DNA from: an uncultured Poribacteria bacterium
GTDB taxonomy: Bacteria > Poribacteria > WGA-4E > WGA-3G
NCBI GenBank assembly: GCA_951828385.1
Contig: OX639973.1
Location: 4,083,200 to 4,147,199, forward strand
DNA: 64,000 nt
Reading direction: 5' to 3'
The notes under the pieces are model-generated. The model was given only the letters and a program-made list of their open reading frames with translations. It was not told where the DNA came from and searched no databases. This document shows positions 1 to 64,000 of this stretch, in pieces (the first letter of the stretch is position 1; the number at the start of each line of letters is the position of its first letter). The position numbers and the translations under genes are program-made.

Positions 1-743
1 AACGGCAGCTCACAGTTCGTTTCTTGGCATAACGTTGTATATGTTGAAGACGTTAACTGCACACCGTAAGGGTACGCCTGCTCGATCTTATACCACTTAT
101 CGCTTTTGATGTCCCATTCGTAATGCCGTAAGTCAATGTAGAAGATTGTTTGCTCTTGGTCGATGGGTGTCGGCTTGATGACCTCGGCACCCCACGAGAG
201 ACTGTTCACCAATTTGGATAAGGCATTCCGATAGGCGCGGAGGTTTTCATCGCTTGCACCGGCGTTGTATAGGTGTGTCAGTGTGAAATAACGTGCAAAG
301 GAACGATCAAAGGCAGTGAGCGATGTCACATGGGTATGGATGGATTTGAGCATCGCCTCGGTTGTGATGAAGCGGCGTTTGGGTTTGGGAATCGCCTCCC
401 AGTCTGGCGCGCCTGCTTCAATCCAACGGCGGATTGTGGCGATTGCTTCGGGATCCAATGGTTCTTGTCCCAATGGCATCTGTGAACCTGGGTCTGTATC
501 GCCGAGCAGCCGCAGGTAGAGTTCGGAGGCATCGGGTTGCCCCGGTATGACGGAGCGATCTTCGATTAAGTCTTTATGCTTCATCGTAAGGACATCGCTA
601 TAGGATCCGAATTCGCCGTGGCAATCGAGGCAGTGTTGCTCAAAGATAGCGAACGCTTGTTGCGCCAATGGCTGTTGTGCATAGACAACCTGCTGGCTTA
701 CGATTAATATCTGTAGGCAAATGATTGTGTAAATGGTTTTCAT
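1..743 (-). CDS. Secreted planctomycete-type cytochrome c protein, partial
   Basis: The gene runs off the left edge; about 247 residues are visible. The ATG at 743 follows TGGAGCAGAT, a good ribosome-binding site. A signal peptide (MKTIYTIICLQILIVSQQ, ending near YAQQ) is followed near residue 40 by a single CxxCH haem site (HCLDCHG). The next ~70 residues (PGQPDASELYLRLL, then MPLG, then IRRWIEAGAPDW) match the planctomycete cytochrome C domain (PSCyt1, PF07635). The visible C-terminal part (residues 105-247) is not recognised. The protein probably binds one haem c outside the cytoplasmic membrane, and such domains are often fused to other secreted modules. No partner gene is visible, so its substrate is unknown. 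Confidence 0.75.
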   Translation of the reverse strand, partial: MKTIYTIICLQILIVSQQVVYAQQPLAQQAFAIFEQHCLDCHGEFGSYSDVLTMKHKDLIEDRSVIPGQPDASELYLRLLGDTDPGSQMPLGQEPLDPEAIATIRRWIEAGAPDWEAIPKPKRRFITTEAMLKSIHTHVTSLTAFDRSFARYFTLTHLYNAGASDENLRAYRNALSKLVNSLSWGAEVIKPTPIDQEQTIFYIDLRHYEWDIKSDKWYKIEQAYPYGVQLTSSTYTTLCQETNCELP

Positions 744-763
744 ATCTGCTCCAAAGATAGTTA

Positions 764-891
764 TTATAGTAAAACCTATAGTTAATTGTGCACTCTCAAA
801 CAGTCTGAATACCTATAACAGGCATTCAGACTGGCACAAACTGGAAGTTTATGCTACAAAGATGTCCATTTATTTATCGGCTTCACTATAA
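764..891. repeat. 128-bp terminal-inverted-repeat element, copy A
   Basis: This is one of three copies in the window, all exactly 128 bp (others at 47692-47819 and 54692-54819). The ends are TTATAGT and ACTATAA. Inside are a 14-bp palindrome with one mismatch (CAGTCTGAATACCT / AGGCATTCAGACTG) and a second palindrome around CACAAACT/AGTTTGTG. It encodes nothing, so it is MITE-like. Copy A is the most diverged copy at the left end and in the right quarter. Confidence 0.75.
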
Positions 892-1095
892 TTGCCAGAA
901 CGGGCAATAATGCACGTCGCATTTGGGCGAGTACGCCGCAGAATTGCCCTACTACGAACGAGTATTTGTTAAAGGATAGGTGCCTACATAATTCTAAGTT
1001 TTACTATAAATTTCCAGTTCTTCACACAGCTTAAACACTTTTACGTTTTTCTTTCATAACGGGTGGTTCGTCCCCTTACTGTCCATTAATTAGTA
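892..1095. other. Gap holding no recognisable gene
   Basis: The whole gap between the cytochrome gene and the FGE-like gene is 744-1095. Apart from repeat copy A it holds no convincing coding frame. A further 'agttttactataaa' near 1000-1013 resembles the end of the 128-bp element and may be a decayed remnant. Confidence 0.4.
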
Positions 1096-2325
1096 CTAAG
1101 GCGTTACAGCCTTGACACAACGGAAACCGCGAGCATTGTTCGTGATTTTTGGCGTGAACCTTGTGCGATCGGAAACCCGCACAAACTTGGCGTTACTTAC
1201 CCAAGAGCCGCCGCGTAACACACGGACGGTTTTAACGTTTGTCCAGTCGGATACGATATTATCCATAGTTCCACCGGCAAGTGGGTTATGGCTTGGAGAA
1301 ATAGCGTAAAAGTCGGGATTGTATTCATCAAGGCACCATTCCCAGACGTTGCCTGCCATATCGTATAAGCCGCTTCTGTCCGGGGGATACGTTCCGACGG
1401 GTGTCGTATCGCCGACAGTTTCACCATAGTTTGCTGTGTTGGCATTCATGGTACGCCAAGCCCCCCGCGCGGCGCTCTCCCATTCTGCTTCTGTCGGCAG
1501 GCGTTTCCCGCGCCACTCTGCATAAGCCATTGCTGCGTACCAACTGACATAAACAACGGGGTGGTTGCCTTTGTCGGGTGGGTAATCATTTCCATTCCAA
1601 TGCTTCAGATAATCTCCGTCGTGGTATTTTTTTGGGATACGATTTTTCTGCCACTGTGGGTTCGCATCAATAAATTCCTTGTATTGTGCATTTGTCGTTT
1701 CGTATGTGTCCATATAGAACGCATCCAAGTGGACGTTGTGCTGTGGCTTCTCATCAGTTTCGGCATCTTTGTCCCAATTGTCGCTTCCCATCCTAAAAAA
1801 TCTGCCTGCCCGAAAGAACGCCATATCCGGTGGGATTGGACTTAGCGGATCTGCCACATCTCGAAGTTTACCTTCTATCATTCTAAGATGTCTCTTGGTT
1901 GCTTTATCGCGGTCATATACAACTTTACCGCCCTTAATCTCCCGCCTAATATAAGTAATAGAGACGGTGTTGCTGAACGCATCAGCTAAAGCAACTTCCT
2001 CTATCTTCGTGCGATCCCCTAGGCCGACCGCGTCAACAGTTCTGAGCGTTTTTTTGTCAACCACGTGGAGACGCCTAAAGATTCCCGAACCCCCGCCCCA
2101 GCGGTCTAATGGGACAAAAATGTACCGATTCGTTTCAGCTGCATACTTAGTGAGAATCTTATAAGAACTGTACCTGCTGCTATCATCTTCATACGGTATG
2201 CGGAGTTCTATGTAATCAGGGGTGCGGATGACGTTCTCACCTTGAAAAATTACTTCAGTACTTCTAATTCCATCCGACGGATTGTAAGTACATACGCCAG
2301 AGGTTATCTCCCCATAAAAGCACAA
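1096..2325 (-). CDS. FGE-sulfatase-fold (SUMF1/EgtB/PvdO-like) protein without the FGE cysteines
   Basis: 409 residues. Residues ~165-409 are a formylglycine-generating-enzyme-type domain (PF03781): FRMGSDNWDKD, FYMDTYETTNAQYKEFI, HPVVYVSWYAAMAYAEWRGKRL (in part), LPTEAEWESAARG, DMAGNVWEWCLDEY, RVLRGGSWV and RFTP..ARGFRCVK. In true FGE the strand after RGGS carries the copper-binding cysteines; here it reads RGGSWVSNAKFVRVSD with none, so sulfatase maturation is unlikely. The first ~160 residues are unrecognised. The only in-frame ATG upstream overlaps the prepilin peptidase gene by 62 bp. That overlap is long for an operon, so the real start may be a downstream non-ATG codon. There is no signal peptide. 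Confidence 0.8.
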   Translation of the reverse strand: MCFYGEITSGVCTYNPSDGIRSTEVIFQGENVIRTPDYIELRIPYEDDSSRYSSYKILTKYAAETNRYIFVPLDRWGGGSGIFRRLHVVDKKTLRTVDAVGLGDRTKIEEVALADAFSNTVSITYIRREIKGGKVVYDRDKATKRHLRMIEGKLRDVADPLSPIPPDMAFFRAGRFFRMGSDNWDKDAETDEKPQHNVHLDAFYMDTYETTNAQYKEFIDANPQWQKNRIPKKYHDGDYLKHWNGNDYPPDKGNHPVVYVSWYAAMAYAEWRGKRLPTEAEWESAARGAWRTMNANTANYGETVGDTTPVGTYPPDRSGLYDMAGNVWEWCLDEYNPDFYAISPSHNPLAGGTMDNIVSDWTNVKTVRVLRGGSWVSNAKFVRVSDRTRFTPKITNNARGFRCVKAVTP

Positions 2326-3082
2326 CTACGGCGGCACCCGCAAGAAATGGACCATACGGAATAGGACTCTCCCGGCTCTTTATGCCAGAAACGATGAGTG
2401 TTGTCCCAACAATCGCGCCACTCAGAGCGGAGAAGGCGATGACCATTACCAGCTCGGGCCACGCGCCGAGGAACAGTCCATTGAGTGCCATCAGTTTGAT
2501 GTCCCCACCGCCCATCGCTGTTTTGCGTAAGACTGCACTTCCAATCACCGCAACCAACCACAATGCCATGCCCCCAGCAATAGCACCCATAAGACGTATC
2601 AGGAGATACCAAACATCCGCGCGTTGATACGCAATTGCACAAACGATACCGAAACCGAGAATCAATCCTGTCACGATGAGCGTGTTTGGTATAATATAGT
2701 GCTGTGCATCAATGACAGAGATCGGTAGTAGCACCGAGACGAAAACGAGCGCGATCAGAAATTCGAGGGTTAACCCGAAGCGGTAGTACATCACAAGGAA
2801 TAGTCCGGCTGTTGCAAGTTCAACTAAAGGATATAGAATAGAAATTGTCGCTTGGCAATGCCGACACTTTCCGCGTAAAAGTAGGTAACTCAGGACAGGG
2901 ATATTGTCGTACGGACTTATCGGTGTATTACATTCTGGACAAAAAGAACGGCGCGGCGAATGAATCGATAGATCTTCGCGCGGAATTCGGTAGATACAAA
3001 CATTGAGAAAACTGCCGATCGCTAAACCGAAGAGGAAGATGAGGACCGGTATCCATATCTCAAACACAGGGGTTACCACCAA
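2264..3082 (-). CDS. pilD: Prepilin leader peptidase / N-methyltransferase (A24 family)
   Basis: 272 residues, the usual size. This is a multi-pass inner-membrane aspartic peptidase that cleaves type IV prepilins and type II pseudopilins and N-methylates the new N-terminus. The N-terminal part has GSFLNVCIYRIPRE and the two CxxC pairs of the cytoplasmic zinc loop (FCPECNTP and GKCRHCQA). The catalytic aspartates lie in SVIDAQHYIIPN and MGGGDIKLMA. About eight hydrophobic segments are visible. Its start overlaps the pseudopilin gene by 10 bp, so the enzyme and a candidate substrate are co-expressed. The C-terminal coding end overlaps the FGE-like frame. Confidence 0.93.
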   Translation of the reverse strand: MVVTPVFEIWIPVLIFLFGLAIGSFLNVCIYRIPREDLSIHSPRRSFCPECNTPISPYDNIPVLSYLLLRGKCRHCQATISILYPLVELATAGLFLVMYYRFGLTLEFLIALVFVSVLLPISVIDAQHYIIPNTLIVTGLILGFGIVCAIAYQRADVWYLLIRLMGAIAGGMALWLVAVIGSAVLRKTAMGGGDIKLMALNGLFLGAWPELVMVIAFSALSGAIVGTTLIVSGIKSRESPIPYGPFLAGAAVVVLLWGDNLWRMYLQSVGWN

Positions 3083-3507
3083 TACTTCTCGCCGAGGCGC
3101 GCGTCTGCATGATAGACTCTGCTGATTTCTGCGACACCGCCGACTCGATATTTTTCCGGGGCGCGTGGGTGATTTTTCGCTATTCCCACCTTATAGCTAT
3201 CTGGAAGAAGAACATAACGACCGCCCCAAGGTGTTTCGGGAACAGATTTCAGATAATTCCCGCGCCACCCTTCAACACCCGGATCTGTCACCAGTGCGTC
3301 CAAATTTGCCGGATAATCCCCGGTGTGCCTATAGTACTTCTTGATAGCAACGGCGACGGTTTCAACATCTATATCTGCTGTCCCCACCTTACGCTGTTCT
3401 AACCAGGGTGGAAAAGAGAGCACGCCAATCACAGCAACTATGGCAATGAGGATAAGCAATTGAAGGCGGGTCATCCCGCCGTTTTTGATGATGTTATTTT
3501 GTAGCAT
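3073..3507 (-). CDS. GspG-like type II pseudopilin with an atypical N-terminus
   Basis: 144 residues. The N-terminus has the class III signal layout: a short leader ending in GG, then MTRLQLLILIAIVAVIGVLS as the hydrophobic helix. In canonical pilins the mature protein starts F-T-L-I/V-E; here it is M-T-R-L-Q, so the conserved Glu5 is Gln. The body (AIKKYYRHTGDYPANLDAL, PWGGRYVL) matches GspG-type major pseudopilins. The gene is packed between pilD (10-bp overlap) and the NtrC-type regulator (12-bp gap). No other secretion genes are in the window, so it may serve a type II secretion or competence-like apparatus encoded elsewhere. Confidence 0.8.
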   Translation of the reverse strand: MLQNNIIKNGGMTRLQLLILIAIVAVIGVLSFPPWLEQRKVGTADIDVETVAVAIKKYYRHTGDYPANLDALVTDPGVEGWRGNYLKSVPETPWGGRYVLLPDSYKVGIAKNHPRAPEKYRVGGVAEISRVYHADARLGEKYWW

Positions 3508-3519
3508 CGTTAGCCCAAA

Positions 3520-4947
3520 CTATCCCTCGGAATCCGGACGTGAAATACCGTACTTGTTCATTTTTTTGTATAAGTTGCTTCGCTCAACCTCTAACGCCTC
3601 CGCTGTGCGCCGGATGTTCCAGTGAAATTCCTCCAAAGCCGCGAGGATACACTGCGCCTCGGCGGTATCCATCATCTGACTTAAGGCGGTTCCCGGTTTG
3701 TAGAGTGCTACACTTGGGAGCGACTGTAAAGTTCCAGGATCCAAGGCATCATCTGAAAGTTGAGATGGCGTGGACAATTGAGGTATTAGGGAAAGCGCCT
3801 CCGCAACATCCGGTGCCATGACGACATCTCTGTTCACCATGATAAGGAGGCGTTCAACAATGTTTTTTAGTTCCCGGATGTTTCCGGGCCAGTTATAACT
3901 TTGAAACACGGCATAAGCCCCTGGATCAATGGCTTTCGGAGTAGACCCCATATTGAGTTGCAGGCGTTCAGCGAAGTACTGGACTAACAACGGAATATCC
4001 TCAGCGCGTTCCCGAAGCGGTGGCACCTTAATAGGCACAACGTTCAGGCGATAGAAGAGATCGCGTCGGAATTGTCCGTTCTCAATCTCTTCAGATAGAT
4101 TTTTGTTAGTTGCAGCGATAATCCGTACATCGACTATCCGAATCTGATTGCCGCCGAGGCGTTCGACTTCACCGGTTTCAATGACGCGGAGCACCTTTGC
4201 TTGCGCCTTTAGGCTCATATCTCCGATTTCATCAAGAAAAAGGGTTCCACCGTCTGCGAGTTCAAAGCGTCCCTGCCTTCGGGAGTCGGCACCCGTAAAC
4301 GCGCCTCGCTCATGTCCGAAGAGTTCGCTCTCAATGAGTTCATCAGGCAATGCAGCACAGTTGAGAGGGATAAAGGTTTTCGCCGCACGACTGCTCTTTT
4401 GATGGATAGCGTTAGCGACGAGCTGCTTGCCAGTGCCGTTCTCACCAGAGATCAAGACCCCGAGTCCGCTGCCCGCGACTCGATCAATCTGTGAACGGAG
4501 GTGTGAAATAGCGGCACTGTCACCTACCATCTCATCACCGGGCGTAATTTGCGATTTCAGAATCTCATTTTCTTGCGATAGACGTGATATTTCCAAAAAC
4601 GGCTGGACACTCGATAGAAGTTTATCGATGCCGATTGGCTTCGTGATATACCGTTTCGCGCCGAGTTCCATTGTCTTAACAGCGATTTCGATATCCTGCT
4701 GCGCGGACATCATCACGACGTTTAATTCCGGGTAGCGTTCACGGAGTTTCACGAGCGTCTGGATGCCATCCATACCGTTTTCCATACGGATATCCAATAG
4801 CACAAGATCCACATCAGTTTTCGTTGCCTGTTTCAATGCTTCCTCACCACTCGCAGCTGTAAGGGCTTGGTATCCGCGCATCTTGAGCCCTTGGGATAAC
4901 ATTTTAAGGATATTTTTTTCGTCGTCTACAATCAGAATAGTTTCCAT
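3520..4947 (-). CDS. NtrC-family sigma-54-dependent response regulator
   Basis: 475 residues with the full three-domain order. The receiver (1-120) has the acidic pair near residues 8-9, the phospho-acceptor Asp52 in LVLLDIRM and Lys in RYITKPIG. The AAA+ domain (~140-375) has Walker A GENGTGKQ, the sigma-54 contact loop GAFTGA and Walker B GGTLFLDEIGD. The Fis-type helix-turn-helix is at the end (RRTAEALEVERSNLYKKM). It should activate sigma-54 promoters after phosphorylation by the kinase encoded 31 bp upstream on the same strand. AGGAC precedes the ATG. The downstream pseudopilin and pilD genes are plausible members of the same operon. Confidence 0.95.
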   Translation of the reverse strand: METILIVDDEKNILKMLSQGLKMRGYQALTAASGEEALKQATKTDVDLVLLDIRMENGMDGIQTLVKLRERYPELNVVMMSAQQDIEIAVKTMELGAKRYITKPIGIDKLLSSVQPFLEISRLSQENEILKSQITPGDEMVGDSAAISHLRSQIDRVAGSGLGVLISGENGTGKQLVANAIHQKSSRAAKTFIPLNCAALPDELIESELFGHERGAFTGADSRRQGRFELADGGTLFLDEIGDMSLKAQAKVLRVIETGEVERLGGNQIRIVDVRIIAATNKNLSEEIENGQFRRDLFYRLNVVPIKVPPLRERAEDIPLLVQYFAERLQLNMGSTPKAIDPGAYAVFQSYNWPGNIRELKNIVERLLIMVNRDVVMAPDVAEALSLIPQLSTPSQLSDDALDPGTLQSLPSVALYKPGTALSQMMDTAEAQCILAALEEFHWNIRRTAEALEVERSNLYKKMNKYGISRPDSEG

Positions 4948-4978
4948 TATCTTTGTCCTAACGCATTGTGTTTAAAGT

Positions 4979-7024
4979 TCATTCTTGAGTGTCTACTGAC
5001 CGTTCTTCTGTTTCCAGTTTAGGTTTTAAACCTGTGAGTGGTGTCAATTCTTCCGGTTCTGGCGTTAATTCTTCGGAACGTTCAGATGGGTCGTCTGAGA
5101 AACGGATACGGACCGTTGTGCCTACGCCCTCGGTACTTTGAAAATCAATCTCGGCACCATGTTCGGCAACAATCTGTCTGACAATTGGTATTCCAAGCCC
5201 GCGTCCATCTGTTTCTGACTTCGTTGTGAAATAGGGAACAAAAAGATTCGCCATCGTTTCATCGGACATACCATAGCCCGTATCGTGGATTTCCAGTGAA
5301 ACTGTGCCGTGGATGTCCGCGTTCATCGTCCCCTCATCTCCACTGTTTTCGTTGTTCTGTGGCGAGTTTGGCGTGAAATAAGTTTTGACTTTAAGCGTAC
5401 CGCCATCAGGCATCGCTTCAATCGCGTTTTTCAGGAGGTTACCGAGTACCTGTGCGATCTGCTTTGGGTCAAGCAGCAGTTGGGGAAGTTGTTCCAACTC
5501 AGTTTCGACCTGAATCTTAGAAATATTTTCAAGCCAAAATTCGCCGTTAGCATTCGAGCCTGTCAAGTTCTCGTGTTCTGCGATTATCGGTGTGCCTTCG
5601 TTTTCTTGATCGAGAGCTGATGCCTGTCCACCGGTGTATAACGTCAGAATAGATGTGACAATATCATTGAGTTGGCAGGGTTTTTTCTCTGGTTTCGGCA
5701 TCTGGGCAAATTGATGAAACCCATCTATTAACTTTCCGATGCGATCGACTTCCTCAATGACGGTGTCCGTACACTCCTTAAAAATCTGCTCGAAAACCTC
5801 AGGTTTAGATTTCGCTTGTTGTAAATTTTCAACAGATAGTCGGATCGGGAACAGCGGATTTTTGATTTCGTGCGCCACCTGCCGTGCGACATCTCGCCAT
5901 GTTGCTGCGCGTTCTGCCGCCATACGCTCCTCTAAACTCAGTTTCAGGTCTCGCGCCATCCGGTTGAAACCGTCCGCGAGCTGCCCGATCTCATTGTGTG
6001 ATTGGATGACAACACGATGATCGAGATTGCCAGCAGCGATGTGGCTAACCCCTTCACGTAGCGTCGCAATAGGACGAGTGATGCGACGGCTGATGATGTA
6101 ACTGATGAGATAAACCAATACGAGTCCAACGACACCACTTAAAAGCAATGTAAGTGTAAGCCGCCGCTGCCATTTCATTTGCCGCGCGTGCGAATATGCG
6201 ACGATGAGGTCAATAGGCGGTGTTTCACGTGTCGTCGCGAAAGCTGAGTTAAAAGGTGTTATGCGAGAAGCGGTATAAGTGCTCCCCTCGGTTTCTTCTG
6301 ATCCGTCTAAAGTGACTTTTTGTCGGAGTTGCGAACCGGAAAGTAATTGAAACCGATTGTCAAGTGGGACGTGTCTGGCGGCATTATTCAGTGGAAGCCA
6401 ATTCTCGGATTCTTCTTCAGTACTGAAACTCGCCGTGTCAGACGTTTGTGGCTTTCCGACAAGGAAAATTGGATGCTCGTCTGACTGAATATTGGTTGGG
6501 GTTGTTTCCAGCCATGTTTGCAAGCGGTAGCCCCCTGTAACGAATCCCCATTCGCCCGATTCCCTGACTTGAACCACAAACTGTAATCCGAGCTCGCTCT
6601 GTTGTGGAATATATCTGAGTTGTATGTGTCCGCCCTCGTTGTCAACCCAATTATATGTGCGTAGATTTCTTCGAGTTTTTAGGTTCGGGTATAGCAATTT
6701 GCCGTCTGCGGTGCCATATTCAAAGAGGTCAAAATCTGGTGTAGGTATATTAGCAAAGGGAGCCTCTCTTTCTATGGCGAGAAGCAATCTCTCGTCAGCG
6801 GCTGTGGCGTGAACATCCTTCTTGACTTCGTTGAGGAACGCTTGGTAATTGTTTGAAATTTGGGCGCGAAGCGTCTCAACATAGTCATCAATTTCCCTTT
6901 TAAACGCAAGCCGAATTAGGAAGCTGGTACTCCCAAAGACAACACCAAACATGACGAGGAAAATGAAACCATAAGCGATAAATATCTTATCATGAAACTG
7001 GAGAGTAGAGAGTTTATTCCTCAT
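4979..7024 (-). CDS. NtrY-like membrane sensor histidine kinase
   Basis: 681 residues. TM1 at ~15-37, an extracytoplasmic sensor region to ~285 with no family I recognise, TM2 at ~290-312, a HAMP linker (SRRITRPIATLREGVSHIAAGNL, in part), then HisKA with His385 in VARQVAHEIKNPLFPIRL. The HATPase follows with N box NLLKNAIEAMPDGG, G1 HDTGYGMS and G2 GRGLGIPIVRQI. The order and the HEIKNPLFPI motif are typical of NtrY-type kinases. The C-terminal ~45 residues are rich in Glu, Pro and Thr. It is the first gene of the unit and likely phosphorylates the regulator immediately downstream. The signal is unknown. Confidence 0.92.
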   Translation of the reverse strand: MRNKLSTLQFHDKIFIAYGFIFLVMFGVVFGSTSFLIRLAFKREIDDYVETLRAQISNNYQAFLNEVKKDVHATAADERLLLAIEREAPFANIPTPDFDLFEYGTADGKLLYPNLKTRRNLRTYNWVDNEGGHIQLRYIPQQSELGLQFVVQVRESGEWGFVTGGYRLQTWLETTPTNIQSDEHPIFLVGKPQTSDTASFSTEEESENWLPLNNAARHVPLDNRFQLLSGSQLRQKVTLDGSEETEGSTYTASRITPFNSAFATTRETPPIDLIVAYSHARQMKWQRRLTLTLLLSGVVGLVLVYLISYIISRRITRPIATLREGVSHIAAGNLDHRVVIQSHNEIGQLADGFNRMARDLKLSLEERMAAERAATWRDVARQVAHEIKNPLFPIRLSVENLQQAKSKPEVFEQIFKECTDTVIEEVDRIGKLIDGFHQFAQMPKPEKKPCQLNDIVTSILTLYTGGQASALDQENEGTPIIAEHENLTGSNANGEFWLENISKIQVETELEQLPQLLLDPKQIAQVLGNLLKNAIEAMPDGGTLKVKTYFTPNSPQNNENSGDEGTMNADIHGTVSLEIHDTGYGMSDETMANLFVPYFTTKSETDGRGLGIPIVRQIVAEHGAEIDFQSTEGVGTTVRIRFSDDPSERSEELTPEPEELTPLTGLKPKLETEERSVDTQE

Positions 7025-7182
7025 TTTCTTTGGTCATTAGTTGTCAGTTATCAGTTTGCCTCGCAGTGAGAGTTAACACCTGTGACAGTTGCGTAGTCTT
7101 TGCATTCCACAACCAACTCTTGTCTGATCCGAAAACCAACTGCCGAGGGTGAGTACAGTGAATGCCGCGGGGCTAACAGCCT
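7025..7182. repeat. Heptamer-type repeat and short gap
   Basis: Starts with GTCAGTTATCAGTTTGCC and then CTCGCAGTGAGAG. The 'TCGCAGTGAGA' core recurs at ~10223 and ~43341 next to the same kind of GTTATCAGT tract. No gene is visible. Confidence 0.45.
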
Positions 7183-8565
7183 TCACAAAAAAGATCGGAA
7201 ATTCTGTTTATAACCTTCAACACTATCTTGGAGATATGTTAACTCATTTCCACCATTGGTGTCAAGATGTAAATCTTGAAGTTTACCTTTTACGGCGATG
7301 GTATCCATTAAGAGGCGCATCAATTGACAAACAGACTGGATATCCCGTTTCAGGAGGGTTAACGTTGCAGTGGGTATACCTTTCTTGCTGAAATCCAAGG
7401 CAGTGCCGCGGTAAGAGGCGGTCTGCAGGTGCGTCATGGATAACCCTTCAAAGTCGGTTAACTTTCTGTCCATTTGAGTGTCTCTCGGCAGCACTAAATC
7501 GGTGCCAAGTTTCTTCCAATGGATAAATAGGACAACTTTATCTCTCGGACCGGCGATAATGCCGTTGAGAATTGAGTGGTTACTCGTGGGGCCCTTGGCA
7601 TTTATGACGTTAGGACCAGCCCCGCGTTCTTGAATAGATTCCGTACACAGTTGAACAAACCACTCACCGAGGCAGCTGTTATCGGCATAGTTATAGAAAA
7701 CAATAGAGCCTTTGCTGTCAACTTCTTCAGCGAGGTGAATCCAGCGAGCGAGTTGATAGGCGACATTATCTTGATGTTCACACGGCAGAAAAAAATCCTC
7801 GTGTGTTTGTTTCACACCTTCCAACGCGGCACGGATGCGGGTTTCTGGGGTTTCGTCTTTTCCCGCTGTTATAGCGAGAAAGAGCAGACCGACTGGCGAG
7901 AAGGCTGAGAACCGTCCGCCGACACCATCGGGTACAGGAAGGAGTGTGCCGCCGTAAAAAGGGGATTGTTCATGCATTCGGAAGAGCACACTGTCATCGG
8001 TTAGTCCAGTCGTCGCGAGTACTTGCTGCTGATAGTTGACATCACCAAGCACTTCACGGATAATCATCAATGTCGCCATTGTCTCAGTTGTCGTGCCAGA
8101 TTTACTGATGACGTTGAAGAGTGTTTTCTGGAGAAGGTTCCGCGCCTTGAGCATCTCAATTAAGCCGACGAGTTTGCGTGGATCGAAGGTATCACCCGTA
8201 AAATAGACCTCTGGAGCACCGCCGCGTTCTTCAGTTGATAGCAAGTTATGGTATGGATGATTGAAAGAATCGTGAAAGACACGCGCACTGAGATCAGAGC
8301 CACCTATACCGATGACAACCAGTGCCGAAAAATCTTCACGGGCACGCGTGGCTAACGTCGTGACTTTGGCAATATCTTCGTCTTGGAGATGACTGCGGGT
8401 CCACGCACGAAGTCCACGTTCCAAGTCGGCAAGTGGTGCTGATGCCTCTTCCTGAAATCGCGCGTGAATCTTCTGCAAAGCGGCATTAACCTTCTGTTGC
8501 GCTGCCTGTGAAAATGAACCTGACCCGCTATCGTCAAACGAAAAATGAAGTTTTCTGTCCAACAA
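7183..8565 (-). CDS. pgi: Glucose-6-phosphate isomerase
   Basis: Interconverts glucose-6-phosphate and fructose-6-phosphate in the cytoplasm. Family signatures: VVIGIGGSDLSARVF, NVISKSGTTTETMATL (sugar-phosphate binding SIS fold), GPTSNHSILNGIIAGP (catalytic His) and SVEGYKQNF (C-terminal active-site Lys). I chose the TTG at 8565: it gives 460 residues, close to the ~450 of short bacterial PGIs, and it follows AAAAGGGAGATT, a strong Shine-Dalgarno. A longer open frame reaches 8748 but would run deep into the isomerase gene upstream. It lies 13 bp after the phosphomannose isomerase gene, so both sugar-phosphate isomerases are co-transcribed. Confidence 0.92.
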   Translation of the reverse strand: MLDRKLHFSFDDSGSGSFSQAAQQKVNAALQKIHARFQEEASAPLADLERGLRAWTRSHLQDEDIAKVTTLATRAREDFSALVVIGIGGSDLSARVFHDSFNHPYHNLLSTEERGGAPEVYFTGDTFDPRKLVGLIEMLKARNLLQKTLFNVISKSGTTTETMATLMIIREVLGDVNYQQQVLATTGLTDDSVLFRMHEQSPFYGGTLLPVPDGVGGRFSAFSPVGLLFLAITAGKDETPETRIRAALEGVKQTHEDFFLPCEHQDNVAYQLARWIHLAEEVDSKGSIVFYNYADNSCLGEWFVQLCTESIQERGAGPNVINAKGPTSNHSILNGIIAGPRDKVVLFIHWKKLGTDLVLPRDTQMDRKLTDFEGLSMTHLQTASYRGTALDFSKKGIPTATLTLLKRDIQSVCQLMRLLMDTIAVKGKLQDLHLDTNGGNELTYLQDSVEGYKQNFRSFL

Positions 8566-8578
8566 AATCTCCCTTTTA

Positions 8579-8944
8579 TTAGATTCTTCCGTATTTGTCC
8601 GATAAGCGGACGATATCTTCTTCATCAAAGTGCCCGAAGGAGATTTCGAGTATCCGATAGTCTTTCGATTCACCGATGAGTTGATGCTTCGCACCCTGCG
8701 GAATAAACACAGGTTCCATAGGTTTCGGACGTTGAATGGTACCCTCAAGTTTCAGGCAGGCACCCTCATCAAGCGGAATCCATAATTCACTCCGGTGGTG
8801 GTGATACTGATAACTTACCTGCTCGCCTGCCCGAATTTCTAAGATTTTGACAGTGACAGGTTGATTGCGTACATATTGTATGAAGCCGCCCCAAGGTTTC
8901 TCAACTGTTGTTATCTCTTGAAGTGCTTGCGGGGATAATTCCAT
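8579..8944 (-). CDS. Cupin mannose-6-phosphate isomerase (type II, stand-alone)
   Basis: 121 residues, a single cupin corresponding to the isomerase half of ManC/AlgA-type enzymes. PWGGFIQYV at the start, the metal-binding SYQYHHHRSELWIPL, FIPQGAKHQLIG and the closing EEDIVRLSDKYGR are all hallmarks. It should interconvert mannose-6-phosphate and fructose-6-phosphate, feeding the PGI encoded immediately downstream, and so link glycolysis to GDP-mannose and surface polysaccharide. It is the first gene of a two-gene operon; a candidate promoter lies at 9005-9034. Confidence 0.85.
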   Translation of the reverse strand: MELSPQALQEITTVEKPWGGFIQYVRNQPVTVKILEIRAGEQVSYQYHHHRSELWIPLDEGACLKLEGTIQRPKPMEPVFIPQGAKHQLIGESKDYRILEISFGHFDEEDIVRLSDKYGRI

Positions 8945-9004
8945 GATTTAGTCTCCGAACTGCGGCACACATTGATTAAAAATGCTTCTAAAAATATAGT
9001 AGAT

Positions 9005-9034
9005 AGTGTATCATATAGATTAGCGCGGAGTCAA
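9005..9034 (-). promoter_or_regulatory. Candidate sigma-70 promoter for the pmi-pgi operon
   Basis: On the minus strand TTGACT (9034-9029), 18 bp, TACACT (9010-9005), about 60 bp before the ATG of the cupin isomerase. A pattern match only. Confidence 0.35.
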
Positions 9035-9185
9035 CCCAAAACTGGAATAGCACAGGGCTATTTAGTTTTAGATAAATTGTCGGATTTTCTAAATTTTTGA
9101 ATCTTCTTTTTTAGGTTTCCCGGTGCGGTTGCATGAAGAGTAAAAAATTAATTCAGCAGTTTCTTGAGGAAGTAAGGAAACGTAA

Positions 9186-10232
9186 TTGTTCAAAAATTCG
9201 ATTTCAACACTTATTGAGAATAGCATTGCGGAAAAGGTATTTCCTGGGGCGGTTATCTATATCCTCACCGATACGAAGGTGCTTTGTCACGAAGCGTTCG
9301 GTTTCCGATCTATAAAGCCGAAACGACTACCGATGCTTCGGACGACACTGTTTGACTTGGCATCGCTGACGAAACCGATTGTCATCGGGACGCTCTGCAT
9401 GCAGCTTGTTGAGAGCGGCGAGCTCTCGCTCAATGCACCTGCTGAGAAATACTTGCCGGTGTTCAGGCAGAAAGGTGTAACGCTTACCCATCTGTTAACA
9501 CATACCTCAGGACTTCCGGCATGGATCCCCCTCTACTTGCGAGCTGGTTCGCGTGAGCATGTGACTTCTTATCTCGGTGAGGTGGCATTGGAATCTCAAC
9601 CCGGAGAGAAGGCGGTGTATAGTTGCTTAGGGTATATTGTGCTGGGTGCGCTGCTTGAAAAGGTAACGAAACAACGGCTCGATACATTGGCACAGGATCG
9701 GATATTCGCACCGCTTGGTATGGAGCAGACGCGGTTCAATCCGCCGCAAGCGTGGCATGCGAACTGTGCGGCTACTGAAGATTCTAACAGTTTTGAACGC
9801 CGGACGGTAAACTATGAACGCTACGACTGGCGAGAAGGTGTCATTATGGGACAGGTCCACGATGAAAATGCACATTTTCTCGGTGGTGTTTCAGGCAATG
9901 CGGGACTCTTCTCTACATCGACGGATCTCGGAAAATTTTGCCGGGCGTTAATGGACAACGGCGGTACGCTATTACGTCCGGAGAGCCTCAGCACGATGCG
10001 TCAAGTCGCCTCAGCAGAAGGAGAACGCTGCTGTATCGGGTGGGCGGTGACAGATGATGGATGTCTTTATCATACGGGGTTCACGGGGACTTCAATACGG
10101 ATATGTTTAAAAAGAAAACTCGCGGCTATTCTGCTGACGAATCGGGTACATCCCGATGCTGATCGACGCGGTATTATTGAATTTCGGAAGATGTTCCATG
10201 AAATAGTTTTCGGTTGTCATGCTTCGCAGTGA
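9186..10232 (+). CDS. Beta-lactamase-fold serine hydrolase (AmiE/YbbE-like)
   Basis: 348 residues, PF00144 class. Active-site Ser60-xx-Lys63 (ASLTKPIV), a Tyr-Ser-Cys in the YxN position (VYSCLGYIVLGALLEK), and a C-terminal HTGFTG in the KTG position. THTSGLPAW is typical of the family. An in-frame TAA stands directly before the TTG at 9186, so TTG with AAGGAA upstream is the only reasonable start. There is no clear signal peptide. The neighbours are NamZ and AnmK. In Bacillus subtilis a homologous hydrolase (YbbE/AmiE) removes the peptide from MurNAc-peptides in a cluster with namZ, so a muropeptide amidase role is the best inference. The last residues (CHASQ) are encoded by the dispersed 'GTCATGCTTCGCAGTGAGAG' repeat. 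Confidence 0.85.
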   Translation: MFKNSISTLIENSIAEKVFPGAVIYILTDTKVLCHEAFGFRSIKPKRLPMLRTTLFDLASLTKPIVIGTLCMQLVESGELSLNAPAEKYLPVFRQKGVTLTHLLTHTSGLPAWIPLYLRAGSREHVTSYLGEVALESQPGEKAVYSCLGYIVLGALLEKVTKQRLDTLAQDRIFAPLGMEQTRFNPPQAWHANCAATEDSNSFERRTVNYERYDWREGVIMGQVHDENAHFLGGVSGNAGLFSTSTDLGKFCRALMDNGGTLLRPESLSTMRQVASAEGERCCIGWAVTDDGCLYHTGFTGTSIRICLKRKLAAILLTNRVHPDADRRGIIEFRKMFHEIVFGCHASQ

Positions 10233-10333
10233 GAGCAGTCATCAGTTAGTGTGCTGTGACATTCAGATACACTGTGTTAACCACAACAAAGTAACTGGAA
10301 ACCGTTAACCGATAACTCTAAAAAAACGAAAAG
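10213..10333. repeat. Dispersed GCTTCGCAGTGAGA repeat with heptamer-like tail
   Basis: TGTCATGCTTCGCAGTGAGA is followed by GCAGTCATCAGTTAGT; the same core occurs at ~7062 and ~43338. It begins inside the end of the hydrolase gene and fills much of the gap before namZ. Confidence 0.45.
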
Positions 10334-11533
10334 ATGGATGTCACGGTGAAATCACAACAAACCGAATTGGGACTGAGCATCTTGCTCAGAGAGAAAAGCG
10401 ATTGGATTCGAGGGAAATCCATCGGGCTGATTACAAACCATACGGGGGTTGATGCTGCTCTACAGAGCAATTATCGGCTTTTCGCTGAAGTAGCCGCGTG
10501 TCAGCTTTCTGCGATTTTTTCGCCAGAGCATGGACTCTGGGGAGCAGTCCAAGACGGTATCGCTATCAGTAGTAGGGGCGAGGTAACCTTGCCCCTACGA
10601 GGCGAAAATCCAGTAAACGTGCCGGTTTTTAGCCTCTATGGGCAGTCGATGCGTCCGACAGCGAATCAGCTTGAAGGCATAGACCTGCTTATCTATGACA
10701 TGCAAGATGTCGGTGCGCGTTATTATACCTACATTTCGACCTTATTACATGCAATGGAAGCCGCCAGCGACTGTGGCGTTGCGTTCATTGTTACTGACCG
10801 ACCGAATCCAATTACGTGCACTGCTGTAGAGGGCCCGGTGTTAGAAAGCGGCTCTGAATCGTTCGTAGGGATACACACGATACCTGTCCGCTATGGGTTG
10901 ACAATCGGCGAGTTGGCGACACTATTGCAGGCGGAACGCGTGTCGTCCTGTCAACTAAAAGTGGTATGGATGCGTGGATATAAACGCGGCATGTGGTACG
11001 ATGACACCGGTTTGCCGTGGGTGCCACCATCGCCGAATATGCCGACACTTACAACAGCAATGCTTTATCCGGGTTTATGCCTGTTTGAAGGAACAAACAT
11101 GAGCGAAGGGCGCGGAACGACAAAGCCGTTTGAATATATAGGCGCGCCTTGGTGCAACGGCGAAAAATGTGCAGAACTTCTGAATAATTGCCAACTTTCC
11201 GGGGTTCGGTTCCGTCCTGTTGTTTTTACACCTGCGCCAGCGACCGAAACCACAAAGCATGCAAAACAGACCTGTGGCGGCGTTGCAGTCCACATCACCG
11301 ACAGAGCACAATTCCGACCTATAGAGACAGCCCTCCAGATGTTATCCATTTTAACCACCGAGTATAGAGACCATTTTGAATTCTTACCCACCCATTTTGA
11401 TAGGTTAGTAGGAAACATCTGGCTCCGAGATGCTTTATCAAATGGAACATCAGTGGATACAAGTCAGGCGCGGTGGGAGTCGGAACTTCAGACGTGGCGG
11501 GACGACATAACACAGTATCACGCCTACGCTTAA
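10334..11533 (+). CDS. namZ: Exo-beta-N-acetylmuramidase NamZ (DUF1343)
   Basis: 399 residues. NamZ releases terminal MurNAc from peptidoglycan fragments. Signatures: GKSIGLITNHTGVD, IFSPEHGLWG, LLIYDMQDVGARYYTYIST (in part), DRPNPI, FVGIHTIPVRYGLTIGELA (in part), PNMPTLTTAMLYPG, FEGTNMSEGRGTTKPFE (in part), and C-terminal YRDHFEFLPTHFDRLVG. No signal peptide is evident, so it may act on imported fragments, unlike the secreted B. subtilis enzyme. Residues ~80-91 (SSRGEVTLPLRG) are encoded by a 27-bp palindrome inserted in frame in a variable loop. The hydrolase lies upstream and AnmK 9 bp downstream, which makes a MurNAc salvage unit. Confidence 0.92.
   Translation: MDVTVKSQQTELGLSILLREKSDWIRGKSIGLITNHTGVDAALQSNYRLFAEVAACQLSAIFSPEHGLWGAVQDGIAISSRGEVTLPLRGENPVNVPVFSLYGQSMRPTANQLEGIDLLIYDMQDVGARYYTYISTLLHAMEAASDCGVAFIVTDRPNPITCTAVEGPVLESGSESFVGIHTIPVRYGLTIGELATLLQAERVSSCQLKVVWMRGYKRGMWYDDTGLPWVPPSPNMPTLTTAMLYPGLCLFEGTNMSEGRGTTKPFEYIGAPWCNGEKCAELLNNCQLSGVRFRPVVFTPAPATETTKHAKQTCGGVAVHITDRAQFRPIETALQMLSILTTEYRDHFEFLPTHFDRLVGNIWLRDALSNGTSVDTSQARWESELQTWRDDITQYHAYA
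10572..10598. repeat. 27-bp palindrome inside namZ
   Basis: Arms GTAGGGGCGAGGT and ACCTTGCCCCTAC (one mismatch) around a single A. A 27-bp relative with the same architecture lies in the WD40 gene at 15378-15404. The 27 bp keep the reading frame. Confidence 0.85.
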
Positions 11534-11542
11534 GGAACAATA

Positions 11543-12742
11543 ATGAAAGCGTTTATTGAGTTGCTTAATAAAGATAAAAAATGCGTTATCGGTTTAATGT
11601 CCGGTACCTCTATTGACGGTATTGATGCTGCCATCGTTGAAATCACTGGACACGGTTTAGAAACGGCGGTAGACTTGCTCGCTTTTGAGACTTTCCGTTT
11701 TCCGACCGGCGTGCCACAACGCATCCTTGCGCTCTGCCACCCCGATATCGGTCGCGTTGATGACATCTGTGAGATGAATTTTTATATCGGACACCTCTTC
11801 GCGGAGGCTGTGAAACATATTCTGCAAAAGCGTGGCATGCGCGCCAACGATATTGACCTTATCGGTTCACACGGTCAAACGCTTCATCATTTGCCAAAAG
11901 ACACAAGCGCGGATTGTAACGATTCTCGCTATCCCTCAACGCTACAAGTTGGCGAGCCTGCAGTCATTGCGCACGAAACTGGGATTCCGACGATAGCGGA
12001 TTTTCGCGTCGCGGATATGGCAGCAGGCGGGCAAGGCGCGCCGTTGGTGTCATACCCGGACTATCTCTTGTTCCATGAGCGTGTGAAGACAGTCGGACTC
12101 TTGAATATCGGTGGGATTGCGAATCTCACGGTGCTGCCTGCAAACGGAACGTTTGATACCGTCTCTGCTGCGGATACGGGTCCCGGCAACATGTGCATTG
12201 ATGCTGTCATAACGGAAATCACACAAGGTGCAGAACGCTACGATAAAGCAGGCAAACGCGCCGCACAAGGCACGCCATATCAACGGCTTATTGATGAATG
12301 GTTAAAACACCCGTTTTTCCACCTGTCACCCCCGAAAACCACCGGACGTGAGATGTTTGGACACACTTATGCGATGGAATGTCTGGTGGCTTGCCGTAAA
12401 CATAATCTCTCAGACAACGCCTGCATTGCGACGCTGACGGAGCTGACAGTTCAAACGATTGCCGACTACATCGCGAAATTTGTAACTGAACAGAACCTGA
12501 TAGACACGCTTTATGTAAGTGGAGGCGGTGTCCACAATCAGACACTTATGCGGCGGCTTAGTGAACTGCTCTCAGATACATCGGTTGAACCGGTGGATAA
12601 CTCTGGTATTTCGGCGGATGCGAAGGAGGCGATTGCGTTCGCGATTCTGGCGAATGAGACCCTGCATGGAAACGCCGGGAATCTGCCTTCAGCGACGGGG
12701 GCATCTGTTCGGAAAGTTCTCGGCAAGTTCGTGTGTCCGTGA
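11543..12742 (+). CDS. anmK: Anhydro-N-acetylmuramic acid kinase
   Basis: 399 residues, usual length ~370-390. AnmK opens the 1,6-anhydro ring of anhydroMurNAc and phosphorylates it to MurNAc-6-phosphate, in the cytoplasm. Signatures: GLMSGTSIDGIDAAIV at the N-terminus, LIGSHGQTLHH, GEPAVIAHETGIPTIADFR (in part), QGAPLVSYPDYLLF, LNIGGIANLTVL, ADTGPGNMCIDAV, YVSGGGVHNQTLMRRL and SADAKEAIAFAILA. AAGGAACAATA precedes the ATG. It closes the MurNAc-recycling cluster. The MurQ etherase expected next in the pathway is not in the window. The TnpB element is inserted immediately after its TGA, leaving the gene intact. Confidence 0.95.
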   Translation: MKAFIELLNKDKKCVIGLMSGTSIDGIDAAIVEITGHGLETAVDLLAFETFRFPTGVPQRILALCHPDIGRVDDICEMNFYIGHLFAEAVKHILQKRGMRANDIDLIGSHGQTLHHLPKDTSADCNDSRYPSTLQVGEPAVIAHETGIPTIADFRVADMAAGGQGAPLVSYPDYLLFHERVKTVGLLNIGGIANLTVLPANGTFDTVSAADTGPGNMCIDAVITEITQGAERYDKAGKRAAQGTPYQRLIDEWLKHPFFHLSPPKTTGREMFGHTYAMECLVACRKHNLSDNACIATLTELTVQTIADYIAKFVTEQNLIDTLYVSGGGVHNQTLMRRLSELLSDTSVEPVDNSGISADAKEAIAFAILANETLHGNAGNLPSATGASVRKVLGKFVCP

Positions 12743-12820
12743 TTTACCACTCCCCCGTCAAAGCCCCTGCCTTTAGGTAGGGGATGTAGACGGCGTATAG
12801 TGTGAAAACCCAAAATAACC

Positions 12821-12849
12821 TTGACATTTACACAGAAATGTAGTATAAT
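12821..12849 (+). promoter_or_regulatory. Consensus sigma-70 promoter of tnpB, copy 1
   Basis: TTGACA, exactly 17 bp, TATAAT; both hexamers are perfect. It lies ~98 bp upstream of the tnpB ATG. Copy 2 has the identical promoter on the minus strand at 58958-58930. Confidence 0.8.
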
Positions 12850-12946
12850 ATATGTATCACGTTGGCAGACATAAACAGCGTTGCTGCAAGGCAATGTGTC
12901 TGCCTACCCACTGTTTAGGGGTTAAAAGCGTGATACGTGATAGTCC

Positions 12947-14065
12947 ATGAAGACGTATAAATACCCATTGGGAAAACAATATAATACAATCCGTATTGGT
13001 AACTTGCTTGACGATATGTGGCAAGTGCATGAATACTTCCATAAGTGGCAGCGTCAGCGACATAAAGACGGGCTGCCGTATGTGGGTTTTGAGGGTATGT
13101 GTGACCACGTAAAAGTTTTGAAAGATACTACACACCCGCATTGGAAGGCATTGCCGAGTCAAGCGATCCAACAAGAACTCAAACGTATCCATAAAGCGTA
13201 TGATAGATTTCACAAGAAACTTGGGGGTAGACCGCATATCAAACCGCGACATAAGTTTAAGTCTATCACCTACCCCGGAGAAGCGGGGTGGTCTCTGAAA
13301 AACAATCGTATCACATTGACGTTTCGCAAATGGAATCCGAAGACACGCAAGTGGCAGTTTGATAAAGTGCCATATACCTTTCATAAACACCGTCAGTGGC
13401 ACGGGGCTATTAGCACTCTCACAATCAAACGCGACAACTGTGGTGATTATTGGCTTTGTATTACAACAACCTATACGGATTTTAGACCCCTGCCGACAAC
13501 AGGTAAAAGCGTTGGGGCAGACTTCGGTATGAAAGACGCTTATTTGACACTGAGCACAGGTGAGAAGATACAACACCCGCAACCTTTGAAATCTAACTTG
13601 AACAAACTTCGGTCTCTCAGTAAAGAACTCAGTCGTAAAGTTAAAGGCTCTAACGCTTGGTGGCGGTGTGTTCGGGCAATCGCACGTCTCTATCGTAAGA
13701 TCGCTAACCAACGCAAAGACTTTCACTATCAACTGGCGAGCAAACTCTGTAAGAAGTTTGATAGAATTTTCACAGAGACATTGAACCTTGACGGCATGAA
13801 ACGCCTGTGGGGGCGTAAAGTCTCCGACCTTGGTTTCTACGAGTTTGTTCAGATATTGGAACAGAAGTGTCAAAAACATAAGCGTCATTTCAAACAAATT
13901 GAACAATGGACTGCCACAACGAAACCTTGTAGTGATTGCGGTTTTCACAACGAAAACCTAACATTGAACGACAGGCAGTGGACGTGTCCTGAATGTGGTT
14001 CGCACCACGACAGAGACATCAACGCTGCGATCAACATATTGCGGGCAGGGATAGCCATCACCTGA
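12947..14065 (+). CDS. tnpB: RNA-guided endonuclease TnpB, copy 1
   Basis: 372 residues, the usual TnpB length, and apparently identical to the copy at 57714-58832. TnpB proteins are RuvC nucleases guided by an RNA transcribed from the element's right end. All catalytic residues are present: RuvC-I Asp192 (VGADFGMKDA), RuvC-II Glu277 (FTETLNLDGM) and RuvC-III Asp357 (HDRDINAAINI). The zinc ribbon is Cys328/Cys331 and Cys347/Cys350. A basic N-terminal helical region precedes the nuclease. A consensus promoter drives it. Known biology: such nucleases cut the vacated donor site and favour retention of the element. An open frame on the opposite strand is only a shadow. Confidence 0.93.
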   Translation: MKTYKYPLGKQYNTIRIGNLLDDMWQVHEYFHKWQRQRHKDGLPYVGFEGMCDHVKVLKDTTHPHWKALPSQAIQQELKRIHKAYDRFHKKLGGRPHIKPRHKFKSITYPGEAGWSLKNNRITLTFRKWNPKTRKWQFDKVPYTFHKHRQWHGAISTLTIKRDNCGDYWLCITTTYTDFRPLPTTGKSVGADFGMKDAYLTLSTGEKIQHPQPLKSNLNKLRSLSKELSRKVKGSNAWWRCVRAIARLYRKIANQRKDFHYQLASKLCKKFDRIFTETLNLDGMKRLWGRKVSDLGFYEFVQILEQKCQKHKRHFKQIEQWTATTKPCSDCGFHNENLTLNDRQWTCPECGSHHDRDINAAINILRAGIAIT

Positions 14066-14279
14066 TGATATGCCTGTAGTGTAGGAGACTCCAGGGAAAC
14101 GCCCGCTGGTGGAGCGACAGTTAGACGGTTTTTTAGTGGTTGGTTAATGGTTAATAGTGATTGGTTAAGAAAGAAACCTCTTTCCAATAACCAACAACCA
14201 ATAACCAATAACCATTCATGAGAAAACCGCAGTCGCTATGAAACCGAAGCCCCAACCTTTAGGTTGTGGGTGCTATCAC
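14066..14279 (+). ncRNA. Predicted right-end guide RNA (omega/reRNA) region, copy 1
   Basis: TnpB guide RNAs begin near the 3' end of tnpB and run through the right-end hairpin, with the guide taken from the flanking DNA. This region ends in the hairpin at 14250-14270 and TATCAC; the guide would then start at 14280 (TGAACGTCCTGAG). It also holds an imperfect inverted array of TAATGGTTAA and CCAATAA heptamers (14136-14215). Inferred from family biology. Confidence 0.45.
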
Positions 14280-14312
14280 TGAACGTCCTGAGTAGCGACC
14301 AGCGCGTCGTTT

Positions 14313-14624
14313 CTACCAAGAAAACATTGGAACCCCTGGGGGATACATCGGCACTATCACATAATTGAAGAAGCCCGAGAAAAGAGTCAGCACGATTAGG
14401 AATATCAATCCGAGACTTGCCCAATGCTGATGACGATCATACCTCTTCTGTGGATTTTTTTCTTTCAACCCTATGAACCCGCAGGAAAATCCCCCGCAGA
14501 GAACCACTGTTATTACCAACTGCTTGATGAAATTCTCTGGGAGGCTGAGTGCAACAAAAAGCGCACCAATTGCTACGGCAACTGCCCATCTTTCGTGAGT
14601 GAGAAAAATATTGATGTGTCTCAT
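14313..14624 (-). CDS. Small membrane protein of unknown function
   Basis: 103 residues with three likely membrane helices: ~13-28 (AVAVAIGALFVALSLP), ~33-52 (QLVITVVLCGGFSCGFIGL) and ~70-92 (LGLIFLIVLTLFSGFFNYVI, in part). A charged loop between helices 2 and 3 contains KEKNPQKRYDRHQH. GGAG lies five bases before the ATG. No family is recognised. It is transcribed towards the TnpB element, whose right end lies 33 bp beyond its stop, so the original downstream context may have been interrupted. Confidence 0.6.
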   Translation of the reverse strand: MRHINIFLTHERWAVAVAIGALFVALSLPENFIKQLVITVVLCGGFSCGFIGLKEKNPQKRYDRHQHWASLGLIFLIVLTLFSGFFNYVIVPMYPPGVPMFSW

Positions 14625-14964
14625 CTTCTCTCCGCTTTAGCAACCTTCAAGTGATGTCCGCACGAGGAAATCCTCTAAATCGTTCAACATCCTAACTCTT
14701 TTGAAAAATGATAACATATCCAGTAAAAGGTGTCAAAAAATCGATCCATTCTTCTTGACCGCTTTTGGAAATGTATCCACATTTCCTTTGTTGTAAAATC
14801 CGTGCTTTTTGTAGCGCGGGGAACTGACACCGCTCAAGCGGTATCCCTTTGAAAAAGAGTTGGCGGTTCGTTGCGCTTGTGATATACTTTCTCCAAGTTC
14901 AAAATCTTGTGGCTGTGCCGCTATTCTTGAAAATGTATCTCCGGACCTAATAAGGAATGGAATT
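14625..14964. other. Gap without a supported gene
   Basis: Divergent gap between two small membrane-protein genes. It holds a short perfect hairpin (ACCGCT CA AGCGGT, near 14829-14842) and AT-rich stretches. An open minus-strand frame (14733-15188) overlaps the better-supported plus-strand gene and was discarded. Confidence 0.35.
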
Positions 14965-15246
14965 ATGAAATTTCGTTTTTTGACGAAGAATCGTAAAATA
15001 CGTTTTTGTCTTTGGATTGTAGGACTATTATCTCTAGGTACCGTGTTAATGTTTGATGAAAAAGAATGGAATTTCCTTTTGGCAACCCCATACATTTTTG
15101 CAATGACATGGATAGTCTTATCAGATATATTCCTGAGAAATAAAGATTCTAAATCTGTCCGAGTCTCAACACATGTCTGTGCGTTCATCTTGGCGGTGTT
15201 GGTTGTCGTTGTTTCTATGGTCTACGTCTACTTTCCTTTCGCATAA
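14965..15246 (+). CDS. Small three-helix membrane protein
   Basis: 93 residues from the ATG at 14965, chosen because AAGGAA precedes it and the protein then begins with a basic stretch (MKFRFLTKNRKIRF) followed by a helix. Hydrophobic segments are at ~15-31 (CLWIVGLLSLGTVLMF), ~38-54 (FLLATPYIFAMTWIVL) and ~71-91 (FILAVLVVVVSMVYVYF). No domain is recognised. A longer frame starting at 14860 adds 35 residues without membrane character. Confidence 0.55.
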   Translation: MKFRFLTKNRKIRFCLWIVGLLSLGTVLMFDEKEWNFLLATPYIFAMTWIVLSDIFLRNKDSKSVRVSTHVCAFILAVLVVVVSMVYVYFPFA

Positions 15247-15341
15247 TGTAGACTTCAGTTGTTAGTATCCAACATCGTCTCTGAGGCTTTTATTGCTGCG
15301 GCGGCTGTAAGTAGCGGCACTCTGGGAATCGGAGGGAACTT

Positions 15342-16427
15342 ATGAGAACGCTGGTGACGATAGCACTTTTGATGTTAGTAGGGTCGAGGTTACCTCGCCC
15401 CTACATAACACCGGCGAAATCTGAAAATGCGACTCAAAAAGAGGAATCCACAATGCAAACAACTTCTGCCCAGGATTTGTCTCACATCACTATTGATTTA
15501 GCCATCAAGAGAGGTGTCCACAGTGTCGCGTTCAGTCCGGATGGTACAACAATTGCAAGCGACAAGAACAACACCGTCGGACTCTGGGATGCCGTCACAG
15601 GACAGGAAATAGAGATGGCGAAAAATTTCTGGGTGGCTTTTCAGGGAAATTTCACTGCCGATATCAACAGCATTGCTTTCAGTCCCGATGGACAGATGAT
15701 CGCAGGCGGGATCAACGAAAGTGAGGTTATTTGTATTTGGGACGCTACGACCGGCGAGAACCTCAGATCCATGAAGGAAAATGCGCCGAATGCTTTGCAT
15801 TGGGTCAATACGGTAGCATTCAGCACTAACAGCAAGATACTCGCAAGTGGGAGTGAAGACGGCAATCTGTATCTATGGGACGTGGAGACAGGTAGGAAGT
15901 TGAAAACGCTTACCGAAGATGCGAAGAATATCTTCAGTGTTGCCTTCAGTAGCGACGGAAAAACGTTAGCGAGTGGCAATGCAGGCAATACGATCCGTTT
16001 GTGGGATATTGCCACCGGCGAGAAATTGAAAACACTCGTTGGGCATACGAATTGGGTCTTCAGCGTTGCTTTCAGTCCGGACGGACAGACGCTTGCAAGC
16101 GGAAGTTGGGACAAGACCATCCGACTCTGGGATACAACTACAGGACAGCAACTGAAAGTGCTGACTGGACATACGCTTACTGTGTGGAGTGTCGCCTTTA
16201 GTTCGGATGGATTAACCCTCGCAAGTGGAAGTCAGGACAAGACCGTCCGACTCTGGAATATCGCCACCGGTGCGCACATCGCAACCCTCACCGGGCACAC
16301 AGCACCCGTCAAGAGTGTCGCTTTCAGTTCGGATGGCGTAACGCTTGCAAGTGGGAGTATGGATAGCACAGTCCGTTTATGGGACCTCACATCTCCGTTG
16401 CTATTGCGAAAAGACAAAGCGGAATAG
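15342..16427 (+). CDS. Secreted seven-blade WD40 propeller protein
   Basis: 361 residues. GGAGGGAACTT precedes the ATG. After a short hydrophobic N-terminus (MRTLVTIALLMLVG) and a linker come seven WD40 repeats from ~residue 58 to 355, each ending in a variant of xVRLWD (VGLWDAV, ICIWDAT, LYLWDVE, IRLWDIA, IRLWDTT, VRLWNIA, VRLWDLT). Seven repeats make one complete propeller, so it is probably a protein-binding scaffold outside the cytoplasm. Repeats 4-7 are very similar at the DNA level, which suggests recent expansion. Residues 13-21, directly after the signal helix, are encoded by a 27-bp palindrome inserted in frame; this could shorten or disturb the signal peptide. Confidence 0.85.
   Translation: MRTLVTIALLMLVGSRLPRPYITPAKSENATQKEESTMQTTSAQDLSHITIDLAIKRGVHSVAFSPDGTTIASDKNNTVGLWDAVTGQEIEMAKNFWVAFQGNFTADINSIAFSPDGQMIAGGINESEVICIWDATTGENLRSMKENAPNALHWVNTVAFSTNSKILASGSEDGNLYLWDVETGRKLKTLTEDAKNIFSVAFSSDGKTLASGNAGNTIRLWDIATGEKLKTLVGHTNWVFSVAFSPDGQTLASGSWDKTIRLWDTTTGQQLKVLTGHTLTVWSVAFSSDGLTLASGSQDKTVRLWNIATGAHIATLTGHTAPVKSVAFSSDGVTLASGSMDSTVRLWDLTSPLLLRKDKAE
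15378..15404. repeat. 27-bp palindrome inside the WD40 gene
   Basis: Arms GTAGGGTCGAGGT and ACCTCGCCCCTAC (one mismatch) around a T; the same family as 10572-10598 in namZ. It lies just after the signal-helix codons and keeps the frame. Confidence 0.85.
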
Positions 16428-16434
16428 TAGACTA

Positions 16435-17382
16435 TTATAAATGAGAAAGGACAGCCTGCACCAGAAGCGGGATCATCAGTTCATGATGTCCGGTGAATGT
16501 GTACCCTTTGCCGCCCATCTCCGTTGGGCGTTTGACGACGTTTTCTACGGGGCGGTATTGTTGGTTCATGTCGAAATTAGCAGCGGTGAAGTGCGAGACT
16601 GTATGCCCCAAGTTCCGTGCGATGGTCAGTGCCTTCAGGAAAACCTCCGGTAGAATCACAGCCGACCCCAAATTTAGCACAACACCACCGCCTTCTAAGT
16701 CCGTCACTAAGGCTGTCAATAACTGAAAGTCGGTGAAGCTTGCCGCGCCGATAGCAGCACCGTTCGCACTCGGATGCTGATGGATAATGTCCGTGCCGAT
16801 GGCGACATGCACCGTAATCGGAACATCGTCCTGAACACCGGCAGCGAGGAGGCTATATGTGTTGTAGGGCGCGTCCATTTCAATCAGTTGCTTTCCCAAT
16901 GCTTCACCCATTCCGATGCCTGTATCTGCGGCGCGCTGAATTGCGGTATTCATCAATTGTCCAGTCTCTTCCCACATCCCGAACTTGCCGGTCTGGAGGT
17001 AGGCAGAAACATCCTCGGAAGTCTCGCCGATCAGTGCAATCTCGAAGTCGTGGATGCTACTTGCACCGTTGAAAGCAAATCCAGTAATCACACCTTGCTT
17101 TACTAATTCAATTAAGAGAGGACTTAACCCACACTTGATAACATGTCCCCCCATCATCACGATGACCGGTTTTTTGTTTTGATATGCAGCAACGATGTCG
17201 TCGATGAGTGATAGAAAGTCTGGTGCTTTGAGAATCTTCGGTAGACTTGCTAAAAACGGGCATAGGTTGATTTCTGATTCCGGCAGTGTTGCGAAATCGT
17301 GAATGGTGGTTTTGTTGATGCGCTCCCGAAGAGGATACGTCGTTATGGAAGACATATCAACCGGTTTCCGAGATTTCTTCAT
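16435..17382 (-). CDS. Deoxyhypusine-synthase-like protein
   Basis: 315 residues. The central region (PVIVMMGGHVIKCGLSPLL, then GVITGFAFNGASSIHDFEIAL) resembles the Rossmann-type NAD fold of deoxyhypusine synthases, where a GN-x-SGL segment and a -T-GA-xHD motif occupy these positions. Later parts (DVPITVHVAIGTDIIHQHP, LNLGSAVILPEVFLKAL) are consistent with this. Bacteria lack eIF5A, so the substrate cannot be the classical one; some bacterial homologues are homospermidine-synthase-like. The start (AAGGACAAAAAAC before ATG) overlaps the O-antigen ligase gene by 26 bp, so the two are co-translated. The family call is by motif resemblance only. Confidence 0.55.
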   Translation of the reverse strand: MKKSRKPVDMSSITTYPLRERINKTTIHDFATLPESEINLCPFLASLPKILKAPDFLSLIDDIVAAYQNKKPVIVMMGGHVIKCGLSPLLIELVKQGVITGFAFNGASSIHDFEIALIGETSEDVSAYLQTGKFGMWEETGQLMNTAIQRAADTGIGMGEALGKQLIEMDAPYNTYSLLAAGVQDDVPITVHVAIGTDIIHQHPSANGAAIGAASFTDFQLLTALVTDLEGGGVVLNLGSAVILPEVFLKALTIARNLGHTVSHFTAANFDMNQQYRPVENVVKRPTEMGGKGYTFTGHHELMIPLLVQAVLSHL

Positions 17383-18925
17383 GTTTTTTGTCCTTAGTGG
17401 GTTGTAGATAAAAAATTATGCCGATAATAAACCAGAAAAGCAACACAGTGCGTTGGTGTAGGATGTTATCTGCGAGTCCATAAACAAGTGCGGAGATTAG
17501 AAACCCGCTTGCACCGATGAAAGTGCCGCTGCCCCAGAAGTTGCTTGCCTGCTGTCCAGCAAAAATCTGCTGATAGATAATCGCCACTATCCACAGAAAC
17601 AGCAAAAGCGAAGGAATGCCGTGTTCGACAGCGATGTGCAGATAGATATTATGTGCATGATAGGGGACGTTATATTGTTCAGGCGGCCCATTGGTCTGAT
17701 ATTCATAGCGAAACCTACCCAACCCGATGCCGGTGAGTGGATATTTCTGAGTGAGGTCCAGTGCTGTTTGCCACCACTGCGGACGTTCACCCATGAATCC
17801 AACAGGATGCTCAATCATCGTTTGGAAGCGCGTCTTAATATGTTGCGGCACGAGAAATAACGATAGACTCAGGAGTACGATGATTATAATGGATCCGAAC
17901 AGTATCCGTTTCCGTAATCCATGTCCGAGTTCTTCGGAAGTCACGCGATGGCGTGCTTCCGAAAATTTCCGCAGTGCTATCACAATGAAGTAGGCACCCA
18001 GGAAAGCTATGGCAATGAGAGTGCTTACCCAAGCGGCACGTGTAAGGGTTAGCACGAGGTTAGCACTCATCAGGACTACAATAGCACCGAGTGCCAAGAT
18101 TATCCATATCGGAGGCTTCTGGTTTGTGTGTCTCCGCCAACTTGCCACAAAGTAGCCCATCACATAAGGGAGACTGAGGGCAAGATACGCCCCAAGGTCG
18201 TTTGGCATCTTAAAGGTCCCGGTGAGCCGTTGTTCGATCATGTATACCATCAGATGCGTTTCGTTCGGACGAATCACGTACCGTCTCTGCCGCGCGGGAT
18301 CGTTAATCCGCCATTCATCAGGTTGTTGTGCAGGTGAAATCAAGATATTTTGGGAAAGCGGGACGTTGCATGCTCGCAATTCGGCGCGAAATTCATCCGA
18401 TATTTGTAAATTTGGACTTTCACCTGCCTTGAGTTCGTTCTTGAATTGTAACCTGACCCGTCCCATAAAGTCAATTGCTAAACGGGTGTCGTTTGCGTAG
18501 TACCAGAGTCCGAGTGCCGAAGATATACCTGCTGCGGCGATAAAGGCGATGACGATATGTTTCCAACGGGAGCCCAAGCGGCTATGAATAATGGCGTAAA
18601 AAAGCAGAATCGCACGGAGCAGTTTCCAGAAATAACCGAGGCTGCTTGTAGAAGGGTGTGGTGCCAAGAGGCAGGCTATCAGCGCTAACCCTAAAAATAA
18701 GGCGATAGGGATGTCGAGCGGTGTCCGTTGCCATGCGAGTTTCCGTTCTGAAATTATTCTGCCTACCCATCCGAATGCCACGAGTGAAAGTCCGATGTTG
18801 AGGCATGCTGTTGAGTAGCCAAAAGGTAAGGCGAGGACAAAGATCAGAAATCCAATATAGGTCGCAGTATCAAGGACGGTTTCAGATGTGACGTGTAGCG
18901 GAAACGCGTGTTTTAATTTTGACAT
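17357..18925 (-). CDS. O-antigen ligase/polymerase-family membrane protein
   Basis: 522 residues with ten or more hydrophobic segments, a large periplasmic loop (~150-235) and the Wzy_C/WaaL signature TGIGLGRFRYEYQ...YHAHNIYLHIAVEHGIPSLLL (shown here only in part, ~420-460), which includes the conserved His of the family. Proteins of this class ligate O-antigen to lipid A core or polymerise glycans at the periplasmic face. No glycosyltransferases are nearby, so the acceptor is unknown. Its last 26 bp overlap the deoxyhypusine-synthase-like gene. Confidence 0.8.
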   Translation of the reverse strand: MSKLKHAFPLHVTSETVLDTATYIGFLIFVLALPFGYSTACLNIGLSLVAFGWVGRIISERKLAWQRTPLDIPIALFLGLALIACLLAPHPSTSSLGYFWKLLRAILLFYAIIHSRLGSRWKHIVIAFIAAAGISSALGLWYYANDTRLAIDFMGRVRLQFKNELKAGESPNLQISDEFRAELRACNVPLSQNILISPAQQPDEWRINDPARQRRYVIRPNETHLMVYMIEQRLTGTFKMPNDLGAYLALSLPYVMGYFVASWRRHTNQKPPIWIILALGAIVVLMSANLVLTLTRAAWVSTLIAIAFLGAYFIVIALRKFSEARHRVTSEELGHGLRKRILFGSIIIIVLLSLSLFLVPQHIKTRFQTMIEHPVGFMGERPQWWQTALDLTQKYPLTGIGLGRFRYEYQTNGPPEQYNVPYHAHNIYLHIAVEHGIPSLLLFLWIVAIIYQQIFAGQQASNFWGSGTFIGASGFLISALVYGLADNILHQRTVLLFWFIIGIIFYLQPTKDKKHEEISETG

Positions 18926-18947
18926 GAGTGTGAAAAATAAATAGTGC

Positions 18948-18975
18948 TTGAAAAATATAAGCGGAATATTATAAA
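18948..18975 (+). promoter_or_regulatory. Candidate promoter for the 400-residue secreted protein
   Basis: TTGAAA, 16 bp, TATAAA, about 48 bp before the ATG at 19023. AT-rich surroundings make chance matches common. Confidence 0.35.
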
Positions 18976-19022
18976 ATATCTGTTAACTTAGACAATCCAT
19001 CATTTATAAAGAGGATACCACC

Positions 19023-20225
19023 ATGCGCTTTACATATAGTCTCGTCGCTTCAGTCTTAGTGTTTTGTCTTATCGGTTTGCTATTCACGCCCCCCGCGTCC
19101 GCGTTTATTGAGCGGGAATATACGATTCGTGAGGTCCTCAATGCTTGTACGAACATTGTCTTCGGCAAAGTGAAAAGTGTGGATCGGGGTCGTTTGCGAG
19201 GTATTGTCACTGTCGAAGAAGATGTCAAAGGTGAAAGTGGTCTCAAAGAAATCAAGATGAATTTCGCCACTGGGCATTACAGACGAGGCACTTCGCCACA
19301 AAAGTTGGTGAAGTTGCTTAAACCGGGAATGCCTATCATCGTTTTCTATCGTGAGCATTACGGTATTGATAGTATGTGCTTTGTTGATAATACATGGTTT
19401 CAGATGCGTGCGTATCGCGGCAGATATGGTGGCGGTTCCTGGTGGACATTCACACACATCGACCCGATGATGTCACGGACGTTTGATGGTAAGACGAAGG
19501 CGTTTCAAAAAATTGTTAACGACATGTTAGCAGGTAAAATGTGGGTTGCTGCGCCGAAAAACGCTGTAAAAGTCTTAGTCCTGACAGGAAATAGTACATA
19601 TCCGACCTGGAGTCAAACGCCTGTGAGTGCTAACGTTGCGACGTATGAATACCAGGCATTGCGGTCGATAAAAGAGAGTGGCAAACGTGCTATTGCTTAT
19701 GAACTCACCAAAGAACGGACGCTGCCGCAATTGGAGAAAGCCAATATTCTGTGGATCGGATATGAAGAGATTTCGAGTTATGGACGCTACCTCCTTTCCA
19801 GTGAAGCCGAGGAAAAGATTAAGGCATTCGTAGAAAACGGTGGTATTGTTATCGTTGCGGGGCAAGACAGTAGTGCTGAAAAACCGTGCGGTATCGGCTG
19901 GCTACAAGGTGGCAAGTTGAAGGGTGTTGAAAGTCCACCGACCCAAGATTTCGTTGTCACCAAAAAAGGGAGTTCCCTTTTCTCGATCCCTAACGCCATC
20001 GGGTCAGGTAAAATCTTTGTTGATGATGCTTGGGTAGATTGGGATCGGAAGGATGAGGTTTTTGCGACCACTAAGGAAACCAAGGAATTGGTTGTCGGAA
20101 CGCGACGGTCTGGTAAGGGTTTATACATTATCACGAGCCTTCGCAACGATGGGCAATATACGACTTCAGTGAACAAGGCATTCATGGAAAATATCATGCA
20201 TTATGCTGTTAATCAACTGAAGTAG
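19023..20225 (+). CDS. Secreted two-domain protein of unknown function
   Basis: 400 residues. A clear signal peptide (MRFTYSLVASVLVFCLIGLLF, ending near PASA; shown in part) is cleaved around residue 28. The mature N-terminal domain (~30-165) begins IEREYTIREVLNACTNIVFGKV, in part, and resembles the small beta-barrel domains that open several poribacterial/planctomycete secreted proteins. The C-terminal part (~180-400) has a Rossmann-like pattern (VKVLVLTGNSTYP, ANILWIGYEE, KAFVENGGIVIVAGQD, KGLYIITSLRND) like ThuA/GATase-type domains, where a glycine-rich turn follows a 'FVENGG' helix. No catalytic residue can be assigned. It stands alone between divergent or convergent neighbours. Confidence 0.7.
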   Translation: MRFTYSLVASVLVFCLIGLLFTPPASAFIEREYTIREVLNACTNIVFGKVKSVDRGRLRGIVTVEEDVKGESGLKEIKMNFATGHYRRGTSPQKLVKLLKPGMPIIVFYREHYGIDSMCFVDNTWFQMRAYRGRYGGGSWWTFTHIDPMMSRTFDGKTKAFQKIVNDMLAGKMWVAAPKNAVKVLVLTGNSTYPTWSQTPVSANVATYEYQALRSIKESGKRAIAYELTKERTLPQLEKANILWIGYEEISSYGRYLLSSEAEEKIKAFVENGGIVIVAGQDSSAEKPCGIGWLQGGKLKGVESPPTQDFVVTKKGSSLFSIPNAIGSGKIFVDDAWVDWDRKDEVFATTKETKELVVGTRRSGKGLYIITSLRNDGQYTTSVNKAFMENIMHYAVNQLK

Positions 20226-20412
20226 TTATTAGTAGTTATCAGTTATCAGTGTTGAAGTTACCAGTCACCAGTGGACAGTTAAAAGAGGTCTTGGATAGAT
20301 CTAAAGTCTCTTTCTGGATACTGGAAACTGATAAAGAGGAATAGGATTCCGTCATGCGGAAACACCGAAGCAAAAACACTCTCTTTTCTGATAACTGGTA
20401 ACTCGTAACTGG
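20226..20412. repeat. Composite GTTATCAGT heptamer element
   Basis: Begins TTAGTAGTTATCAGTTATCAGT, in part, continues with TACCAGTCACCAGTGGACAG, and ends with the inverse form (CTGATAACTGGTAACTCG). The middle contains GAAACACCGAAGCAAAAACACTC, in part, which recurs at 57242-57268. It fills the gap between two convergent genes. Confidence 0.6.
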
Positions 20413-20421
20413 TTACTTCTT

Positions 20422-21597
20422 CTAAAGAAATTTTGCCACAACTAAGGTAATGTCGTCATTGGTGCTTTCGTCCTGTTGATATGCTTGGAGGTCGGACAAA
20501 ATCTCTGTCTTAATCTCCATCGGAGACAGATGCCGTTTTTCTGAGATGAGTGCTTTGAAACGCTCCAATCCATACATTTCAGCGTCCGGATTGAATGCCT
20601 CGGTGATGCCATCTGAATAAAGTACGAGCAAATCATTGGAGTGCCACTCGACTTCAGTGCTGTAATATTGTTTGGATTCATCGAATTTTGGGAAACCGAC
20701 CGGCATAAACGAGGATTTCAACTCAAGTGGGTCGCAGTTATCTCCACGATAGAGGAGCATCTGTGGGTGACCGGCGTTAGCGAACTCGAACCGGTTGTCG
20801 GGATAAATAATAAGATAACAGCAAGTCATGTAGATGAAGGTTTGCGAATCTTCTATGACTCGCGTAATGGCTTTCATGACTTCAGGCACGGAAGCGTCAA
20901 ATGGGATTTGGGTTTGCAGACAACTTTTGGTCATTGCGGCGACCATTGCTGAATGGTAACCGTGTCCCATAACATCGCCGAGGAAGATGGCGATGCTGTT
21001 ATCGGCGAGCCGCAAATAGTCATAATAATCGCCACCGACGCTGTTCGCTGGTCGGCAATACCCTGCGGAAGAGACATACCGGTGTGAGATTTCTTGATTG
21101 GGGAGCAGAGATTGTTGAACTTCAGCGGCGAGCCGCATGGACTCTTCCTGTGCGATCTCCTTGCGGATGGCACTCATCTGAATCTCAAGGTCGCGTCGAA
21201 TTTTATCGTTTAAGACGCGGAACATACCGCTGCCGATCCGCGGCTCGCGCCTCATTGCGTTGTAAAAATCGTGCCTCGTAATTCGCAAGAACTGTGTAGA
21301 TTTCACCGTTTTGACGGTAGCACTTCGCGGTTTGTTATCAATGAGTGCGATTTCACCGAGGCAGTAACCTTTTTCATTAAAGAACAACACCTCAGTTCCT
21401 GCTTTGATGATGCTGACTTCACCATTGACGAGCAGGTAGAGTGAATCGCCTTCGTCACCTTCCTCAAATAGTGTAGCATCGGCAGGGTAAGCGACTTCGC
21501 TCGCAATCTGACAGATTGATTTTAACTCGGTTTCTGGGAGTTCCGCAAAAAGTTCTGTCTTTTTTAAAAATTGTAATTTTTCTTCTTCTGGTAGCAT
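20422..21597 (-). CDS. cNMP-binding / SpoIIE-type PP2C phosphatase
   Basis: 391 residues. A cyclic-nucleotide-binding (Crp-like) domain covers ~12-130 (TLFEEGDEGDSLYLLVNGEV, CLGEIALIDNKPRSATVKT). A short helical linker leads to a SpoIIE/RsbU phosphatase (~150-391) with metal-binding residues in NSVGGDYYDYLRL, FLGDVMGHGYHSAMVA, LYSDGITEAFNP and TNDDITLVVA. It probably dephosphorylates an anti-anti-sigma or similar partner in response to a bound nucleotide. No partner-switching genes lie next to it. The gene diverges from the lipid cluster across a 192-bp AT-rich gap. Confidence 0.9.
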   Translation of the reverse strand: MLPEEEKLQFLKKTELFAELPETELKSICQIASEVAYPADATLFEEGDEGDSLYLLVNGEVSIIKAGTEVLFFNEKGYCLGEIALIDNKPRSATVKTVKSTQFLRITRHDFYNAMRREPRIGSGMFRVLNDKIRRDLEIQMSAIRKEIAQEESMRLAAEVQQSLLPNQEISHRYVSSAGYCRPANSVGGDYYDYLRLADNSIAIFLGDVMGHGYHSAMVAAMTKSCLQTQIPFDASVPEVMKAITRVIEDSQTFIYMTCCYLIIYPDNRFEFANAGHPQMLLYRGDNCDPLELKSSFMPVGFPKFDESKQYYSTEVEWHSNDLLVLYSDGITEAFNPDAEMYGLERFKALISEKRHLSPMEIKTEILSDLQAYQQDESTNDDITLVVAKFL

Positions 21598-21789
21598 TAT
21601 CTATTCAGCCTTTGACTTTTTATAGAAAATGTGTTATTTTTAATAGGATATTTTGACTTGTAAACTGCGTTTTGGATGATTTCCCGAAAGATTAGACGAA
21701 ATTCACAAATGGAGTTCTGCCGAACGACTTTTATTTTAATATTTTTCAAACTTTATGTCAATAACTGATTATGCCAATAACAACCGATT
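21598..21789. promoter_or_regulatory. Divergent intergenic region with a duplicated start-codon segment
   Basis: AT-rich gap between two divergent genes. A 17-bp segment TTATGTCAATAACTGAT occurs twice, at about 21753 and again across the start of the acyl reductase at 21788. The upstream copy opens a 14-codon leader frame (MSITDYANNNRLCQ) that ends at 21799, overlapping the real start by 10 bases in another frame. Confidence 0.5.
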
Positions 21790-23394
21790 ATGTCAATAAC
21801 TGATTTTTTTCGAGGGAAAGTTCTGCTCATCACCGGTGGCACTGCATTTTTAGGTCAGCCATTAGTAGCGAAGATATTGATGGCACTACCCGATGTCGAA
21901 AAGATTTATCTCCTCATCCGAAGCCGCACCGATGCCTCTGGGAAGCGCGTTTCTGCTCAAGAACGGTTAGAAAATGAACTTCTCGCCTCGGATGTTTTTG
22001 CTTCGCTGCGTCGTCTGCACGGGGAGAACTTTAAGGCATGGGCACTACAGAAACTCACTGCTGTTGAAGGGGATCTCACCGATGAACGCCTCGGATTCAG
22101 CGATGCCGATTATCGACGGCTCCAGGACGAAGTACAGGTCTTTATTAACGTCGCAGGACTTGTGGATTTCGATCCACCTTTTGACGACTCTTTATGGGGC
22201 AACGCCCTCGCTGCGAAGCACGTCGTCAACTTCGCGAAAGGGTGTCAAGATGCAGTGTTCTTACATGTCTCAACTGCGTACGTCTGCGGTGACAAGCCGG
22301 GGCACGTGCCTGAAAAATTACCACTTCCGTATGAACACTACGCCGCAGCACATCGAGAAAAGACCGGAATCTCTATCCCAGAGACACTTTCTGAAGAAAT
22401 TGAAGGGTTGTTATCTCTGAGTGCTGCTATTCATGCCGAAGTTGATTCACCTGAAAATCTGACGCGTTTCCAGCAAGCGGCAGAACAAGAAAAAAAAGGG
22501 ACTCGCAAAGCGATGGATGTGCAAGTTGAAGAACTGAAAGCGGAGTGGCTTGAGAGTCGCTTGGTTGAAGAAGGGTTGCAGCACGCTCGCTCACGTGGAT
22601 GGAACGATACCTACACCTACATGAAATTCCTTGCCGAACAGATGGTTATGGAATTGCGCGGTGAGCTTCCTACGGCTATTGTGCGTCCCTCAATTATTGA
22701 GAGTAGTTTTGATGAACCTGAACCCGGTTGGCTCGGAAAGTTTCGGATGTCCGAACCTTTGATTGTCGGTTTTGGAAAAGGTCGCCTTCCCGATTTCCCC
22801 GCGGATCCCGATATAATTTTGGACATTATTCCCGTTGACTTTGTTGTCAATGCTATGTTGGCAGCTGCGGAAACGACGGCAAAACAAGGTGGTATTGAGG
22901 TGTATCATGTGGCAACAGGCACGCAGAACCCCCTCTACTTTCGTGGTATCTTCGAGGCAACCTACGATTACTTCGTCAAATACCCAATGTTGGAGAATGG
23001 GCAGCCGGTTGCAGTGCCAATCTGGAAGTATCCGAGTTTAGAGGAATTTCACCGGAAATTGGATAGCCGAATGGGGCTGCTCAACCTCATTATCAAGGTA
23101 CTTGATAAACTTCCGATTCGTGCTGCGAAGCGAAAACGCCGTCAACTTTCCCTGAAACAGAGCGGTATTAAGGCACTCCTGCATTACATCAGAATCTATG
23201 CGCCCTACACGCGGACGAATTTTGAATTTGAGACGCAAAAGATGCAAGGGCTTTACGAGGCACTTTCGCCGACAGAGCAGCAACGGTTCAACTTTGATGT
23301 TTCACAAATCCATTGGAAACGGTATTTCCAGGAGATACATATCCCGGGTATCAAGCGGCATGTGTTGAAACTTGAAGATGGCGCGAATGGTTAA
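21790..23394 (+). CDS. Fatty acyl-CoA/ACP reductase (FAR/NAD_binding_4 type)
   Basis: 534 residues. The N-terminal extended-SDR Rossmann fold has LLITGGTAFLGQPLVAKIL (NADPH binding, residues ~12-30), then KIYLLIRSR, NVAGLVDFDPPFDDSLWGN (in part), FLHVSTAYVCG and the catalytic Tyr275-xxx-Lys279 (YTYMKFLAEQ). AIVRPSIIESS follows. The C-terminal region (~410-520) corresponds to the 'sterile' domain of alcohol-forming reductases (RMGLLNLIIKVLDKLP). Such enzymes reduce activated fatty acids to fatty aldehyde or alcohol. The next gene makes the activated acyl chain, so both likely act in one lipid pathway. Confidence 0.82.
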   Translation: MSITDFFRGKVLLITGGTAFLGQPLVAKILMALPDVEKIYLLIRSRTDASGKRVSAQERLENELLASDVFASLRRLHGENFKAWALQKLTAVEGDLTDERLGFSDADYRRLQDEVQVFINVAGLVDFDPPFDDSLWGNALAAKHVVNFAKGCQDAVFLHVSTAYVCGDKPGHVPEKLPLPYEHYAAAHREKTGISIPETLSEEIEGLLSLSAAIHAEVDSPENLTRFQQAAEQEKKGTRKAMDVQVEELKAEWLESRLVEEGLQHARSRGWNDTYTYMKFLAEQMVMELRGELPTAIVRPSIIESSFDEPEPGWLGKFRMSEPLIVGFGKGRLPDFPADPDIILDIIPVDFVVNAMLAAAETTAKQGGIEVYHVATGTQNPLYFRGIFEATYDYFVKYPMLENGQPVAVPIWKYPSLEEFHRKLDSRMGLLNLIIKVLDKLPIRAAKRKRRQLSLKQSGIKALLHYIRIYAPYTRTNFEFETQKMQGLYEALSPTEQQRFNFDVSQIHWKRYFQEIHIPGIKRHVLKLEDGANG

Positions 23395-23575
23395 TGGTTA
23401 ATGGTTAATAGTTCATGGTTAATGGTTAATAGTTTATGGTTAATGGTGATTGGTTAATAGTTTATGGTAAGAGGTTTCTTTTCTTACCAATAACCAACCA
23501 CCAACAACCAACAACCATTTCTCCAACAACCAATAACTAACAACCATTCCTCCAACAACCAACAACCATAAAAGA
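23391..23575. repeat. TTAATGG heptamer tract with inverse arm
   Basis: The left half repeats GGTTAATGGTTAATAG, the centre reads AAGAGGTTTCTTTTCTT, and the right half repeats CCAATAACCAAC/CAACAACC. The layout matches the tract at 14136-14215 inside the TnpB element. The halves can pair into a long imperfect hairpin. The tract begins at the stop codon of the reductase gene. Confidence 0.7.
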
Positions 23576-23598
23576 TGGATCGGAGGAATAGGTAGGAT

Positions 23599-26241
23599 AT
23601 GCGCCCTGAACAGATTGCCCCAAAAACGATTGTAGATCTGATTAAGACGCAGGCATCACGAATTCCTGATAGCGTTGCGCTGCAGATGGCAAATGAGGGT
23701 GAATGGGAACAGTATACATACTCGGAAACCTACGCGCTGTCCCGCGAAGTTGCGTGGCAGTTGTGGCAAAGCGGTTTGCGCAAGGATGACCGTGTTGTGC
23801 TCGTCTCCGAAAATCAACCTGAATGGTGTATCGCTTATCTCGCCTCTGTCCAGATCGGTGCTGCTGTCGTCCCCCTTGACGCGCAAACACCTACCCGCGA
23901 AATCTTAGCAATCACCGAGTTCACTGATGCCAAATTGATTTTAGCCTCTGAAAGTGTGTTAGAACAGTCTGGTAAGGCACTGTCAGCGGCGGGACGGGGT
24001 CTACACAACATCAACGAAAACTGCGAAATCGTGGGTGCCAAGACCGAGGTCGGCAGGACTTCGAGTGCTGAGATGCCAGCCGATTTCCCCGATGTAGAGG
24101 TCACGCCAGATACCGTTGCATCGATTATCTTTACAATGGGTACCACGGTGGAGGCAAAAGGCGCGATGCTTACGCATGGCGGTTTTATCTCTAACGTGCA
24201 AGCGGTCGCGAAAGCACTCCCACCCACCGATACCGAACGCATCTTGTCAGCACTCCCACTGTATCATGCCCTGAGTTTTTCGTGTAGTTTGTTGATGGCA
24301 CTCTACAGCGGCACCACGGCGACTTATGTCAATGCGCTCCGTCCGACAACACTTCTGAAAACGATGCGTGAGGCGAAAACGACGGCTTTTATCGGTGTGC
24401 CACGTCTATTTCAAATGCTCCAAGGCACGATTGAAAGACAAGCCGCGCGGACAGACACGCCCGGTAATACCTTGGCAGAAAAGGCGAAGGCTGTTATGGG
24501 CGGCGAGATTCGCGTTCTCGTTAGTGGGGGTGCTTCACTCTCCGATGCGATCTACGATGGATTTCAAAAATTCGGTATGACGCTTTACCAAGGCTATGGC
24601 ATGACGGAGACGGCGCCTGTGCTTAGTGTTAATCCGTATCTAAAGAGCAAGCGTGGGTCGGTCGGACCGGCGGTGGAAGGTGTAGAACTTCGGATTGATA
24701 ATCCAGACAGTGAGGGTATGGGGGAAATTATCGCTAAGGGACCGAGTACGATGAAAGCGTATTATCAGAACCCTGATGCGACAGAAAAGGCGATCCGCGA
24801 TGGATGGCTCTACACGGGTGATCTCGGTTATATGGACGCAGAGGGTTACCTCTACCTTACAGGGCATTGCAAAGACATCATTGTTCCTGCTTCTGGAAAG
24901 AACGTTTATCCTGTCGAATTGGAAGTACTCTATCGGGAGAGTCCTGCCATCTCTGAAATATGTGTTGTGGGTATCCCTTATGAAGATGGATCGGATACTG
25001 CAATTCATGCTGTAATTGTGCCGACGGCACCTGATGAGACGACGCACTCAGCGATTCAGGAACACCTTCAAGCGTGTGCGAAGGCGTTACCGAGTTATCA
25101 ACAATTTCACAAATTCCATCTGTGGGAGGATGCGTTACCGAAGGCTGCAGATGGGACGATAGATCGGCAAAGTCTAAGGCATAGCTTGGCAGCGCGTATT
25201 AAAGAGATCGCGCGTCTGCAGGAAGATTCCGAAGTAGCGGTAGAAAGCGATGCCGCTGATGTACCCAGGACGGATATACCCGAAGAAATTCTTTCTACCC
25301 TCGCGAGGTTGGCACGCATGCCGACACACCAGATTCGCCGAGAAAGCCGTTTGGATACTGATTTGGGGCTTGACTCCCTCACGCGGCTTGATCTGTTGTT
25401 GGTTCTTGAAAATAGGCTTGGCGAAACAATTCCGGATGCCCTGCTCGCTAACTTGGAGACGGTGGGTGATGTTGTCGAACTAACTGAGACGTTCCATACG
25501 GCGACTACGACGGCGACGGATGGACGTGAGAAAAAAGAGATGCCAGCGTTCAGAGAGGAGCCACGATGGTACGCCCGTGCTTTTCGTGCTGCGTTTACCA
25601 GCATCTATAAGCACTATTTCTCACTGAAATGCTACGGACTTGAGCATATCCCACAAGGGAAACCGTATATTATTATGCCGAACCACACCAGCCATCTTGA
25701 TACGCTGACGGTGATTACGGCGCTCGGAACGAAGGCATACCGACTCTGGACACTCGCTGCACGAGATTATTGGTTTGCGACCCGTTTTCGAGGATGGTTC
25801 GCTCGGACGTGCCTCAATGTGCTTCCGATAGAACGGGAAGGTAATTTCACCGAGTTCCTACAGGACTTAAGAGCAGCAAACGAGGTTATGGCACGCCATA
25901 ACGGCTTGCTTATCTATCCTGAAGGCACGCGTTCACTTGATGGCAACCTTCAACCTTTTAAACCGGGGGTGCTGAGTCTGCTGATCTATGGACCTAATGT
26001 CCCCGTTATACCGACTTATATTGAAGGTACCTATCACGCTTTGCCGAAAGGTCAAAACTTGCCGAAGAAACATCCGGTACGTATTATTTTTGGTGAACCC
26101 CTCACTTTTCCGTTGGAAAATTGGGGAATCCAAGACGGAACACCGATTGATCCAACGAGATACCAGGAATTCTTGGAATTGGCACAAGATCGGGTTGCTG
26201 CACTTGGCACGCTGCTAAAACACCAGAAAGGGAACCTATAA
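23599..26241 (+). CDS. Acyl-CoA/ACP synthetase - ACP - PlsC acyltransferase fusion
   Basis: 880 residues, three domains. (1) AMP-forming ligase (~1-540): P-loop motif TMGTTVEAKGAMLTH (usual T-SGTTG-xKG, so Ser and Gly are replaced by Met and Val), YQGYGMTETAPVLSVN, YTGDLGYMDAEGYLYLTGH and SGKNVYPVELE. (2) Acyl-carrier domain (~560-635) with the phosphopantetheine Ser in DLGLDSLTRLDLL. (3) 1-acylglycerol-phosphate-type acyltransferase (~655-870) with NHTSHLD (HX4D), PIEREGNF and YPEGTRSLDG. It should activate a fatty acid, load it on its own carrier and transfer it to an acceptor. GGAGGAATAGGTAGGAT precedes the ATG. Its stop overlaps the next start (TAATG). Confidence 0.9.
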   Translation: MRPEQIAPKTIVDLIKTQASRIPDSVALQMANEGEWEQYTYSETYALSREVAWQLWQSGLRKDDRVVLVSENQPEWCIAYLASVQIGAAVVPLDAQTPTREILAITEFTDAKLILASESVLEQSGKALSAAGRGLHNINENCEIVGAKTEVGRTSSAEMPADFPDVEVTPDTVASIIFTMGTTVEAKGAMLTHGGFISNVQAVAKALPPTDTERILSALPLYHALSFSCSLLMALYSGTTATYVNALRPTTLLKTMREAKTTAFIGVPRLFQMLQGTIERQAARTDTPGNTLAEKAKAVMGGEIRVLVSGGASLSDAIYDGFQKFGMTLYQGYGMTETAPVLSVNPYLKSKRGSVGPAVEGVELRIDNPDSEGMGEIIAKGPSTMKAYYQNPDATEKAIRDGWLYTGDLGYMDAEGYLYLTGHCKDIIVPASGKNVYPVELEVLYRESPAISEICVVGIPYEDGSDTAIHAVIVPTAPDETTHSAIQEHLQACAKALPSYQQFHKFHLWEDALPKAADGTIDRQSLRHSLAARIKEIARLQEDSEVAVESDAADVPRTDIPEEILSTLARLARMPTHQIRRESRLDTDLGLDSLTRLDLLLVLENRLGETIPDALLANLETVGDVVELTETFHTATTTATDGREKKEMPAFREEPRWYARAFRAAFTSIYKHYFSLKCYGLEHIPQGKPYIIMPNHTSHLDTLTVITALGTKAYRLWTLAARDYWFATRFRGWFARTCLNVLPIEREGNFTEFLQDLRAANEVMARHNGLLIYPEGTRSLDGNLQPFKPGVLSLLIYGPNVPVIPTYIEGTYHALPKGQNLPKKHPVRIIFGEPLTFPLENWGIQDGTPIDPTRYQEFLELAQDRVAALGTLLKHQKGNL

Positions 26242-26921
26242 TGTCGGTTCCAAACACCGAAAAGAGGGTCGCATTTTTTGATGTGGATGGTACGTTATTA
26301 AAGTCCACAATTGTGCATTGTTATATCTGGATGCGGTCTTTGCAGATGCCTTTCTTTTTAAAACACTTGTGGTTAATCGGGTTCCTCCCTAAAATTGTAT
26401 ACTACCTAATTTTGGACAGTATAAGTCGGACCCGCTTTAATGCGATCTTTTATCGCAACTATCGCGGTCTGGAAGTTGCCGAGATGAAGGCGTTGTCTAC
26501 GGAGATGTTCGAGGCTTACATTCGTCCGAAAATCTTCTCCGAGGCGGTGTCGCAAATTCAAGAACATAAGGAACAAGGCACAGCCGTCGTTCTTGTAACC
26601 GGATCGCTTGATTTCGTTGTCCAACCGATTGCGGACTACTTCGCTGCTGATGCTGTGTTGGCTCCGCAACTTCGTGAGCAGGAGGGTCAGTTTACCGGTG
26701 AACTCACAACCGCGCCACTTATTGGCGAGGCAAAAGCGGAAGCGATGCGGAACTACGCGGAGCAACACGACATTTCACTGGAAGAGAGTTATGCTTACGG
26801 CGACAGCCAATCCGATCTTCCGATGTTGGAATGTATTGGAAATCCTATTGTCGTGAATCCAGGGAAGGCACTCCGTGAAAAAGCCCTTAAATCGGGTTGG
26901 GAACTGCACGAATGGCTGTAA
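26241..26921 (+). CDS. HAD-IB family phosphatase (SerB/CicA-like)
   Basis: 226 residues. Motif I RVAFFDVDGTLLKS (nucleophile Asp14, acid Asp16), motif II VVLVTGSLDFVV (Ser/Thr), motif III Lys in PLIGEAKAEAM, motif IV YAYGDSQSDLPMLE. A hydrophobic stretch at ~35-56 (FFLKHLWLIGFLPKIVYYLI) may touch the membrane. The family removes phosphate from small molecules; homologues often sit next to or are fused with PlsC acyltransferases, and one-base overlap with the ligase-PlsC gene fits that. A phosphatidate or lysophosphatidate substrate is an inference. Confidence 0.85.
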   Translation: MSVPNTEKRVAFFDVDGTLLKSTIVHCYIWMRSLQMPFFLKHLWLIGFLPKIVYYLILDSISRTRFNAIFYRNYRGLEVAEMKALSTEMFEAYIRPKIFSEAVSQIQEHKEQGTAVVLVTGSLDFVVQPIADYFAADAVLAPQLREQEGQFTGELTTAPLIGEAKAEAMRNYAEQHDISLEESYAYGDSQSDLPMLECIGNPIVVNPGKALREKALKSGWELHEWL

Positions 26922-27010
26922 AATGGTTGTCGGTTATCGGTTATCGGTTATTGGTTAAAGAGCAGGTTGACTTGATTAAAGACTTCTTTAACTGACAACT
27001 GCTAAAAAAG
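26922..27010. repeat. GGTTATCGGTTATCGG heptamer tract
   Basis: GTTGTCGGTTATCGGTTATCGGTTATTGG, here in part, followed by an inverse arm (TTAACTGACAACTGCT). It fills the gap before the small gene at 27021. Confidence 0.55.
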
Positions 27011-27020
27011 GAGAATACAC

Positions 27021-27227
27021 ATGAATGTTAGGCGTTATTTTGAATCCCTGTCTGAACCGAACGATACGATGTTCGTTGAAATTGGGGATAGGCACCGGTT
27101 TACGCGTCGCGGTGATGATTGGGTGAAATTCCGTGCGGATCTGATTGAACTCTTGGAGCAGACGATTTCTGAGGAGTTGTCCAAAGAATTCGAGGCAGCG
27201 ACAGCGGATTGGGGCTCGGAGGGTTAG
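27021..27227 (+). CDS. Small acidic protein of unknown function
   Basis: 68 residues, beginning MNVRRYFESLSEPNDTMF and ending in a run of acidic residues. AAAAAGGAGAATACAC before the ATG is a strong ribosome-binding site, the main reason to call it. It is soluble, with a predicted C-terminal helix (LIELLEQTISEELSKEFEAA). The frame is convergent with the TPR-UPF0175 gene, with a 9-bp gap. No family is recognised. Confidence 0.5.
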   Translation: MNVRRYFESLSEPNDTMFVEIGDRHRFTRRGDDWVKFRADLIELLEQTISEELSKEFEAATADWGSEG

Positions 27228-27236
27228 GAGGCGTTT

Positions 27237-28640
27237 TTAATTGGTTTTGGAGGCATTCTTGAGCTCCGCCAGGAGATCTTCAGTTAGCTCAAGCAGAGAA
27301 AGCCCGTAATCCCCCATAAGGTACCAGAACGCTTCGCGGGAGATACCTACCAATTGGGCAGCAAGTCCGGTACTGATCGCGCCGTTTTTATAATATTTCA
27401 ATGCTAACGCCAAACGCGTTTCCTTTTCCAGTTCGGCAAGCCCTTTTTGTGGAATTAGCAATCCCGCTATGTCTTCGGGTAAATGAACCCCCGTTTTCTG
27501 TTCAAACGTTACCGCGGTTCTGTAGTCGTCATAGAACGTCTGCATGATAGCCATACCTCTATCTTTGGCAGCAATCAGGTCGGTTTTCGCTTTCTCCCAC
27601 TCTCTCACATATAACCACGCTATCCCGCGCTTATAATATACCTCTGCGTAATCGGGATCGAGAGATAGGACTATGTTATAGTCTTCAATCGCTGATTTTA
27701 CTTTACCTTTACGGAGGTAAGCAACACCCCGATGACTATAGGCAGTAGGGAGATCGGGTGCAAGGGATATGGTTATATTATAGTTTTCGAGTGCGGTGTC
27801 AAACGCGTTTCTGCTGTCATAAGCCACACCGAGGTTGAGATATGCCTCGGCGTAATCTGATTTCAAATCGATCGCTGTGCCATAATCTTTGATGGCGGAA
27901 TCGCTCTCACCTTTTTTGAAGTGTACTCTGCCAAGGTTGAGATACGCCTCAGGGTAATCCGGTTTCAAATCGATCGCTGTGCTATAGTCTTTGATGGCAG
28001 CACAGAGTTCCGCTTCACTGTAGTACCCTTCTCCGTAATATATAGAGACTTTAGGGACTCTCGCCTCCAGCCCTACTGCTACTTTATAGCGTGAAAGCAC
28101 TGCCAAAATCTCGCTGTCCTTCTCGTAAGCTACACCGCGAGCATTATAAAACTGAGGAAACTGTGGTCGGAGTTCTATTGCCTTGTCATAGTCTCTAATT
28201 GCACTGTCATAGGAGCCCTCTTTGAGGGCATCAGTGCCTCGATTGGAATATGCCTCGGTCAGCTGTGGAGCCAACTCTATCGCTATACTATAATCCCTGA
28301 GGGCTTTATATGCGGTGCCTTTTTTCTTATATGTGTTACGGCGGTTGTTGTATGCCTCGGCAAATTTTGGATTGCACTTAATCGCCCTGCAATAGTCTTC
28401 AATTGCTTTTTCATAATCGCCTTTGCTGTCATAAACGCGTCCGCGATTGTAATAAGCCTCGGCAAAATGCGGATCCAGTTTTACGGCTTTGTTGAAGGCT
28501 GCGATTGCGCGTGTATGCTCACCGTTTTTACTGTAAACGATGCCTTGGGTGTTATGTTTTGCTGCGTCGTCTTCTCTTTTCACTTCGGCAAAATCGCTGT
28601 TGTAATAGGTATCTACAGCACCTTGGATTAGTTCTTGCAT
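27237..28640 (-). CDS. TPR protein with C-terminal UPF0175 (COG2886) antitoxin-like domain
   Basis: 467 residues. About nine TPRs (~25-345) of the 'AEAYxNRGxxYxxKGxxxxAIxDYxxAI' type. The last TPR runs into a junction (EWEKAKTDLIAAKDRGM, then FEQKTGVHLPEDIAGLL) that is also present in the FRG-TPR protein encoded ~1.8 kb upstream. The last ~65 residues (LALALKYYKNGAISTGLAAQLVGISREAFWYLM, in part) match UPF0175, a small helix-turn-helix family predicted to be antitoxins (COG2886). GAGGAAAACAGTC precedes the ATG. The gene is the last of the minus-strand defence-like cluster. A fusion of TPRs to UPF0175 suggests a scaffold or sensor with a DNA- or partner-binding tail. Confidence 0.78.
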   Translation of the reverse strand: MQELIQGAVDTYYNSDFAEVKREDDAAKHNTQGIVYSKNGEHTRAIAAFNKAVKLDPHFAEAYYNRGRVYDSKGDYEKAIEDYCRAIKCNPKFAEAYNNRRNTYKKKGTAYKALRDYSIAIELAPQLTEAYSNRGTDALKEGSYDSAIRDYDKAIELRPQFPQFYNARGVAYEKDSEILAVLSRYKVAVGLEARVPKVSIYYGEGYYSEAELCAAIKDYSTAIDLKPDYPEAYLNLGRVHFKKGESDSAIKDYGTAIDLKSDYAEAYLNLGVAYDSRNAFDTALENYNITISLAPDLPTAYSHRGVAYLRKGKVKSAIEDYNIVLSLDPDYAEVYYKRGIAWLYVREWEKAKTDLIAAKDRGMAIMQTFYDDYRTAVTFEQKTGVHLPEDIAGLLIPQKGLAELEKETRLALALKYYKNGAISTGLAAQLVGISREAFWYLMGDYGLSLLELTEDLLAELKNASKTN

Positions 28641-28791
28641 GACTGTTTTCCTCTATAGGACAAGTTTCTCAAAAGTAATGATAACATACAATAAGGGCCG
28701 ATTTCAACGGAATGTAGGAGTGATCTCTGAATCGTGACCGCCTTACTGAAAAAGCAAACACCGTCGGTTTTCATTTACTGGTTTCAGCGAC
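28641..28791. other. Short gap in the defence-like cluster
   Basis: 151 bp with no gene or clear terminator. It separates the TPR-UPF0175 gene from the three-gene unit upstream, so the two may be transcribed separately. Confidence 0.35.
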
Positions 28792-28992
28792 CTATTCTAT
28801 CAGTTCGCTCGGATGGATTGACAGATATGCTCTCACTTCCAGTTTCATCCGATCGATTTCGGCAAGAAAACCGCCCGCGGAGAGGCGATAATTTTGTGGA
28901 TTAGTTTCAACCTCTCGGAGTTTTTCGATCTGTTTTTGAAAATGTCTGATGCGCGCGAGCGTTGCTTCAAGTTCTTGATTATTCTGAATCAT
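28792..28992 (-). CDS. Small helical protein in the FRG-ATPase operon
   Basis: 66 residues, nearly all helical with heptad character (LEATLARIRHFQKQIEKLRE, then AEIDRMKLEVRAYLSIHPSE). It resembles the N-terminal coiled part of some XRE/HigA-type antitoxin proteins but lacks any helix-turn-helix. It lies 27 bp after the ATPase stop on the same strand, so it is likely the third gene of that operon. No Shine-Dalgarno is obvious. An antitoxin, or a subunit that dimerises with the ATPase, are possible roles. Confidence 0.55.
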   Translation of the reverse strand: MIQNNQELEATLARIRHFQKQIEKLREVETNPQNYRLSAGGFLAEIDRMKLEVRAYLSIHPSELIE

Positions 28993-29019
28993 TATGGATT
29001 ACTACAGCACGACTTAGGC

Positions 29020-30492
29020 CTATGCTAATGCAGTTTCAAGTTCCTCCACCGCATCTATAGCATCCTCAAGTTCTTTTCTATAGATGTTCGCAACGGATGC
29101 ATGAGAGAGTTCATTTAGGGTAAATTTCCGTGCCGATTCGATTCTATTTTTGAGTGCCTGATTTACAACATCCTGCCTATTCTTTTGCCATCGAGTTATT
29201 GGTATCCAAAAGTCCAGACTGGTCAAATCCTTCGGATTTTCACGATATCTGACCCGAATGTTCTCTGTCTTACAGTAACTCTTCATTATCACTTCAAAAG
29301 CGGTACGAACGTAAACAGCACAAGCTTTGTAGTCATTTGTCTTAAGATATTCCTTTGCTTTATCAATGTACTTTTCCTCCTCGACATAAACTGGTATTTC
29401 ATATCCATCAACTTTTCCCAAATAGAGTTCGGCAGCTTTCCATTGTTTATCCTTGAATTTCTGAAATTTACGCTGTTTGAAAATCTCATAGAATGCCTTA
29501 TCGTAAGTCATCAAAAAGATTTGATAATCTGAGAAATACTTGTCAAGGATATCAATCAACGGGAGCCGATTTGACATGTCCAAACCGATTAGAGCGTCAT
29601 CCAAAACAAGAATCTTTAGGTCACTGGGGGGTTGGAGTTTGAATCCAGCAAAAAAGATTGAAAGGGCAATTGCCGATAGTTTTGCTTCATTCAAAAATTG
29701 ATGATGCTTTGAACGAATGCTCCCAAGGAAATCTACCTTTAAGAGAATCTGTGGGTACTCATACTTGTCAATATCACTGTTGAATTCCGGTTTCTGATAT
29801 TCAAAGTCAAGTTCAACAATGGTATTGTCGTATCCAAACTCGCGTAGCATCTTATTGGCATCTGCTTTCAGGCTGGTTAATATATTTTCAATACCTGTGT
29901 TGAAATCCACCAATTGTTGTTGTGGAATTTCAACTTCTTGCACTGTTCCTTGCCCAGGAAAAAGCAATTCTGACAGGTCCTGCCATTCCTCCGCGAAACT
30001 GCGTGCCGGCACACTAATATCGTTAATAGCGTTTTTCAAGAGCGTCTTAATCAGCAAATCGAACACATCCACTACATCTTTTTCGTAATGGAGATAGTGG
30101 GTATGTAGAAGTGCTTTATAGTCCAGAAATCCCTTTGCCTTTGAGGCATCAATTATCGGCTGAACTCTTGTATCGTTTAGGGCAACTTCCGAATCCGACC
30201 ATTCATAGGTCGTTTTTTGTAAATTTGAATTGGGTGTAAAATGAAGTCTTACGTAGCCATCGTCACCCTCATCTATAGCAGAAAAGTTTTTATGATCTAT
30301 AAATCTTAGAGAATCATTCTCGCTGGATTCAAGGAATAATTCTAATGCCTTATACAGAGATGTTTTCCCACTTCCGTTTTCGCCATAAAGTAAAAGGTTC
30401 TGACCTTTCTGGCTATCCTCGTTAAGATTAATTATATCTGGTCCTCGGAAAGCCTTGAAGTTTTTGATTTCAATTTTAGTAATTTTCACCAC
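29020..30492 (-). CDS. RecF/SMC-like ATPase of the FRG-TPR operon
   Basis: 490 residues. Walker A at ~33-45 (LLLYGENGSGKTSLYKAL), an ABC-type signature region at ~262-278 (LNEAKLSAIALSIFFAG) and Walker B plus D-loop at ~293-303 (KILVLDDALIGLD). The coiled-coil arms of true SMC proteins are short or missing. The last ~115 residues form a separate helical domain (AKEYLKTNDYKACAVYVRTA, then ARKFTLNELSHASV) like those on RloC-type and other defence ATPases; a HEPN-like fold is possible but the Rx4-6H motif is not clean. The start is GTG inside GTGGTGA, overlapping the stop of the FRG gene by 7 bp, so the two are translationally coupled. No nuclease motif is seen. Confidence 0.8.
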   Translation of the reverse strand: MVKITKIEIKNFKAFRGPDIINLNEDSQKGQNLLLYGENGSGKTSLYKALELFLESSENDSLRFIDHKNFSAIDEGDDGYVRLHFTPNSNLQKTTYEWSDSEVALNDTRVQPIIDASKAKGFLDYKALLHTHYLHYEKDVVDVFDLLIKTLLKNAINDISVPARSFAEEWQDLSELLFPGQGTVQEVEIPQQQLVDFNTGIENILTSLKADANKMLREFGYDNTIVELDFEYQKPEFNSDIDKYEYPQILLKVDFLGSIRSKHHQFLNEAKLSAIALSIFFAGFKLQPPSDLKILVLDDALIGLDMSNRLPLIDILDKYFSDYQIFLMTYDKAFYEIFKQRKFQKFKDKQWKAAELYLGKVDGYEIPVYVEEEKYIDKAKEYLKTNDYKACAVYVRTAFEVIMKSYCKTENIRVRYRENPKDLTSLDFWIPITRWQKNRQDVVNQALKNRIESARKFTLNELSHASVANIYRKELEDAIDAVEELETALA

Positions 30493-33098
30493 TTACCCTC
30501 AATGATACGGATAGGTCTTAAACTATCCAAAAAAAATAGATTTACCCGAACCGGGTGTTCTCTGTCGTGCAAATGCTCATAGAGAGAACGGAACACAGAC
30601 ATTTTATCTCCTTGAATCTCATCTATCTCAGGCAACTGTTCTGCTATTAGATGTTTAAAAATATTTCTGCCAGCACTCTGCAGCACATCAGGCATATAAA
30701 ACTCATAAACTAATCCGTTGATGATCCACTCAAAATATCTAAGCACAGCGTAGTCGCGGGAGTCTGCCAAATCTTTGCTGTTTGTTGTCGGTTGTTGCTG
30801 GAGATATATGAGGTAATCAACGAGTTTACGAACTAAATTTTTCTGTGTGGCATCGATATCGGGAACAGGAATCTGCCTTATATAGTCACTGCGTGCCTCA
30901 AGTTTACCGCCGTCTAACTGTTTAGATGCTTGCGAATAGAACCACTCCACAGGGAGTGTATTGAGTAAACCGCATAACCACTTTTCGTCGGTCGGAATAA
31001 CGTAGCAGGTGTATCCACAATAAAAACCTTCAGTCTCAACGGCGAAAGTTTGGGAATCATAAAGATTTGGACACACCAGTTTGGGTTGCGCGAAATGCTC
31101 CCCTTCCTCAAGAGATGCCTGGAGTTCATACCATTCCTGTTCATCTCCTCTTTTGTTCAGAAGTTCTTTGTATTTTTCTAAGTATTTCAGGATTGCAGGA
31201 TAAGCGTTAATTTCTATACCGCGGTAGGTAAAGATTAACCACTGATCCTTTGACTCTGCCTGCCAGCGTCTGATATCCGGTCCCTGCAAAAACGGCTTCA
31301 AAATATCAACGGATGAAGGATGTGCAGCGATGAGTTCATCCCGTGTTGCGCTGTCTACCACAAATACTTCAGTCGGTACTGTTTCGATGCCGAAATAGGA
31401 CGGATCCTTGATATATTCTCCTAATGGAGTACCTGCGTTACGGAAGTTTTGCAGCAGATCCAAAACCTCCGGCGATTCAATGGGTTTTCCGTCGGAGTCT
31501 AAGGCTTTCTCCACGATCGGATAGCGATATCTGAAACCTTGTCGAACGAGCGCGACGATGTCTTTTGGTAATTTAACCTGATGTTTCTGCTCAAAGGCAG
31601 CAACATTTCTATAATCGTTCCGAAATGCTGCGACGATATCCATTCCTAACTCTTTGGCAGTAATTAAATCTTCTTTTGCTTTCCCCCATTCTTGCAAATG
31701 TAGCCACGCTTCTCCGCGATTGTAATAACTACTGACATGATTAGGTTTTAGTGCTATTACTTTGGTATATTCTTTAATAGCCCTATTAAGTTCACCTTTG
31801 CTATCATAAGTGAGGCCGCGCGTATAATATGCTTCGGCAAACTCTGGATCCAGCCGGATCGCCTCATTTAAATTAGCGATAGCGTTGTCAAAATCACCTT
31901 TAAAACTATAAGCAGCTCCGCGAGCATTATATGATGGGGCATGATTTGGATCCAACCGAATTCCCTCATTCAACATAGCAATAGCGTTGTCAAAATCACC
32001 TTTAGAGAAGTAAGCAGAACTAAGAACATTATAAAGTTCGGGTGCCTTTAGTCCAAGTGCTATCGTCTTACTAAAGTCGGCAATGGCGTTACCAAAATTA
32101 TTTTTGTAGAGGTGAGCAAGTCCACGACCGTGATAGCCTTTCGGATCATTCGGATAAAGTTGAATTGCCTTGTTAGAGTCAGCGAGAGCGTTGTCAAAAT
32201 CTCCTTTGCCGCGGTAAACAGCACTACGACCGTTGTATGCCTCGGCATATCCGTGATTCAGCTCTATCGCCTTGTTAAAATCGGCCAGAGCGTTATCAAG
32301 TTCACCCGTGGATAGATAAGTCAAGCCTCGCCCGCTATAGGCCTCGGCAGTCTCAGGGCTCTGTTGTATTACGTTAGTAAAACGTTTACCGGCTTCCTGA
32401 TAACGTTTGTTTTTTTCTTCAGCGTTATCCGCGTTCTCTCCATCAGTCTGAGCGTTAATCCCTTTACGAACCTCTTTGTAGATCCCCAAACGACTGGCCT
32501 GGCTTCCAATAAAACCGTGGATATCCCCGTAAACCTTTTCAGTGGAGATACCAAATTCCTTTTCAATGTAGTTTAACAAAGGGTGCTTGAGGTCTTTAGG
32601 GATAACGATTACGATGTCCGGTTCAACAAAACCATCGGGCGGTCTAACAAATATGCTTTTCTGTGTTTCGACCCGATTTTCTGGATATGCCTTCTGAGGT
32701 TCTCTAATCCAATCTTTTATTATTCCATTTTTGTTTTGTAAAATAATCCTACCATCTTTAGAAGGGGAGCCGTTGCAAGCGAAGAAGAGAGCCGTACGGT
32801 AATCGGTCGTGAAATCTATTAGATTGGTTTTACCACCGTAGTGTTGAATTTCGGTTAGAATTTCAAATTCGGCTGTTTTCTTGATGTGCCTTTTTGCCTT
32901 CTCCAATTCTGCTTTTTGAACGTCTTCTATGTCAAGGTGTAAAGCCTTGGCACTCTCAAGTTCACGCCAAAGGTTTGAGGATACTTTCTCATAGCATTCC
33001 GGTTCACCACGGTAAATGTAATCGCCCTCAGCAGAGATTTTCACTATTTTGCCGATTATCTCTAAAATCCGGTTTAGTTCGGTTTGTTGTGTGCTCAT
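30486..33098 (-). CDS. FRG - TPR - TaqI_C-like target-recognition fusion protein
   Basis: 870 residues from the ATG at 33098, chosen for the ideal GGAGGAGAAAA before it; a 16-codon longer frame exists. Residues ~24-210 are an FRG domain (DYIYRGEPE, SSNLWRELE, EIQHYGGKTNLIDFTTDYRT). Residues ~250-485 hold seven TPRs. A junction at ~466-515 (EWGKAKEDLITAKELGM, FEQKHQVKLPKDI) is shared with the TPR-UPF0175 protein. Residues ~597-750 match the TaqI_C/Eco57I C-terminal specificity region (ILKPFLQGPDIRRW, WLIFTYRGIEINAYPAI, GFYCGYTCYVIPTD, LCGLLNTLPVEWFY, YIRQIPVPD), and the tail to FFLDSLRPIRIIEGKW looks like the end of type IIG enzymes. There are no methyltransferase motifs. It probably recognises DNA while carrying an FRG effector or sensor. 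Confidence 0.82.
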   Translation of the reverse strand: MSTQQTELNRILEIIGKIVKISAEGDYIYRGEPECYEKVSSNLWRELESAKALHLDIEDVQKAELEKAKRHIKKTAEFEILTEIQHYGGKTNLIDFTTDYRTALFFACNGSPSKDGRIILQNKNGIIKDWIREPQKAYPENRVETQKSIFVRPPDGFVEPDIVIVIPKDLKHPLLNYIEKEFGISTEKVYGDIHGFIGSQASRLGIYKEVRKGINAQTDGENADNAEEKNKRYQEAGKRFTNVIQQSPETAEAYSGRGLTYLSTGELDNALADFNKAIELNHGYAEAYNGRSAVYRGKGDFDNALADSNKAIQLYPNDPKGYHGRGLAHLYKNNFGNAIADFSKTIALGLKAPELYNVLSSAYFSKGDFDNAIAMLNEGIRLDPNHAPSYNARGAAYSFKGDFDNAIANLNEAIRLDPEFAEAYYTRGLTYDSKGELNRAIKEYTKVIALKPNHVSSYYNRGEAWLHLQEWGKAKEDLITAKELGMDIVAAFRNDYRNVAAFEQKHQVKLPKDIVALVRQGFRYRYPIVEKALDSDGKPIESPEVLDLLQNFRNAGTPLGEYIKDPSYFGIETVPTEVFVVDSATRDELIAAHPSSVDILKPFLQGPDIRRWQAESKDQWLIFTYRGIEINAYPAILKYLEKYKELLNKRGDEQEWYELQASLEEGEHFAQPKLVCPNLYDSQTFAVETEGFYCGYTCYVIPTDEKWLCGLLNTLPVEWFYSQASKQLDGGKLEARSDYIRQIPVPDIDATQKNLVRKLVDYLIYLQQQPTTNSKDLADSRDYAVLRYFEWIINGLVYEFYMPDVLQSAGRNIFKHLIAEQLPEIDEIQGDKMSVFRSLYEHLHDREHPVRVNLFFLDSLRPIRIIEGKW

Positions 33099-33188
33099 TT
33101 TTCTCCTCCACAAGGCGGATTTCTTGAGTGAAATGATAACATGCAAGGTGAACAGATGTCAACTGAACTCGGAGGTTTAAACAATTAA

Positions 33189-33310
33189 TAGGACTTACGC
33201 ATGCTGCTCTTTTGTAGCACAAACTTCCCAGTTTGTGCCACCAGAACGCTGTGTTTTCCGAAAATTCTCATCTAACAGAACGGGCTGCAGTCAAAATTGC
33301 GTAAGTCCTA
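33189..33310. mobile_element. 122-bp MITE with 13-bp inverted repeats and 7-bp target duplication
   Basis: Perfect terminal repeats TAGGACTTACGCA (33189-33201) and TGCGTAAGTCCTA (33298-33310), flanked on both sides by CAATTAA (33182-33188 and 33311-33317). It encodes nothing. Inside is the palindrome GTAGCACAAACTTCCC/AGTTTGTGCC (33214-33239), which is also a module of the 128-bp element. It sits ~90 bp upstream of the FRG gene start. Confidence 0.85.
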
Positions 33311-33334
33311 CAATTAATTTCAAATCACATACCG

Positions 33335-33402
33335 CTCCGCTGGAGCGGAAGATTGGGAATGCCGCGCGGACTATAGACATATCGCTCCGCCGGAGCGTAA
33401 TC
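33335..33402. repeat. Two CGCTCC(A)GGAGCG palindromes
   Basis: CCGCTCCGCTGGAGCGG and TCGCTCCGCCGGAGCG lie about 45 bp apart in the gap behind the type IIG gene. They may serve as a terminator-like structure, but no T-run follows. Confidence 0.5.
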
Positions 33403-33444
33403 CGCGAAATCTGCGTAATCCGTCTAATCCGCGATTCAGACAAT

Positions 33445-36400
33445 TTATTGCATCGCCTCTTCCACAATAGCAATATCTTCTTGTGTTAAATTATACAAGG
33501 CATACACGCGTTTATCAATCTCTTGCTCCAAATCAGCGGTATCTGCATCTGGATTGGCGATTTTCGCCTCAAGGATCTGGTTGACAATCTTAATGATTCC
33601 AGTCTGTTGCTCATAGGCAACCGCCGGTATGGGAAATTCTTTCACGTAATTGTTAATCCAACGACTTGTCCCCATGCCACTTGTCTCCGCAACAAGGCTC
33701 AGATAAAAACGAATTGTACTTGAATTTAAGATGCCGAGAAGAAATTTTGAGTCTATATCCGGTGGTGGCAGTAAGAAATATGCAGAATTTAGGAGATAGA
33801 CTTCGTCGTTACAAAGGGCAAATCGCCCCAAATCTGACAATTCAATCCATACAATTTTTTTCTTTTTGAAGTCATCATAAAATGAGCAAGCTCTTAGATT
33901 TGTCCAATGTTGCCCTTGTGCTCCGCGATTTTTGAACTTATCCCCAAATGAATCCAAATGTTCATATATATCAGGATAATCTTTTTCTACATTAACCCCG
34001 TTTTTAGTCAATAAAACATACTGTTTCGGTAAAGTGTAACTGTAGCGAGAAATATCTCTCCCTCTCAAAATGGGTTTTATGATTTCGGTATTGATAGGAT
34101 TTTTCTCACAAAACTCTCGTTTTTGATCCTCGTCTATAAGAAAAGCTTCATTGCTACCAGTTGCAATACCAAGTCTTATTTTTGTGTTCAGCTCTTCGAG
34201 CGTTTTTCCTTGTGACTCCAATTTCTTTTGAAGTTCAACAAGTTTTGGTTCAGCAAGATTCCACGACTTTGAATCAAAGTACACTTGGGGATAGTTAAAG
34301 CCGTTGACACTTACAAAATCTTCAAAACTCTCACCTGAAAATGGAGAATTAACAACAATACAAAAGTCATCAGAGGAATTTGTCGGTTTACGAGACACAA
34401 TTATCGAAACATTAACAATAGCACTCTCGAAAACCTGTGAGTCCTCAATATTTAACATTCTGAGCAGAATGTTTTTACTATGAAGCAGATTTCGGATTGG
34501 TGCTCCATATTCCGCCCTCAAGTATGAATTTGAGGTGATGAAACTAAGGATACCCCCTTCGTTTTGTAGGTCTATCGCTTTCTCAATGAAATAGCAATAG
34601 ATATCCGCAAAAGGTTGGTAAGATTGATAACCGTTCTTGATTTTGGCTTTAAGTTGCTTTGGAATCTTATCATGGCTAATGTAAGGCGGATTGCCAATTA
34701 CCACATCGAACCCGTTTGTAATACCGAACATCCATTCGGGGTCAAAGAAATCTGCGGTAACGTTCTGGTCGTAAGGATCCCACTCCGCTATCTTTTTAGT
34801 CGTCTCACTCGGAAACCCGTCCCGTTTGAGCAGTGTGCTGATCTCGGTGCGGAGTTCCGCGTCACGTTGTCTGTATCGGTCTTTGGTTCTCGGTGTTCGG
34901 GCGGTGAAGTGCCGACGGCGTACCTCTTCTAACGCCTGCTCCTTCGTGTCTATCTCCGGGTTGCGGAGCGACATTTGTGCGGGTTTCTCTATATCAAGGA
35001 GTGTATTCGCTGCGACAAACTTCGTCTCAAGGTTCGGCAAGGGACGCACGCCGCGGTTCTCGCGCGTCTCGTCAATCCGCTGCTCTACAATCAGTGAGAT
35101 AAAGAAGCGGAGTTTGGCGATCTGTGTAGCGATGGGTTGGATGTCCACGCCATAGATGCAATTCTCTATGAGATAGAGTTTTCTGCCGTAATCGAGTGCA
35201 TTGCGTTCAAATGCCTCGTTGATATTTTCAATTTCGCGTTCCAATTCGTCAATCGTGCTTTCTCGGATAACACTGTCGTCAATTTTCTCTGCTTCTGTGA
35301 TGGTGCTTTGAACTCTGTCGATTTGCCGTTGTCGCCACTGTGCGTTGCGGGGATCGAGTTTGCTGAGCAGGAAGACGAGTTTGTGAAGGATACCCATCGG
35401 GAAGGCACCGGAACCGCACGCCGGGTCGAGGATCTTGAGCGTATCAATGGCGGCGATGAGGTGTGCCACTTCGGTATCGGTGAATTGGTGGGGTTCGTCG
35501 TTGTAGGCAAGCAGGTGCCGGAGTCTATCTTCTATTGCACTGTTCGTAGGTTGGGTTGAACGAAGAGAAACCCAACGGGAAAGCCCGTTTTGGAGATAAG
35601 CAATCAAGGATTCATCTACCATGTAATTGACGACTTCACGCGGGGTATAGAACGAACCGGTCTGTTTACGAGCAGTCGTGCCGGTTTCAGGATTATATGC
35701 TGCAAGGAGATTTTCAAAAACTTGACCGAGTAACTCGGGGTCCAAGGCGACTTCTTGCTCTATCGGTGTGTTCTCTGCGATCGTGAACTTGTAGCGGTTG
35801 AGGATATGGATTAAGCCGCGCACGGTATACTTGCTATTTTTTGTACCATAGACGGCATTGAGATTGACCGCCTGCGGTTCGGAGAAGAAGAGCGCGTTTG
35901 GTACACAAAGCGGGTTGTCGTCTCTATCAGAGAATCCGTCTATACGCAAGATCGTTTTCGCATCGTCCGGTGCGGATTTATCCAGACACTCAAACAGCCC
36001 ACCGTTGAGGAACGGAATCGATTCAAACAGACGCAGAGCCGCGTCGGGATCCTTGAAATAGCGTTTGTAGCGGTAGAGAGAAGTGATGTTATAGTGCTGT
36101 CTGCCCTCGCCGCGGAATTTGCGGGTATTCGGTTTTTCAGGTGTATTCATCTCTTGATTCAACGTGGCGAAAAACAGGTTTTGGAGGATTGCCTTGTAGT
36201 AGGTGCTTTCATCCGCATCCACATTTGTGAGCAGCTCCACAATCTCATCTGCGTCAAAAAGGACATTCGACACAAGGTCTTTTTCTTTCAGAAACCAGAC
36301 GAAGATGAGCCGCGTAATCAGGCGGATGATACACGTGGCGTTGCGGATACTTTCATTGTCACCCGCCTCGGTTGAACCCCCCTGGCCCCCCTTATCAGGG

Positions 36401-37140
36401 GGGAATGTCACCTGACTCACTGCCCAGAAATACCAATCCGCTATCTCTTTGAAGAAGCGTCTGTTGAGTTCGGAGGTGTCTAATGCCTGCTGCCACGCCC
36501 GATGCAATTCAAGAAAATTCGTAAACCCGTACCGCTGATAGAGGGCATCCAGCGATAGGTCTGCTAAGATGTCAAGGTGTGCGCGGTGCGGATTCACAAC
36601 GTCAATATCTTTGATGAGTGTCACTTTTTCGAGGACATCGCGATCTTGATCGCGTTGGCTGGGTCTGCGGTTGATAATGGCGAAGGTCAGCGCGTGTCCG
36701 TGCTGGAAAATCAGCAGCGCCGGCATCGCATAGCATTTATTGATTTCGCGAGCGATACTGGCAAGTGCGGTGCGGGAGTAGGTATCTCCTTTGAGTTTGA
36801 TAGCAAGAAAGAGATAGGAGTAGTAAATCGTATTGTCAATGCCTTGGTCTTCATGAAAGACAATCGTTTCTTGTGTGTGCTGTGTGATTTCGTCAGCGGT
36901 AAGTTGAAAGAGGAAGTCTGCGGTGTCCCATTCGTGTAGCAGTGCCTTCTGTCGGTTCATCCGCTTATGCCTGTCAAAGTCTTCAAGAAATGCCGTGACG
37001 GTATTTTCCGTTCGGCTAAGAGTTCGCTGGCTTTGGTAGCCTAACACCTTGAGGAGGTGGGTGGCGTTTTCGTGGGTTTCACCGTCCGTAAAATTGTTAA
37101 GCGCGCGTTGGATGTCGGTTCTGATATGTGTTTGATGCAT
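33445..37140 (-). CDS. Type IIG-like restriction-modification enzyme (Eco57I/TaqI_C family)
   Basis: 1231 residues. The N-terminal ~450 residues are a helical region with no nuclease motif I can assign. The gamma-class adenine methyltransferase core follows: GSFYTPREVVNYMVDESL near residue 495, motif I LDPACGSGAFPMGIL near 572, and motif IV GNPPYISHD with Asn817-Pro-Pro-Tyr820. The C-terminal TaqI_C-like specificity region (~1010-1190) has IIKPILRGRDISRYS, YVLLTKNGVNVEKDYPDI, LLNSAYFLLPPPD and LLGILNSSTIRFYLS. The gene would modify adenine and, if the N-terminus is a nuclease, cut nearby. AAGGAAA precedes the ATG. Two palindromic repeats are inserted in frame, at 35550-35576 and 36386-36403. 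The FRG-TPR gene starts ~350 bp downstream. Confidence 0.87.
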   Translation of the reverse strand: MHQTHIRTDIQRALNNFTDGETHENATHLLKVLGYQSQRTLSRTENTVTAFLEDFDRHKRMNRQKALLHEWDTADFLFQLTADEITQHTQETIVFHEDQGIDNTIYYSYLFLAIKLKGDTYSRTALASIAREINKCYAMPALLIFQHGHALTFAIINRRPSQRDQDRDVLEKVTLIKDIDVVNPHRAHLDILADLSLDALYQRYGFTNFLELHRAWQQALDTSELNRRFFKEIADWYFWAVSQVTFPPDKGGQGGSTEAGDNESIRNATCIIRLITRLIFVWFLKEKDLVSNVLFDADEIVELLTNVDADESTYYKAILQNLFFATLNQEMNTPEKPNTRKFRGEGRQHYNITSLYRYKRYFKDPDAALRLFESIPFLNGGLFECLDKSAPDDAKTILRIDGFSDRDDNPLCVPNALFFSEPQAVNLNAVYGTKNSKYTVRGLIHILNRYKFTIAENTPIEQEVALDPELLGQVFENLLAAYNPETGTTARKQTGSFYTPREVVNYMVDESLIAYLQNGLSRWVSLRSTQPTNSAIEDRLRHLLAYNDEPHQFTDTEVAHLIAAIDTLKILDPACGSGAFPMGILHKLVFLLSKLDPRNAQWRQRQIDRVQSTITEAEKIDDSVIRESTIDELEREIENINEAFERNALDYGRKLYLIENCIYGVDIQPIATQIAKLRFFISLIVEQRIDETRENRGVRPLPNLETKFVAANTLLDIEKPAQMSLRNPEIDTKEQALEEVRRRHFTARTPRTKDRYRQRDAELRTEISTLLKRDGFPSETTKKIAEWDPYDQNVTADFFDPEWMFGITNGFDVVIGNPPYISHDKIPKQLKAKIKNGYQSYQPFADIYCYFIEKAIDLQNEGGILSFITSNSYLRAEYGAPIRNLLHSKNILLRMLNIEDSQVFESAIVNVSIIVSRKPTNSSDDFCIVVNSPFSGESFEDFVSVNGFNYPQVYFDSKSWNLAEPKLVELQKKLESQGKTLEELNTKIRLGIATGSNEAFLIDEDQKREFCEKNPINTEIIKPILRGRDISRYSYTLPKQYVLLTKNGVNVEKDYPDIYEHLDSFGDKFKNRGAQGQHWTNLRACSFYDDFKKKKIVWIELSDLGRFALCNDEVYLLNSAYFLLPPPDIDSKFLLGILNSSTIRFYLSLVAETSGMGTSRWINNYVKEFPIPAVAYEQQTGIIKIVNQILEAKIANPDADTADLEQEIDKRVYALYNLTQEDIAIVEEAMQ
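35550..35576. repeat. In-frame palindrome GTTGGGTT/AACCCAAC inside the type IIG gene
   Basis: Perfect 8-bp arms with an 11-base loop. It encodes the segment SRWVSLRSTQPTNS between the 'YTPRE' helix and motif I, a place where family members vary. Confidence 0.7.
36386..36403. repeat. In-frame palindrome CCCCCCTTATCAGGGGGG inside the type IIG gene
   Basis: 7-bp arms with a 4-base loop, encoding PPDKGGQGG near residue 247. The surrounding protein is helical, so this reads as a foreign linker inserted in frame. Confidence 0.75.
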
Positions 37141-37206
37141 TGTTATTTTCCTTGAGGGTTATATTTGTTTAGTTTATCTGATATTCCACACAGATGCAAG
37201 TGTTAA

Positions 37207-37235
37207 TTGACAAATAAACCTTATTCGCGTAAAAT
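37207..37235 (+). promoter_or_regulatory. Sigma-70 promoter for the TPR gene
   Basis: TTGACA, exactly 17 bp, TAAAAT, 36 bp before the ATG at 37271. It lies in the divergent gap with the type IIG gene. Confidence 0.6.
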
Positions 37236-37270
37236 AGAACACAATATCTTGTTAAGGAACACTATGCACT

Positions 37271-38218
37271 ATGCCACATCCAATCGCTGATGCCGAAACC
37301 TTAGAAACGGAAGGCAAACTCGCCGAAGCTATTCAAGTCTACGATGACATCCTCAACACAACTGACGGCACATCAACACTTGCACTTGTTAATTTTCGAC
37401 TTGGTGCCATCTATCACGAGTGGCGGGAACTCTTTACGGCACAACGGTTTTTCGCACAAGCACATCAACTTGACCCAAGTAATGCCGACATCCGAGATGC
37501 GATTGCTGAACTCAATCGGCATTTTTCAGAAAATCGGGAAGCAGTTGCCGACGAGATGTCCCGCAAAAACAGTGACCAGATTGTGTCCCTTTTCCGCATC
37601 GCTACTGGGATCAAACTCCTGACAATGGAGAAACCCGTACAAGCCTATCCCTTACTCAAGAGCCGCACTAAGATTTTTCCGAACGCCGCTATGGCGAAAC
37701 ACCTCCTCACCGATATCCAGATCACCGAAGATGAGCGAAACTCAGCGATCAATTTCCTATTGGAAAGGGATTGGCTTGTGAATACCGGCGCGTCGCTTTA
37801 TACAATCACAGAAAAGGGGTTATATAACTTTTATATCGAACTGGCGCAGTTGCATGTTGCCAACGCTGCTTGGACGGAAGCGGTGATGTGTTATGGGCAG
37901 GCGTATTGGCTGGATCCGGGGCAAGCGTATCCACGCTACCAACTTGTTATTTGTCATGCTGAGATGGAGGCTTGGGATGCGGCAGTTGAGACTATTGCGG
38001 AACTTCCTGCTGGGGTGCCGGACGGTGTAGATCCTATCGCGTACCACACCGCCGTGGCGCAGAGTTATCACCATATTTATCAAACCACGCAAGACGATGC
38101 TGCCAAACAGAGCGTCGTTGAAGCGTGCGAAACAGTGTTGCGTTTAGACAAGAAGGCGAAAGAGATTTCAAAACTTCTTGCATCGTATCAGCGAAAGAAA
38201 GCGTGGTGGCGTAGATGA
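37271..38218 (+). CDS. TPR protein of unknown function
   Basis: 315 residues, soluble. TPR-like helical pairs are visible at ~10-70 (LETEGKLAEAIQVYDDIL, RFFAQAHQLDPSNADIRDAI), and again at ~195-300 (LHVANAAWTEAVMCYGQAYWLDP; in part). The centre (~95-180) has no recognised domain but includes a possible winged-helix-like stretch (NFLLERDWLVNTGASLYTIT). It diverges from the type IIG enzyme and has its own consensus promoter. It probably acts as a protein-interaction adaptor. Confidence 0.7.
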   Translation: MPHPIADAETLETEGKLAEAIQVYDDILNTTDGTSTLALVNFRLGAIYHEWRELFTAQRFFAQAHQLDPSNADIRDAIAELNRHFSENREAVADEMSRKNSDQIVSLFRIATGIKLLTMEKPVQAYPLLKSRTKIFPNAAMAKHLLTDIQITEDERNSAINFLLERDWLVNTGASLYTITEKGLYNFYIELAQLHVANAAWTEAVMCYGQAYWLDPGQAYPRYQLVICHAEMEAWDAAVETIAELPAGVPDGVDPIAYHTAVAQSYHHIYQTTQDDAAKQSVVEACETVLRLDKKAKEISKLLASYQRKKAWWRR

Positions 38219-38235
38219 AGGGTAGAGAAATGCTG

Positions 38236-38264
38236 TTGACAAAAACGGAGGCATCTGATAAAGT
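38236..38264 (+). promoter_or_regulatory. Sigma-70 promoter for the DegT aminotransferase gene
   Basis: TTGACA, 17 bp, TAAAGT, ~80 bp before the ATG at 38347. A hairpin CGCGGTT TGT AACCGCG (38290-38306) lies between promoter and gene. Confidence 0.5.
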
Positions 38265-38346
38265 ATCACATATTTCGTGCCTTTGTAGGCGCGGTTTGTA
38301 ACCGCGATACCTTCAAACTATGTCCTAACATTTGTGGAGGAGAAAG

Positions 38347-39609
38347 ATGGCAGCACGTTTAGCAATTGATGGTGGAACGCCCGTTATCGCTGAATCTATA
38401 CCCGGTGGCATGCACGGGCCGAGTGTGATAGACGCGCGTGAGATTGATGCTGTGACAGAGGTGTTACGCAGCGGTAAGCTTTTTCGGTTCGTTGAGGATT
38501 CAAATGTCGCCAGTTTTGAGAAGGAAGCGGCTTCATACCTCGGTGCAAAACACGCGTTGATGGTGAACTCAGGTACATCGGCGATTATCTGCGCGCTCAC
38601 CGGTCTCGGCATCGGGCCGGGGGATGAGGTGATTTTACCGGGGTATACCTTTATTGCGACCGCTGCCGCGATTGTTGGTGTCGGTGCGATTCCGGTCATC
38701 GCGGAAATTGACGACTCGCTCGGTTTAGATGTTGCCGATGTCGAACGGAAAATTACACCGTATACCAAGGCAATCTTGCCGGTACACATGCAAGGCGTGC
38801 CGTGTCGGCTTGAGGCGATTGTCGAACTTGCAGAGAAGCACAATCTGCAAGTTGTTGAGGATTGCTGCCAGTGTGTTGGTGGTCAGTATAAAGGCAAATA
38901 CGCTGGCACGTGGGGCAACGCGGGGGCATGGAGTCTCAACTACTATAAGGTCATCTCTTGTGGGGAGGGTGGCCTCGTCTTTACTGACGACTATGATGTC
39001 TATGAACGTGCAGCGTTCGCCGCGGAACCTGGTCTACCGATGTGGATGAGCGATTCTGAATGGCAGAACAAACCCTTCTCGCGACAGTGCTATCGGACGA
39101 GTGAAATTTTAGGTGCGATTGCGCGCGTGCAACTTTCCAAGTTAGAGGACATCTTAGGGCACACACGCCGACTCAAAAAGGCGTTCACCGCGGAACTTGC
39201 CGAGACACCGAAAGGTTATATCCGACAACATGTAGATGATCCGACCGGTGAGTGCGGTATTAGTGCTGCAATTATTGTACGTGATGTGGAACTCGCCCAA
39301 AAATATTCCGATGCGCTCAGGGCGGAGGGACTCAACGCCGGTACTGCTTACAACGACGGTTTCCCTGACCGGCATATTTATACCTATTGGGATTCCATCC
39401 TGTTCAAGCATTCACCGGATGCGTCAGGGTATCCGTGGAAGGATCCGCGCTACAAAGGGGATATTGAGTATTCACGGGATATGTGTCCACAGACGTTGTC
39501 GATCTTAGGACGGGCATTACGGTTTGGGTTTAACGTGAATATGCAGGAAGAGCATGCGCGATTGATGGCAGCGGCTATCAATAAAGTGGATGCTGCGCTC
39601 GGCTCATGA
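38347..39609 (+). CDS. DegT/DnrJ/EryC1/StrS-family PLP aminotransferase
   Basis: 420 residues. GGAGGAGAAAG directly precedes the ATG at 38347, so this start is preferred to an in-frame TTG 15 bp upstream. Fold type I features: LMVNSGTSAIICAL, GDEVILPGYTFIATAAAI, LPVHMQGVPCRLEAI, VVEDCCQCVGGQYKG and the PLP-binding Lys in SLNYYKVISCGEGG. YRTSEILGAIARVQL closes the core. Family members aminate sugar-nucleotides or related cyclic ketones, or act as secondary dehydratase-like enzymes. No sugar-nucleotide genes are adjacent, so the substrate is unknown. Confidence 0.9.
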   Translation: MAARLAIDGGTPVIAESIPGGMHGPSVIDAREIDAVTEVLRSGKLFRFVEDSNVASFEKEAASYLGAKHALMVNSGTSAIICALTGLGIGPGDEVILPGYTFIATAAAIVGVGAIPVIAEIDDSLGLDVADVERKITPYTKAILPVHMQGVPCRLEAIVELAEKHNLQVVEDCCQCVGGQYKGKYAGTWGNAGAWSLNYYKVISCGEGGLVFTDDYDVYERAAFAAEPGLPMWMSDSEWQNKPFSRQCYRTSEILGAIARVQLSKLEDILGHTRRLKKAFTAELAETPKGYIRQHVDDPTGECGISAAIIVRDVELAQKYSDALRAEGLNAGTAYNDGFPDRHIYTYWDSILFKHSPDASGYPWKDPRYKGDIEYSRDMCPQTLSILGRALRFGFNVNMQEEHARLMAAAINKVDAALGS

Positions 39610-39614
39610 AACTT

Positions 39615-40376
39615 CTATTCTGGTGAAATCGGAATGACATAAGTGCGCCGACCGATTTCGGTGAAACCCAATTTTTGTGCGACTCTGAGTGAAGCGATGT
39701 TATCTTCACCGCAGCTCCAGGCTGGCACTTTGCCTTTCGCCTGAATTTCTTCGGCGACGATCGATGCAGCGGCAGTAGCGAATCCTTTTTCACGCCATAT
39801 CTCTACGGTAGAGACCCCGATGTCGGCGTGTAGGTCTGTTTCCGCGTAAGTGTGTGCGATAGCGACAATGTTGCCATCTATAACGGCACCAGCGGCGATG
39901 CCTTCTGTAACCATCGCCTCGTGTGTTTTGTAACCGTTGCCTTGAACTTCTGTCGGTGCTTGTGCCAGACGTTCGACATCTTCTAAGGTCAGCAGGCGAA
40001 CTGCCTCATTTGGGTAGCAGTGGACGGGTTCTAAAAGCGCGTGATAGACATCGCCGTAATAACGGATGGTTGTGTTTCTGTCTGCTTCAATAAGGGCACC
40101 GAGAGATGTTGCGCATGCGGTGTCAACGTTGATACAACTCCAACCGTCGGTCGCTTTTAACAGTTGCCACAGAGCGTCAGCATCTTTGCCGAAACCGCTC
40201 GGTTCGTCGGGACAGAATAGGTCAAAAATAAGTGCAGCGGTGATATCCGGCAGTGTGCCAGCGATATAAGCATCGCACATTCCGTTTTTCAGGCGGGCGG
40301 CGGGGATGACCGTCATCGGGGTATCACCGAGAACATCAGATAGAACGCGGCATTCTTGCGGTGTAAGTTTAGTCAT
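39615..40376 (-). CDS. GNAT-family N-acetyltransferase
   Basis: 253 residues. The C-terminal GNAT core has the acetyl-CoA loop DIGVSTVEIWREKGFATAAA and the closing SCGEDNIASLRVAQKLGF. The N-terminal ~120 residues form a second, degenerate GNAT-like half, as in FR47-type proteins. It is convergent with the aminotransferase gene, with a 5-bp gap between stops. Substrate unknown. Confidence 0.82.
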   Translation of the reverse strand: MTKLTPQECRVLSDVLGDTPMTVIPAARLKNGMCDAYIAGTLPDITAALIFDLFCPDEPSGFGKDADALWQLLKATDGWSCINVDTACATSLGALIEADRNTTIRYYGDVYHALLEPVHCYPNEAVRLLTLEDVERLAQAPTEVQGNGYKTHEAMVTEGIAAGAVIDGNIVAIAHTYAETDLHADIGVSTVEIWREKGFATAAASIVAEEIQAKGKVPAWSCGEDNIASLRVAQKLGFTEIGRRTYVIPISPE

Positions 40377-40377
40377 T

Positions 40378-40470
40378 TAATAGTTGTCAGTTATTAGTTG
40401 TCAGTTATCAGAAAGAAACGAGCCTCTACATGAAAACTGACAATCACAAACCACGTCTCCGAGATAGAAA
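40378..40470. repeat. GTTGTCAGTTATTAG heptamer tract
   Basis: AGTTGTCAGTTATTAGTTGT and CAGTTATCAG, then a spacer, then inverse AAAACTGACAATC. It sits upstream of the MBL gene. Confidence 0.55.
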
Positions 40471-40494
40471 ACTATAGAAATTGAGAGATAATAA

Positions 40495-41295
40495 ATGAAG
40501 ATTACGATCTTGGGTTCAGGCACTTCAACAGGTGTTCCTGAGTATAAATGTGAGTGCGAAACCTGCGAAGATGCACGGGATGTTAACTCGAAAAATTATC
40601 GGACGCGTTCATCAATCCACATTGAAAAAGACGGGAAAAACCTTCAATTTGACTTGGGTCCGAACTTCATGGATCAGATTGTCAGGAATCGGATTGAAAG
40701 GATAGATGCGGTTATCTTCACGCATTCTCACGCTGACCATGTCAGTGGTACAAATGACATTGTGATGCCGTGCCGGAAACAGCAGATGGATATGCCTATC
40801 TACGGTCCGGAGCAAACGATTGGTATCTTACAACGCAACTTTGATTATATGTTCACAAAGGAGACGTTCCAAGGTGGCGGTGTCGGGCATCTACTTCCGA
40901 ATGTCGTCGAACAGGATCAGAAGTTTAAGTTGCTCGGTTTTGATATTACGCCGATTCCGGTTGAACACGGAAACGTTCCGACTTACGGTTATCGGATTGA
41001 CGACTTCGGGTATGTGCCGGATGTAAAACGGTTGCCCAAAGCATCCCAGGATCTGCTAAATGGGATTGAGGTGCTGGTGATTGATGCCTTAAGTTTCAAT
41101 CCGAGGCATCCGACGCATCTCTCGGTGGGTGAGGCGTTAGAGATTAGCGATGCGCTGAAACCGAGGGAGACGTATTTCACGCACATTATGCACCGGCTGG
41201 ATCACCGTTATTTCAAAGAGCAGTGTGAAGAGGTAGACATTGAACTGCCTGATAACGCTTATCTGGCTTACGATGGTCAGATTATCCAACTGTAG
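40495..41295 (+). CDS. PhnP-like metallo-beta-lactamase-fold phosphodiesterase
   Basis: 266 residues. LGSGTSTGVPEYKCECETC opens the protein as in PhnP and related MBL phosphodiesterases, with a cysteine-rich metal site. The signature THSHADH follows FTHSHADHVSG; later metal ligands are VEHGNVPTYGYR, VIDALSFNPRHPTHLS and FTHIMHRLDH. It probably hydrolyses a cyclic or diester phosphate in the cytoplasm. No other phosphonate genes are near. GAGA lies before the ATG. Confidence 0.88.
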   Translation: MKITILGSGTSTGVPEYKCECETCEDARDVNSKNYRTRSSIHIEKDGKNLQFDLGPNFMDQIVRNRIERIDAVIFTHSHADHVSGTNDIVMPCRKQQMDMPIYGPEQTIGILQRNFDYMFTKETFQGGGVGHLLPNVVEQDQKFKLLGFDITPIPVEHGNVPTYGYRIDDFGYVPDVKRLPKASQDLLNGIEVLVIDALSFNPRHPTHLSVGEALEISDALKPRETYFTHIMHRLDHRYFKEQCEEVDIELPDNAYLAYDGQIIQL

Positions 41296-41395
41296 CCATC
41301 AGCGGGAAAAGCCATCAGCCATCAGTAACAAGAGGATCTGGTGCGCCAAACCCCTCTTAACTGAAAGCCGATGGCTGATAGTCAATAACCGCTTA
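41296..41395. repeat. GCCATCAG heptamer-type tract
   Basis: AGCCATCAGCGGGAAAAGCC and ATCAGCCATCAGTAAC, then inverse CTGAAAGCCGATGGCTGATAG, in part. Same design as the other tracts with a different unit. Confidence 0.55.
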
Positions 41396-41414
41396 TGATG
41401 TAGATTCAGTTATT

Positions 41415-43301
41415 TTATTTTCCCCAACCGCCGCCTTGTGGCGGTTTTCTTTTTTGCAGAATAACCCGATCGCCTTCGGTGGCACCGCTCTTGATAACGA
41501 CTTTCGTCTCGTTTTGCATGCCTGTTTCAACGGGCGTTCTCTTGCCTTTAGCACTGCCATCATCCAACATAACGAATTTGCCTTTTGAGATATTGACCTG
41601 TGCGCGGACACCGTCGGCTTCCTTTTTACCTTTGACCAAAAGGGATACGGTCAAGGGACCCGGCATAATCCCGCGCTGACTGCTATCCAAGCTGATGGTG
41701 ACGCTGCCGTTTCCGACACTTTCAACCGTGCCATTGAAGGTTTTCTCGCTGATGGTCTGCATCACAATCGGTTGATTCTGTTTGAACGGGGACGTGTTCC
41801 CGACCTGTGCGTTGACCGTCACACTTTTTTCGTTGATGATGGCATCAATGGGTACCATGAGTACATTTTTCTCCTCGTAGGTGATGATGTCAACATCTGT
41901 ACTCATGCCCGGCTTGAGTTCCACCGGAGATCCAAGCACTTCTATCATCACCTCGAAAGAGATGATATTGTCCTGTTGCTGCCCACTCGGTGAGATCTCA
42001 TACACTCTGCCCTCGTATGTTTTACTTTGGTAGGCATCAACTTTGATTTCCGCCTTTTGATCATCTTTCAACCGTTCCATGTCAACTTCATTGATAAAAG
42101 TTTTGACGACCATTTTGGAAGGATCAACGATGGTCATAAGCGGTGGACTTTGGGAGAATGCTGAACGTCCGGAAGTCACAATCTCACCGACTTCAAGTTC
42201 GAGAAGTGTGACGATTCCTGACATGGGTGCCTTGATTGTGGTCCACTCAAGCCGTTCCGATTGGTTCTTCAGCGTACTCTCGCGTCGGAGTCGGTTCGCG
42301 TCGGCACTCACTCTGGATTGCTCGGTCAAAGATTTCTCGTTTTCGAGGGTATGGTTCAATTCGTCTAAACGGGTTCGAGAATTTTCGACGCGGAGTCGTG
42401 CTTCTTCCTCAGAATTTTTCCGCATCCTTTTCAGATCTTCAAGGTTCTTCTTTTGGTTTTCCAGTGTTAATTCGCGTGATGCTATGGAAGTTTCTCGTAC
42501 TGTAATTGTTCTTCCCTGTGAAGTGATCGTCTGTTTCTGTGATTCCACGCGTTTTTGGGCATTTTCATATTGCACCTTAGCGTTCACGTGTCCAGCTTGC
42601 GCGTCTTCCAACGCTTTTTTGGAAACCAATTCCTTGTCATAAAGCTCGGTATTTCGATCGAGTTCCGATTTCGCGTTATCCATGGCAATCTTGGCTGAAT
42701 TCAGGGATGTTTCCTGCTCAGACAGTGTGATTTTTGCCTGTTCAAGCGCGATTCGGGCTTGTTCCAAGGCGATGTTATCTTGGTCAAGTGAGTTTTTCGC
42801 GGTCAAAATGTCTGTTTCTGCTTGATTGATTTGTGTTATGGTTGAGGCTTGTGTCGTCTCAAAATTCGCCTGAGCGATTTTAAAGTCGGATTCAGCCTGA
42901 ATCAACTGACTTTCGAGGCGTTCCTTTTTGAGTAAGATGTTCAGATCCGCCTGCTTGAGCTGTGCTTTAGCGGCTCGGACATCCGCTTCCGCCTGCTTTT
43001 TTTCTTCCTGATAAAGTTCGGGGTCAAGGTCTATCAGTACCTGTCCCTCTACCACGGGATCGCCATTTTTAACGTAGAGTCTAACGATCTCACCTTCGAC
43101 GTTGGATTTGACCTCTACGTCAATAAGGGGTTCCAAGTTGCCGGTTGCACTGATTCGCGTTTGGAAATCGCCGCGTTCGACGACTTCAACTTTCTTTGAT
43201 AGTGCCGGGTCTGGTCCGTTTTTGCTGCGTCCGAGTACAACCCACCCGATTGCGACGACGAGGACCAAAACAACGCCAGCGGTAATAATAATATTTTTCA
43301 A
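41415..43301 (-). CDS. HlyD/MacA-type periplasmic adaptor of an ABC export system
   Basis: 628 residues. An N-terminal membrane anchor (IIITAGVVLVLVVAIGWVVL) is followed by a lipoyl-like half (PLIDVEVKSNVEGEIVRLYV), a very long coiled coil (~100-370), the second lipoyl half (APMSGIVTLLELEVGEIV) and beta-barrel and MP domains (MVVKTFINEVDMERL, VELKPGMSTDVDIITYEE). It is much longer than MacA (~370), mainly in the coiled coil, which implies a long periplasmic reach. The start is TTG at 43301 with AGGAGGG seven bases before it. It is the last gene of the unit that contains four permeases, so it likely couples them to an outer-membrane channel encoded elsewhere. Confidence 0.88.
   Translation of the reverse strand: MKNIIITAGVVLVLVVAIGWVVLGRSKNGPDPALSKKVEVVERGDFQTRISATGNLEPLIDVEVKSNVEGEIVRLYVKNGDPVVEGQVLIDLDPELYQEEKKQAEADVRAAKAQLKQADLNILLKKERLESQLIQAESDFKIAQANFETTQASTITQINQAETDILTAKNSLDQDNIALEQARIALEQAKITLSEQETSLNSAKIAMDNAKSELDRNTELYDKELVSKKALEDAQAGHVNAKVQYENAQKRVESQKQTITSQGRTITVRETSIASRELTLENQKKNLEDLKRMRKNSEEEARLRVENSRTRLDELNHTLENEKSLTEQSRVSADANRLRRESTLKNQSERLEWTTIKAPMSGIVTLLELEVGEIVTSGRSAFSQSPPLMTIVDPSKMVVKTFINEVDMERLKDDQKAEIKVDAYQSKTYEGRVYEISPSGQQQDNIISFEVMIEVLGSPVELKPGMSTDVDIITYEEKNVLMVPIDAIINEKSVTVNAQVGNTSPFKQNQPIVMQTISEKTFNGTVESVGNGSVTISLDSSQRGIMPGPLTVSLLVKGKKEADGVRAQVNISKGKFVMLDDGSAKGKRTPVETGMQNETKVVIKSGATEGDRVILQKRKPPQGGGWGK
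41426..41456 (+). terminator. Candidate intrinsic terminator for the MBL gene inside the adaptor gene's 3' end
   Basis: AACCGCC, 7-base loop, GGCGGTT, then TTTTCTTTTTT on the plus strand. It lies ~130 bp after the MBL stop and within the last codons of the convergent HlyD gene. Confidence 0.45.
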
Positions 43302-43442
43302 GGCTAATCCCTCCTATGTATTGGTTATCAGTTGTCGTGCTTCGCAGTGAGAACGGTTGTCAATAAACGAAACCCTTTTTAACTGATAACCGAAAACGCT
43401 TTATCTGACAACTGATACCTGAAAACTATATTTGCAAATAGA
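43302..43442. repeat. Composite GTTATCAGTT / CTTCGCAGTGAGA tract
   Basis: TTGGTTATCAGTTGTCGTGC, TTCGCAGTGAGAACGGTTGT, then inverse AACTGATAACCGAAAAC and ACAACTGATACCTG. It lies between permease 4 and the adaptor gene of the same unit. Confidence 0.6.
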
Positions 43443-44759
43443 CTAATCGGATCGGAGTGCATCAACGGGTGTAAGTTTCGCTGCCTTATTGGCAGGATAC
43501 AACCCGAAGAAAACACCGATAGCGACAGAAACGATCAAGGCAATCAGCATTGTTCCAAATGAGATGACTGAGGGCCAGTTGCTGCCTTCCCAGACGAACT
43601 TAGAGATGAGTGCGGCGGTGCCGCGCCCCATGAAGACCCCTAAGATTGCGCCGAGGATACCGCCCGCGAGTGTCAGCACAGATGCCTCAATCAAGAATTG
43701 GGCTAAAATATCGCTCCGCGTGGCGCCGAGTGCTTTACGTAACCCGATTTCCCGTGTCCGATCGGTAACGGAGACAAGCATGATATTCATCACGCCGATG
43801 CCCGCGACCATGAGTGCGATAGCAGCGATGCCGCCCATCAAGGCTTTCATGACCAAGCCGACCTTATTGGCGGTTGCTAATTCCTCTGTCGCTGTCCAAT
43901 AGTTATATTCTTCACCTGTGTTGTTGTGCTGTCTTCCTAATACATCTTTGGCATCTGCTATGGCGGTAGGAATGGTATCGACATCAACCGCTTCAACCCG
44001 GATGCGTTCAACATCTTGACGGCCCTTGAAGCGTTGTTGGAGTGTGGTTATCGGAATGATAAACCTATCGTCCCAACCGGAAGTGTCCATTGCGTCGCCC
44101 TTCTCTTCCATCACCCCGATGACTTTGAGACGTACCTCATAAAGTCCGCTCCTTCCACGCCAGTAAGAGGGGCGCGAGGCTTTAATCTCTTTACCAACGG
44201 GGTCTTCCCCCAGGAAGACCTCTTCGGCTATTTTCGAGCCGATGACAGCGACGCTACTTGCAGCTTCTACCTCTTCAGCGGAAAAGAATCTGCCGCTTGA
44301 AGTATACCAGTTATGTGACCGGTCATATCCAGCGGTTGAGGCGACAATACGGGATTCCTTTGAGCGTCCTTTGTAGTTCACGTTCCATCCACCCATATCG
44401 TCCTCAGCGACGACATCCACAACACCGCGTGCGTGCTTGAGAATCTCAAAAGCGTCTTCGGTTTCCAAATCCTCGGCGCGGTTTCTTTTCCAGCGTCCCC
44501 TGCCGCGTACGGCTTCTCCAGCAGCACGACTCAGTGTCCCTGACTGTTTATCCCAATCGTCTTTATAAATTTCAACAATTTTCGTGCCACCTGTCCGCTC
44601 GATTTCCCGCAAAACCATGGCACTTGACCCGTCGCCGACAGATACCATACTGACGACGGAACCGACCCCGACGATGATCCCTAAAATTGTTAGGGCGGAA
44701 CGGAGTGGATTTCGTCGCAAGCTGGAAATGCCTAAAATGATACATTCAATGAGATTCAT
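43443..44759 (-). CDS. MacB-like ABC transporter permease, divergent member
   Basis: 438 residues. N-terminal helix after a short cytoplasmic stretch (NPLRSALTILGIIVGVGSVV), a MacB-type periplasmic core domain to ~290, then three helices with the FtsX signature (GLVMKALMGGIAAIALMVAG, TDRTREIGLRKALGATRSDI, LAGGILGAILGVFMG). It has no ATP-binding domain. It differs clearly from the three 433-residue paralogues upstream, from which it is separated by 12 bp, and is likely co-transcribed with the adaptor gene. Confidence 0.9.
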   Translation of the reverse strand: MNLIECIILGISSLRRNPLRSALTILGIIVGVGSVVSMVSVGDGSSAMVLREIERTGGTKIVEIYKDDWDKQSGTLSRAAGEAVRGRGRWKRNRAEDLETEDAFEILKHARGVVDVVAEDDMGGWNVNYKGRSKESRIVASTAGYDRSHNWYTSSGRFFSAEEVEAASSVAVIGSKIAEEVFLGEDPVGKEIKASRPSYWRGRSGLYEVRLKVIGVMEEKGDAMDTSGWDDRFIIPITTLQQRFKGRQDVERIRVEAVDVDTIPTAIADAKDVLGRQHNNTGEEYNYWTATEELATANKVGLVMKALMGGIAAIALMVAGIGVMNIMLVSVTDRTREIGLRKALGATRSDILAQFLIEASVLTLAGGILGAILGVFMGRGTAALISKFVWEGSNWPSVISFGTMLIALIVSVAIGVFFGLYPANKAAKLTPVDALRSD

Positions 44760-44771
44760 TTATCGTCTCTC

Positions 44772-46073
44772 CTATTCGGTACGGAGTGCTTCAATCGGTG
44801 AGAGTGCTGACGCTTTTATTGCAGGATATAGTCCGAACGATATACCGATCAGTGCTGAAAAGGATACGGAAATCAATATCCACTGCGTTGAAACGACCGA
44901 TGGCCATTCGGGAACAATCTGGACGATTTTAACAGCGAGCATCGCCATCCCTTCGCCAGCAAATATGCCTGTTAGCACACCGAGTACACCGCCGACACTA
45001 CACATAACCACGGCTTCTATTAAGAATTGGACAAGAATATCGAGTCGCTTTGCGCCGAGTGCTTTTCGTAGCCCAATCTCACGTGTCCGTTCGGTAACGG
45101 CGACGAGCATCATATTCATAATCCCGATGCCGCCGACGAGGAGCGAGAACCCGGCAATACTCCCGAGTGCGATTTTTATGACTTTACCGATTTTCTCTAA
45201 TTGTGCCATCCCTTCGCGCATGTCCCTAAGCATAAAGAAATCATCTTGATTCTTATGCCGTTTCCGCATAACGGCTTTCACTTCTTCAATAGCTTGTGGA
45301 ACCTCTTCAACGGTATTCGCGTGGACTGAAAGCATCATAATTCTATCGTTGCCGGTGAAGCGTTGCTGCGTTGTTGTAAGTGGGAGAAACATCATGTCAT
45401 CCAAGTTCCACCCGAAACGTAAACTTCGACCTCGGGGTGCCATCGTCCCGACGACGGTAAACCGTTCTGTTAAGCGATTTTCTTCCTTTCGCCCGTACCG
45501 GCTATACCTATCGCCGCCTCTGCTAATCTTAATTTCTTGTCCTATCGGTGAGGTGTTACCGAATAAGGTCATAGTAACCTCTGTACCTAACACACAGACT
45601 TTTGTTTCGTTTTCAATGTCTTCTTCAGAAATGAACCTACCTTGCAGAATGTCCCAATCCATCGCCTCCGCGAACGTGTAGTTTACACCGTTATAGCCGG
45701 TTCGTGCTTCAGATCCACCAGCGGCTTGGACGAGAACGCCTCGCCATTCCGGAATTCGCGGCACGACGACCTCTACAGATGGGCATTCCGCCTCAATTGC
45801 CAACACATCTTCATATTCAAAGTATTCGTTACTACGGTTTGGCATCCAACGCCTTCCGACCCGTTTGTGAGAACTGCGGTACATCGTGAACTGATTCACA
45901 CCGCCTAATTTCTCTGCGTCTTGCAGCACAATCGCCTTAGCACCATCACCAATGGCAATCATCGCGAGGACCGAAGCGACACCGATGATAATCCCAAGCA
46001 TGGTGAGCAAAGAGCGGAGTTTGTTGCTGCGAATTGCAGAGACTCCAACGGATAACCCTTCAAATATACGCAT
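44772..46073 (-). CDS. MacB-like ABC transporter permease, paralogue 3
   Basis: 433 residues. Layout: NKLRSLLTMLGIIIGVASVL as TM1, periplasmic core with GGSEARTGYNGVNYTF and VCLGTEV-like strands, and C-terminal LGSIAGFSLLVGGIGIMNMM, TERTREIGLRKALGAKRLDI and SFGLYPAIKASALSPIEAL. It is the same length as, and highly similar to, the permeases at 46279 and 47910, so these are tandem duplicates. No ATPase is encoded next to it. Confidence 0.9.
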   Translation of the reverse strand: MRIFEGLSVGVSAIRSNKLRSLLTMLGIIIGVASVLAMIAIGDGAKAIVLQDAEKLGGVNQFTMYRSSHKRVGRRWMPNRSNEYFEYEDVLAIEAECPSVEVVVPRIPEWRGVLVQAAGGSEARTGYNGVNYTFAEAMDWDILQGRFISEEDIENETKVCVLGTEVTMTLFGNTSPIGQEIKISRGGDRYSRYGRKEENRLTERFTVVGTMAPRGRSLRFGWNLDDMMFLPLTTTQQRFTGNDRIMMLSVHANTVEEVPQAIEEVKAVMRKRHKNQDDFFMLRDMREGMAQLEKIGKVIKIALGSIAGFSLLVGGIGIMNMMLVAVTERTREIGLRKALGAKRLDILVQFLIEAVVMCSVGGVLGVLTGIFAGEGMAMLAVKIVQIVPEWPSVVSTQWILISVSFSALIGISFGLYPAIKASALSPIEALRTE

Positions 46074-46278
46074 TTCACGCCTCCCAATGTAAGTACATTT
46101 GTATGCTTAACATTTAGACAGAGAAATGGTATACGAGGTTCGCTTTTTTTTGCAACAATTTTCTTTTTAGCGTTAGCGGCGATTCCGAATCCTGACGCTT
46201 TTCTTATTAAAGTTGACTGTTTTTTTAGACGCAATCGCGTGAAAATAGTTTAGTGTTTTCGCGTTGTGTCAGACGGTT

Positions 46279-47580
46279 TTATTCGGTGCGGAGTGCCTCA
46301 ATTGGGGAGAGCGACGACGCTTTTACCGCAGGATATAACCCGAACACGATACCGATCACAGCCGAAAATGACACGGAGATCAATACCCATTGCATGGAGA
46401 TAACAGCGGGCCATTCGGGCACAATTTTAGCGATTTTGACAGCGAGCATTGCCATGCCTTCACCAGCAAACATGCCCAACCCAATCCCGATTGCGCCGCC
46501 GACACCACATAAAATAACGGCTTCCATTAGGAATTGCATGAGAATATCAATGCTTTTGGCACCGAGTGCTTTTCGGAGCCCGATCTCGCGGGTGCGTTCA
46601 CTCACGGCGACGAGCATCATGTTCATAATACCGATACCGCCGACGAGGAGCGAAAACCCGGCGATACTTCCAAGGGCGATTTTAATCATTTTACTGATTT
46701 TCTCTAACTGTGCCATGCCTGAGCGCATCTCAAAGATTCCGACGAAGTCGTCTTTGTTTTTGTGCCGTTTTCGGATAACGGTTTTTACCTCCTCAATCGC
46801 CTTCGGAACCTCCTCGACGGTATGCGCGTAGATGACGATATCCTGAATTCGGTTATCACCTGTGAAACGTTCTTGGACTGTAGAGATGGGTATAAAAACG
46901 AGGTTATCGTAACTCCACCCGAACCGCAGACTTCGCCCGCGGGGCATCATCGTTCCGACGACCGTGAACCGTTCCGTGGAGCGTTTGCTGTCTCTGCGTC
47001 CCCATTTGTCGTAACGACCACTCCCTTTTGCGATTTTGATCTCCTGTCCCACTGGCGACGCTTCGCCGAATAGTTCAGTAACGACTTCTTCACCGAGTAC
47101 ACAGATTTTCGTTGCATTTTCCACGTCTTCGTCTGTAATAAAACGCCCCTCTTGAACATCCCAATCCATTGCGATCGGATAGGCGGCATCTACGCCGTTA
47201 TAGCCTGCGCGGGTTTCGCTTCCGTCAGCGGTTTGGATTAAGGAGCCTCTCCATTCCGGGATTCGCGGCGTGACTGCCTTTACCGACGGGCATTCGGCTT
47301 CAATCGCGAGTACATCTTCATATTCTAAGTATTCGTTGCTACGGATGCGAATCCAGCGTCCCCCTTCTCGTTTATACGACGTACGGTACATCGTAAACTG
47401 GTTAGCACCGCCCAATTTCTGTGCGTCTTTTAGCACGATGATCTTTGCTCCGTCACCGATAGCGATCATTGCGAGTACTGCCGCGACACCGATGATGATA
47501 CCGAGCATCGTCAGCAGCGAGCGCATCTTGTTCGCTCGGATTGCGGAGAGTCCAATGGATAGCCCTTCAATTAGACGCAT
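46279..47580 (-). CDS. MacB-like ABC transporter permease, paralogue 2
   Basis: 433 residues. The same order of elements as its neighbours: NKMRSLLTMLGIIIGVAAVL, a periplasmic core with ETRAGYNGVDAAYPIAMDW, then IAGFSLLVGGIGIMNMMLVA and EIGLRKALGAKSIDILMQFL. The differences from the other copies lie mostly in the periplasmic part (AKGSGRYDKWGRRDSKRSTE region), which could change partner or substrate contacts. The gap to the next permease is 205 bp, so it may also have its own promoter. Confidence 0.9.
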   Translation of the reverse strand: MRLIEGLSIGLSAIRANKMRSLLTMLGIIIGVAAVLAMIAIGDGAKIIVLKDAQKLGGANQFTMYRTSYKREGGRWIRIRSNEYLEYEDVLAIEAECPSVKAVTPRIPEWRGSLIQTADGSETRAGYNGVDAAYPIAMDWDVQEGRFITDEDVENATKICVLGEEVVTELFGEASPVGQEIKIAKGSGRYDKWGRRDSKRSTERFTVVGTMMPRGRSLRFGWSYDNLVFIPISTVQERFTGDNRIQDIVIYAHTVEEVPKAIEEVKTVIRKRHKNKDDFVGIFEMRSGMAQLEKISKMIKIALGSIAGFSLLVGGIGIMNMMLVAVSERTREIGLRKALGAKSIDILMQFLMEAVILCGVGGAIGIGLGMFAGEGMAMLAVKIAKIVPEWPAVISMQWVLISVSFSAVIGIVFGLYPAVKASSLSPIEALRTE

Positions 47581-47691
47581 ATAATGTTTCCAAATCCTTT
47601 GAGATTATGCATTTATTGTCATCAGGTTGTTTGGATTAATTAGACGTAATTAAGCGAAATAGGTTTATAGGGGTTAATCTCTGATTCTGAA

Positions 47692-47819
47692 TTATAGTAA
47701 AGTTTAGAATTAATTGGGCACTCTCAAACAGTCTGAATACCTATAACAGGCATTCAGACTGGCACAAACTAAAAGTTTGTGCTACGAATGTGTCTATTTA
47801 TTTTTAGGATTCACTATAA
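47692..47819. repeat. 128-bp terminal-inverted-repeat element, copy B
   Basis: Ends TTATAGT and ACTATAA. Differs from copy C by only a few bases (for example CTAAAAGTTTG versus CTGGAAGTTTG), so these two moved or were copied recently. Confidence 0.8.
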
Positions 47820-47855
47820 TGTGGCTTCTGAAGGATGGAAAATGAAAAAAATTAA

Positions 47856-47876
47856 GGCGCGCTTTCTGAGCGCGCC
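47856..47876 (-). terminator. Intrinsic terminator of permease paralogue 1
   Basis: Perfect 8-bp stem GGCGCGCT / AGCGCGCC with a 5-base loop. On the minus strand it is followed by TTAATTTTTTTC. It lies ~33 bp after the stop of the permease gene at 47910. Confidence 0.8.
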
Positions 47877-47909
47877 TACGAGAATAGATGTTATTTGAAT
47901 GGTCTGAGT

Positions 47910-49211
47910 TTAGTCTGTGCGTAGCGCTTCCTTAGGGGGAAGCATAGAGGCTTTTATGGCTGGATACAGTCCAAAAAAGATGCCAATTGCTGCGGAGAAT
48001 GATACGGAGATGAGTACCCATTGCGTTGAGATGACCGATGGCCATTCGGGCACGATTTTGGCGATTTTGACTGCAAGCATCGCCATCCCTTCGCCGGCAA
48101 AGATACCTAATCCAACGCCAATTGCGCCACCAACGCCACACATGATGACCGCTTCTATCAAGAATTGAAGTAGGATATCTAAAGGTTTGGCGCCGAGTGC
48201 TTTTCGCAAGCCGATCTCGCGCGTCCGTTCAGTGACGGCGACGAGCATCATATTCATAATACCGATGCCGCCAACGAGGAGCGAGAAGCCGGCGATGCTG
48301 CCTAAGGCGATTTTGATCATCTTACTGATTTTTTCTAACTGTGCCATGCCTGACCGCATCGCTCGGATTTTGATGAAGTCGTCTTGGTCGTTGTGTCGTT
48401 TTCGGATAACTGTTTGCACCTCTTCAATTGCTTTAGGGATGTCATCAATGGTATTCGCGAAAACCATAATATCCGAGACCCTGTCGCCACCCGTAAGGCG
48501 GTCTTGTACAGTTGTTATCGGGATAAAGGCGAGGTTGTCGTAACTCATGCCGAACCGTAAACTTCTGCCTCTCGGTACGAGTGTGCCGACGACTGTGAAA
48601 CGTTCAGTCAGACGGTCTCGCCGTCTTCTACCCCACTGATCGCGGTATCGGACATCCCGTGCGATTTTAATCTCTTGCCCTAACGGTGATTGATTGCCAA
48701 AGAGTTCGACTGCTATTTCGTCTCCGAGGACGCAGATTTTTGTTGCCTTTTCGACATCTTCGTCTGTAATGAAGCGTCCTGCTCTGAGGTTCCAATTCAT
48801 TGCGTTTTGGTAGTTGGCATCTACACCGTTATAGCCTGCGCGGGTTTCAGTGCCGCCTGGACCCTGAATCAAAACGTGTCTCCAATCTGGGATTCTCGGT
48901 GCGACTGTACTCACGGATGGGCATTCTGCCTCAATTGCCTGAGCGTCTTCATATTTCATGTATTCATTGCTACGGATGCGAATCCATCTATTATTTTCCC
49001 GTTTATATGATGTATGGTAGAGTGTGATACGTGTCGCACCGCCCAACTTTTCTACGTCATTCATGACGATTTCTTTAGCACCGTCACCGATGGCTATCAT
49101 TGCCAGGACCGCTGCGATACCGATGATAATTCCTAACATCGTTAATAGCGAACGCATTTTGTGCGCTCGAATCGCAGCGACCCCAATAGATATTCCTTCA
49201 ATTAAACGCAT
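47910..49211 (-). CDS. MacB-like ABC transporter permease, paralogue 1
   Basis: 433 residues. HKMRSLLTMLGIIIGIAAVL (TM1), periplasmic core with TETRAGYNGVDANYQNAMNW, then IAGFSLLVGGIGIMNMMLVA, TERTREIGLRKALGAKPLDI and FFGLYPAIKASMLPPKEALR. It is the first permease in the transcription order and has its own terminator behind it. Three near-equal paralogues plus one divergent copy suggest heteromeric permease pairs or substrate diversification. No Walker A motif exists in any of the four. Confidence 0.9.
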   Translation of the reverse strand: MRLIEGISIGVAAIRAHKMRSLLTMLGIIIGIAAVLAMIAIGDGAKEIVMNDVEKLGGATRITLYHTSYKRENNRWIRIRSNEYMKYEDAQAIEAECPSVSTVAPRIPDWRHVLIQGPGGTETRAGYNGVDANYQNAMNWNLRAGRFITDEDVEKATKICVLGDEIAVELFGNQSPLGQEIKIARDVRYRDQWGRRRRDRLTERFTVVGTLVPRGRSLRFGMSYDNLAFIPITTVQDRLTGGDRVSDIMVFANTIDDIPKAIEEVQTVIRKRHNDQDDFIKIRAMRSGMAQLEKISKMIKIALGSIAGFSLLVGGIGIMNMMLVAVTERTREIGLRKALGAKPLDILLQFLIEAVIMCGVGGAIGVGLGIFAGEGMAMLAVKIAKIVPEWPSVISTQWVLISVSFSAAIGIFFGLYPAIKASMLPPKEALRTD

Positions 49212-49437
49212 GTTTTCTCCTAAGTGTTTTAACGGATCTATTGGTGTATTTTTTGATATGTCATTGAGAACACAGGGGTATTTGACTGGATTAACGGAAA
49301 TAGGTTTAAGCGAGTTTCACATAAAGCGAAAAGGGTTTCTTGTTTTTTTGGAGATATGTTAGGATAGTACCAGTGATTGACCTGAAGGGAAGCTGCTGAA
49401 AATGCTGAGAATTTTTTATCAAATTCTTCGGTGTCAA
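49212..49437. other. Gap before the TnpA/TnpB element
   Basis: 226 bp with no gene. It should hold the promoter for the first permease (minus strand), but no strong hexamer pair stands out. Confidence 0.3.
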
Positions 49438-49511
49438 AACCCCTTGCTTTAGCTGGGGGATGTAGACACCGCCCTATTGAATTAGACCAAGGGTCTATAT
49501 TGAAAAAAGGT

Positions 49512-49540
49512 TTTACATTCTAACATTTTTGTGGTATAAT
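49512..49540 (+). promoter_or_regulatory. Sigma-70 promoter of tnpA-tnpB
   Basis: TTTACA, exactly 17 bp, TATAAT, 34 bp before the tnpA ATG. The -10 region (TATAATATATGTAT) is the same as in the TnpB-only elements. Confidence 0.7.
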
Positions 49541-49573
49541 ATATGTATAATCTAACACAAAAAAGGTTTTAGA

Positions 49574-49987
49574 ATGAAATTAGAAACACCTATTTTAACA
49601 TATCAAACGACACGATCTGCTACATACGCCTGTGAGTACCATATCATCTGGTGTACAAAATACAGAAGAAGTGTCTTGTCTTCTGACATTCAAGAACGAT
49701 TCAAAGAACTTGTCATAGAATCAGAAGAAAAACACGGATTTACGGTTCGTGCTTTAGAGACAATGACAGACCACATACATTTGTTGATTAGCATTCCTCC
49801 AACTCAAGCCGTTGGTGTAATGATTGGCAAACTCAAAGGAATGACGGCTCAAGTTCTTCGTGAGGAGTTTCCGCACCTAAAATCAAGACTGCCGAACTTG
49901 TGGACACGTTCCTATTTTGTAGCGTCTACAGGGGGTGTAACACTACAAGTTCTAAAAGAATATGTAGAAAACCAGAAAGGTGTCTAA
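49574..49987 (+). CDS. tnpA: IS200/IS605 transposase TnpA (HUH, Y1)
   Basis: 137 residues, the usual size. Catalytic HUH pair His67/His69 in TDHIHLLIS and nucleophile Tyr130 in VLKEYVENQ. It works as a dimer that cuts and joins single-stranded DNA at subterminal hairpins without target duplication. Its TAA is immediately followed by the tnpB ATG, so the genes are co-translated. All active-site residues are present, so it may be active, and it could be a source of transposase for related elements, although the TnpB-only elements have differently sequenced hairpins. Confidence 0.95.
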   Translation: MKLETPILTYQTTRSATYACEYHIIWCTKYRRSVLSSDIQERFKELVIESEEKHGFTVRALETMTDHIHLLISIPPTQAVGVMIGKLKGMTAQVLREEFPHLKSRLPNLWTRSYFVASTGGVTLQVLKEYVENQKGV

Positions 49988-51226
49988 ATGCCAAGTTTCT
50001 ACCGCACGCAAACCCTGAAAATAGAAGCACAACCGATATTCTCTGAAGCGAATGCTGCGTCTGGTGCTGTTTGGAATGCCTGTTGCGATCAAATGGATAT
50101 GTACCAGTGGCAGCGTGGCTATCCTCATGCTCACAGAGACTTCTATTTCGGTAAAGACTGCGAAGGCTGGATAGACCGAAAACTTTCTAATCCACTCTTG
50201 CATTCCCAAAGTCGGCAAGCGGTTCGGGAGCGTTACTTCAAGTCTTGGTTGTCCTACTCTGCTGTGAAAAAATCGGGTGGCGTTAGAAAGCCGAAACCTC
50301 CTAACACACGAAAAAACTATATGACGACCCGTTGGAAAAAGTCTGCCATTCGTTTTGTAGAAGGTAGCCTCTTTGGTAAACGCGTTGAACTTTCTATGGC
50401 ACAGAGTCAACCGAAAATAGAGATACCTTTGCCCAACAACTTTGATATGTCTAAAGCAGCACATATCGCAACGATTGATTTGTGCTATAACTACGGACAC
50501 TGGACACTCCATTTTTCGTATTTGTATCACACCGAAACACCTGAAACCGGTAAAGAAGTTGTAGGCGTTGATATAGGCGAAATACACCCGATTGTCTCTC
50601 ACGATGGTCAAGACACACATATCTACAATGGACGGTATATCCGCTCACTATACCGCTATAGAAACAAAGTGCTTGCCGAATTCAGTCAGACGCTCAGTCG
50701 GTGTAAACGCCATTCTAAACGCTGGTGGAGACTCACCCGTCGGAAGTGGAAGCGTATTAGAAAGATTGATAACCAAATCAAAGACGCACTCCACAAACAG
50801 ACCACTAAGTTCGTCAAATACTGCCAAGCAAAAGGTATTGGCACAATAATACTCGGAGACCTCACAGGTATTCGAAACACCATAGACTACGGAAAAAAGA
50901 CGAACCAGAAACTCCACCAGTGGGCTTTTGGTAAGATTGCCGAGTTGATAACCTACAAAGCGAAAGCGTTAGGTATCAAAGTCAAAGTCATTGACGAATC
51001 CTATACCTCTCAAACTTGCCCTAAATGTGGCAACCGAAAGAAACCGAACAATCGCAACTATACCTGTAAATGTGGTTTCCAATATCACCGCGACGGTGTC
51101 GGTGCGATCAATATCAGAGAAAAGTATCTGGGTCACTTCGGTGTCCCCGTAGTGGCGGAAATGGGTTCTCCCCGTATGACACCGCCCTTGGGCTTTCGCT
51201 TGGAAGTCCCTGTTGCCTCGTCTTAG
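49988..51226 (+). CDS. tnpB: TnpB nuclease with altered RuvC-II position
   Basis: 412 residues, only distantly related to the TnpB at 12947. RuvC-I Asp195 (VVGVDIGEIH) and RuvC-III Asp369 (QYHRDGVGAINI) are present, with zinc-ribbon cysteines 344, 347, 360 and 362. At the RuvC-II position, where most TnpBs have Glu-Asp-Leu, this protein has Gly290-Asp-Leu (IILGDLTGIRN). Glu337 in VIDESYTSQTC, just before the ribbon, is a candidate replacement, as described for TnpBs with rearranged active sites. Otherwise it could be catalytically dead. It follows tnpA without a gap; the C-terminal ~30 residues probably overlap the guide-RNA region. Confidence 0.9.
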   Translation: MPSFYRTQTLKIEAQPIFSEANAASGAVWNACCDQMDMYQWQRGYPHAHRDFYFGKDCEGWIDRKLSNPLLHSQSRQAVRERYFKSWLSYSAVKKSGGVRKPKPPNTRKNYMTTRWKKSAIRFVEGSLFGKRVELSMAQSQPKIEIPLPNNFDMSKAAHIATIDLCYNYGHWTLHFSYLYHTETPETGKEVVGVDIGEIHPIVSHDGQDTHIYNGRYIRSLYRYRNKVLAEFSQTLSRCKRHSKRWWRLTRRKWKRIRKIDNQIKDALHKQTTKFVKYCQAKGIGTIILGDLTGIRNTIDYGKKTNQKLHQWAFGKIAELITYKAKALGIKVKVIDESYTSQTCPKCGNRKKPNNRNYTCKCGFQYHRDGVGAINIREKYLGHFGVPVVAEMGSPRMTPPLGFRLEVPVASS

Positions 51227-51291
51227 ACACGAGGAATGTTCCTAAAAGGAACAAAAGAATCACCCTTGCTTTAGCTGGGTGAGTATGTCAA
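51227..51291 (+). ncRNA. Predicted right-end guide RNA tail
   Basis: Noncoding part of the right end with hairpin 51261-51281. By analogy with other TnpB elements the guide would start at ~51292 (AGGGATATAACATCC, shifted by a base or two). Confidence 0.35.
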
Positions 51292-51324
51292 GGGATATAA
51301 CATCCTATAGATAGCGTATCCGTG

Positions 51325-52149
51325 TTACCGCAAACGGTCAACGGTTTTCTGATAACGTGTTTCCATCTCAGGCCCCTGCGCTTGTAAGTATTCCTGCTCC
51401 GAATGGCGTGCAGCCTCGGTGGAAGGCGGGGGCGGAATGTCAATGTCTGCCGTGCTAATCTGGTCGTTTCCCCATTTATATGCGACAATTTCGCCTTTGC
51501 TGATGATGAGATTCATACCGACGTTTGCCTCTACAATCGGCACGCCGTTTTCGCGTGCTCTGGCGAGAACGGTTTGATTTTGTGATTTACCTTTTGAACC
51601 GTAGGAAGGGATCAGCAGGAATTGCGCGCCATCTAAAACCAGCGTCCGTGCAATCAATGGATTCCACCGATCATTGCAAATTAAGATGCCGACGCGTCCG
51701 AAGGGTGTATCAAACGCACGAATCGTTTCGCCGATACAATTGAAGTTCCACGATGGATGTGTGCCTTCGGCGAATTGTGTTTTATGATAGGTGCCGCATA
51801 TCTCACCATTGCTGTCAATAAACACAGCAGAATTGTAAACAGAGTTACCACACCGTTCAGCGAAACCGAAACAGAGACAGGTCTTAAGTTGGTGTGCAAG
51901 CCGTTGGAATCGGTGAATATAAGTACCATCAATCGGCTCGGCAATGTCAAGCATCGCCTCCGGTGTGGCTTTACCTTCGATGACATCCATGACGACATAG
52001 CCTTCCAATACGCCTTCGGTCGCCAAAATTAGTTGTGGTGTATCCTTAGCGGCTTCAACGAAGAAAGCCTCCAATTTATCAGCGTTGGAGGCTTTCTCCC
52101 ATTTGGCAGGTTTCAACGAAATTGCGGATACTTTGATTGATTGATACAT
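51325..52149 (-). CDS. Nitrilase-superfamily carbon-nitrogen hydrolase
   Basis: 274 residues. Complete Glu-Lys-Cys triad: Glu45 (ILATEGVLEGY), Lys123 (TYHKTQFAEG) and Cys158 (GILICNDRWNP). These enzymes hydrolyse amides or nitriles, or condense carbamoyl groups. It lies 30 bp after the secreted cyclase-fold gene on the same strand and probably shares its transcript. Substrate unknown. Confidence 0.9.
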   Translation of the reverse strand: MYQSIKVSAISLKPAKWEKASNADKLEAFFVEAAKDTPQLILATEGVLEGYVVMDVIEGKATPEAMLDIAEPIDGTYIHRFQRLAHQLKTCLCFGFAERCGNSVYNSAVFIDSNGEICGTYHKTQFAEGTHPSWNFNCIGETIRAFDTPFGRVGILICNDRWNPLIARTLVLDGAQFLLIPSYGSKGKSQNQTVLARARENGVPIVEANVGMNLIISKGEIVAYKWGNDQISTADIDIPPPPSTEAARHSEQEYLQAQGPEMETRYQKTVDRLR

Positions 52150-52179
52150 AGGTTCTGAAAAGTCTAAAAGCGGTTACAC

Positions 52180-53295
52180 CTATTTCGGGTAGGCGGTATC
52201 AAGGCCGAGAACCACATAAGCAGTTACGAGTCTCGGATCTGCTTCCATCCAGCGGCTTTGCTCATTCACCCAGAATCCATCGGGTTTCTGCAATTCGATC
52301 ATTTTTTCTGCGAACTCTCGGTACCAATCGTGTGAGATGCCTTTCGTGTCTACAAAGGTTGATTGACCATAAAGTCGCAACGCCTTCGCCATGGTGTGAT
52401 AGTGATAGTATAAACCTTGTGAACCCATACCATAGTTTTCTTCGAGCGTGAAGTGCTCCTGTATCCACTTGAAAGCGGCTTCGACGCGTTCATCATCTTT
52501 ATCAACATTTGCGTAGATGAAACTCAACAACCCGGCGTAAGTCATGCTGGCATAAGAGCGCGGACTTCCTGCGGCATCTGTTCCGGCTTTGCTTTCACCG
52601 TCAGGCGAATAGATGAACCCGCCGTCGTTACCAGCCCATTTTTGATCGTTGCTCTCGCTCCGATTCTGGGTGCGTTCGAGGTATTTAATTGCCTTGTCCC
52701 AAACTTCTTGGTCATCGGAACCGCTCTCTTTGAGTGCTTGGATAGCAATGTTCAGGTTGGACAGGTCTTTCACGTCCTGACGGCTGCCGTAGCCGATCCC
52801 ACCATAATAAGTGCTTTCCTCATCCGTGACTTGTAAACCCTTCAAGAAGCCTTGCGCTTTTTTAATAACTTCGTCATATTTCGGGTTGCCAGTTGAGGAA
52901 AGCGCCATGATGGAAATAGAGGTGTTGTAATTCGGCAGTGCGGGTTGCATCTCAGCATCGTAGATTGCACCGTTTGGCTGTTGCATCGCAACCAACCGCT
53001 GCAGCCCCTTCTGGATAAAAGGATGATCCGCCTCTGCGTATTTCTTTTCTGGATGTCGTAAAAAGGCAGTGAGTACCAGAGCCGTTATGCCCGGATGATT
53101 GGCGAAGAGTCCGTCCTCAGCTTGTTGTCCCTTTAGCCATTCCAACCCTTTGTCAATGCTTTCGACAACCTGCTTGTTTAATTCTGTATATGTTGACGTG
53201 TCTGCTGCGTGATGATCGGCTATACCGTTTTGTAAAACGGAAACCAATACAAGGAGCAATATCAGTATGAATCCATACTGTGTTTTCGTTTTCAT
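52180..53295 (-). CDS. Secreted prenyltransferase/squalene-oxidase-repeat (alpha/alpha toroid) protein
   Basis: 371 residues. Signal peptide MKTKTQYGFILILLLVLVS... to about residue 26 (shown in part). The mature protein is a chain of toroid repeats with QQ-x-GxF/W signatures: GLEWLKGQQAEDGLF, RLVAMQQPNGAIYD, GNDGGFIYSPDG, MIELQKPDGFWVNE. This fold occurs in terpene cyclases, but the DxDD or catalytic His motifs are not seen, and export to the periplasm argues against a terpene-cyclase role. GGGAGAG lies before the ATG. A glycan-binding or lyase-like role is possible but untested. Confidence 0.8.
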   Translation of the reverse strand: MKTKTQYGFILILLLVLVSVLQNGIADHHAADTSTYTELNKQVVESIDKGLEWLKGQQAEDGLFANHPGITALVLTAFLRHPEKKYAEADHPFIQKGLQRLVAMQQPNGAIYDAEMQPALPNYNTSISIMALSSTGNPKYDEVIKKAQGFLKGLQVTDEESTYYGGIGYGSRQDVKDLSNLNIAIQALKESGSDDQEVWDKAIKYLERTQNRSESNDQKWAGNDGGFIYSPDGESKAGTDAAGSPRSYASMTYAGLLSFIYANVDKDDERVEAAFKWIQEHFTLEENYGMGSQGLYYHYHTMAKALRLYGQSTFVDTKGISHDWYREFAEKMIELQKPDGFWVNEQSRWMEADPRLVTAYVVLGLDTAYPK

Positions 53296-53544
53296 GGGTC
53301 TCTCCCTTATGACCGGTTGTTTGTGTTATACTGTGTAGCAAATACGATGCCAGTTTGGAATGCCTATTATTGCGCTGATTTGGGAATTCTAAGGCATAAT
53401 TCCGCCAATAACTGAACACTGCTGTCTATAATTTGAACAAATTTTTAAATATTGGGTTTCCGCTCCGTTTTTTCCGTTGTCAAAAACGGGTTTTAGCCCA
53501 AAATAAACGGATAGGACTAAAGCATCACGACTGAGAGGATGCTC
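53296..53544. other. Gap without a gene
   Basis: 249 bp. It includes an imperfect inverted pair (TTTTTCCGTTGTCAAAAACGGG, shown in part) near 53470-53510. Nothing else is recognised. Confidence 0.3.
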
Positions 53545-54582
53545 TTACGAGATTCGCACGGTTTGTCCCGTTTCTGAAGACTGCATCGCTGCGTCGTAGA
53601 CCTGCATAACTTTTCGGATTTCCTCAGGTTTGACAACCAACTCCGCGCCTTTGTTCAGTACGTCTGCGATGTTCTGATAGTAGGATTTCCATGTTGTCTG
53701 GACGCTTTCGACAACGATCTCACGGTTCTCGCCACCCGCCTCGGTCCAGACTTTTGCATAGTTTTCGGGGTCTTGCTGCGCGGCATCAATGTTCCCGTCG
53801 CGCATTGGTCCTTCTTGTGGGTCGAGTCCGTATTTGATTAATCCACCTAAATCCCCGACGATATACCAGCGCGGTTTTTCTGCTTTGGAGAGATTTCCGA
53901 TCTCAATCTGATACCGGACATCGTTCTCAAACTTGATGATAAGGTTGCCATAGTTGCCGATATCTGTGTCCCATCTTGTGTTGTAGTGAATATCACAGAA
54001 GACAGATTCAACGGGTGCCGTTACGAGCTGCAGTGCCTGATCGACGAAGTGTGCGGGCCAGTCGTAAAGGATACCACCACTCTGACTTTTGACCCCACGC
54101 CAACCGCCCGGTGCGCCGTAACGCATAATCGCAACCTGATAGAGATAAGGTGTTCCGAGCAGACCGTCGTCAATAATTTTTCTGACGGTGTTATAGTCCC
54201 AATCCCATCTGCGGTTATGAAAGACGCTGAGCAGCACATCGTTCCGTTTGCTGGCGGCGATCATTGCGTCTGCTTCTTCGGTATTCATCGCCATAATTTT
54301 GTCTGTAACGACGTGTTTACCTGCATCCATCGCTTTGGTGGCGAGTTCGGCGTGTGTATCGTGTGGTGTGGCTAATACGACGAGATCAACAGCATCATCT
54401 GCGATGACTTCGTCAATTGTTTGATAGCTTTGCGCGTTTGGGTATGCTTCGCGTGCGGCCTCGCGGCGTTCAGCATTCCGCGTGGCAATAGCGTAAAGGT
54501 TCAATCCATCTGCCAAGCCGACGAGGTATGAATGAAAAGCGCGTCCAGCGTATCCGTAACCGATAACGGCAGTATTTACCAT
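53545..54582 (-). CDS. Gfo/Idh/MocA-family NAD(P)-dependent oxidoreductase
   Basis: 345 residues. Rossmann start VNTAVIGYGYAGRAFHSYL, DLVVLATPHDTHAELA, then TDKIMAMNTEEADAM, where most family members have E-K-P (here T-D-K-I, catalytic Lys kept), and the C-terminal sheet domain with GGILYDWPAHFVDQAL. It probably oxidises a sugar or cyclitol. The ATG lies directly next to a TTTTCAG heptamer tract, so no Shine-Dalgarno is present. Confidence 0.92.
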   Translation of the reverse strand: MVNTAVIGYGYAGRAFHSYLVGLADGLNLYAIATRNAERREAAREAYPNAQSYQTIDEVIADDAVDLVVLATPHDTHAELATKAMDAGKHVVTDKIMAMNTEEADAMIAASKRNDVLLSVFHNRRWDWDYNTVRKIIDDGLLGTPYLYQVAIMRYGAPGGWRGVKSQSGGILYDWPAHFVDQALQLVTAPVESVFCDIHYNTRWDTDIGNYGNLIIKFENDVRYQIEIGNLSKAEKPRWYIVGDLGGLIKYGLDPQEGPMRDGNIDAAQQDPENYAKVWTEAGGENREIVVESVQTTWKSYYQNIADVLNKGAELVVKPEEIRKVMQVYDAAMQSSETGQTVRIS

Positions 54583-54583
54583 G

Positions 54584-54690
54584 ATTAGTTTTCAGTTTTC
54601 AGTTTTCAGTTATTCTCTTGTGACAGGAGTTTTATCTGTTACCGCCACAAGGTATCTCCGACTGAAAACCGATGACTGATGACTCCTTTA
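54584..54690. repeat. TTTTCAG heptamer tract abutting a start codon
   Basis: AGTTTTCAGTTTTCAGTTTTCAG, shown in part, then an inverse arm ACTGAAAACCGATGACTGATG. The tract ends one base before the Gfo/Idh/MocA start codon. Confidence 0.6.
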
Positions 54691-54691
54691 T

Positions 54692-54819
54692 TTAGAGTAA
54701 AGTTTAGAATTAATTGGGCACTCTCAAACAGTCTGAATACCTATAACAGGCATTCAGACTGGCACAAACTGGAAGTTTGTGGTACGAATGTGTCTATTTA
54801 TTTTTAGGATTCACTATAA
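54692..54819. repeat. 128-bp terminal-inverted-repeat element, copy C
   Basis: Near-identical to copy B; the left end is TTAGAGT instead of TTATAGT. It lies upstream of the Gfo/Idh/MocA gene. Confidence 0.8.
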
Positions 54820-55016
54820 AAGTTAATTTGCACAATATGTTCTTAACGCCAGTTTGATTAATCACTTTGGATGTGTTGCAGTTCTATTTTCGCATCACAG
54901 AGACATCAATTGTAGCACAAACTTCATAGTTTGTGGCGTATATGACGTCCATTAACAGTGGACGCTACATAAGTCCAACATTTATCAAACTCACGTTTCT
55001 TAAATTGTTATGAGGT
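54820..55016. repeat. Gap with GTAGCACAAACTT palindrome
   Basis: 54912-54936 is GTAGCACAAACTTCATAGTTTGTGG (arms CACAAACT/AGTTTGTG; shown here only in part as a motif), the same module as inside the 128-bp elements and the 122-bp MITE. No gene is seen. Confidence 0.55.
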
Positions 55017-55814
55017 TTAATGTTGATCGTTCAGGGTCCAATCGTAGTCCAAGTAGTGGAATTTAACGTTCTCCGCTAATAGGAAATCCGCGTCTTCAGG
55101 GGACAGGTAATCGGTGAGAAAGTCCGCTACACCGTCGTAGCCCTCCCTAAAATCATCATCGTACCACTTGAAAATTTTCGAGAGGTAGACGCGACGTTTC
55201 GCGCGGTCAATCCTAACCTGTTCAGGGTTCTGGACAAAGTTGAACGTCGCAGTCTCAAGGCGTTCCTCAATATCTTCGGCAGAAAACGCACTGTTTTCGA
55301 TGGGTGGGCAGCTTGTCGAGGCGCACACAAGGACGAAATGAATACGCGGATCCACAAATTCCGTGCGGATAATGCCGTGTTCAATCTGATTGAGTGTGTG
55401 AGTTTTACCCGCAACTTGGAACTTAAGCCGATAGAAAAACCCGCCGAACCATTTGACTTTTCGGACACTCGTTGTGGGATAGTGGTCGATAACCCCTTTA
55501 ATAACAAGCGCGTTGTAGGCGTTGACCCAGAATGCCAACTGTGCGTTATAGGACAATTCCATGGGTTTTGCAACCGCTAACAGATCCAAGTACTTCTCCA
55601 GTTTTTCGGGGTTCGCCTTCAGTTTTGTATAATTAACCCGTCCCGCTTTATTGACATGTGCTTGCAGTACCTGATTAAATAGATCATGTGAAAAAGACGC
55701 TCCATCTACAGACTGCTGTGTCCGAGAATCCGCTTCGACGCGGAAGTGGTAGAGAAAAAGGATACTCAATACGGATAAGAGCAGGAGACATATAATTAGG
55801 ATTCGATTCTTCAT
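55017..55814 (-). CDS. DUF547 protein, membrane-anchored or secreted
   Basis: 265 residues from the ATG at 55814, which places a hydrophobic helix at the start (ILIICLLLLSVLSILFLYHF). A frame 33 codons longer exists but would hide that signal. DUF547 signatures: LAFWVNAYNALVIKGVIDHY, LNQIEHGIIRTEFVDPRIHF, VLVCASTSCPPIEN and LSKIFKWYDDDF. The cysteine and His-containing pattern suggests a papain- or transglutaminase-like fold, but this is unproven. No Shine-Dalgarno is clear. Confidence 0.85.
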   Translation of the reverse strand: MKNRILIICLLLLSVLSILFLYHFRVEADSRTQQSVDGASFSHDLFNQVLQAHVNKAGRVNYTKLKANPEKLEKYLDLLAVAKPMELSYNAQLAFWVNAYNALVIKGVIDHYPTTSVRKVKWFGGFFYRLKFQVAGKTHTLNQIEHGIIRTEFVDPRIHFVLVCASTSCPPIENSAFSAEDIEERLETATFNFVQNPEQVRIDRAKRRVYLSKIFKWYDDDFREGYDGVADFLTDYLSPEDADFLLAENVKFHYLDYDWTLNDQH

Positions 55815-55952
55815 ATTTTTAATTGTGGAGTTTTTGTTGGGTTTTTCTCTCCCCTTCCCAGTAACGGGTGGGGACCCCTGTCGAAAAACCGGCTTTGGTT
55901 TAACCGAACGCATTCTTAATTTAAGGAAATCTATTTCCAGCGGATAGTGTCC

Positions 55953-57032
55953 TCATGCGTACTGTTCTAATATATCTCGGTTAATTTCAATTCCAAGTCC
56001 GGGTGCTTGTGGAACGTCAACGTATCCATCAACGGCATTTATCGGTTGCTGTGCCAATGCTGTTCGGAGGCGATTTTCGGTCATATCAAATTCCAAGAGC
56101 GAAGGGATCGGATTGAGTGCCTGCGGTGCATCTGGCAGTGTGGCTTGCCAGTGCAATGTGGCTGCGAGGCGGATACTACTGCCCCACATGTGCGGTAGCA
56201 CGCGCACATAGTTTGCACTCGCCATGGCAGCGATTTTTCGGCATTCGGTGAAGCCGCCTGCGATGCTTATATCCGGTTGTACAATATCCAATCCGCGTTT
56301 CTGGAGTAGGTCGCGGAATGCCCACCGTCCTTGTAGCATCTCACCGCCAGCGATTCTCACATTTAGTGCTTGTCGGATTTCCTGATAACCTGCGACATCG
56401 TCACTGGTAATCGGTTCCTCATACCAAAAGAGGTCGTCGTCTAAAATCTTTTGTCCAATGTCAATCGCTGTGCCGACATCATAGCCACAGTTTGCATCCA
56501 CCGCAAAGAGGGTATCGGCACCGATAGCGCGTCGAACTGCAGCGACGTTTTTCACATCGTACGCCTCACCAAAACCGATTTTCATCTTGACGGCAGGAAA
56601 TCCTGCATCGACGTAGCCTTTCGCTTCATCCATCAACGCTTGGGTTATGTCGGGTTTGTCTTTCTTGAAAAGTCCGCTGGCGTAAGCCGGAATTTTCAAT
56701 CGGAACGCGCCGCCGAGGAGTTGATAGATCGGCATATCAAGTGCTTTACCCATGATGTCCCACAAGGCGATGTCAATACCGCTTAGTGCACCGATGTTCC
56801 CGCGCATCGCCTCCCATATCCGTTCCGTTTCAAAAGGCGCTTGTCCAATCAGGTGTGTTTCAATTGCCGAGGTGGATGGGATACTGATACCTTCACCCCA
56901 ACCGGTAATCCCGGCATCCGTGCGAATTTCGACGACAACGGCAGTTCGCGTGCTCGTCCAGCCTCGCGAATTAGCGAAGGATTCAAGGAGTGGATAGCGT
57001 AAGTTGTAGGTTTTAACGTCGGTGATTTTCAT
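55953..57032 (-). CDS. Mandelate racemase / muconate lactonising enzyme family protein
   Basis: 359 residues from the ATG at 57032. Enolase-superfamily residues: Lys159-x-Lys161 (AVKMKIGF), metal ligands Asp189 (FAVDANCGY), Glu215 (WYEEPI) and Glu241 (AGGEML), and the Asp264/His291 dyad (QPDISIAGG, LPHMWGSS). The combination fits the mandelate-racemase/dehydratase branch, acting on a sugar acid or similar substrate. Together with the Gfo/Idh/MocA gene it may form a sugar-acid catabolic set, though the two are separated by the DUF547 gene and repeats. Confidence 0.9.
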   Translation of the reverse strand: MKITDVKTYNLRYPLLESFANSRGWTSTRTAVVVEIRTDAGITGWGEGISIPSTSAIETHLIGQAPFETERIWEAMRGNIGALSGIDIALWDIMGKALDMPIYQLLGGAFRLKIPAYASGLFKKDKPDITQALMDEAKGYVDAGFPAVKMKIGFGEAYDVKNVAAVRRAIGADTLFAVDANCGYDVGTAIDIGQKILDDDLFWYEEPITSDDVAGYQEIRQALNVRIAGGEMLQGRWAFRDLLQKRGLDIVQPDISIAGGFTECRKIAAMASANYVRVLPHMWGSSIRLAATLHWQATLPDAPQALNPIPSLLEFDMTENRLRTALAQQPINAVDGYVDVPQAPGLGIEINRDILEQYA

Positions 57033-57068
57033 GATTTCGGTGTTTGTGTTCGATTTTAAAGTATGCAC

Positions 57069-57492
57069 CTCGTCGCATCAGGGTTCACGATTTATATCTA
57101 TTCTATCATAACCGCCACATTTTTTGCAGGAAAAATGGAAGGTGATATGGGTATAAATGGAACCGTTAGCAGTCGGGGTCGGTAAGATCGCGAGCACAGT
57201 TTGTTCGTACAGAGGAGTGAGTCCGTATGATCGCGAGCGACAAGAAACACCCAAGCAAAAACACTCGCTCCTACAGAGAAATAGTTGGGTGTTGGGATTG
57301 GGAGATTGTTGCTACAGAAGAGGTTGAATGAACGCATCCTTGGATGAGAAAGAAAAAGGCGAGGTTGGAAACCCCGCCAATGGAGAAGGAGATACATCTG
57401 GAAAAACGATATTGAAAATTCAGTTACCGACTTTTTTTAATCGTTTGCGCGTTTCCACTTAGATTAACACCCTAAGGAGCTCCGCTTGGGTC
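57069..57492. other. 424-bp gap with degenerate repeats
   Basis: No supported gene. It holds direct copies of GATCGCGAGC (~57188 and ~57231) and the segment AAACACCCAAGCAAAAACAC shared with 20360-20380. Confidence 0.4.
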
Positions 57493-57713
57493 GTGATAGC
57501 ACCCACAACCTAAAGGTTGGGGCTTCGGTTTCATAGCGACTGCGGTTTTCTCATGAATGGTTATTGGTTATTGGTTATTGGTTGTTGGTTATTGGAAAGA
57601 GGTTTCTTTCTTAACCAATCACTATTAACCATTAACCAACCCCTAAAAAACCGTCTAACTGTCGCTCCACCAGCGGGCGTTTCCCTGTAGTCTCCCACAC
57701 TACAGGCATATCA
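57493..57713 (-). ncRNA. Predicted right-end guide RNA region, copy 2
   Basis: Equivalent of 14066-14279. The guide would be read from the flank beyond 57493, on the minus strand GACCCAAGCGGAGCTCC, different from copy 1. Confidence 0.45.
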
Positions 57714-58832
57714 TCAGGTGATGGCTATCCCTGCCCGCAAAATGTTTATCGCAGCGTTGATGTCTCTGTCGTGGTGCGAACCACATTCAGGACACGTCCA
57801 CTGCCTGTCGTTCAATGTTAGGTTTTCGTTGTGAAAACCGCAATCACTACAAGGTTTCGTTGTGGCAGTCCATTGTTCAATTTGTTTGAAATGACGCTTA
57901 TGTTTTTGACACTTCTGTTCCAATATCTGAACAAACTCGTAGAAACCAAGGTCGGAGACTTTACGCCCCCACAGGCGTTTCATGCCGTCAAGGTTCAATG
58001 TCTCTGTGAAAATTCTATCAAACTTCTTACAGAGTTTGCTCGCCAGTTGATAGTGAAAGTCTTTGCGTTGGTTAGCGATCTTACGATAGAGACGTGCGAT
58101 TGCCCGAACACACCGCCACCAAGCGTTAGAGCCTTTAACTTTACGACTGAGTTCTTTACTGAGAGACCGAAGTTTGTTCAAGTTAGATTTCAAAGGTTGC
58201 GGGTGTTGTATCTTCTCACCTGTGCTCAGTGTCAAATAAGCGTCTTTCATACCGAAGTCTGCCCCAACGCTTTTACCTGTTGTCGGCAGGGGTCTAAAAT
58301 CCGTATAGGTTGTTGTAATACAAAGCCAATAATCACCACAGTTGTCGCGTTTGATTGTGAGAGTGCTAATAGCCCCGTGCCACTGACGGTGTTTATGAAA
58401 GGTATATGGCACTTTATCAAACTGCCACTTGCGTGTCTTCGGATTCCATTTGCGAAACGTCAATGTGATACGATTGTTTTTCAGAGACCACCCCGCTTCT
58501 CCGGGGTAGGTGATAGACTTAAACTTATGTCGCGGTTTGATATGCGGTCTACCCCCAAGTTTCTTGTGAAATCTATCATACGCTTTATGGATACGTTTGA
58601 GTTCTTGTTGGATCGCTTGACTCGGCAATGCCTTCCAATGCGGGTGTGTAGTATCTTTCAAAACTTTTACGTGGTCACACATACCCTCAAAACCCACATA
58701 CGGCAGCCCGTCTTTATGTCGCTGACGCTGCCACTTATGGAAGTATTCATGCACTTGCCACATATCGTCAAGCAAGTTACCAATACGGATTGTATTATAT
58801 TGTTTTCCCAATGGGTATTTATACGTCTTCAT
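57714..58832 (-). CDS. tnpB: RNA-guided endonuclease TnpB, copy 2
   Basis: 372 residues, apparently identical in sequence to the copy at 12947-14065, with the same intact Asp192/Glu277/Asp357 triad and zinc ribbon. Perfect conservation across two loci suggests recent copying or selection. Driven by the same consensus promoter at 58958-58930. Confidence 0.93.
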   Translation of the reverse strand: MKTYKYPLGKQYNTIRIGNLLDDMWQVHEYFHKWQRQRHKDGLPYVGFEGMCDHVKVLKDTTHPHWKALPSQAIQQELKRIHKAYDRFHKKLGGRPHIKPRHKFKSITYPGEAGWSLKNNRITLTFRKWNPKTRKWQFDKVPYTFHKHRQWHGAISTLTIKRDNCGDYWLCITTTYTDFRPLPTTGKSVGADFGMKDAYLTLSTGEKIQHPQPLKSNLNKLRSLSKELSRKVKGSNAWWRCVRAIARLYRKIANQRKDFHYQLASKLCKKFDRIFTETLNLDGMKRLWGRKVSDLGFYEFVQILEQKCQKHKRHFKQIEQWTATTKPCSDCGFHNENLTLNDRQWTCPECGSHHDRDINAAINILRAGIAIT

Positions 58833-58929
58833 GGACTATCACGTATCACGCTTTTAACCCCTAAACAGTGGGTAGGCAGACACATTGCCTTGCAGCAACG
58901 CTGTTTATGTCTGCCAACATGATACATAT

Positions 58930-58958
58930 ATTATACTACATTTCTGTGTAAATGTCAA
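58930..58958 (-). promoter_or_regulatory. Consensus sigma-70 promoter of tnpB, copy 2
   Basis: On the minus strand TTGACA, 17 bp, TATAAT; same as copy 1. Confidence 0.8.
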
Positions 58959-59064
58959 GGTTATTTTGGGTTTTCACACTATACGCCGTCTACATCCCCT
59001 ACCTAAAGGCAGGGGCTTTGACGGGGGAGTGGTAAAAAGATATATACAAAAATTCGCCAGTCTA

Positions 59065-59196
59065 TCATTTTTTGTTCCTTTTAGCAATCGGCATGTCCGC
59101 TTTCCGCGTCCAATTTCCTTCAGCGGCAAGTTTCGCCACATTGATAACCAAGAGTGTACAGGTCATCAAAATACCTAACGTCCAACGTTCTTTCAC
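59065..59196 (-). pseudogene. Kelch-repeat protein remnant (first 43 residues)
   Basis: A GTG start with GGAGGT ahead opens a signal peptide (MKERWTLGILMTCTLLVI) and then EGNWTRKADMPIAKR, the opening of secreted kelch-propeller proteins (W-T-x-K-A-D-M-P). A stop follows after three more codons, and the TnpB element begins ~28 bp further on. The rest of the gene is absent, so this is a 5' remnant. The loss may predate or accompany the insertion. Confidence 0.55.
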
Positions 59197-59673
59197 GGTT
59201 TACCTCCATTTAACGCTTAATAATTCAGTCCATAGGTCAGACTTCCGATATGCCTTATAGATCGGTTTCTGTTCAGACGACTTTGAACCTATGCAAAACT
59301 TGGACAGTGACATTGTTTGTGTGGGTCAGGGACTGCAAAATGTCTTTCGGTCCGAGCATGGGACGATTGCAATTGTCTTGAATGTTGTTGTGTATTGTAC
59401 TTTCTATAATTAAAGACACAATTTTTGAAAGAAAATTGTGCATAATTGGAAAAAAAAATTAAAAACAGAAAAGCCCCAGAGGGGCGATAGGTGTAGGAAC
59501 ACATATATTATCTTAGGCGAGATTGGGAGATCAGGTCAGCGGAAAGTGGAAAAAGGCATAGAGAAATTTATGCGCGGCGACCTGGTTGAAAAAACAGGTT
59601 TTACTGTCCTTCTTCAATCAAAATATGAAACACCCCACGCCGTTGTGTAGCAAGGTAACGCTTGTCTTAAGGA
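59197..59673. repeat. Gap with a dispersed repeat (copy 1)
   Basis: 59410-59515 shares two blocks with 62160-62375: AAAGACACAATTTTT..GTGCATAATTGGAAAAA and GCCCCAGAGGGGCG.TAGGTGTA followed by CACATATATTAT. The second block contains the hairpin GCCCC AGA GGGGC. No gene is supported here; an open plus-strand frame at 59438 runs through the repeat. Confidence 0.5.
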
Positions 59674-61176
59674 TTAGTCGGCTTTGAGAGCATCCTCCTG
59701 TACTCGTTCCCAAACACCTGAGTTGAGGCGATAGAGTCCCTCGTTTGTCCCGACGAACACCGTGTTTCCAATCGTAGCGACTGTGTAGATGCGTTTGATC
59801 GTCAATCCTTCGTTAAAGGGATTCCACTGTGCCCCGGCATTCGTAGATCGAAAAACACCTTTATCTTGTAGGAAAAGATACATTGTAAGACGTGCTTGTG
59901 AACCGGTGCCTTGTGCTTTATCCGTGATGATGAGTCCAACAGCATGTCCCTCTGGTCGAGGACAAAAAGCATTCCATGTTTCGCCATCGTCCCTCGAAGC
60001 GAAAATGTTGTCAGTAGAAACGACGTAGAGAATTTCAGCGTGTTCTGCCATAGACATTCGGCTTTCGGGAATTGGTATGTTTGTGTTGACAAGCGTCCAC
60101 GCAGTCGCATCTGTTGTCAATCTGTGGATACCTTTTTGTGTCGCGGCATAGAGTGTGCCGCCAGATGTCGCAAAGATGTCAAAGACGTGACTCCCTGGAG
60201 GACCAATCACCTGTGTACGCTGCTGCGTGGAAGGTATGAGGGAATCGCCTTCTGTCTCGGATGTTAGCAGCATCTCAGAATCCTGTAAACCGGCATCATT
60301 GTTTTTTCCGGTGGCTTCAGGATGCCCGGGCTGATTTCGCACATCCGGTCTTGAATCCATATCAAGGATGACATCGGTATCAACAATTTCAATAGTGGGT
60401 TCAGATGTTGCCTCGAAACTATAAGGTTTCTGAAAACGGACGAGATATCGGTCACTCGCACCTAACAGCAGCAAGACCAAAACGGCAGCCGTGCCAAAAG
60501 CTGCCCACGGAAGAAAAGGTTTCGCGACTGGAGCGGGTGTTGGTTTTATGTCAGCAACTTGCTGCATGATATTATCGGTCAGGTTAGGCGATAATTGTAC
60601 AACGCCAAGTCCTTCCTGGATTAAGAGTTCTTCTTCGTTTTGTAAACGTTCTCGCGCCCGACGAAGCCGACTCTTAATCGTATTCACCGATACACCTAAA
60701 AAATCGCCGATCTCTCTCGGAACCATTTCACCGAGATAGTAGAGCGTCACCACCGTGCGTTCACTCTCCGGCAGCTTTTCCAGCAGCTTTTTAACGATTT
60801 CATCTCGATGCTCGCTCGCTTCTGTTTCGCGTTGCTCCGATACATAATGGGTATAAGAAAATTCCTCTATGTCTCCTATACTTGTTGTCTCCAATGATTG
60901 CATCGCAGGTTTGTGTCTTTGGATCCAATTAAGGCAAAGCCGATTGACAATGACATAAAGCCATCCAGCAAACTGATTGGGATTTTTGAGTGTTGAGAGT
61001 TTTTTGTATACTTGGAGAAAAGTGTCTTGTGCAATTTCTTCAGCGTAGTGAAAGTCGCCAACCTTCCGCCAGGCAAGGGCGTGAACACCTTTTTGGTATT
61101 TCTGGACTAAAGCGTTGAATGCCCTGTCGTCTCCTAATAAGATTCTGCGAATGAGTTGAACATCGTCTTCTACCAT
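59674..61176 (-). CDS. ECF sigma factor fused to a membrane helix and BNR-like propeller domain
   Basis: 500 residues. Sigma region 2 (~8-80: AFNALVQKYQKGVHALAWRK, EEIAQDTFLQVYKKL, FAGWLYVIVNRLCLNWIQR), region 4 (~130-185: LLEKLPESERTVVTLYYLGE, VSVNTIKSRLRRARERL), then a single membrane helix (~222-240, WAAFGTAAVLVLLLLGAS), a low-complexity acidic linker and a C-terminal propeller-like part (~320-495) with BNR/Ycf48-type repeats (TLYAATQKGIHRL, IFASRDDGETWNAF, GVFRSTNAGAQWNPF, VFVGTNEGLYRL). The sigma head would be cytoplasmic and the propeller outside, so signal sensing and sigma activity are in one chain with no separate anti-sigma. GGAGGGAGA precedes the ATG. Confidence 0.9.
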   Translation of the reverse strand: MVEDDVQLIRRILLGDDRAFNALVQKYQKGVHALAWRKVGDFHYAEEIAQDTFLQVYKKLSTLKNPNQFAGWLYVIVNRLCLNWIQRHKPAMQSLETTSIGDIEEFSYTHYVSEQRETEASEHRDEIVKKLLEKLPESERTVVTLYYLGEMVPREIGDFLGVSVNTIKSRLRRARERLQNEEELLIQEGLGVVQLSPNLTDNIMQQVADIKPTPAPVAKPFLPWAAFGTAAVLVLLLLGASDRYLVRFQKPYSFEATSEPTIEIVDTDVILDMDSRPDVRNQPGHPEATGKNNDAGLQDSEMLLTSETEGDSLIPSTQQRTQVIGPPGSHVFDIFATSGGTLYAATQKGIHRLTTDATAWTLVNTNIPIPESRMSMAEHAEILYVVSTDNIFASRDDGETWNAFCPRPEGHAVGLIITDKAQGTGSQARLTMYLFLQDKGVFRSTNAGAQWNPFNEGLTIKRIYTVATIGNTVFVGTNEGLYRLNSGVWERVQEDALKAD

Positions 61177-61301
61177 CAGGGTCTCCCTCCATGATACGCC
61201 GACTATTTGGGAGCGATTTCGGATTGTTTGAGTCTACTCCAACGAGTTGCTTATGCCTAATGGAAAGTGTCCATCTGTTTTTAGGGTCCACCATAAATGC
61301 C
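61177..61301. other. Gap with a decayed 128-bp-element end
   Basis: AAGTGTCCATCTGTTTTTAG and GGTCCACCATAA at 61264-61295 resemble the right end of the 128-bp repeat (TGTCTATTTATTTTTAGGAT, TCACTATAA). Probably a remnant. Confidence 0.35.
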
Positions 61302-62087
61302 TTATTGCTTAATCTCTGCCCATAGAGTTGTTAGTTTTCCGTTTGCTTCAACTGGCATAGCATCACTTTTCCAGAGGGTATAACCGTTTCCAGATTCATC
61401 TTTGTAACGACCTGCCCAGGGGGAGTCATTAAAGTGCCAGAGTGCGATCGTGTGTTCATCAACCTTGAATTTGCCTTCTGGTACTTTCCAATTTCGATCT
61501 TCGTACCGAAGGATATTAGAAATTCGCACTTGGTCAATATATCCGCGAAGTTTCACATTTTTTCCAACGAAACGCGGAAATTCCTCACCTTGAGGGACAA
61601 TGCCACCAATACGTAGCGGTTTATCTGATTCACCGAAGGGCCCCTCCTGATGGCGGGGAATCCCACCGTTGCCGTTAATTGCGAAACTTACTTTGGCATC
61701 GAAAAACCCAACCACATGTACCCATTCTTGGATAGGGAATGGTTTTGCGTGCGAAATTATCGAAGGTTTATTCGCGTCTTGCTTGCGTACCCATCCACCT
61801 AACCCACCACTATTACCATGAATAAGAAGATTGAATCGTCCCTCCTGACCGATGATTGACCAGAAAGTGCCACGTTCAGGGAGTTCTTCAAGGTATATCC
61901 ACGCTTCGGCGGTCAACAGCTCAAACTGTCCATTAGGAAACCATGCCTGGCCCGTTCCAACAAAATCGTGGGTTTCATCCAACCGCAACATTCTCCCACC
62001 CGCTGGGGACAATTTGGGTAATGCTTCGGCACTTAGCGAGGTCAATGTAAACAAAAAAATACCTGCGAGGAGCTGTCGGTACGTCAT
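61302..62087 (-). CDS. Secreted LamG/concanavalin-like protein
   Basis: 261 residues from the ATG at 62087, preferred because AAAGGAGA precedes it and a signal peptide follows (MTYRQLLAGIFLFTLTSLS). The mature protein is one jelly-roll domain of LamG/concanavalin A type: LTAEAWIYLEELPERGTFWS, EWVHVVGFFDAKVSFAINGN, PLRIGG, LRGYIDQVRISNILRYEDRN and TIALWHFND. Such domains bind glycans or proteins at the cell surface. It lies downstream of the lectin-domain gene on the same strand; the sigma-propeller gene follows. Confidence 0.82.
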   Translation of the reverse strand: MTYRQLLAGIFLFTLTSLSAEALPKLSPAGGRMLRLDETHDFVGTGQAWFPNGQFELLTAEAWIYLEELPERGTFWSIIGQEGRFNLLIHGNSGGLGGWVRKQDANKPSIISHAKPFPIQEWVHVVGFFDAKVSFAINGNGGIPRHQEGPFGESDKPLRIGGIVPQGEEFPRFVGKNVKLRGYIDQVRISNILRYEDRNWKVPEGKFKVDEHTIALWHFNDSPWAGRYKDESGNGYTLWKSDAMPVEANGKLTTLWAEIKQ

Positions 62088-62159
62088 GTTTGTCTCCTTT
62101 AAGGATGCATCCATTGGATTTTACCCTAAAACGTCATGGTGTATCAAATTCTCTGTTAC

Positions 62160-62375
62160 TTCTTAAGACACAATTTTTTGACGGAAAGGGTGCATAATTG
62201 GAAAAAAAGTGAAAAAATCTGAATTTCAATCTAATGAAATTGCAAACCCCACCCATTCATCATTGGAAACGAATTTTCTTCTATGTTTAGCCTCAGAGGG
62301 ACAACAGGTGTATACAAAAGACGCATTAAAAAAAGAAAGCCCCAGAGGGGCGGTAGGTGTATGGGCACATATATT
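62160..62375. repeat. Dispersed repeat, copy 2 (GCCCCAGAGGGGC hairpin)
   Basis: Blocks shared with 59410-59515 (see there). The hairpin GCCCCAGAGGGGC at ~62340 ends in GCACATATATTATTTTTC, which runs into the stop codon of the lectin-domain gene. It could serve as its terminator or be a mobile repeat. Confidence 0.5.
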
Positions 62376-63801
62376 ATTTTTCTGCGGCGGACGGATTGTC
62401 GAGCGCGTCTGCTTTTTCGAGGATCGCCATCTCCGTCATACGCCAGATAACACTGTCAGGACTCACCGCATACCATTTGCCATTGGAGAGCGTCATGACC
62501 ACATAGTCTCTTTCATTGGTATCCGAAGCTTCAGAAAAGAACTCGTTGGGTAACCAGTTCGCATAGGTGATAGGGTCCCCGTTATCCCACTGCCACCATT
62601 TTTTTGCGCGCTTAGAAAGTGCACCTGTTGTGGGGACGCGGCTGAGTCCGATCCAATAGAATTTGTGTCCAAAAACTGCTTCCAACCACGCCTGTTCTGC
62701 TGCATCGTTAATCGCGACGAGATGCGCCTTTTCTTCAGTTGCTTGGACCATCGCGTCGTCGCGAGTTTCGCAGTGAATTCTTTTATAGGCGTGACCATTT
62801 TCCGGATTGACAACCCATACGTCATGAGATGCTGCTGGTACTGAAGGTACTTCCCATGCGGGTGAAAGCGGTTCCAACTCGTCAGTTTCGATGTTTTGAG
62901 GCGGTCGTTTGGGGGGAATCGGTTCGCTGTCAAACGTCAACGTCAACCCATCGAATCGGTCGCCTGGATCAAGGCGAATCGGCTCTGCTTCCACAGAAAG
63001 ATTCTGGTATTCCACGGAAAACGTGTAGAACGCAGGATCATCCTTCTCATCTATATAAAAAACAAAATGGCCTTCAGTGTCTGTCCACAAGTTTCCACCG
63101 TTGCTGATGAAGCCGCCATGTACAGTACGAGCATGATTGTAGAGGCCGATGCGCGTATTGGCAAGCGGTGTTCCGTCTTTGAAAAGGATACGTCCGCGAA
63201 CCCGCATTCGGGGTTTCACTGTGACTTCCACATCCTTCATAAGCGCGCCGGGTTTGAGACCGAACGCTATTTCAGTAGAATCGGTGCGCGGGTATAGGGT
63301 TAATCCTTGGACGCGAATGAACAAAATTTCAACGTCTGGCTCAAAATCAGCTTGACCCATGCCGAAGTTACTGGAATCGAATGCCTCTATTTCGGCTTCT
63401 GTGGTCTCCCCCCAATCTCTGCCGGATGTGAACGCATCTACAATCTTTTCAAAGTCTTCGGGCAGGCGTTTATCTATATCGTACGGAAGGGCACCGATGG
63501 ACACGGGACCCGAGGGGACATCCGTTATGGAAAATTGACCTTTTCGGTCTGTGCGTGTACGGCGTAACCGTGCGTGCTCATACGGTAAAACGACTGTCCG
63601 CATGTATCCAGTGCCATCAACATCAAGAGGCGCAATAAATATCGGTAACTCGACAACTGGGTTTCCATTGACATCGACAACGCGTCCAGTAACGGTCCCC
63701 GTATTTTTCTGAGCAATAGCGGACGAAACAAAACCTACGAGTGACGCAACTATCATCATTAGGGATAACAAAGTTTGCCTTTTAGAATCCGAACATTTCA
63801 T
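62374..63801 (-). CDS. Secreted carboxypeptidase-regulatory-like / C-type lectin protein
   Basis: 475 residues from the ATG at 63801 (GAGGAG ahead; a longer frame adds 7 residues). Signal peptide to ~residue 31 (LLSLMMIVASLVGFVSSAIA). Two CarboxypepD_reg-like beta-sandwiches: ~36-100 (GTVTGRVVDVNGNPVVELPI, DRKGQFSITDVPSGP) and ~195-290 (MRVRGRILFKDGTPLANTRI, TDTEGHFVFYIDEKDD). The C-terminal ~130 residues are a C-type lectin-like domain (HAYKRIHCETRDDAMVQATE, HLVAINDAAEQAWLEAVFG, FYWIGLSR, WQWDNGDPITYANWLPNE, RDYVVM). It should be a surface glycan- or protein-binding protein. It precedes the LamG protein gene. Confidence 0.85.
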   Translation of the reverse strand: MKCSDSKRQTLLSLMMIVASLVGFVSSAIAQKNTGTVTGRVVDVNGNPVVELPIFIAPLDVDGTGYMRTVVLPYEHARLRRTRTDRKGQFSITDVPSGPVSIGALPYDIDKRLPEDFEKIVDAFTSGRDWGETTEAEIEAFDSSNFGMGQADFEPDVEILFIRVQGLTLYPRTDSTEIAFGLKPGALMKDVEVTVKPRMRVRGRILFKDGTPLANTRIGLYNHARTVHGGFISNGGNLWTDTEGHFVFYIDEKDDPAFYTFSVEYQNLSVEAEPIRLDPGDRFDGLTLTFDSEPIPPKRPPQNIETDELEPLSPAWEVPSVPAASHDVWVVNPENGHAYKRIHCETRDDAMVQATEEKAHLVAINDAAEQAWLEAVFGHKFYWIGLSRVPTTGALSKRAKKWWQWDNGDPITYANWLPNEFFSEASDTNERDYVVMTLSNGKWYAVSPDSVIWRMTEMAILEKADALDNPSAAEK

Positions 63802-63858
63802 AGTTTTCTCCTCACAAAGCATTGTTGGAAACAGCCCCTATAGAATAACGCGTAACGT

Positions 63859-64000
63859 TCATTCCCTCACAGGCAGTTCTTCCTTTTCAAGGAGAACGGA
63901 CTGAATAAAACGCCATTGGACATCTCCGGGACCAATGTCCACCCATTGGTCGGCAAACAAGATGACATAATCTTCATCACCTTTGCCAGTATCCTGTGGT
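63859..64000 (-). CDS. C-terminal end of a cut-off gene
   Basis: The frame stays open from the right edge to TGA at 63859, giving 46 residues ending DIGPGDVQWRFIQSVLLEKE... The other two frames also close within the segment. The downstream lectin gene lies ~58 bp away on the same strand. Too short for a family call. Confidence 0.4.
   Translation of the reverse strand, partial: PQDTGKGDEDYVILFADQWVDIGPGDVQWRFIQSVLLEKEELPVRE

Follow-up and report, generated by a model that had tools for sequence, protein, structure and literature searches.

The palindromes analysed here most closely resemble GTAG-tagged REPs and their RAYT (TnpA-REP) partners, HuH tyrosine transposases that cut and join these REPs as single strands. 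A second point of reference is provided by Rickettsia palindromic elements (RPE), which survive in frame inside genes. According to Di Nocera et al. (2013; PMC3733652), RPEs are palindromic repeats within unrelated genes; the same paper reports intragenic REPs, including different REPs at approximately the same recB site in two Xanthomonas species, and proposes loops or linkers as the sites in known genes that tolerate them.

Our elements share with REP/RAYT systems the GTAG tag located 5' of a short hairpin, a mostly intergenic distribution, the presence of several families per genome and, for families a, d, and f, REPs on either side of the RAYT to which they belong. They differ in that the host belongs to the Poribacteria, that one family (b) lacks GTAG, and that 44 of 92 copies of another (class c) are in genes, with no RAYT found beside it. 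As in Di Nocera et al. (2013), different REPs occupy one site in known genes; here, five families share a single hinge in 24 orthologues, and unrelated palindromes occur at that hinge in some genes of other phyla. The likeness to RPEs, compared by description, lies in palindromic repeats within unrelated genes, ours being 27 nt long and GTAG-tagged. REPs inside genes have already been published, and a multi-family hinge of this kind was not found in the literature searched.

The window, by which we mean the whole stretch of 64,000 nt analysed, derives from an uncultured Poribacteria bacterium (contig OX639973.1) and contains the following features.

33445..37140, minus strand: type IIG-like restriction/methyltransferase gene, 1231 aa, with Eco57I methylase and TaqI_C specificity domain
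35546..35576, plus strand: GTAG-tagged REP of family a (GTAG + GTTGGGTT...AACCCAAC), in the YTPR-DPACGSG linker, residues ~522-532
36377..36403, minus strand: family b palindromic unit encoding PPDKGGQGG, residues ~246-255
10572..10598, plus strand: class c copy in frame in the NamZ gene (10334-11533), encoding RGEVTLPL
15378..15404, plus strand: class c copy at the end of the signal-peptide-like N-terminus of the WD40 gene (15342-16427), VGSRLPRPY, presumed coding

The 1231-aa product matched Eco57I, N6_Mtase, and TaqI_C in Pfam and REase_MTase_IIG in PADLOC (E 1.8e-113), which place a methyltransferase and a specificity domain on a single chain, as in type IIG enzymes of the Eco57I/TaqI_C architecture. 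It differs from these in that Pfam shows no nuclease domain above its cut-off (residues 124-202 give a weak DUF4391 match below it); we regard it as a putative, type IIG-like restriction enzyme. The preliminary description of this DNA had reported two palindromes in frame in this gene, and had quoted a linker-like peptide for each. Both do lie within the one open frame of this sponge-type bacterium, and its translation returns the quoted peptides. In a structure model of the product, each insert coincides with interhelical coil of low confidence (pLDDT <50). The accompanying count of four palindromes in three genes holds once the two class c copies (NamZ and WD40) are added, except that the coding status of the WD40 copy is unsure, because the gene caller starts that gene downstream, at 15453; the copy is entered as extragenic in our own-genome tally.

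The first element, GTTGGGTTGAACGAAGAGAAACCCAAC at 35550-35576, is directly preceded by GTAG (35546-35549), and the hairpin behind this tag has a stem of 8 bp. When as many as 3 mismatches were allowed, the GTAG-tagged family-a pattern matched once in the window versus 0 times in 100 shuffles, and family a has only 3 sites genome-wide at the same tolerance (reversed control patterns, 0), besides a fourth with a 28-nt hairpin. The bare hairpin is present in 15 of 21 genomes searched, our own included. Among 9 loci of a RAYT clade scoring ~200 bits, 7 hold 6-17 GTTGGGTT/AACCCAAC half-sites and 2 a GTCGGGT variant, compared with 0-2 half-sites at each of the other 21 RAYT loci fetched. No RAYT of this clade was found in our own genome, and the pairing with a cognate RAYT is thus seen in relatives (7/9 loci) and fails in the genome itself. 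Family a is a GTAG-tagged REP, for which mobility via a RAYT is putative and consistent with the pairing at relatives' loci.

The second element, CCCCCCTTATCAGGGGGG at 36386-36403, forms the right-hand portion of a longer, 27-nt unit (36377-36403) whose base is without GTAG, and we do not class it as a GTAG REP. Family b has 6 sites genome-wide at up to 3 mismatches (reversed control patterns, 0), and is a GC-rich palindrome. The comparison with homologues lacking the palindromes, which the preliminary description had proposed, could be run at this second site: from 114 loci, 38 distinct sequences matched our search expression (which missed L024, a degenerate family b, leaving it outside the count), and classes, including those of L038 and L032, were assigned by reading the sequences. 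Twenty-eight, from several phyla, are empty (27 at 30 aa, 1 at 29 aa), six are filled by family b (four of 39 aa, one of 37, and one, a tandem, of 53), and four hold a different GTAG-type hairpin (33-36 aa). Relative to filled sites, 27 of the 28 empty ones lack 9 codons, and the palindrome at this site is an inserted sequence.

Class c is a 27-nt palindrome, GTAGGGG-N5-TNA-N5-CCCCTAC, in which the GTAG tag and a compensatory stem are both present, with seven perfect stem sequences. Across 62 copies, 296 of 310 inner pairs are intact, compared with a mean of 214 and a maximum of 238 for shuffled arms. By gene calls from a codon model without homology, genes hold 16 of the 30 copies in our own genome and 28 of the 62 copies from seven relatives (44 of 92 examined overall); the relatives' sites come from 60 stretches of G002, G004, G005, G022, G024, G034, and G037, among the matches listed and away from contig ends. 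About half are thus extragenic, though coding DNA makes up 85-89% of what was read. The phases observed were SRGEVTSPL 13 times, VGARLPRPY 3 times, and the TAG phase 0 times in our own genome, and 13, 15, and 0 times, respectively, in the relatives. Nine of the 14 extragenic own-genome copies had both flanks scanned; seven flank pairs match different families, two are ambiguous, and no broken gene was seen around any of the nine. The hosts include LpxB and GcvP, and some intragenic copies sit inside Pfam spans rather than between domains (those in LpxB, GcvP, the ABC transporter, DUF6785, COX15, and NamZ), with net length changes relative to PDB homologues of +9 residues in GcvP, +4 in LpxB, +8 in NamZ, and 0 in the ABC transporter. 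The NamZ loop contains class c, intact or decayed, in 5 of 30 loci read. By exact pattern, class c was absent from all 30 loci of the RAYT search and from both own RAYT loci; it is present at L020, a locus with a transposase of the IS200 type.

In an 864-kb sample of the genome, 56 of 4439 GTAG sites were followed by a hairpin, versus 0-19 for each of 20 other tetranucleotides, an excess that shrinks under a stricter hairpin threshold (GTAG 17, GGTA 14, GGAG 7, others 0-5, with TTAG 3). Fifty-five of 61 GTAG hairpins are extragenic and six are in genes, in a sample that is 85.5% coding; GTAG hairpins are therefore depleted within genes, the 27-nt class c being the exception. The inference of a general process in the preliminary description was right: the elements belong to dispersed, inserted repeat families across the genome. 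Two RAYT genes above the NF047646 cut-off are present in our own genome, with REPs of families d and f at their flanks, and 28 of 38 genus genomes have such a gene. Of the five hinge families, three (a, d, and f) showed an association with a RAYT. In the loci read, with narrow exact patterns, no RAYT lay beside families b, c, or e, and a single mobiliser serving all families was rejected on that ground.

The first element sits at the hinge that joins motif X (YTPR) to motif I (DPACGSG). Palindromes of five families, unrelated to one another, occupy this hinge in 24 of 30 sequences, the 24 being genes of the orthologue clade. Families were assigned by reading DNA or peptide, and the counts cover sequences with a complete hinge region (L036 and L213 are without one, and L127 ends at a contig end). 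On the gene tree, the families are interleaved, with 18 label changes, and all five occur among the window gene and its four nearest relatives, which are 84-90% identical. Every hinge read in the 24-gene clade contained a REP. In outgroups and in a distant clade of paralogues, the linker is free of REPs and equally long or longer. It seems that the REP replaced a native linker rather than adding to it, something that simple insertion does not explain. We surveyed 80 named loci, four without a usable hinge and 22 from Poribacteria that largely repeat the 24; strong hinge palindromes were observed in 11 of the 54 from other phyla, versus 1.0 expected. The mean palindrome rank of the hinge within its gene is 0.31 in Poribacteria and 0.48 elsewhere; on average, then, hinges do not exceed the remainder of their gene in palindrome strength, and only a tail of them does. 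A fucokinase gene was considered as a second multi-family site and set aside, with matches in 3 of 38 genomes (two filled, one empty).

We consider it highly probable that mobile palindromes insert anywhere, that selection keeps the in-frame copies at tolerant sites, and that the hinge is refilled in each lineage. Several results weigh against this reading: no RAYT beside families b, c, or e in the loci read, no RAYT of the family-a clade in our own genome, a hinge linker seemingly replaced rather than extended, class c copies within Pfam spans and with varying net length changes, hinge types that do not track their flanks, and an average hinge of ordinary palindrome strength. The notion that these are chance palindromes in coding sequence could draw on the 35 inverted repeats with arms of at least 8 in the window, but it has next to no probability, being refuted by dispersed families with zero control matches, by the compensatory class c stems, which exceed the shuffled maximum, and by the empty second sites; the earlier assertion that chance was not involved is borne out by the same controls and by the single window match against none in 100 shuffles. 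It is also very improbable that a frame-aware or sequence-directed machinery targets in-frame sites in genes. Such a machinery would fit the open phase of every class c copy in called genes, and a 27-nt unit that is a multiple of three, but not the roughly half of class c copies that are extragenic in largely coding sequence. Moreover, no TAG-phase copies are expected in genes, because a stop-phase copy would end the called gene, and selection alone predicts that class c occurs only in the two phases able to stay open. We know of no mechanism by which a DNA transposase could read frame. Random insertion and selection account for both the phases and the depletion in genes, making frame-directed insertion unnecessary, and any hint in the preliminary description that the process favours frame is unsupported, given 6 of 61 GTAG hairpins in genes and class c phases that fit selection. 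Frameshifts as frequent as chance, which it had named as the contrary outcome, were not seen among the in-gene copies or around the nine extragenic own-genome copies with scanned flanks, but the in-gene count is biased because a gene with a broken frame is no longer called.

At the hinge itself, each family may instead have entered the poribacterial gene once or a few times long ago, with interspecies exchange spreading the five alleles, a reading that we regard as a real possibility, short of probable. Type f copies have both ends at the same position barring substitutions (eight as DNA, a ninth as protein), and two type a copies share an unusual IEDRL flank, yet are apart on the tree. However, junctions vary within types b, d, and e (e.g., L048 and L023), and other phyla, whose palindromes at this hinge are unrelated, would require entries of their own. 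Over the 60 nt closest to the hinge, pairs of one type show almost no extra similarity (left 0.862 vs 0.847, right 0.841 vs 0.845), and the nearest neighbour by the left 60 nt shares the type in 6.75 of 24 cases versus 5.13 by chance, which is little signal for hinge alleles spreading with their flanks. Such unlinking of type and flank would suit allele exchange, but since hinge type does not track flanks, independent insertion and recombination are not told apart. Allele exchange is compatible with insertion plus selection as a secondary step. We think it unlikely that the hinge palindromes are themselves selected, with the REP tuning the enzyme or its mRNA or serving as a recombination joint for module swaps. 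The lack of a REP-free hinge in the clade, the 18 label changes, the excess in other phyla, and the many relatives whose best aligned segment stops near residue 1026, in the specificity region, are in its favour; against it are the equal or longer REP-free linkers of outgroups and distant paralogues, the 43 of 54 non-poribacterial hinges without a strong palindrome, stems decayed in at least 3 of 24 copies (L028, L032, and L040, with no perfect stem of at least 6), and intragenic REPs in unrelated genes. A broader version, in which the hinge is a standing dock across phyla, where the lineage's active REP-like family becomes the interdomain linker and the resident is exchanged by ~10% gene divergence, perhaps as a module-exchange joint or for enzyme tuning, is doubtful.

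Under insertion followed by selection, both window palindromes would be copies of dispersed miniature elements, the family a REP presumably moved by a RAYT as a single strand. New copies would land at random, and those breaking a frame or a protein core would be lost; survivors in genes would add up to whole codons, read through the hairpin without a stop, and occupy a site that tolerates them, such as a loop or interdomain linker. The type IIG YTPR-DPACGSG linker, apparently tolerant of very different sequences, would be filled, replaced, or reshuffled by whichever family each lineage has available, the resulting linker peptide probably being neutral. The two loops of this gene family offer a readable record of non-coding mobile hairpins turning into protein, with empty, filled, and family-replaced states and in-frame decay. 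Because the 27-nt palindrome can be read in two of its three frames, it lends itself to simple tests of random insertion with a selection filter, and annotators should take linker peptides like SRGEVTSPL or FPPDKGGQGG for repeats that have been translated rather than for conserved motifs.

The window (4083200-4147199) lies within a 6.66-Mb single-contig genome, and the nearest named relatives of its type IIG gene belong to Candidatus Poribacteria metagenome genomes, at identities of up to 90%; on this basis the genome is taken as poribacterial. The preliminary description held that this gene carries two different palindromes that both keep the reading frame, and this was borne out for the following features:

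33445-37140, minus strand: type IIG-like gene, 1231 aa, with Eco57I, N6_Mtase, and TaqI_C matches and a strong PADLOC type IIG match
35550-35576: first palindrome, with GTAG immediately at its base (35546)
36377-36403: second palindrome, a 27-nt unit

An AlphaFold model of residues 200-930, which serves as a guide only, given its mean pLDDT of 67, places each insert between two helices (fragment numbering). The first, between helices 302-325 and 334-345, overlaps residues 329-332, and the second, between helices 23-44 and 64-87, overlaps residues 52-61; both overlaps have pLDDT <50.

The first palindrome lies in the hinge, the linker from YTPR (motif X) to DPACGSG (motif I), which varies from 71 to 118 aa across relatives. 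Each of 24 hinges from the clade of close orthologues could be given one of five palindrome families, with intact and decayed copies treated alike.

Palindrome families at the hinge (genes of 24)
Family a: GTTGGGTT, 2 genes
Family b: CCCCCTTGATAAGGGGG, 5 genes
Family d: GTAGGAGCGAGC, 4 genes
Family e: GTAGTAGGCACA, 4 genes
Family f: GTAGTAGGGCAA, 9 genes

All five are represented in the window gene plus the four genes closest to it on the tree, and these four are 84-90% identical to it. The hinge label, with two extra states free of REPs (short GTAG-tagged hairpin repeats) included, changes 18 times on a tree built from 30 gene bodies after removal of the hinge, compared with a possible minimum of 6 and a shuffled mean of 19.1; 61 of 200 shuffles were as low. 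Flank similarity is barely higher for same-type than for different-type hinge pairs, so the type of a hinge has almost no linkage to the sequence around it.

The second palindrome, of family b, was compared in 38 distinct matched sequences by the length of the stretch from WYFW to IRL. The site is empty in 28, several other phyla among them (30 aa in 27, 29 aa in one), holds family b in six (39 aa, or +9 codons, in four; 37 aa in one; 53 aa, in tandem, in one), and holds a different GTAG-type hairpin in four (33-36 aa). Judged from these sequences, the site was formerly empty and then took up two unrelated families. At two of the compared loci, L107 and L251, the doubled family b remains in frame (53 aa vs 30).

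Palindromes at the hinge are also found in other phyla. The hinge was obtained from 76 of 80 named loci (22 Poribacteria, 54 others), and expectations were taken from other windows in the same frames. A strong inverted repeat (score >=9) lies in the hinge core of 9/22 poribacterial genes (0.22 expected) and 11/54 others (1.01 expected). The counts are 2/22 (0.12) and 8/54 (0.51) for score 10, and 0/22 (0.11) and 7/54 (0.29) for score 11. Non-poribacterial examples come from Nitrospirae, Chloroflexi, Oscillatoriales, and Desulfuromonadales. Ranked within its own gene, the hinge averages 0.31 in Poribacteria and 0.48 in the others, so the excess sits in a tail of genes, and the average hinge is unaffected.

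The RAYT (REP transposase) recognition motif is GTAG and its cleavage site CT, according to PMC8266576. The window and 40 further 20-kb stretches of its genome made up an 864-kb sample, in which 56 of 4439 GTAG sites are followed by a hairpin. Under an identical threshold, 20 other tetranucleotides gave 0-19 hits apiece; GGTA (19) and TAGG (17) come closest, probably because they overlap GTAG. Further dispersed copies of families d, e, and f occur in this sample. The genome has two RAYT genes above the NCBIfam cut-off of 80 (137 and 93 bits), one flanked by family d REPs and the other by family f REPs, and 28 of the 38 genus genomes have a RAYT above cut-off. Among nine loci of a clade scoring roughly 200 bits, seven have 6-17 GTTGGGTT/AACCCAAC half-sites and two a GTCGGGT variant; 21 further RAYT loci (two below cut-off) have 0-2 such half-sites, and most have other REP families. 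No RAYT of this family a clade was matched in the window's own genome, so the 35546 element has the look of a remnant, left by a family that in relatives is still found beside its transposase. No RAYT adjoins families b, c, or e among the loci examined. Elsewhere, four family f REPs stand in tandem at a spacing of 132 nt (L178:19424-19842), and one encodes some of the signal-peptide-like N-terminus of a 343-aa protein (L200:3009-4040).

With a codon-based gene caller and a coding share of 85.5%, GTAG hairpins in general are mostly extragenic (6 of 61 merged hairpins inside genes in the 864-kb sample), whereas the 27-nt palindromes of class c (window 10572-10598 and 15378-15404) are often intragenic (16/30 sites in the own genome, at <=3 mismatches). 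The same gene calling places 1/4 sites of family a and 3/6 of family b within genes. Seven other genomes, sampled in 60 stretches, have 28/62 class c sites inside genes. As to phase, the own-genome copies read SRGEVTSPL in 13 cases, VGARLPRPY in three, and TAG in none, and those elsewhere 13, 15, and none. That no copy reads TAG is in part an ascertainment effect. A less biased test used the flanks of extragenic copies (14 in the own genome, nine scanned on both sides): the two sides match different families in 7/9, 2/9 gave no call, and no gene broken by class c was seen among these nine.

Class c is present in 32/38 genus genomes, and its inner stem is compensatory (296/310 pairs intact vs a mean of 214 with arms shuffled). 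Its hosts include LpxB, GcvP, an amylase-family enzyme, an ABC transporter, HlyD-like and VWA proteins, and, within the window, NamZ. In a methyltransferase/MTHFR fusion it sits at codon 315, in the gap that separates a domain match reaching to 294 from the next one, which begins at 329; several other inserts fall within Pfam spans, not between domains. Where the insert lies, GcvP is a net 9 residues longer than PDB homologues, LpxB 4, and NamZ 8; the ABC transporter shows a net change of 0. Separately, an altronate/galactarate dehydratase-like gene (L181:17112-19832) has two different in-frame GTAG hairpins, at codon 172, within the GD_AH_second match, and at codon 561, 30 residues past the GD_AH_C match.

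The window holds further repeats. A 128-nt repeat, with copies 88-97% alike at 764-891, 47692-47819, and 54692-54819, contains a palindrome with 10-bp arms (CAGTCTGAATACC...GGCATTCAGACTG); in copies 2 and 3 there follows a CACAAACT...AGTTTGTG hairpin, a core whose GTAG-tagged form is more frequent in the 864-kb sample than any other GTAG family. Arrays of GGTTAAT/GGTTATT-like units stand opposite their reverse complement (AACCAATAACC) at 14133-14228, 23373-23589, and 57543-57652 and could form long imperfect hairpins. At 49574-51226, an IS200-type transposase frame (Y1_Tnp match, G000:C1:4132821-4133174) precedes a 412-aa frame, presumably TnpB by its position.

In the search results, no published report of the present case surfaced for Poribacteria repeats, REPs, or RAYTs, for type IIG linker palindromes or the present repeat strings, or in literature on palindromic elements in coding genes and in-frame linker elements. 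PMC3733652 already describes REPs within genes, reports that two Xanthomonas species carry different REPs at nearly one position of recB, a likeness to our case on both counts, and proposes tolerant loops as sites that accept REPs. The kind is already known; what is new is the five-family hinge, the gene-compatible class c, and the recurrence of hinge palindromes in some genes of other phyla.
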